19,054 nucleotides of DNA, from assembly GCA_030632405.1 (NCBI GenBank), contig DAOVUU010000006.1, positions 1-19,054 of the forward strand, in the 5' to 3' direction. Position numbers and translations under genes: made by a program. The DNA comes from Desulfobulbaceae bacterium (GTDB taxonomy: Bacteria > Desulfobacterota > Desulfobulbia > Desulfobulbales > Desulfocapsaceae). Positions 1 to 19,054 of this stretch are shown one piece after another (the first letter of the stretch is position 1; the number at the start of each line of letters is the position of its first letter). The notes under the pieces were generated by a model. It did not search any database. It worked only from the letters and a program-made list of their open reading frames with translations, and had not been told where the DNA came from.

Positions 1-147
1 AATAGCGTGAGCCAGCATAGTCTTACCGGTCCCCGGTTCACCCTTTAGCAACAGAGGCATCTCAAGAGCCATAGATATATTCACAATTTTAGCCAGCTCC
101 TGATCAAGGACATATTTTACTGCACCGCTAAATTGATTTAGCTCCAT
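1..147 (-). CDS. MoxR-family AAA+ ATPase, N-terminal part (truncated by window edge)
   Basis: Only the first 49 codons are present; the gene continues beyond the left edge. The reading begins MELNQFSGAVKYVLDQELAK and reaches a Walker A P-loop, GEPGTGKT, at about residues 36-43, then MLAHAI. The stretch MPLLLKGEPGTGKT just before and through the P-loop is typical of MoxR-type AAA+ ATPases, which act as chaperone-like factors in maturation or metal insertion and are often paired with a von Willebrand factor A-domain protein. The ATG start is supported by an AGAAGGA ribosome-binding site seven bases upstream. Walker B, sensor and arginine-finger motifs lie outside the window, so the exact subfamily cannot be fixed. 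The gene points away from the Hdr/Met operon and could be co-transcribed with the small ORF upstream of it. Confidence 0.8.
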   Translation of the reverse strand, partial: MELNQFSGAVKYVLDQELAKIVNISMALEMPLLLKGEPGTGKTMLAHAI

Positions 148-203
148 TTTATTTCCTTCTTTTTCACAAATTTCATCAGTTCTGAAACAAATTTTACGTC
201 CTC

Positions 204-389
204 TTACCTACAAGCAGTGTCAACAGTTCCATCTCGAAAACTTACTTTAAGAACGTTCATACATAAGTACAAGAATCTGAAGTCTCCATAATATATGGCG
301 TAATGCCAATACTCTTCAAAAATTCTCGTACTTCCTCCAACTATTATTGATAAACAGTTTTCCGGTGATACTTTGCCAGAACATATCAC
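204..389 (-). CDS. Possible small protein of 61 residues, function unknown
   Basis: A short reading frame starts with GTG and has a near-ideal ribosome-binding site, AGGAGG, eight bases upstream; that site is the main reason to take it seriously. The product would contain four cysteines and an aromatic-rich middle (EEYWHYAIYYGDFRFLYLC). It has no signal peptide and no recognisable domain. It ends 56 bases before the MoxR-type gene on the same strand, so the two could form one transcript. I do not recognise the family. It may also be a chance ORF in an AT-rich divergent region that happens to follow a purine-rich stretch. Confidence 0.4.
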   Translation of the reverse strand: MICSGKVSPENCLSIIVGGSTRIFEEYWHYAIYYGDFRFLYLCMNVLKVSFRDGTVDTACR

Positions 390-740
390 AACGAAATCCT
401 CCTAACCCTCTTAAAATTAAATATTTATTGGACAAAGATAAAATTTTTTTCACAATTTCCATTATGACAGGAACATCCCGTATTTTTTACCCCCCTGCAT
501 AACGATTGACTTTTAATTTTCCTGATTGTAGATTCTTCGGATTAAGTGAATGGCTCCTCAGTATGAAGTAATTACGTCGCCGACAAGACACTTTGGATAA
601 ATAAATATTTCAACTGGTTACACTTTTCATCGGGAGTAGACTTTATTCATTCTACAAACCCACAATTGGATACTGCTGAACCAAGCAAAGGCAAATTTTT
701 CAACAGTATGAATTTGGATATAAACAGAGGAATAATACCA
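390..740. other. Divergent intergenic region, about 350 bases
   Basis: This AT-rich gap separates the leftward small ORF/MoxR unit from the rightward Hdr/Met operon. I see one plausible sigma-70 promoter (listed separately) and no convincing ORF, tRNA, terminator or long repeat. A reading frame in phase with the downstream Hdr gene is open from 666, but that part (LDTAEPSKGKFFNS and on) has no ribosome-binding site and looks like untranslated leader. Confidence 0.6.
506..534 (+). promoter_or_regulatory. Candidate sigma-70 promoter of the hdr/met operon
   Basis: TTGACT at 506-511 (five of six matches to the -35 consensus) is followed by an exact 17-base spacer and TAGATT at 529-534 (four of six matches to the -10). 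It points toward the operon that begins at 741 and would give a leader of about 200 bases. This is a consensus match only. Confidence 0.4.
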
Positions 741-2063
741 ATGCCAGAAAGTACTATTAAAATCAGAGGAAAGAAGAAAAATTCCTTTCTTGACAAAGTC
801 AAAGAGATTCTTCCTGATGAAGGCAACCTGAGCCTGTGTCTCACCTGTGGCGCCTGTGCTTCAGGCTGTCCGGCAACAGGACTTGAGGATATGGATCCCC
901 GTAAATTTCTACGCCAGTGTGCCATGGGATTGGACGAAGAAGCAGTCAAATCACCCTGGGTATGGATGTGTACCATGTGCCAGCGATGCATATACGTCTG
1001 CCCCATGAAAATTGACATCCCGCAGCTTATTTTCAATGCCCGGGCGGAATGGCCCCGTGAAGACCGTCCTAAAGGTATTAGAGACTCCTGTGATATGGCA
1101 CTGAGAAATGATTCCAACAGTGCTATGGGAACTGCACCCGATGATTTTATCTTTGTTGTTGAGGATGTGCTTGAAGAGTACAGAGAATCCCAACCTGAAT
1201 TCAAAGATATGGTTACTCCCATAGACAAACCGGAGGCCTTCTTTTTTATCAATCAGAACTCCCGTGAACCAGTCACCGAACCGGACGAAATGGTCCCTCT
1301 CTGGAAGATACTTCACCTGGCAGGAGTTGACTGGACCTACGGCAGTAAAGGTTGGGCTGCGGAAAACTACTGCCTTTTCCTTGCAGATGACGAATGCTGG
1401 GAAAAAGTGACACGGGTCTCGGCTAAACAGGCTGATGAACTTGGCTGTAAGGTTTTTCTCAATACCGAATGAGGACACATCACATACTCAGTCCGGGCCG
1501 GACTGAAAAAATTCGAAATTGAACACAAGTTTGAAGTTGCATCTATCTACACTTACTATGCAAAGTGGATCCGTGAGGGCAGGTTGAAGGTAAGTTCCGA
1601 ATGGAACAAAGATCGTAAAATAAAATTCACAATCCAGGATCCATGCCAGATAGTTCGAAAAGGCGAAGGTGACGTGGTAGCTGACGATCTCAGGTTCGTC
1701 ATCCAGTCTGTTGTTGGCAAGGAAAACGTCATTGAAATGACACCAAATAAGTCAAACAACTATTGCTGTGGCGGCGGTGGAGGATTCCTCCAATCCGGTT
1801 TTCCCGAGGAACGCAGGGAATACGGAAAAATCAAGTTTGATCAGATAATGGCCACCGGAGCTGATTACTGCATCACCGGCTGCCACAACTGCCATGCCCA
1901 GGTACATGACATCGGGCATCATTTTGAGGGTACATATGGTACGGTGCATGTGTGGACACTCATCTGTCTGTCACTGGGAATCCTCGGTCCCAATGAAAGA
2001 GCCTATCTTGGCGATGATTTGAAAGATGTAGACGTTTTTCACCCTGAAACATCCATGTTCTAG
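741..2063 (+). CDS. Selenocysteine-containing HdrC/HdrB (HdrD-like) fused Fe-S heterodisulfide reductase subunit
   Basis: Predicted product of 440 residues with UGA (1470-1472) read as Sec244. The N-terminal HdrC-like part has two [4Fe-4S] motifs, CLTCGACASGCP (Cys33-43) and CTMCQRCIYVCP (Cys77-87). The C-terminal HdrB-like part has a complete cysteine-rich CCG motif: Cys302, 39 residues, Cys342-Cys343, 37 residues, Cys381-X2-Cys384. Sec falls in LNTE-U-GH, where relatives carry Cys in an ECGH motif. The frame stays open on both sides of the TGA with no shift, and a hairpin follows it. ATG 741 is chosen because AGAGGA lies nine bases upstream; the frame is open from 666 but lacks a site there. 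As first gene of the operon it probably takes electrons from HdrA. The physiological disulfide or other acceptor is unknown. It resembles the fused HdrD-like proteins of sulfate reducers; an ordinary gene caller would split it into two ORFs. Confidence 0.85.
1470..1506 (+). promoter_or_regulatory. In-frame UGA (Sec) codon and candidate bacterial SECIS hairpin
   Basis: The TGA is followed after 16 bases by a perfect hairpin: CAGTCC (1489-1494), loop GGGCC (1495-1499), GGACTG (1500-1505), extended by a T1488-A1506 pair. The G-rich loop begins 22 bases after the UGA. Bacterial SECIS elements lie inside the coding region just 3' of UGA and present a short apical loop with G residues at about this distance for SelB. 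A strong 6-7 bp stem at this position fits well; SelB binding itself is inferred. Confidence 0.7.
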
Positions 2064-2129
2064 AAATGTATAACATATCCAGGGGAAAACTTTTAACTGG
2101 CATGTTCTGATTTGGAGGGACAAAAGCGT

Positions 2130-3002
2130 ATGAATTTTCAAAAAAAACTAGCTGCAAATGATTTTGTTTTACTGGCCGAAATGCACACCCCGAAGGGAAT
2201 CAATATCTCCAGACTTGTCAATGATGCCCGAAGGATTAAAGGGCGGGTTGATGCTGTAGTGGTCCCCGATATGGACAATGGCATAATGCGAATGAGTGCA
2301 CTTGCCGGATGTGTCCTGATGAAACAGGACGGACTGGAGACTATCATGCACATGTATTGCAGAGATAGGAACCGAATGGCACTCCAGGGGGACGCCCTCG
2401 CCGCTCATGTTCTTGGCTGTCATAATATTATCGTCGCCAACAGTGCAGATATGAGCCAAAGTGACCACAGTGATGCCAAACCAATTGACGATCTCGACGA
2501 GACCCAACTCATAACAACTCTTAAATCACTTGAAAAAGGGAAAGATATGAGTGGATTTGAGCTTGACGGGAGCCCTGATTTTACGATCGGATGCACCATT
2601 CCCGGTTTTGCAGATGCAGACTCAGCAGACAAAGAACTGGCCACAGCAAGAAAGAAAATTGATGCCGGTGCCAGTTTTGTGATTACTCCATCGGTCTTTG
2701 ACATTGAAGACAGTTCAGACTTTCTTGGCAAAGCATCTGAACTTGGAGTCCCCATCATTTCTACCGTCTTTCTTATTAAATCTCTGGCAATAGCACAGTA
2801 TATCAAGAACAGTGAACCAGAGGCAAATATTTCCGAAGACCTTATCCGTCGTATTCGTAAATCTTCAGACAGGGAACAGGAGGGCATCCAGATTGCCGGG
2901 GAAACTATTGCAGCCTTAAAAGACAGAACTCAAGGTGTCCTCATTCAAACATTAGGATGGGAACATAAGATTCCCGAAATTCTTGATGCAGCGGGACTCT
3001 GA
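2130..3002 (+). CDS. MetF-like methylene-tetrahydrofolate reductase paralogue (divergent copy)
   Basis: A 290-residue TIM-barrel protein of the MetF family. ATG 2130 is supported by GGAGGGA nine bases upstream; a TTG at 2112 lies before that site and is unlikely. The N-terminal strand FVLLAEMHTPKG keeps the Glu (Glu17) that aligns with the catalytic glutamate of MetF (SECGPPRG in the second copy). RDRNR and the GWEHKIPEIL end also align with that copy. Differences are notable: the flavin-side region LCLSGDHTKFGDHPMAMNV of the canonical copy is replaced here by IVANSADMSQSDHSDAKPI, and FIGAAANPFADPFE by TIGCTIPGFADAD. It lies between the selenoprotein and hdrA, so it may be a second reductase module, a structural subunit, or a related enzyme acting on another C1-pterin. 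MetF family membership is firm; the exact reaction is not. Confidence 0.75.
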   Translation: MNFQKKLAANDFVLLAEMHTPKGINISRLVNDARRIKGRVDAVVVPDMDNGIMRMSALAGCVLMKQDGLETIMHMYCRDRNRMALQGDALAAHVLGCHNIIVANSADMSQSDHSDAKPIDDLDETQLITTLKSLEKGKDMSGFELDGSPDFTIGCTIPGFADADSADKELATARKKIDAGASFVITPSVFDIEDSSDFLGKASELGVPIISTVFLIKSLAIAQYIKNSEPEANISEDLIRRIRKSSDREQEGIQIAGETIAALKDRTQGVLIQTLGWEHKIPEILDAAGL

Positions 3003-3093
3003 TTTACCGATAACTCTTTTGTCTAGACACTCTCTAAAGATTAATCGATTTTTTCGTTTAACCCTGCTCAATCAGTGACAGGAAAAGGTAACA

Positions 3094-6000
3094 ATGCAGA
3101 ATACAAATAGACCCCAAACTAATAATGACAAGGTTCTTGTCGTCGGTGGAGGCCTTGGTGGAATAAGGACGGCACTCGATCTGGCTGAGGCTGAAAAAAA
3201 TGTTGTTCTCGTTGACAATGATTACACAATCGGCGGGTTAATGACCCAGCTCGACAGAACTTTTCCAACCAATAACTGTGACCTCTGTACCCTTGCCCCT
3301 CACCTTTCAGAGAGTGGTCGCCAGGAATATATTGAATTGATGTCCATGACCAGTGTGCGGAGCATTACCGGTGAAAAGGGCAATTTCACTGTTTCTGTCA
3401 GAACAGAACCACGATATATAAACGAAGACAAATGTACCGCCTGTGGCGCCTGTCATGAACAGTTCCCTGAATGTGTACGATTCACACCCGGACTTGACCA
3501 CAGGGCACCTACGTGCATGCGTTACCCTCAGGCTATTCCCCAGGCTTATTCAATCGACCTTGATAAATGCGAGGATATCGAAGCGTTAGTCAATTGCTGC
3601 CCTGCCGGAGCGATTAACCCTGATGATATGGCTATAAATCGCGAGATCAAATGTGTTTCAGTTGTTCTCTCCCCGGGAGCCGATTTGTTTGACCCAAGCA
3701 AACTTGACTACCTTGGATATTCTACTCTTCCGGATGTGGTCACCAGCCTTGAATATGAGCGCATTCTTTCAGCCTCCGGCCCGACCAATGGAAAGCTCCT
3801 GCGGCCATCAAACGGCACACAGCCTAAAAAAGTTGCATGGATTCAATGCATTGGCTCCAGAGGTATACAGAAGGGAGCTGGTTCTTACTGTTCCAATGCC
3901 TGCTGCATGTTCGCTTTAAAGGAGGCGATTGTCACCAAGGAGCGTTTCCAGGAGGATATAGAAACTACAATTTTCTATATGGATATGAGAACCTTTGGCA
4001 AGGACTATGAGCTCTACCTCGAAAGAGCTAAGGATGATTACGGTGTCCGGTTTCTACGAAGTCGTCCCCACTCCATACTGCAGCAGCTGGGATCTGACGC
4101 ACTGACGATCACCTACACAAAAGACGACAGTACTGAACAGCATATTGAAGATTTTGACATGATAGTGCTCTCAACCGGCTTTAAAACCTCTGAGCAGAGT
4201 CGACAGCTCGCTCTAAACGCCGGGATTGAACTCAATGACAGTCATTTTCCAGTAACCGACGGTTTTAACCCTGTAGCAACCACAAAACCAGGTATCTATG
4301 TAGCGGGCACCTTCGAAAGCCCTAAAGATATCCCGGACACGATGGTCCAGGCCAGTGCTGCCGCCTGTATGGCCGGCAGTGATTTACCTGCCGGTAAAAA
4401 AACAGCCCGAAAAGAAAACAATATCACCACGGAAAGAGATGTCAGTGGTGAAGAACTAAAAGTGGGCGTGTTCATCTGTGACTGTGGAGATAATATTGGC
4501 GGAGTTATAGACGTCGATACACTGGCCAAACGCATACAGGACCTTGACAATGTTGCCATCGCAATATCTGAAGGCCATGGCTGCAGCCGTGTTTCGATGG
4601 AACATATTCGTAAGACTATAGAGGAAGAGAACCTTAACAGAGTGGTTATCGGGGCCTGTTCACCACGTACTCACCTGAGCAAATTCCAGGAGCTCATCCG
4701 AAAGGCCGGACTCAACAAATATCTTGTTGAAATTGCAAATATCAGGGATCAGGCTACGTGGGTTCATTCGAACCAGCCTGAAAATGCGACCAGTAAAGCA
4801 TATGATCTTATTAAAATGGCTATCGCATCCGTAACCAAAGCACAACCGCTGGTTGATCAGAGCCTGCCCATTAACAAGAATATCCTTGTTGTTGGTGGCG
4901 GTATCAGCGGAATGACATCTGCTTTAAGACTTGCCGATCAAGGCTTCCAGGTTTACCTGGCCGAGAAATCTGATACCCTCGGGGGTGTTGCAAAAAACAT
5001 ATTCAAAACGCTGGAGGGTGACAACGTCCAGACGTTCATTGCTGACCTGACCAATAAAGTGGAAAATCACGAATATATTCAGGTTATTACCAGGGCAATT
5101 ATTGTAGATCACTCCGGTATGCCTGGAATGTTTAAAACCGGCATGCAGGTTGGCCCGCAAATGTTCTACAGACAAATAGAGCATGGCGTCACAGTTCTGG
5201 CAACAGGTGCAATCCCTAATCCGACAAAGGAGTATGCACTCGAATCCTGTAATGCGGTCATGACTCAGCTGGAAACCCAGAAAGTCGTGAACCAGACTCC
5301 GGATATTGTCAAAAAATGGGATAACGTAGTCATGATCCAATGTGTCGGTTCAAGAATCCCTGACAATCCCAACTGTTCCAGAATATGCTGCCAGACGGCG
5401 ATTAAAAACTCACTTGCCATCCTTGAGATTAACCCTGACGCCCGTATCTTTGTTCTCTACCGAGATATGAGGACTTACGGTTTCCAGGAAGAGTATTACC
5501 AGAAGGCACGGGAGAAAGGCGTTATTTTCGTTCGATACAGTAAAGACAGTCCACCGTCAGTCAATCCGGCAGGCAACCAGGTTGAGGTAACTTTCACCGA
5601 TGTAATTCTTGGTCAAAAAGTGACTGTTACAGCCGATAACCTCTGTCTGAGTACAGGACTTGTTGCAGACAATGACTCTTCAGAGGAACTCGCAATGATC
5701 TTCAAACTGCCGCGTACTGCAGACGGGTACTTTCTTGAAGATCATGTCAAGCTGAGACCTGTAGACATGCCTGTTCCCGGATTCTTTGTTGCCGGTACAG
5801 CTCATTCACCAAAACTTATAAAAGAATCCATATCACAAGCCAACGCCGTTGCGGCCAGGGCGCAAACTATGCTCGCCAGGGATTCAATCAACCTCGGAGC
5901 TGCTGCTGCCAGGGTGGACAGTAAACTCTGCGCCTCATGTCTCATCTGTGTAAGGGCATGCCCGTTTGATGTTCCATTTATCAACGCCGACGGCTATTCA

Positions 6001-6138
6001 GAAATTGATCCTGCCAAGTGTCACGGTTGTGGAATGTGTGTGTCTGAATGTCCTGCAAAAGCAATACAGCTTATGCAGTTTGAAGATGATAAGATTCTCG
6101 CTCAATTGGAAGAAATTTTTGATAAGGTAAATGCATAA
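3094..6138 (+). CDS. hdrA: HdrA-type flavin/Fe-S electron-bifurcating subunit with two FAD modules
   Basis: Product of 1014 residues, well above the roughly 650 of methanogen HdrA. Module 1 begins with a dinucleotide-binding GGGLGG at residues 18-23, then FPTNNCDLC (Cys62, Cys65) and a ferredoxin-like Cys-rich insert from about 114 (CTACGAC). The middle, from about 450, carries the HdrA-type GVFICDCGDNIGG and GACSPRTHL segments. Module 2 has a second VVGGGISG at about 600-606. Two C-terminal [4Fe-4S] motifs follow, CASCLICVRACP (from Cys946) and CHGCGMCVSECP (from Cys976). HdrA is the flavin subunit that splits or merges electron pairs between a low-potential carrier (ferredoxin) and higher-potential partners. 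The start follows GGAAAAGG. Its stop overlaps the mvhD start by one base, implying coupled translation. The N-terminal module is a duplicate or QmoB-like extension; its exact role is inferred. Confidence 0.9.
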   Translation: MQNTNRPQTNNDKVLVVGGGLGGIRTALDLAEAEKNVVLVDNDYTIGGLMTQLDRTFPTNNCDLCTLAPHLSESGRQEYIELMSMTSVRSITGEKGNFTVSVRTEPRYINEDKCTACGACHEQFPECVRFTPGLDHRAPTCMRYPQAIPQAYSIDLDKCEDIEALVNCCPAGAINPDDMAINREIKCVSVVLSPGADLFDPSKLDYLGYSTLPDVVTSLEYERILSASGPTNGKLLRPSNGTQPKKVAWIQCIGSRGIQKGAGSYCSNACCMFALKEAIVTKERFQEDIETTIFYMDMRTFGKDYELYLERAKDDYGVRFLRSRPHSILQQLGSDALTITYTKDDSTEQHIEDFDMIVLSTGFKTSEQSRQLALNAGIELNDSHFPVTDGFNPVATTKPGIYVAGTFESPKDIPDTMVQASAAACMAGSDLPAGKKTARKENNITTERDVSGEELKVGVFICDCGDNIGGVIDVDTLAKRIQDLDNVAIAISEGHGCSRVSMEHIRKTIEEENLNRVVIGACSPRTHLSKFQELIRKAGLNKYLVEIANIRDQATWVHSNQPENATSKAYDLIKMAIASVTKAQPLVDQSLPINKNILVVGGGISGMTSALRLADQGFQVYLAEKSDTLGGVAKNIFKTLEGDNVQTFIADLTNKVENHEYIQVITRAIIVDHSGMPGMFKTGMQVGPQMFYRQIEHGVTVLATGAIPNPTKEYALESCNAVMTQLETQKVVNQTPDIVKKWDNVVMIQCVGSRIPDNPNCSRICCQTAIKNSLAILEINPDARIFVLYRDMRTYGFQEEYYQKAREKGVIFVRYSKDSPPSVNPAGNQVEVTFTDVILGQKVTVTADNLCLSTGLVADNDSSEELAMIFKLPRTADGYFLEDHVKLRPVDMPVPGFFVAGTAHSPKLIKESISQANAVAARAQTMLARDSINLGAAAARVDSKLCASCLICVRACPFDVPFINADGYSEIDPAKCHGCGMCVSECPAKAIQLMQFEDDKILAQLEEIFDKVNA

Positions 6139-6560
6139 TGAAAAAATTTGAACCGGTAATTGTAGCCTTTTGCTGCCACTACTGTGCATACACAGCTGCG
6201 GACATGGCCGGAAGCCAACGGCTTCCATATCCTGCTAATGTCAAAATCATCCGAGTCCCATGCTCTGGTAAAGTAGATGCACTGCATATTATCAAAGCAT
6301 TTGAAAATGGAGCAGATGGTGTTTACGTCGCTGGATGCCTTGAGGGAGACTGCCACTTTAAAAATGGTAATGAAAAGGCAGCTCGCAGGATTGATTATGT
6401 CAAAAAATACCTGGAAGAGATCGGTATTGAAAGTGAAAGACTTACAATGGTAACGATGTCTGCCGGAATGGGGTACCGTTTTGCCCAGACCGCAACAGAG
6501 ATAACCGAAAAAATCCGTAAGCTCGGTCCCAGTCCGATTAAAACCGCGATAACTCAATAA
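6138..6560 (+). CDS. mvhD: MvhD-type [2Fe-2S] electron-transfer subunit
   Basis: A 140-residue protein of the methyl-viologen-reducing hydrogenase delta (MvhD/FrhD) family, close to full family length. It has the family cysteines: FCCHYCAY (Cys12, Cys13, Cys16), VPCSGKVD (Cys42), and AGCLEGDCHF (Cys67, Cys72). MvhD normally links HdrA to an electron donor or acceptor module such as a hydrogenase or formate dehydrogenase. No such partner is encoded in the window, so here it more likely bridges HdrA to MetV/MetF or to an enzyme encoded elsewhere. The start ATG overlaps the hdrA stop (TAATG). Some relatives in this phylum carry selenocysteine at a conserved Cys; this copy uses only Cys. Confidence 0.9.
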   Translation: MKKFEPVIVAFCCHYCAYTAADMAGSQRLPYPANVKIIRVPCSGKVDALHIIKAFENGADGVYVAGCLEGDCHFKNGNEKAARRIDYVKKYLEEIGIESERLTMVTMSAGMGYRFAQTATEITEKIRKLGPSPIKTAITQ

Positions 6561-6606
6561 ACAGGAAACACCTGATGGTAAAAATATGAAAGGAGAATAA
6601 AACCCA

Positions 6607-7275
6607 ATGATTACTGCTGAACGAAAACCCTTAGAAGAACTCATTGACTATGTCAAACCATTTAAGCGTATTCTCCTGCTCGGTTGTAACGAGTGCGTGA
6701 CAGTCTGTGCTGCTGGTGGACGAAAAGAGGTGGGACTTCTCGCCTCCGGCCTGCAGATGGCCCTGTTGAAAAGTGGCAGCAATATAGAAATCAAACAACA
6801 TACACTGGAACGGCAGTGTGATCCGGAATACGTCGAAGAACTCGTTCCCATGATCGATGGTTCCGAGGCTATCTTGTCCATGGCCTGCGGTTGTGGCGTG
6901 CAGCAGCTTGCAACACGATTTAAGGACAAACCTGTTTTTCCGGCACTTAACACCCAATTCATGGGTGCCTCGGAACGTCAGGGAGTCTGGGCTGAGAGAT
7001 GTCAGGGTTGTGGCGACTGTGTACTTGGTATAACCGGGGGAATCTGTCCGATTGCGCGTTGTGCAAAACAGTTGATGAACGGTCCCTGTGGCGGTTCGAC
7101 AGGCGGAAAATGTGAAGTAAGCGAAGATGTAGATTGTGTCTGGCAATTGATATGGGACCGGCTCAAGTCCCTCGGCCAGGAAGATCGTTATGTAGATATC
7201 ATGCCTGCAAAAGATTGGAGATCCGGCGGTGGCAGCGGTCCAAGAAAGATTATCAGAGAGGATTTGGCAGAATGA
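6607..7275 (+). CDS. metV: MetV, Fe-S/zinc partner of methylene-tetrahydrofolate reductase
   Basis: A 222-residue protein of the MetV family, the Cys-rich partner that forms the MetVF heterodimer in acetogens such as Moorella. The N-terminal half has LLLGCNECVTVC (Cys27, Cys30, Cys34) and MACGCGVQQL. The C-terminal half has CQGCGDCVLGITGGICPIARC followed by NGPCGG, the signature of the MTHF-reductase C-terminal Cys-rich domain. It probably shuttles electrons between the Hdr/Mvh module and the flavin of MetF. AAGGAG precedes the start at a slightly long 11-base spacing. The stop overlaps the start of metF (ATGA), so the two are translationally coupled, as expected for partners made in equal amounts. 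Confidence 0.9.
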   Translation: MITAERKPLEELIDYVKPFKRILLLGCNECVTVCAAGGRKEVGLLASGLQMALLKSGSNIEIKQHTLERQCDPEYVEELVPMIDGSEAILSMACGCGVQQLATRFKDKPVFPALNTQFMGASERQGVWAERCQGCGDCVLGITGGICPIARCAKQLMNGPCGGSTGGKCEVSEDVDCVWQLIWDRLKSLGQEDRYVDIMPAKDWRSGGGSGPRKIIREDLAE

Positions 7276-8195
7276 AAACTGAAAGCAAATTAGAGAAAAT
7301 ATTAGCAGCCGGCCATCTGGCAGTCACCTCCGAATGTGGTCCTCCACGTGGGGCTCTTCCTGATCAAGTAAGAGAAAAAGCAGCTTACCTGAAAGGAGTA
7401 GTAGACGCAATAAACGTGACTGACAATCAGACAGCTATGGTACGTATGTCCAGTCTTGCCGCCTCCACCATAATCAAACAGGAAGGTTTAAACCCGGTTC
7501 TGCAGGTCGTATCCCGTGACCGCAACAGGCTGGCAATACAGGCTGACATTATCGGTGCATATGCCCTGGGCATTGATACCATGCTCTGCTTATCCGGTGA
7601 TCATACCAAGTTTGGAGATCATCCCATGGCAATGAACGTCCATGATATTGATTCTATGCAGATGATACAGATGGTCCGGGACATGCGTGACAAAGAGATA
7701 TTTCAAGGCGGAGCCAAGTTAAAAGGTGCACCGAAAATGTTTATCGGTGCCGCAGCGAATCCATTCGCCGACCCCTTTGAACTGCGAGTCCTTCGTCTTG
7801 AAAAGAAAATTAATGCAGGTGTTGATTTTATCCAGACCCAATGTATTTTTAACGTTGAAAAATTTGAGAGATGGATGGAAGGAGTTCGAGCCCGTGGATT
7901 GCATAAAAAATGTTACATCCTGGCAGGTGTAACTCCCTGCAAATCTCTTGGCGCAGCCCGCTATATGTCTAACAGAGTTCCGGGAATGGATGTACCCAAA
8001 GACATAATCGAACGTATGAGTTCCGTTCCAAAAGAAAAACAGGCCGACGAAGGTGTTGATATCTGTATTGAAACTATTAAACGATTGAAAAAGGTTGAAG
8101 GAGTTGCGGGGTTTCATATAATGGCGATTGAATGGGAAGAAAAAGTAGAAGAAATTTGTGAAAGAGCAGGACTTCTTCCCCGCCCTCAGATATAA
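7272..8195 (+). CDS. metF: MetF, 5,10-methylene-tetrahydrofolate reductase
   Basis: A 307-residue flavin-dependent TIM-barrel enzyme that interconverts methylene- and methyl-tetrahydrofolate in the methyl branch of the Wood-Ljungdahl pathway. The catalytic glutamate is Glu21 (TSECGPPRG). Family segments visible are TDNQTAMVRMSS, SRDRNRLAIQ, LSGDHTKFGDHP, GAAANPFADP and FIQTQCIFN. The frame is open upstream to 7134, inside metV, but the start at 7272 overlaps the metV stop as ATGA and the family N-terminus begins right there, so I use 7272. Together with MetV it should be the reductase proper of the complex, with electrons passing through MvhD and HdrA. No strong terminator is seen before the receiver gene 48 bases downstream. 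Confidence 0.92.
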   Translation: MKTESKLEKILAAGHLAVTSECGPPRGALPDQVREKAAYLKGVVDAINVTDNQTAMVRMSSLAASTIIKQEGLNPVLQVVSRDRNRLAIQADIIGAYALGIDTMLCLSGDHTKFGDHPMAMNVHDIDSMQMIQMVRDMRDKEIFQGGAKLKGAPKMFIGAAANPFADPFELRVLRLEKKINAGVDFIQTQCIFNVEKFERWMEGVRARGLHKKCYILAGVTPCKSLGAARYMSNRVPGMDVPKDIIERMSSVPKEKQADEGVDICIETIKRLKKVEGVAGFHIMAIEWEEKVEEICERAGLLPRPQI

Positions 8196-8243
8196 AAAGA
8201 TTCGAATTTTAATCCAATAACGATTGATGGAGGAACGTAGAAC

Positions 8244-8627
8244 ATGAGCAACGATCAACTTATTCTTGTCGTAGATGATGATACAGATCTCGTGGAAATG
8301 GTCTCTATGAAGCTTGAAAGTGAAAATTTTCGTGTTGCTAAGGCTTATGATGGCGTGGAGGCTATGGATAAAATCAAGGCTGAACGCCCTGCCCTGATAA
8401 TCCTCGACGTAATGATGCCAAGGAAAGATGGTTATACCCTATGTGACGAATTAAAAACTTCTGATGACTATAAAGATATTGTTGTGGTCCTGTTAACTGC
8501 AGTGACCGAAGCTATCTCGTCGACTAACTATACCCATATGGGTGGGAAAACAACTTTGGCGGATGACTTTGTCACCAAGCCTATCGACCTGGATAAACTC
8601 ATGGAGATTGTTAAAGACAATCTCTAA
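8244..8627 (+). CDS. Stand-alone response-regulator receiver protein (CheY-like)
   Basis: A 127-residue single receiver domain with the full active site: acidic pocket VVDDD (Asp11-13), phospho-acceptor Asp55 in LDVMMP, the switch Thr85 in LLTA, and Lys112 in TKP. No output domain is present, so it must act through a protein partner. GGAGGA lies nine bases before ATG. It begins 48 bases after metF and may be read from the same operon, or as the first gene of the signalling block. The histidine kinase at 9910 is the nearest possible phospho-donor. The loop before the conserved Lys (THMGGKTTLADDF) is longer than in CheY. Its target is unknown. Confidence 0.88.
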   Translation: MSNDQLILVVDDDTDLVEMVSMKLESENFRVAKAYDGVEAMDKIKAERPALIILDVMMPRKDGYTLCDELKTSDDYKDIVVVLLTAVTEAISSTNYTHMGGKTTLADDFVTKPIDLDKLMEIVKDNL

Positions 8628-8702
8628 AAATCAGCCTTCTATCCCTCTTTCTTGAGTTGGGGCCTACCGGGATATCTAAAATCATCTATTGGATAAAACT
8701 CA

Positions 8703-8748
8703 GGTAATGCTTTACCAGACTCTGGGTTAGTCGAAACCCATTGAAGGG
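8703..8748 (+). other. Possible structured leader with alternative hairpins
   Basis: The 169-base gap before the first ACT-like gene holds two small perfect hairpins: GGTAA-TGCT-TTACC (8703-8716) and GGGTT-AGTCGA-AACCC (8724-8739). The ACCC of the second can instead pair with GGGT at 8745-8748, so two exclusive folds are possible. No T-run follows, so it is not a classic terminator. The stems are short and may be chance. Confidence 0.2.
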
Positions 8749-8796
8749 TGTTTCCGATTGACTTGGACAAAGAGAGCAGGATAAGAGAAATACCCA

Positions 8797-9333
8797 GTGG
8801 AAATTGTTTTGTCTAAGGAGAGTCCAAAAATATCGATCGGTGGTATCAAATTCAGTGAGAAACTGACACATATTTCTCTTGTTAAAGATACAGCCGAGGA
8901 CTCTTCTATCGATGATTTGCTTCGTCTTCTTGCCAAAAGAAGAATTAATATCCCCTTTTTATGTCACTCGTCAACTCTCTATGCCAGTCAAAGAAGCTGT
9001 TTCTGTGTCAGCTGTGAAAATTTTCCAGGTGTGCTGAGCCTGCTGAATTTTTCATCGTTTAGCAATCTGAACATAAAGGTTGTTCCTGCAGTTGGGACAA
9101 TTACTCTTTTCCCACACAAGAACAGTTTTCAACTGCTTGGCCAGATAATCCAAACCTTTGGTAAATTTAACATCCCCATCTATTCGATGAGTAGTTCCAT
9201 TTCAGCAATAGCTCTCAACACTGATTTTACAAGTCTTGATATGGTGGCTGAAAACCTGCAGGGAGTAACGTCCCTTCCCGAAAACCATGCACCATTTCGC
9301 CAAGAATTCTGCCTGAAAGAGCTGCACCGATAA
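8797..9333 (+). CDS. ACT-domain protein resembling the regulatory part of aspartokinase
   Basis: A 178-residue protein with no catalytic motif that I can see. The pattern of short hydrophobic strands, a helix beginning FPGVLSLLN, and the C-terminal FGKFNIPIYSMSSSISAIALN followed by SLDMVAENL resembles the tandem ACT domains that bind effectors in aspartokinase. This call rests on pattern resemblance, not a search. The GTG start at 8797 has only a distant AGGA; AAGGAG at 8815-8820 lies just inside the frame with no ATG, GTG or TTG at the right distance, so the true start is uncertain (an ATA at 8830 would be correctly spaced). It is followed after 10 bases by a second protein of similar type, suggesting a pair. 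Lying between a receiver protein and a histidine kinase, it could be an effector-sensing regulator. Confidence 0.6.
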   Translation: MEIVLSKESPKISIGGIKFSEKLTHISLVKDTAEDSSIDDLLRLLAKRRINIPFLCHSSTLYASQRSCFCVSCENFPGVLSLLNFSSFSNLNIKVVPAVGTITLFPHKNSFQLLGQIIQTFGKFNIPIYSMSSSISAIALNTDFTSLDMVAENLQGVTSLPENHAPFRQEFCLKELHR

Positions 9334-9343
9334 AAGTTAGTCC

Positions 9344-9859
9344 GTGGAGAACATTTTGGAAACAATTGCGGTATACTGGGAATCCAAGGTTAAGGTGTAC
9401 AGCATCACTCACGTCACCGATCTGTCTCTGATCAACCTCGCATTTCCCATAAAGGCCACTGAAGAATTAGGAAAAGCACTCATGGATCTGGAAGATTCTG
9501 TCCAGCGCTTTGAGTTGGTTACACAGGATTATGTTAACTCCACGCTCTGCCAGATGAATCTTTTTTATGACCAGTCTAAACAGGAAAATGCAGAAAAGAG
9601 AATGAGGAAATGGGCTGAAAAGATGCAGGCTACAGTCACATCAGTTTCACATTTAGAGCTGATCTACCTGCATGGCCCACATTTTCAAGAGAGATTCGGT
9701 ATCGTCGATATTGTTTTTTCTGCATTCAAAGATGATAACATTAAAATTATCACAGCAGGGTGTGCCGGAACCACTATTTATCTGGCAGTACCAGATAAAA
9801 CTGCAGTCCCCGCTACCCGGATCTTACGACAAAAGTTTATTATTCCAGCTACTGTCTGA
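9344..9859 (+). CDS. Second ACT-like protein, paired with the upstream one
   Basis: About 171 residues, without recognisable catalytic motifs. The C-terminal third (LELIYLHGPHFQERFGIVDIVFSAF, in part) matches the strand-turn-helix pattern at the start of an ACT domain, followed by DDNIKIITAGCAGTTIYLAV and TAVPATRILRQKF, the second strand pair and helix. The N-terminal half has a strand, a helix and a charged segment (QSKQENAEKRMRKWAEK). The GTG at 9344 has no good ribosome-binding site, whereas TTG at 9356 has GGAG six bases upstream and may be the real start. It begins 10 bases after its neighbour and the two probably work together, perhaps as a heterodimer. The ligand is unknown. Confidence 0.55.
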   Translation: MENILETIAVYWESKVKVYSITHVTDLSLINLAFPIKATEELGKALMDLEDSVQRFELVTQDYVNSTLCQMNLFYDQSKQENAEKRMRKWAEKMQATVTSVSHLELIYLHGPHFQERFGIVDIVFSAFKDDNIKIITAGCAGTTIYLAVPDKTAVPATRILRQKFIIPATV

Positions 9860-9909
9860 CAATCTCGTAAAACTTAAGTAAATAGCAGTTACCTTAACCT
9901 ACAGAACAT

Positions 9910-11451
9910 ATGCATATGATGAACAGTATTTCCAGCTCCTCTGATATGGGCGACTGGAAAGGACGTGTCTTCGACTCACTCTCTTTCCCAACGCTTATCC
10001 TCAAACCGGACAGAACAATAATAGCAGCCAATCTCAAATTCTTCGAGAGAACCGGTATGGCCGAAGCTCAGGTGATAGGCAAAACCTGCAAACAGATTTT
10101 TTTTGAAAATGAGGATCCCGAAAAATTTCCCTGCAATGGGACCAATTGCACCCTGCACAAATGTATCACACAGAAAAATGCCCAATCTATAGTTTTAAAA
10201 GAAGTTCACAGCAATAATGATCAAACCTGGGAGGAACGTGTTTTTTCACCAATTTTAAACGATGTCGGAGATGTCAGTTATGTAATTGAAAGCCTGCGTG
10301 ATATTACGAAGGTCAAAACCCTCGAAAAAAAATACAGTGATGTCCGTCAACTCATTGACAAGGTGGTTCAAAGTTCGGTGAGTGGTATTCTGGCAGCTGA
10401 TCGTAAAGGCGAAATTATTCTCATGAACGAAGCAGCAGAAAACCTCTTCGGATACACTGTTGAAAATGCCAATAAAGTTAACATAGAAGATTTTTATCCA
10501 CCCGGTATTGCCCGTAAAATAATGAAGAGCCTGCGCGATGAAAACTATGGAGAAAAAGGTAAACTGCCTGTAACAAAACTTAATATCCTCACCAAAGCAC
10601 AGCAGGAGATACCTGTAGAGATGACAGCGGCAATTATTTACGAAGATGGCAATGAGACCGCAACTGCGGCAATCTTCAATGATCTTCGAGAAAAATATGC
10701 TGTGCAGAAAAAACTTGAAGAAGCCGAAATACAACTTTACCAATCTGAAAAACTGGCCTCTCTTGGCAGATTGGCAGCCGGTGTTGCCCATGAGATCAAT
10801 AATCCTCTGACCTCAATACTTTTATACGGTAATCTCATGCAGGAGAAGCTGGAAGAAAATCATCCTCTGGAAGAAAATCTAAAATATATGATTGAGGATG
10901 CCGAACGATGCAGAGAGATTGTTAAAAATTTACTGGCATACAGCCGCCAGACACGACCCTCCAAAGATATTTTTTATTTAAACGATCTAGTTGGGGAAAG
11001 TCTGCGCCTGATCCGGGACCAGAAACTGTTTATGAATGTGAAGGTAGTAAAAGAACTGGATCCTCAGCAGATTCTTGTAAACGCCGATAAAAATCAGCTC
11101 TGCCAGGTTGTTATCAATCTTATTATAAATGCCTTTGATGCCATGGAGAGCAGCGGTACTCTCACCCTCAGAACCCACCGAACTCCCGAGAATGGTACGG
11201 CATTCCTGGAGGTCAGCGATACTGGTGGAGGCATACCACCGGAGAATATTTCAAAAATATTTGACCCGTTTTTCACCACAAAAGAAATCGGCAAAGGAAC
11301 GGGCCTGGGACTTAGTATGGCGTATGGCATAATGGAGGAGAACCAGGGCAAAATATCCATAGAAGACACCGGGCCGGATGGAACAACCATACGCCTCGAA
11401 CTTCCCGAAGAAAACGTTTCAAACGAGTTCCATTTCGGTTCCATTGGCTGA
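9910..11451 (+). CDS. Soluble PAS-PAS histidine kinase (NtrB-type)
   Basis: A 513-residue sensor kinase with no membrane segment. The first PAS-like domain (about 15-135) includes a cluster of four cysteines, Cys60, Cys75, Cys80 and Cys85 (PCNGTNCTLHKC), which could bind an Fe-S cluster or metal or act as a redox switch. The second PAS covers about 145-265. The HisKA domain has phospho-acceptor His294 in GVAHEINNPL, and the HATPase domain shows the N box NLIINAFDAM, DTGGGIP, FDPFFTTK and GTGLGLS. The start is not certain: ATG at 9910, 9916 and 9919 are all in frame and none has a good ribosome-binding site. It lies 50 bases after the ACT-like pair. With the receiver protein at 8244 it could form a redox-sensing phosphorelay tied to the C1/Hdr genes. 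Confidence 0.9.
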   Translation: MHMMNSISSSSDMGDWKGRVFDSLSFPTLILKPDRTIIAANLKFFERTGMAEAQVIGKTCKQIFFENEDPEKFPCNGTNCTLHKCITQKNAQSIVLKEVHSNNDQTWEERVFSPILNDVGDVSYVIESLRDITKVKTLEKKYSDVRQLIDKVVQSSVSGILAADRKGEIILMNEAAENLFGYTVENANKVNIEDFYPPGIARKIMKSLRDENYGEKGKLPVTKLNILTKAQQEIPVEMTAAIIYEDGNETATAAIFNDLREKYAVQKKLEEAEIQLYQSEKLASLGRLAAGVAHEINNPLTSILLYGNLMQEKLEENHPLEENLKYMIEDAERCREIVKNLLAYSRQTRPSKDIFYLNDLVGESLRLIRDQKLFMNVKVVKELDPQQILVNADKNQLCQVVINLIINAFDAMESSGTLTLRTHRTPENGTAFLEVSDTGGGIPPENISKIFDPFFTTKEIGKGTGLGLSMAYGIMEENQGKISIEDTGPDGTTIRLELPEENVSNEFHFGSIG

Positions 11452-11682
11452 ATTTGATACTTCTTAAACAAAACCGCAGAGAATAATTGTAAAAACCGAC
11501 TACTGGCACACGATTTTTCTTTACAAATACGGCCGTTAAACGTTAGAACTACTACAATATTTTCCTCTGCAAGCACAGTATTTCAGGAAGTTTTTTACTT
11601 AGCCATCCAATATTTAAGGTTTTTACGAGTTTGTCAAAAAATATATTTAAAAAAATAAAACTGAGGGTATAAAGATTTAAAT

Positions 11683-13404
11683 ATGAATATCAATATACTG
11701 TTAGGTTTAGCTGGTATTATCTGTTTTATTGGCCTGTTTCTTCGTTTATCGATCTGGTTTTCTCAAGAACTTCATCGCCCGGCAATTCCTGTAACAGCCA
11801 GCCAACGGGTTTTAAATTCAATACAATCATTATTTACAACACTTTTCAGCTCCAGAATTATCCTTGTTATAAAATCTCTTTTTGTCGATCTCCTGTTTCA
11901 AAAGCGCATCTTTGACAAAAGCTACCTTCGCTGGACGGCCCATACACTTATCTTTTTTGGATTTATCATGCTGTTGCTTATGCATGCACTGGATTCGATG
12001 GTCATGGATAGATTCTTCAGTGACTATGAATCCACCCTCAACCCCTATCTCTTTTTACGTAATCTATTCGGGATCATGGTCCTTGCAGGACTGGCTCTTG
12101 CGGTCTTCAGGAGAATTTCTCTGAAGCCACAGAGGCTGAAAACCTATCCAAGTGACTGGGCAGCGCTTATTTTCATTGCTGTCATCATCTTTTCCGGCAT
12201 GATTCTGGAGGGCGCCAGAATTTCCTCCTACACTATCTACCAGAACATGGTTGAAGAGTATGGCTCTTTTGATGAAATGGAAGCTAACGCTCTGGAGGCG
12301 TTCTGGGTGCAGGAAAACGGCCTTAACTCCCCGAACTTGACAAAACCTCAACCAGATGAACGCGTCGCTTTTGGTATGGAGGTCAACGGTGACAGTTGTA
12401 TTGAGTGTCATGCACCAAACAGTTCCGCCTTTGCCAGTTTCGCAGTAAAAAATGTAACCAGGTCCATATCTGCTGCAATTGGCGACAGCCAGGCTGTCAG
12501 CATGTTCTGGTATCTGCATATACTGGCATGTCTCTCTTTCCTTGCCTGGCTCCCGTTCAGTAAAATGTTCCACATAGTAGCGGCTCCCGTCAGCCTTATC
12601 ATCAAAGGAATTGTAGGTGATAAAACCGAACAGCCTGCTACCCTTTTAACTCATCAGATGATTGGTCTCTCCGCATGCACCCACTGTGGTTCCTGTTCTA
12701 TCGAATGCTCCTCAAACATGTTTTTTGAATCTTTTCAAAATGATTTCATCCTGCCTTCCGAGAAAGTGCAGTCACTAAAAGACTACGCAGCTGGCAAGAT
12801 TACTGATAGGAAGGAGCTCAAACAATTGCAGCAGGGACTTTATGTATGCACCAGTTGTGACCGGTGCACCGATGTCTGTCCTTCGGGGATCAACCTCAAA
12901 GAAATATTTGTTTCAGCAAGATACAGCCTGCTCAATGAGGGAATACCTGAAGTTTCAATGCTCAGCCATTTTTCTTTCCCCCTGGCTCTTGCCCAGAATT
13001 TTGTTGGAGACCATATTAAGGCTCTTAAAACTGTGACAAAACTTTTCCAGAAAAGTTTCAAGCAACTATCAGAGCTTAGCTTCCCGATGACATTAACAAA
13101 GAGTGATGATATTGGAAACAACAGTTACAAAAGTTGTTTCTCCTGTCAGCGCTGCACAAATATATGCCCTGTTGTGCGTAGTTTTGATAACCCTGGTGAA
13201 GCCTTGGGCCTGCTTCCCCATCAAATAATATTCAGTCTTGGACTGGGAAATACAGATCTTGCAATGGGTTCCAAGATGATCTGGAGTTGTTCTACCTGTT
13301 ATCTCTGTCAGGAGCATTGCCCAAATGATGTTGAATTGTGTGATATTTTTTATAGTTTGAAAAATAGTGCTCTTAATAAAATAGAGACAGGAGTTAGCTC
13401 ATGA
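11683..13404 (+). CDS. Membrane cytochrome b-like / haem c / double HdrC fusion protein
   Basis: A 573-residue polytopic protein. Hydrophobic segments lie near residues 5-22, 85-108, 122-145, 160-180 and 270-300, with histidines (WTAHTLIF, MHALD, WYLHILAC, FHIVAAP) suited to NarI/DsrM-type b-haem ligation. Between the last two segments a CIECH motif (Cys239, Cys242, His243) indicates a covalently bound haem c, presumably on the periplasmic side. The soluble C-terminal part carries four CX2CX2CX3C-type motifs, at Cys332, Cys389, Cys485 and Cys536, arranged as two HdrC-like pairs; the pairs may come from duplication. The stop overlaps the next gene, an HdrB, by four bases (ATGA). The pair is a candidate transmembrane Hdr complex moving electrons between quinone or periplasmic cytochrome and a cytoplasmic CCG site. 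The ribosome-binding site is weak (GAGGG, 15 bases upstream). Confidence 0.82.
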   Translation: MNINILLGLAGIICFIGLFLRLSIWFSQELHRPAIPVTASQRVLNSIQSLFTTLFSSRIILVIKSLFVDLLFQKRIFDKSYLRWTAHTLIFFGFIMLLLMHALDSMVMDRFFSDYESTLNPYLFLRNLFGIMVLAGLALAVFRRISLKPQRLKTYPSDWAALIFIAVIIFSGMILEGARISSYTIYQNMVEEYGSFDEMEANALEAFWVQENGLNSPNLTKPQPDERVAFGMEVNGDSCIECHAPNSSAFASFAVKNVTRSISAAIGDSQAVSMFWYLHILACLSFLAWLPFSKMFHIVAAPVSLIIKGIVGDKTEQPATLLTHQMIGLSACTHCGSCSIECSSNMFFESFQNDFILPSEKVQSLKDYAAGKITDRKELKQLQQGLYVCTSCDRCTDVCPSGINLKEIFVSARYSLLNEGIPEVSMLSHFSFPLALAQNFVGDHIKALKTVTKLFQKSFKQLSELSFPMTLTKSDDIGNNSYKSCFSCQRCTNICPVVRSFDNPGEALGLLPHQIIFSLGLGNTDLAMGSKMIWSCSTCYLCQEHCPNDVELCDIFYSLKNSALNKIETGVSS

Positions 13405-14327
13405 AATATGCCTTTTTTCAGGGTTGTAACATACCTATCCGCATTGAACAGTACGCCAGCGCAACCAGAGCAATATTCAATAAATTTGATGTTGCACTGC
13501 AAATAATACCCGAATTCAACTGCTGCGGTTATCCCGTCCGCAATGTTGACGAAAAAGCCTATATTCTACCTTCTGTCAGAAACATGGCTATCGCTGAAAG
13601 GGCCGAACTCGATATACTGGTCATTTGTAACTGCTGTTTTGCCAGTCTTCAAAAAGCCAGAAAAGTGTTAAGTGACAACAGTCAACTAAGAGAAGAACTC
13701 AATGCAATTCTTGCCAAAGAAGGTCTGCAATACAGAGGAAAAACAAAGGTAAAACACTATTTAACTGTTCTGCATGAAGACATCGGCACCGACCGGATTA
13801 AGAGCAAACTTGTCAATAAATTCAAAGATCTCCGGCTTGCAGTGATTCATGGATGTCACATACTTCGTCCTCGAGAAATAACTCAATTTGACGACTCTTT
13901 TGTTCCTGCCATAACAGAAAATCTCATGAAGACTGCCGGCATCAACAACCTTGACTGGCAAGGGAAGCTGGAATGCTGCGGTGCTGCACTGGCTGGCATT
14001 AATGATGAACTGTCCCACTCACTGTTAAAAGATAAAATCACCGGTGCTCTGGGCGCCGGTGCGGAATTTATTTCCCCCATCTGCTCCTATTGTCACCTGC
14101 AGTTTGATACAGCACAGAAAAATCTCCCTCAGGACAGAGAAAACAAAAAACTCCTTCCGGTTCTTCTCTATCCTCAATTGCTCGGCCTCTGTCTCGGTAT
14201 CGATGAAAAAACACTCGGAATTGCGCAAAACAGTACCATCGAACCGGAAGATATTGAGCGACTTAAATCACTGCTCGGGCCTCCTGTTGAAGAAAAAAAG
14301 AGAAGGAGAAAAAAAGCAACCGCTTAG
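13401..14327 (+). CDS. hdrB: HdrB-type heterodisulfide reductase catalytic subunit
   Basis: A 308-residue cytoplasmic protein with two complete cysteine-rich CCG motifs, the ligands of the non-cubane [4Fe-4S] pair where HdrB reduces a disulfide. Motif 1: Cys9, 31 residues, Cys41-Cys42, 33 residues, Cys76-X2-Cys79. Motif 2: Cys152, 39 residues, Cys192-Cys193, 34 residues, Cys228-X2-Cys231. No cysteine is missing, so activity is expected. Length is close to the usual 290-300, plus a very basic tail (EEKKRRRKKATA) that could contact membrane lipid or RNA. It is translationally coupled to the membrane HdrC-like protein and ends before a strong terminator. Sulfate reducers lack the methanogen CoM-S-S-CoB, so the substrate is another disulfide or a protein partner. 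Confidence 0.9.
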   Translation: MKYAFFQGCNIPIRIEQYASATRAIFNKFDVALQIIPEFNCCGYPVRNVDEKAYILPSVRNMAIAERAELDILVICNCCFASLQKARKVLSDNSQLREELNAILAKEGLQYRGKTKVKHYLTVLHEDIGTDRIKSKLVNKFKDLRLAVIHGCHILRPREITQFDDSFVPAITENLMKTAGINNLDWQGKLECCGAALAGINDELSHSLLKDKITGALGAGAEFISPICSYCHLQFDTAQKNLPQDRENKKLLPVLLYPQLLGLCLGIDEKTLGIAQNSTIEPEDIERLKSLLGPPVEEKKRRRKKATA

Positions 14328-14365
14328 GAAATAGGGTTCTCTTTTATTTTTTTCTTTTGGCACTC

Positions 14366-14403
14366 AACCACCTCGATATTATATGAATCGGGGTGGTTTT
14401 TTT
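14366..14403 (+). terminator. Rho-independent terminator after hdrB
   Basis: AACCACCTCGAT (14366-14377) pairs with ATCGGGGTGGTT (14387-14398) through 12 positions with one T-G wobble, around a nine-base loop, followed by a T-run to 14403. It closes the membrane Hdr unit and isolates it from cooC. Confidence 0.9.
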
Positions 14404-14484
14404 CTTTCCAATCCTTTAACAATGCTTACTTTCTTATGCATTTAGTACCTTCAGGCAAGCATAAAACTAACCCACACGTGCATT

Positions 14485-14513
14485 TTGCCAGGGGATAAAA
14501 CATCATTTATACA
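14485..14513 (+). promoter_or_regulatory. Candidate sigma-70 promoter of cooC
   Basis: TTGCCA (14485-14490; five of six -35 matches), a 17-base spacer, then TATACA (14508-14513; four of six -10 matches). It lies between the hdrB terminator and the cooC start at 14536, which would give a very short leader that still includes the GGAGAGAT ribosome-binding site. Confidence 0.5.
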
Positions 14514-14535
14514 AGACTACTAATCGGAGAGATTT

Positions 14536-15294
14536 ATGAGTAAAATTATTGCGTTTGCTGGTAAGGGCGGTGTCGGGAAAACAACTGTGGCTTCCCTTGT
14601 CATTCGATATATAACCAATTCAAACAGAGGTTCATTACTCGCGGTAGATGCAGACCCTAACAGTAACCTTGGAGAGACCCTGGGACTCGATGTCCCCAGT
14701 ACTATAGGTGATATTCGTGAAACTTACATGAAAGATCCTCAAGGTATTCCATCCGGCATGGATAAAATAAACTATCTGGAACTCCTCGTTGAACAGGCCA
14801 TCATCGAAAAGCCAAAATATGACCTCATAGTTATGGGCAGACAGGAAGGACAGGGATGCTATTGCATGGTCAACAATATCCTCAACAATTTCACCGATAA
14901 ACTCAGCAAACATTACAAATATATGGTCGTCGACAATGAAGCAGGTATGGAGCATCTCAGTCGACGTACCAGTGGCAAGGTTGACATGCTTTTTCTGGTC
15001 ACCGACTATTCACTCAGAGGATTGAGAGCCCTGCGTAGAATTCATGACATGCTTGAAGGATTAAAACTTGATGTCAAAGAACTTGGCATAGTGGTTAGCC
15101 GTGGTCCTGAAAAACTCAGCGATGCCTTTTTAAAAGAGGTTGAAGAAATTGGTTTACCCATTGTAGGTATCATTCCTGACGATCCCTCTCTGCTTGAATT
15201 TGATATGGAAAGGAAATCACTTCTGGAGTTATCCGATTCTTCATCATCAGTTCTGGCAATACAAAAACTTATGGATGTGCATTGTCCCGTATAA
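14536..15294 (+). CDS. cooC: CooC/AcsF-type nickel-insertion ATPase for CO dehydrogenase/acetyl-CoA synthase
   Basis: A 252-residue ParA/MinD-fold ATPase. The deviant Walker A motif GKGGVGKTT is at residues 9-17, followed by LLAVDADPNSNLGETLG (switch/Walker region). The nickel-binding CXC of the CooC family is present as GCYCM (Cys108, Cys110). VVDNEAGMEHLSRR and the VVSRG and IPDDPSLLEFD segments are typical of this family. CooC dimers bind Ni(II) and load it into CODH or the CODH/ACS complex in the cytoplasm. No CODH/ACS subunit lies within the window, but the gene fits the surrounding Wood-Ljungdahl content. It has its own promoter and terminator signals, so it appears to be a single-gene unit. 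CooC and AcsF cannot be told apart by eye. Confidence 0.92.
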   Translation: MSKIIAFAGKGGVGKTTVASLVIRYITNSNRGSLLAVDADPNSNLGETLGLDVPSTIGDIRETYMKDPQGIPSGMDKINYLELLVEQAIIEKPKYDLIVMGRQEGQGCYCMVNNILNNFTDKLSKHYKYMVVDNEAGMEHLSRRTSGKVDMLFLVTDYSLRGLRALRRIHDMLEGLKLDVKELGIVVSRGPEKLSDAFLKEVEEIGLPIVGIIPDDPSLLEFDMERKSLLELSDSSSSVLAIQKLMDVHCPV

Positions 15295-15304
15295 ACTTTC
15301 CAGC

Positions 15305-15341
15305 AAAATAGGTGGGAAGAATGATTCTTTCCATCTATTTT
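15305..15341 (+). terminator. Long hairpin terminator after cooC
   Basis: A 17-bp stem with a three-base TGA loop: AAAATAGGTGGGAAGAA (15305-15321) pairs with TTCTTTCCATCTATTTT (15325-15341), with only two G-T wobbles. The A-tract before and T-tract after allow termination on either strand. It lies 10 bases after the cooC stop. Confidence 0.8.
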
Positions 15342-15357
15342 ACCGCTCTCTTTCTTT

Positions 15358-15371
15358 TTGACCTAAATCAA
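15358..15371 (+). promoter_or_regulatory. Crp/Fnr-family operator-like dyad upstream of the HD-domain gene
   Basis: TTGAC-CTAA-ATCAA is a dyad with nine of ten matches to the Fnr-type TTGAT-N4-ATCAA pattern. Its centre is at 15364.5. A TATGCT -10-like hexamer at 15394-15399 would place the dyad near -41.5 relative to transcription start, the class II activator position. Which member of the family (Fnr-, HcpR- or CooA-like) would bind cannot be read from the site. Confidence 0.45.
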
Positions 15372-15465
15372 AGATCATTCGCCTTCCCAGGTGTATGCTG
15401 TATATCTGTTCAATCTAATTGTGCCGAGAAAAAGAGTTAAGGAAATACAAGCAAAGGGGAGATTT

Positions 15466-16095
15466 ATGAAATGTCCAGGTCAGGATATGCAGTACTGGAA
15501 TGAGAATGCCATTTTTAATGTCGACTGCCCAGAATGCCATAAACCTGTTGAATTCTATAAGGATGACACCAGCCGGAAATGCGGCCATTGCGGGAAACGT
15601 TTTGTAAACCCCAAAATGGATTTCGGCTGTGCCTCATACTGTCAGTTTGCCGAGCAATGCCTGGGGACACTTCCTGAAGAATTTAAAGGAGTACAGGACA
15701 ACTTACTCAAAGATAAAGTTGCTGTGGAAATGAAACGGCAGTACAAATCTGATTTTAAACGTATAAGTCGTACCATGAAAATTGCACGCCATGCTGAAAA
15801 TATTGGTAAATCTGAAGGGGGCAATCTGGCAACCATCCTCTGTGCAGCATATCTCCATGAAATGGATATTTCAATAGCCCGGGAGATTTTGGAAAATCTG
15901 TCTGCTGAGCAGGAAACTATCAAAGAAGTGTGTACAGTCATAGAGCAATCCCCAGGATCAGGTACCCCATCATCTATTGAATCAAAAATTGTCCATGATG
16001 CGATCCACCTCCACGAGCTTCAAGATACGGGTACGACTCCAGACCATTTTTTCACCTCGTCAGCCTTAAAGCTCGGTGAAGAATCTATCACATAG
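15466..16095 (+). CDS. Zinc-ribbon plus degenerate HD-domain protein
   Basis: A 209-residue protein. The N-terminal zinc ribbon has Cys21-X2-Cys24 and Cys39-X2-Cys42, followed by a second Cys set (Cys55, Cys59, Cys65). The C-terminal helical domain has the HD-superfamily layout: His109 in ARHAENIG, then YLHEMD where the usual His-Asp pair is His131-Glu132, and late Asp178 in KIVHDA. The HD to HE change and the absence of the central HH pair suggest weak or lost phosphohydrolase activity. ATG 15466 has AAAGGGGAGA just upstream; the frame is open from 15391 but that part has no site. It is next to cooC and under a Crp/Fnr-like dyad, so a role in CODH/ACS biology or redox response is possible. 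I do not know its function. Confidence 0.75.
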   Translation: MKCPGQDMQYWNENAIFNVDCPECHKPVEFYKDDTSRKCGHCGKRFVNPKMDFGCASYCQFAEQCLGTLPEEFKGVQDNLLKDKVAVEMKRQYKSDFKRISRTMKIARHAENIGKSEGGNLATILCAAYLHEMDISIAREILENLSAEQETIKEVCTVIEQSPGSGTPSSIESKIVHDAIHLHELQDTGTTPDHFFTSSALKLGEESIT

Positions 16096-16116
16096 TCTCA
16101 AGTACGTTTCATCCCT

Positions 16117-16146
16117 GCAGGAGGGGTTTCTCCCCCCCTGCTTTAT
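16117..16146 (+). terminator. Rho-independent terminator after the HD-domain gene
   Basis: GCAGGAGGGG (16117-16126), loop TTTCT, CCCCCCCTGC (16132-16141) form a ten-position G+C-rich stem with one A-C mismatch, followed by TTTATT. It lies 21 bases after the stop codon. Confidence 0.75.
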
Positions 16147-16170
16147 TCATCATCCCCGCTCCACGAATCC

Positions 16171-16199
16171 TTGTCTCTTATTCCAATTTATTATAGTAT
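16171..16199 (+). promoter_or_regulatory. Candidate sigma-70 promoter of the NtrC-type regulator/kinase pair
   Basis: TTGTCT (16171-16176) is followed either by TATAGT at 16192-16197 (15-base spacer, five of six matches) or TAGTAT at 16194-16199 (17-base spacer, four of six). It precedes the regulator start at 16254. Moderate consensus match only. Confidence 0.4.
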
Positions 16200-16253
16200 C
16201 AAAAAGTAGGTTGAATAGTCTTTCTCCTCTGTTAAAAACCTAACCAGGTAAAT

Positions 16254-17636
16254 ATGGCGTCAATACTTGTAGTAGATGATGAACGCAGTATGAGGGACTT
16301 CCTTAAAATTCTATTAGAAAAGGAAGGACATGCTGTCTCCACCGCGGAAAGTGGTGAATCGGCACTCGCCTTGCTGCTCAATAACACGTTCGAGGTTGTT
16401 GTCAGTGACATCCGGATGCCGGGAATGAGTGGTATCGACCTTCTTGGAAAAATAAAGGAAGAAACACCAGATCTATCAGTAATTATGATTACAGCCTTTG
16501 CTTCCCCGGATGATGCTGTTCTTGCGATGAAAAATGGAGCATTTGACTATATCAGCAAACCGTTCAATGTCGATGAAATTAAATCAGTCATAGAATCTGC
16601 AACCAGTAAAAACAAAAAGGTTTTTAAAGGGGATGTGTCGGTCAGTACATTTTCTGAAATTATAGGGCAAAGCAGGGAGATGCTCAAAATTTTTGACATG
16701 ATACGACGGATCGCACCAACTCCTGCCAATGTACTTATCTATGGTGAATCCGGTACTGGTAAAGAACTCGTGGCAAGAGCTATTCACGATCACAGTAAAG
16801 TTGCCGATGAATCTTTCGTCCCTATTACCTGCAGTGCCATTCCCGAGGAGTTGATGGAAAGCGAATTATTCGGCCATGTTAAAGGCTCCTTCACAGGTGC
16901 CATTCATGACAAACGCGGACTTTTCAATGAGGCGGATAAGGGTACCGCCTTTCTCGATGAAATAGGTGAACTGACACCTATTATCCAGACTAAACTTTTA
17001 AGAGTACTGCAGGAGCGGGAGATAAAACCTGTAGGCGGTACCCGCATTAAACAGATAGCTATTCGAGTTATAGCCGCGACCAATAAAATCCTTGAAAAAG
17101 AAATTTCAGAGGGACGATTCCGAGAAGATCTCTTTTACAGATTAGCAGTTGTTCCGCTCCGGGTTCCACCCCTGCGTGAAAGAAAAGGTGATGTACCCCT
17201 TCTGGTCGACCACTTCTTAAAAAAATATTCCCAACGACTAGGCAAAGAGATCCAACAGATTTCATCATACGCTCTTGGAGTACTGATGGATTACGATTTC
17301 CCCGGAAACGTCCGTGAACTCGAAAACATTATCGAGCGTGGCGTGGCCCTGGAAAGCTCCAACATTATTTTACCGGAAAGCCTCACACTGTATGGACGTC
17401 ATAAAGAACAGCAGGTCCCTGATGAAGCCGGACAAAACCAGGCTCTCTTCCAGGCTGCAGCCAGCGAAGAAGAATTATTTGACCTTGGCATAGAACATAT
17501 CATGAGTAACCTTGAGAAACGACTTATCATGCACACTCTTAAAAAAACTGATAAATCGAAAATGCGAGCAGCAGAACTTCTGCAGATCAGCTTCCGCTCC
17601 CTTCGATATAAAATAAAAAAGTATGGACTTAGTTAG
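16254..17636 (+). CDS. Sigma-54-dependent response regulator, NtrC/AtoC family
   Basis: A 460-residue activator with the standard three domains. The receiver domain (1-120) has Asp8-Asp9, phospho-acceptor Asp52 in VSDIRMPG, and SKPF with the conserved Lys. The AAA+ domain (about 135-375) has Walker A GESGTGKE (164-171), ESELFGHVKGSFTGA containing the sigma-54-contacting loop as GSFTGA (211-216) rather than the commoner GAFTGA, Walker B FLDEIGEL, and FPGNVRELEN. The C-terminal Fis-type helix-turn-helix is at about 425-458. It binds enhancer sites and drives open-complex formation by sigma-54 polymerase when phosphorylated. The histidine kinase starting six bases downstream is the obvious partner. 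I found no convincing -24/-12 promoter inside the window, so its targets probably lie elsewhere. Confidence 0.95.
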   Translation: MASILVVDDERSMRDFLKILLEKEGHAVSTAESGESALALLLNNTFEVVVSDIRMPGMSGIDLLGKIKEETPDLSVIMITAFASPDDAVLAMKNGAFDYISKPFNVDEIKSVIESATSKNKKVFKGDVSVSTFSEIIGQSREMLKIFDMIRRIAPTPANVLIYGESGTGKELVARAIHDHSKVADESFVPITCSAIPEELMESELFGHVKGSFTGAIHDKRGLFNEADKGTAFLDEIGELTPIIQTKLLRVLQEREIKPVGGTRIKQIAIRVIAATNKILEKEISEGRFREDLFYRLAVVPLRVPPLRERKGDVPLLVDHFLKKYSQRLGKEIQQISSYALGVLMDYDFPGNVRELENIIERGVALESSNIILPESLTLYGRHKEQQVPDEAGQNQALFQAAASEEELFDLGIEHIMSNLEKRLIMHTLKKTDKSKMRAAELLQISFRSLRYKIKKYGLS

Positions 17637-17641
17637 GACGA

Positions 17642-19054
17642 ATGGAACTCTATTCACTGTCAGGACAATCAGAACATACAAAAGATGTAAATAATATTCT
17701 CAGACGTCAGCTATCATGGACACTGCTGCTGCGGGTAATTCTCTATACCCTGTTACTGGGTATCAGCTTTATCCTTCAGGAAAAACAGTTCGACGTAATC
17801 GTCCTCCCGTCAAATATTCTTATTCCACTTCTTCTTACCATCTATCTGGTCACTATTTTTTCTGCCATTGTACTGCCAGTTTTTTTAACTGATCTAAGGA
17901 AATACGCTTTTTTTCAACTGCTGCTTGACACATTCTTTGTAACAACACTCGTCTTTTTTTCCGGTTCTTCAAACTCAATTTTCATTTCGGTGTATTTTTT
18001 TCCCATTATATCAGGGGGCCTCATTCTAGCCAAAAAAGGCGGCCTCATAGCTGCTGCAGCAGCTATCCTGCAATACGGTTTACTTCTGGCTCTGGACTTG
18101 TATGGGTTGCAGCCAGCGTATGTTTTGGAATATTTTCCTTTCAAACCCAGTTCCCCGGAAATCATTCTCAACCAGTTTGCTATCCAGGGTTTGACCTTCT
18201 TTTTGGCAGCAATGCTCAGTGCATTTTTTGGAATCCGATTAAAGACAACGGAAGCAGCACTTAACGTCTCTATTAAACAGTTTGACCAGCTCGCAACCCT
18301 TTACAAGCTGGTTTTCGACAATATTACCACAGGGATAGTCACAATCGACGAGCAGAATATCATCACTTCTGCAAATAATGTAATTAAGACTATAACCGGC
18401 TCTCCTCCATCCAGCCTGATAGGAAAAAACGTCACCACTCTTTTCCCAAGTTTTGACCTCTCCGAACCCAACCTCAGACAGACAACAGATTTTACCAAGG
18501 CCGACGGGGAAAAAGTTCGTATAGGCTATACTCACATAATAATTCAACCCACGGGAAAACCAGCCTCTTCAAACAGCTCACCGCAAAAAATAGTTACCCT
18601 CCGTGATATCAGCGAAATCGAAACACTGGAAAAACAGGTTCGACAAACCGAAAAACTCGCCGCAATCGGCATGATGAGCGCAAGTATCGCCCATGATTTT
18701 CGTAACCCGCTCACCGCAATATCCGGTTCAGCTCAGGTCCTGGCGGATGATTTTTTATCCGGCGGTGCAAGAAATCGTACTAGCTATGAACTTACCAGTA
18801 TAATACTCAGAGAGTCAAACAGGCTTATTAACACTATCGGTGATTTTTTAAAATTTTCACGCCCGGAGCATGCAAATAAAGAATTGTTTTCACTTCGAAA
18901 TTGCCTGGATGAAGTATTACAGGTCTGCAAAGCCGATCCGACCTGGCCTCCTACCTGCAGAATTGAAATAACACTTGATAAAACATTAGATGTATGGGCC
19001 GATGAGACGCAGCTATTTACAGTTTTTAACCACCTCATACAGAATGCCCTCGCT
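17642..19054 (+). CDS. Membrane histidine kinase with PAS domain (PilS/ZraS-like), C-terminus beyond window
   Basis: The frame is open from ATG 17642 to the right edge, 471 codons, without a stop. About six hydrophobic segments fill residues 25-205, a PilS-like membrane sensor without a large periplasmic loop. A PAS domain follows (about 218-330; FDNITTGIVTIDEQNIITSAN in part). The HisKA domain has phospho-acceptor His351 in ASIAHDFRNPLTAI and the second helix ends LINTIGDFLKFSRP. The start of the HATPase domain (N box NHLIQNALA) is reached at the edge. AGGA overlaps the preceding stop codon. Gene order makes it the cognate kinase of the NtrC-type regulator. The signal is unknown; membrane-embedded sensing of redox state, quinone or envelope condition is possible. 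Confidence 0.93.
   Translation, partial: MELYSLSGQSEHTKDVNNILRRQLSWTLLLRVILYTLLLGISFILQEKQFDVIVLPSNILIPLLLTIYLVTIFSAIVLPVFLTDLRKYAFFQLLLDTFFVTTLVFFSGSSNSIFISVYFFPIISGGLILAKKGGLIAAAAAILQYGLLLALDLYGLQPAYVLEYFPFKPSSPEIILNQFAIQGLTFFLAAMLSAFFGIRLKTTEAALNVSIKQFDQLATLYKLVFDNITTGIVTIDEQNIITSANNVIKTITGSPPSSLIGKNVTTLFPSFDLSEPNLRQTTDFTKADGEKVRIGYTHIIIQPTGKPASSNSSPQKIVTLRDISEIETLEKQVRQTEKLAAIGMMSASIAHDFRNPLTAISGSAQVLADDFLSGGARNRTSYELTSIILRESNRLINTIGDFLKFSRPEHANKELFSLRNCLDEVLQVCKADPTWPPTCRIEITLDKTLDVWADETQLFTVFNHLIQNALA

Follow-up and report, generated by a model that had tools for sequence, protein, structure and literature searches.

A predicted selenocysteine-containing HdrC/HdrB-type subunit encoded with MetVF, HdrA and MvhD in a Desulfobulbaceae bacterium

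Reading frame and conservation of the in-frame TGA

The window, that is, the whole stretch of 19,054 nucleotides analysed from a Desulfobulbaceae bacterium, carries at positions 741–2063 of its forward strand a gene for a fused HdrC/HdrB protein (HdrD-like and DsrK/TmcB-related), which is divided by a single in-frame TGA. The locus raises the question of whether this codon ends the protein or is read as selenocysteine (Sec) and, if the latter, what a selenol would do in a subunit encoded beside MetF, HdrA, MvhD and MetV. The frame contains two stops only: codon 244 is TGA (at 1470) and codon 441 is TAG (at 2061). With the TGA read as Sec it yields 440 residues, roughly 50 kDa, with domains on both sides, in agreement with the first-pass annotation. 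A Pfam search placed a 4Fe-4S dicluster domain upstream of the TGA at residues 30–91 (Fer4_8, E = 5.7e-9), the HdrC-like part at 837–1001 (+ strand) carrying two 4Fe-4S ligand sets (C33, C36, C39, C43, C77, C80, C83 and C87). Downstream, the CCG domain PF02754 was found at residues 297–388 (E = 1e-11), corresponding at 1644–1892 (+ strand) to the second CCG half with C302, C342, C343, C381 and C384, the expected site of a noncubane 4Fe-4S cluster, and a profile match aligned positions 280–414 of the subunit with positions 131–270 of HdrB (5odc_B). Given the base composition of the window, the chance of 196 codons staying open past the TGA is about 9e-6. Homologues P0003 and L141 have N-termini that align with the start at 741, and AGAGGA lies nine bases upstream of this start.

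Ordinary ORF calling splits 741–2063 into two ORFs, the second with a possible start at 1584, which bears out the expectation that automated annotation would miss the protein. DNA for 95%-identical orthologues exists, against 70% identity for the best of the 120 protein matches listed, which suggests that gene callers split them.

Protein homologues were compared for the best 120 of 2372, in a search restricted to proteins of at least 0.55 of the query length. Residue 244 was Cys, within ECGH, in all 120 of these best matches, as anticipated by the claim that Sec replaces the Cys of such a motif. The second CCG motif, described as intact, proved so in the same 120, with C302, C342, C381 and C384 being Cys in 120/120 and C343 in 119/120 (one gap); all eight HdrC-like ligands (C33–C87) were likewise Cys in 120/120. 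At the DNA level, codon 244 was TGA in 110 of the 111 loci read. Besides the locus of the window itself and L002, these comprised 29 loci (L027–L055) obtained by searching 257 genomes from the same order, and 80 on GTDB genome contigs (L056–L135), the best of 155 relatives, with TGA in 80/80 of the last set; L027–L055 and L056–L135 overlap in genomes, and the 110 TGA loci are not all independent. Conservation of the codon in 110 of 111 loci therefore excludes a sequencing error, and a chance stop is ruled out on the same count. The sole exception, L002 (G000:C125), has TGC and is a Cys paralogue from the same bin, with 60% identity and ECGH, cut by a contig end; it is possibly a selenium-free stand-in for the Sec subunit.

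Matches with E up to 1e-60 were obtained in at least 108 of the 257 genomes of the same order, and among the matches listed all 38 near-full-length ones of 81–100% identity had one in-frame TGA. Another 20 loci, selected so that both forms were represented and with the TGA members picked for their TGA, had nine TGA and eleven Cys codons, all at this residue, in loci with as little as 35% identity. The record names of the carriers include Desulfocapsaceae, Desulfobulbaceae, Desulfobacteraceae, Desulfosarcinaceae, Desulfococcaceae and Desulfohalobiaceae, and TGA-bearing orthologues are present in an Olavius Delta 1 MAG (L107, L125). In a quick tree of 141 rows, which sampled every third of the 120 Cys proteins (40 in all) and in which long branches meet at the outgroups, the 84 Sec rows formed one group with two Cys rows inside, at a support of 88 only, adjoining a large Cys group; five Sec/Cys changes were needed in all, compared with a mean of 42 with shuffled labels.

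Based on these comparisons, 741–2063 almost certainly encodes a selenoprotein in which UGA 1470–1472 (+ strand) is read as Sec244 of an E-U-G-H motif (residues 243–246). The reverse reading, a true stop with separate HdrC-like and CCG-like proteins, would accord with the two called ORFs and the start available at 1584. That start omits residues 245–281, several of which are conserved in relatives, the Cys forms are a single chain, and the same TGA codon recurs across the loci together with a conserved hairpin, so we regard termination at codon 244 as extremely improbable.

A separate possibility, that Sec and a UAG-coded residue occur in one protein, was suggested by seven matches with TGA and TAG among those listed, two at 37% identity and five at 67–69%. 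In three of the latter that were inspected, the TAG proved to be the normal end of the gene, at residue 433; the rejection covers these three.

SECIS-like hairpin and selenocysteine machinery

Bacterial SECIS elements place their loop 16–37 nt 3' of the UGA and have a G within the first two loop bases. The region after the TGA, which had been singled out for such a check, holds a bacterial-type hairpin at the expected place inside the coding sequence, at 1488–1506 (+ strand; stem 1488–1495/1499–1506, loop GGC 1496–1498), which folds with 8 pairs at −12 kcal/mol and has its loop 23 nt after the UGA. A hairpin candidate was present in 89/89 distinct Sec sequences, always with the loop 22–23 nt after the TGA, and in 8/12 Cys sequences at scattered places. 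For 14 of the 89 Sec sequences the mean energy was −10.7, compared with −1.5 after codon shuffling, and for the 12 Cys sequences it was −5.6, compared with −3.3. Only 2/89 Sec sequences were weaker than −7, and a hairpin of −7 or better also occurred in 5/12 Cys sequences, scattered at 17–35 nt. Hairpin energy alone is thus a weak test; it is the fixed place and the covariation that separate Sec from Cys sequences.

Covariation was assessed over 77 distinct 45-base sequences, each counted once. In this set, 94.6% of cells were paired and 37 cells had changed on both sides; none of 500 shuffles reached as high a value for the percentage paired, for the number of both-side-changed cells or for the covariation score, and moving the partner by one column lowered pairing to 36–45%. 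The outermost pair was unpaired in 28/77. Two further measures did not beat the shuffles, namely the number of pairs with change on both sides (4; 101/500 as high) and that of further pair types (9; 182/500 as high). Across the Sec sequences, the predicted hairpin shows compensatory changes, and it would be this in-frame element that directs the reading of UGA 1470–1472 as Sec.

The check for sel genes came out in part. The bin, with 2.67 Mb in 421 contigs and a completeness of 72.7%, contains selD above the cut-off, with an in-frame TGA of its own in CGUAAK, and an ORF matching the C-terminal part of SelB (positions 225–581), which runs off its stretch and scores 89.9 bits, below the whole-family cut-off of 242. 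In the same bin selA gave no match and no tRNA-Sec exceeded the cut-off (best 40.3 of 47), which we ascribe to the incompleteness of the bin. A genome of the same genus (G119; one contig, 95% complete) has selA at 634.6 bits and tRNA-Sec at 74.9 bits, and among six relatives tried tRNA-Sec passed in five and selA in two. Two single-contig genomes of the same family (G126 and G127) carry TGA-containing relatives of the Sec subunit gene (L187, L188) and tRNA-Sec above the cut-off (75.9 and 75.4 bits); selA was found in them neither by the family model nor with the SelA of a relative, and the 19.5 kb round their tRNA-Sec had no SelA or SelB match. In these two genomes selA may have been missed, or another route to Sec-tRNA may take its place.

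Gene neighbourhood and known relatives

The Sec gene is the first of an operon and is followed on the same strand by five genes, none with an in-frame TGA: MetF1 (2130–3002), methylene-THF reductase-like (Pfam MTHFR, 2.3e-24; start chosen by inspection); HdrA (3094–6138), the FAD/Fe-S subunit of 1014 residues (NCBIfam HdrA2, 832 bits against a cut-off of 1100); MvhD/FlpD (6138–6560), the electron-entry subunit (Pfam FlpD, 2.2e-52); MetV (6607–7275), the Fe-S partner of MetF (Pfam DUF5981, "methylene-tetrahydrofolate reductase C terminal", 3.8e-38); and MetF2 (7272–8195), a methylene-THF reductase (Pfam MTHFR, 2.5e-39 on a longer ORF; start by inspection), whose start overlaps the metV stop. 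Separate HdrB and HdrC genes are absent from the operon, which has the one fused gene at 741–2063 instead; the HdrB of the window (13401–14327) lies 5 kb past MetF2 and adjoins a membrane protein.

Among the best 80 of 155 relatives, the same five genes followed the Sec gene in the same order in 27 loci, many of the remaining 53 being cut by contig ends. HdrA, MvhD and MetV lay on the same strand within 9.5 kb in 46/80, and HdrA and MvhD in 55/80; when only the 41 loci flanked on each side by 5 kb or more were considered, the corresponding counts were 24 and 30. The 27 Sec-first loci are mostly from Desulfobulbales-type records, plus L083, L084 and L087, named Desulfobacterales. The order HdrA-MvhD-Sec-MetV-MetF was found in L089, L093, L108, L109, L111, L123 and L146–L148, and up to the contig end in L096, and Sec-last orders occur, e.g. 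in L126, L132 and L133. Cultured species with the operon include Desulforhopalus singaporensis (L065), Desulfopila aestuarii (L066), Desulfofustis glycolicus (L080) and Desulfosediminicola flagellatus (L063), and Desulfonema magnum (L089) has the genes in a different order. In the distant Sec forms (groups of 52% and 35% identity, six loci), HdrA and MvhD are downstream. None of the five partner genes was found at any of 12 Cys loci, namely L136–L145 and L155, taken from more numerous Cys matches, and L002; some of them have short flanks (L002 is 2.5 kb long, and L136 and L137 have under 1 kb on one side).

Since the same partners recur in several gene orders, a shared complex is favoured over chance linkage, and from this neighbourhood we infer that the Sec subunit very probably stands in for HdrB and HdrC of a MetVF-HdrA-MvhD complex. 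It is quite unlikely that the subunit is an electron outlet merely co-transcribed with MetVF and serving another HdrA. This would explain the 11 of 41 wide-flank Sec loci with no HdrA and MvhD near, as well as L110, where the full-length Sec orthologue at 9244–10566 has neither HdrA, MvhD and MetV nor other partners around it, and conflicts with the recurrence of the same partners in different orders.

Two observations on gene content stand apart. The operon of the window has two MetF paralogues, and MetF1, which is separated from MetV, recurs in the 27 same-order loci; L103 and L118 have two tandem HdrA-MvhD pairs to the right of the Sec gene.

The first-pass annotation had referred to Hdr- and Fe-S oxidoreductase-type selenoproteins from Desulfobacterota, and such a family is indeed in print. 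An Fe-S oxidoreductase (GlpC) selenoprotein family had been reported by 2006 in PMC1794560, the consulted part of which gives an operon glpC-hdrA-frhD-frhG-frhA with hydrogenase and up to four selenoproteins. The family also appears as GlpC in the sections consulted of PMC9312934, and an "Fe-S oxidoreductase-like protein" with the motif UGH is listed in a 2026 review (PMC13188914, in the portion available). Our gene shares with the GlpC family the UGH Sec motif, the occurrence in Desulfobacterota and HdrA and FrhD/MvhD as neighbours; it has the U-G-H motif, Cys homologues and a bacterial SECIS-like hairpin downstream of the UGA, and is taken to be a member of this UGH-type GlpC family. Therefore, the Sec itself is not new. 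It differs from the published glpC operon in its partners, which here are MetF, MetV and MetF, and in that HdrA and MvhD lack a TGA.

Other described proteins are close in part. According to the accessible description of Desulfobacterium autotrophicum HRM2 (PMC2702500), hdrD4 is a selenoprotein; compared by that description only, both it and the present protein are soluble HdrC/HdrB-domain selenoproteins of a Wood-Ljungdahl sulfate reducer. A Sec-containing "Fe-S oxidoreductase" and "heterodisulfide reductase" are mentioned for a marine deltaproteobacterial MAG in the available text of PMC8318568, and HdrABC beside metF is described for Seep-SRB1g in that of PMC10553843. The best named NCBIfam families for the Sec subunit were TmcB, HmcF and DsrK (156.4, 152.4 and 96.1 bits), none of whose cut-offs (735, 750 and 400 bits) was reached. 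The ECGH motif is common to the subunit and DsrK (those of the bin and of G128 were aligned), with Sec instead of Cys here.

The closest complex is MetVF-HdrABC-MvhD of Moorella thermoacetica, described in the parts consulted of PMC6085437 and PMC6295475. MetV, MetF, HdrA and MvhD are encoded together in both cases, whereas here a single fused subunit, DsrK/TmcB-like, bearing Sec and degraded in its first CCG half, stands in place of separate HdrB and HdrC, and a second MetF is present. The suspicion that a MetVF/HdrA setting was less described for a Sec subunit accords with these results: the setting with MvhD is real and recurrent, and a pairing of a Sec HdrD/GlpC subunit with MetF/MetV was not found in the titles or abstract openings searched, supplements and most subscription papers lying outside their reach; the accessible parts of PMC8691401 and PMC5109826 added nothing on it. 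Judged from the sequences, the selenoprotein is real, conserved and of a known family, and its partnership with MetVF is recurrent and was not found described.

Residues round Sec244, proposed mechanism and downstream genes

Pfam CCG was found only once in the Sec subunit, at residues 297–388, so that it has one complete CCG motif, unlike a catalytic HdrB with two noncubane clusters. The first CCG half has no CC pair, and C211, C236 and U244 are conserved there. U/C244 is the only Cys/Sec position of this half that is retained across all rows counted, those of DsrK among them; L115 does not enter the counts, its frame having given only a 206-residue piece. C211 was kept in 83/83 Sec rows, 50/50 Cys rows and 3/3 of the 52% group, and is Gly in 4/4 of the 35% group (three with Sec) and in DsrK, where U/C244 stays. 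C236 was kept in 72/83 Sec rows, 50/50 Cys rows and 4/4 of the 35% group. The other first-half ligand places, assigned by spacing, are occupied by N/S (173/174) and for the most part by I, V, E or S (247), and the alignment of U244 with HdrB may be off by about two residues. The first half seems to keep too few Cys for a cluster of its own.

The selenium had been proposed to be either a cluster ligand or a redox thiol. As the first half seems short of Cys, the second option, in the form of an orphan selenol beside the second-half cluster, is the likelier one, and a ligand of an own cluster the less likely. Since HdrB has ligands of its other noncubane cluster in the segment where Sec244 lies, we propose that this residue serves as a selenol nucleophile or as a transient ligand next to a single cluster, an assignment to which we give slightly less than an even chance.

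A permanent Fe-S ligand at Sec244, i.e. a selenolate-ligated noncubane or linear cluster that tunes the potential while the subunit only conducts electrons, is possible, on the improbable side. It takes its support from EtfD of Mycobacterium smegmatis (PDB 9ojn), whose Cys581 (linear [3Fe-4S]) and His583 (noncubane) match U244 and the invariant H246 by motif, the mapping being our own; in the text available, His583 completes the coordination of the noncubane cluster and makes it non-catalytic (PMC13083937). By this match, the Sec subunit may only carry electrons, and the conserved C211, with C236 in most rows, would offer a second first-half ligand. EtfD is 17% identical, is a membrane protein with ETF as its partner, and has its linear cluster in the first half with a Cys rather than a Sec ligand (PMC13083937, same sections). 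Against a permanent ligand, the residues at 173/174 and 247 leave such a cluster short of ligands, and C211 is lost in the 35% group and DsrK while U/C244 stays.

C211 also bears on a Sec244-Cys211 selenenylsulfide/dithiol centre beside the cluster, like that of ferredoxin-thioredoxin reductase. The invariance of C211 in the Sec rows, the Cys rows and the 52% group speaks for this pair, as does the fact that both places, by spacing, bind one cluster in HdrB/EtfD; its replacement by Gly throughout the 35% group, three members of which have Sec, weakens the pair as a general mechanism, and we consider it doubtful.

In the explanation we favour as a whole, which we hold to be probable, a Sec subunit belongs to a MetVF-HdrA-MvhD complex and places its selenol beside a single noncubane cluster. 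The fused HdrC/HdrB-type subunit would occupy the place of HdrB and HdrC. Electrons would move between methyl-/methylene-THF at MetVF and MvhD/HdrA (FAD), and then via two cubane clusters to one noncubane cluster, which C302, C342, C343, C381, C384 and perhaps H246 would bind. Sec244, in place of the ECGH Cys of the degraded first CCG half, would act as the selenol nucleophile or transient ligand and split or form a disulfide or trisulfide of a thiol partner. C236, widely kept, has no role in this scheme, which counts against it.

What methyl-THF oxidation or methylene-THF reduction is coupled to is a standing question, and for the Moorella complex the use of a second electron acceptor by HdrABC still awaited investigation in 2018, as stated in the part consulted of PMC6295475. 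The replacement of HdrBC by a Sec-containing DsrK-like subunit points to a thiol/disulfide protein as the class of partner. In these sulfate reducers DsrC would be the likeliest such protein, a choice that we make tentatively; DsrC with both C-terminal Cys is present in the bin, and TmcB/HdrB-type CCG domains are predicted to meet DsrC in the text available of PMC10553843. The bin and two of three relatives also contain an acetyl-CoA synthase-type protein (CdhC family), which fits a Wood-Ljungdahl pathway. Given these two proteins and the ECGH site of DsrK, the data are compatible with a more speculative and rather unlikely link, in which MetVF-HdrA-MvhD and the Sec subunit connect methyl-THF to a DsrC disulfide or trisulfide, with one Sec doing the job of an HdrB noncubane cluster. 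If true, a selenium-dependent enzyme would join the one-carbon pathway directly to sulfite reduction. Selenium supply could limit the one-carbon pathway if the complex carries it.

Downstream of MetF2, the region 8244–11451 encodes a response regulator and a PAS histidine kinase together with two ORFs, one lacking any Pfam match and the other with weak ACT-like similarity at its end. All four genes recur downstream in 24 of the 27 same-operon loci, and perhaps they sense the one-carbon state. At 11683–14327 a two-CCG HdrB follows a membrane NarI/double-Fer4 protein; the two are perhaps a quinone-linked HdrDE-like pair, and near them lies an ATPase (14536–15294) that we name CooC-like.
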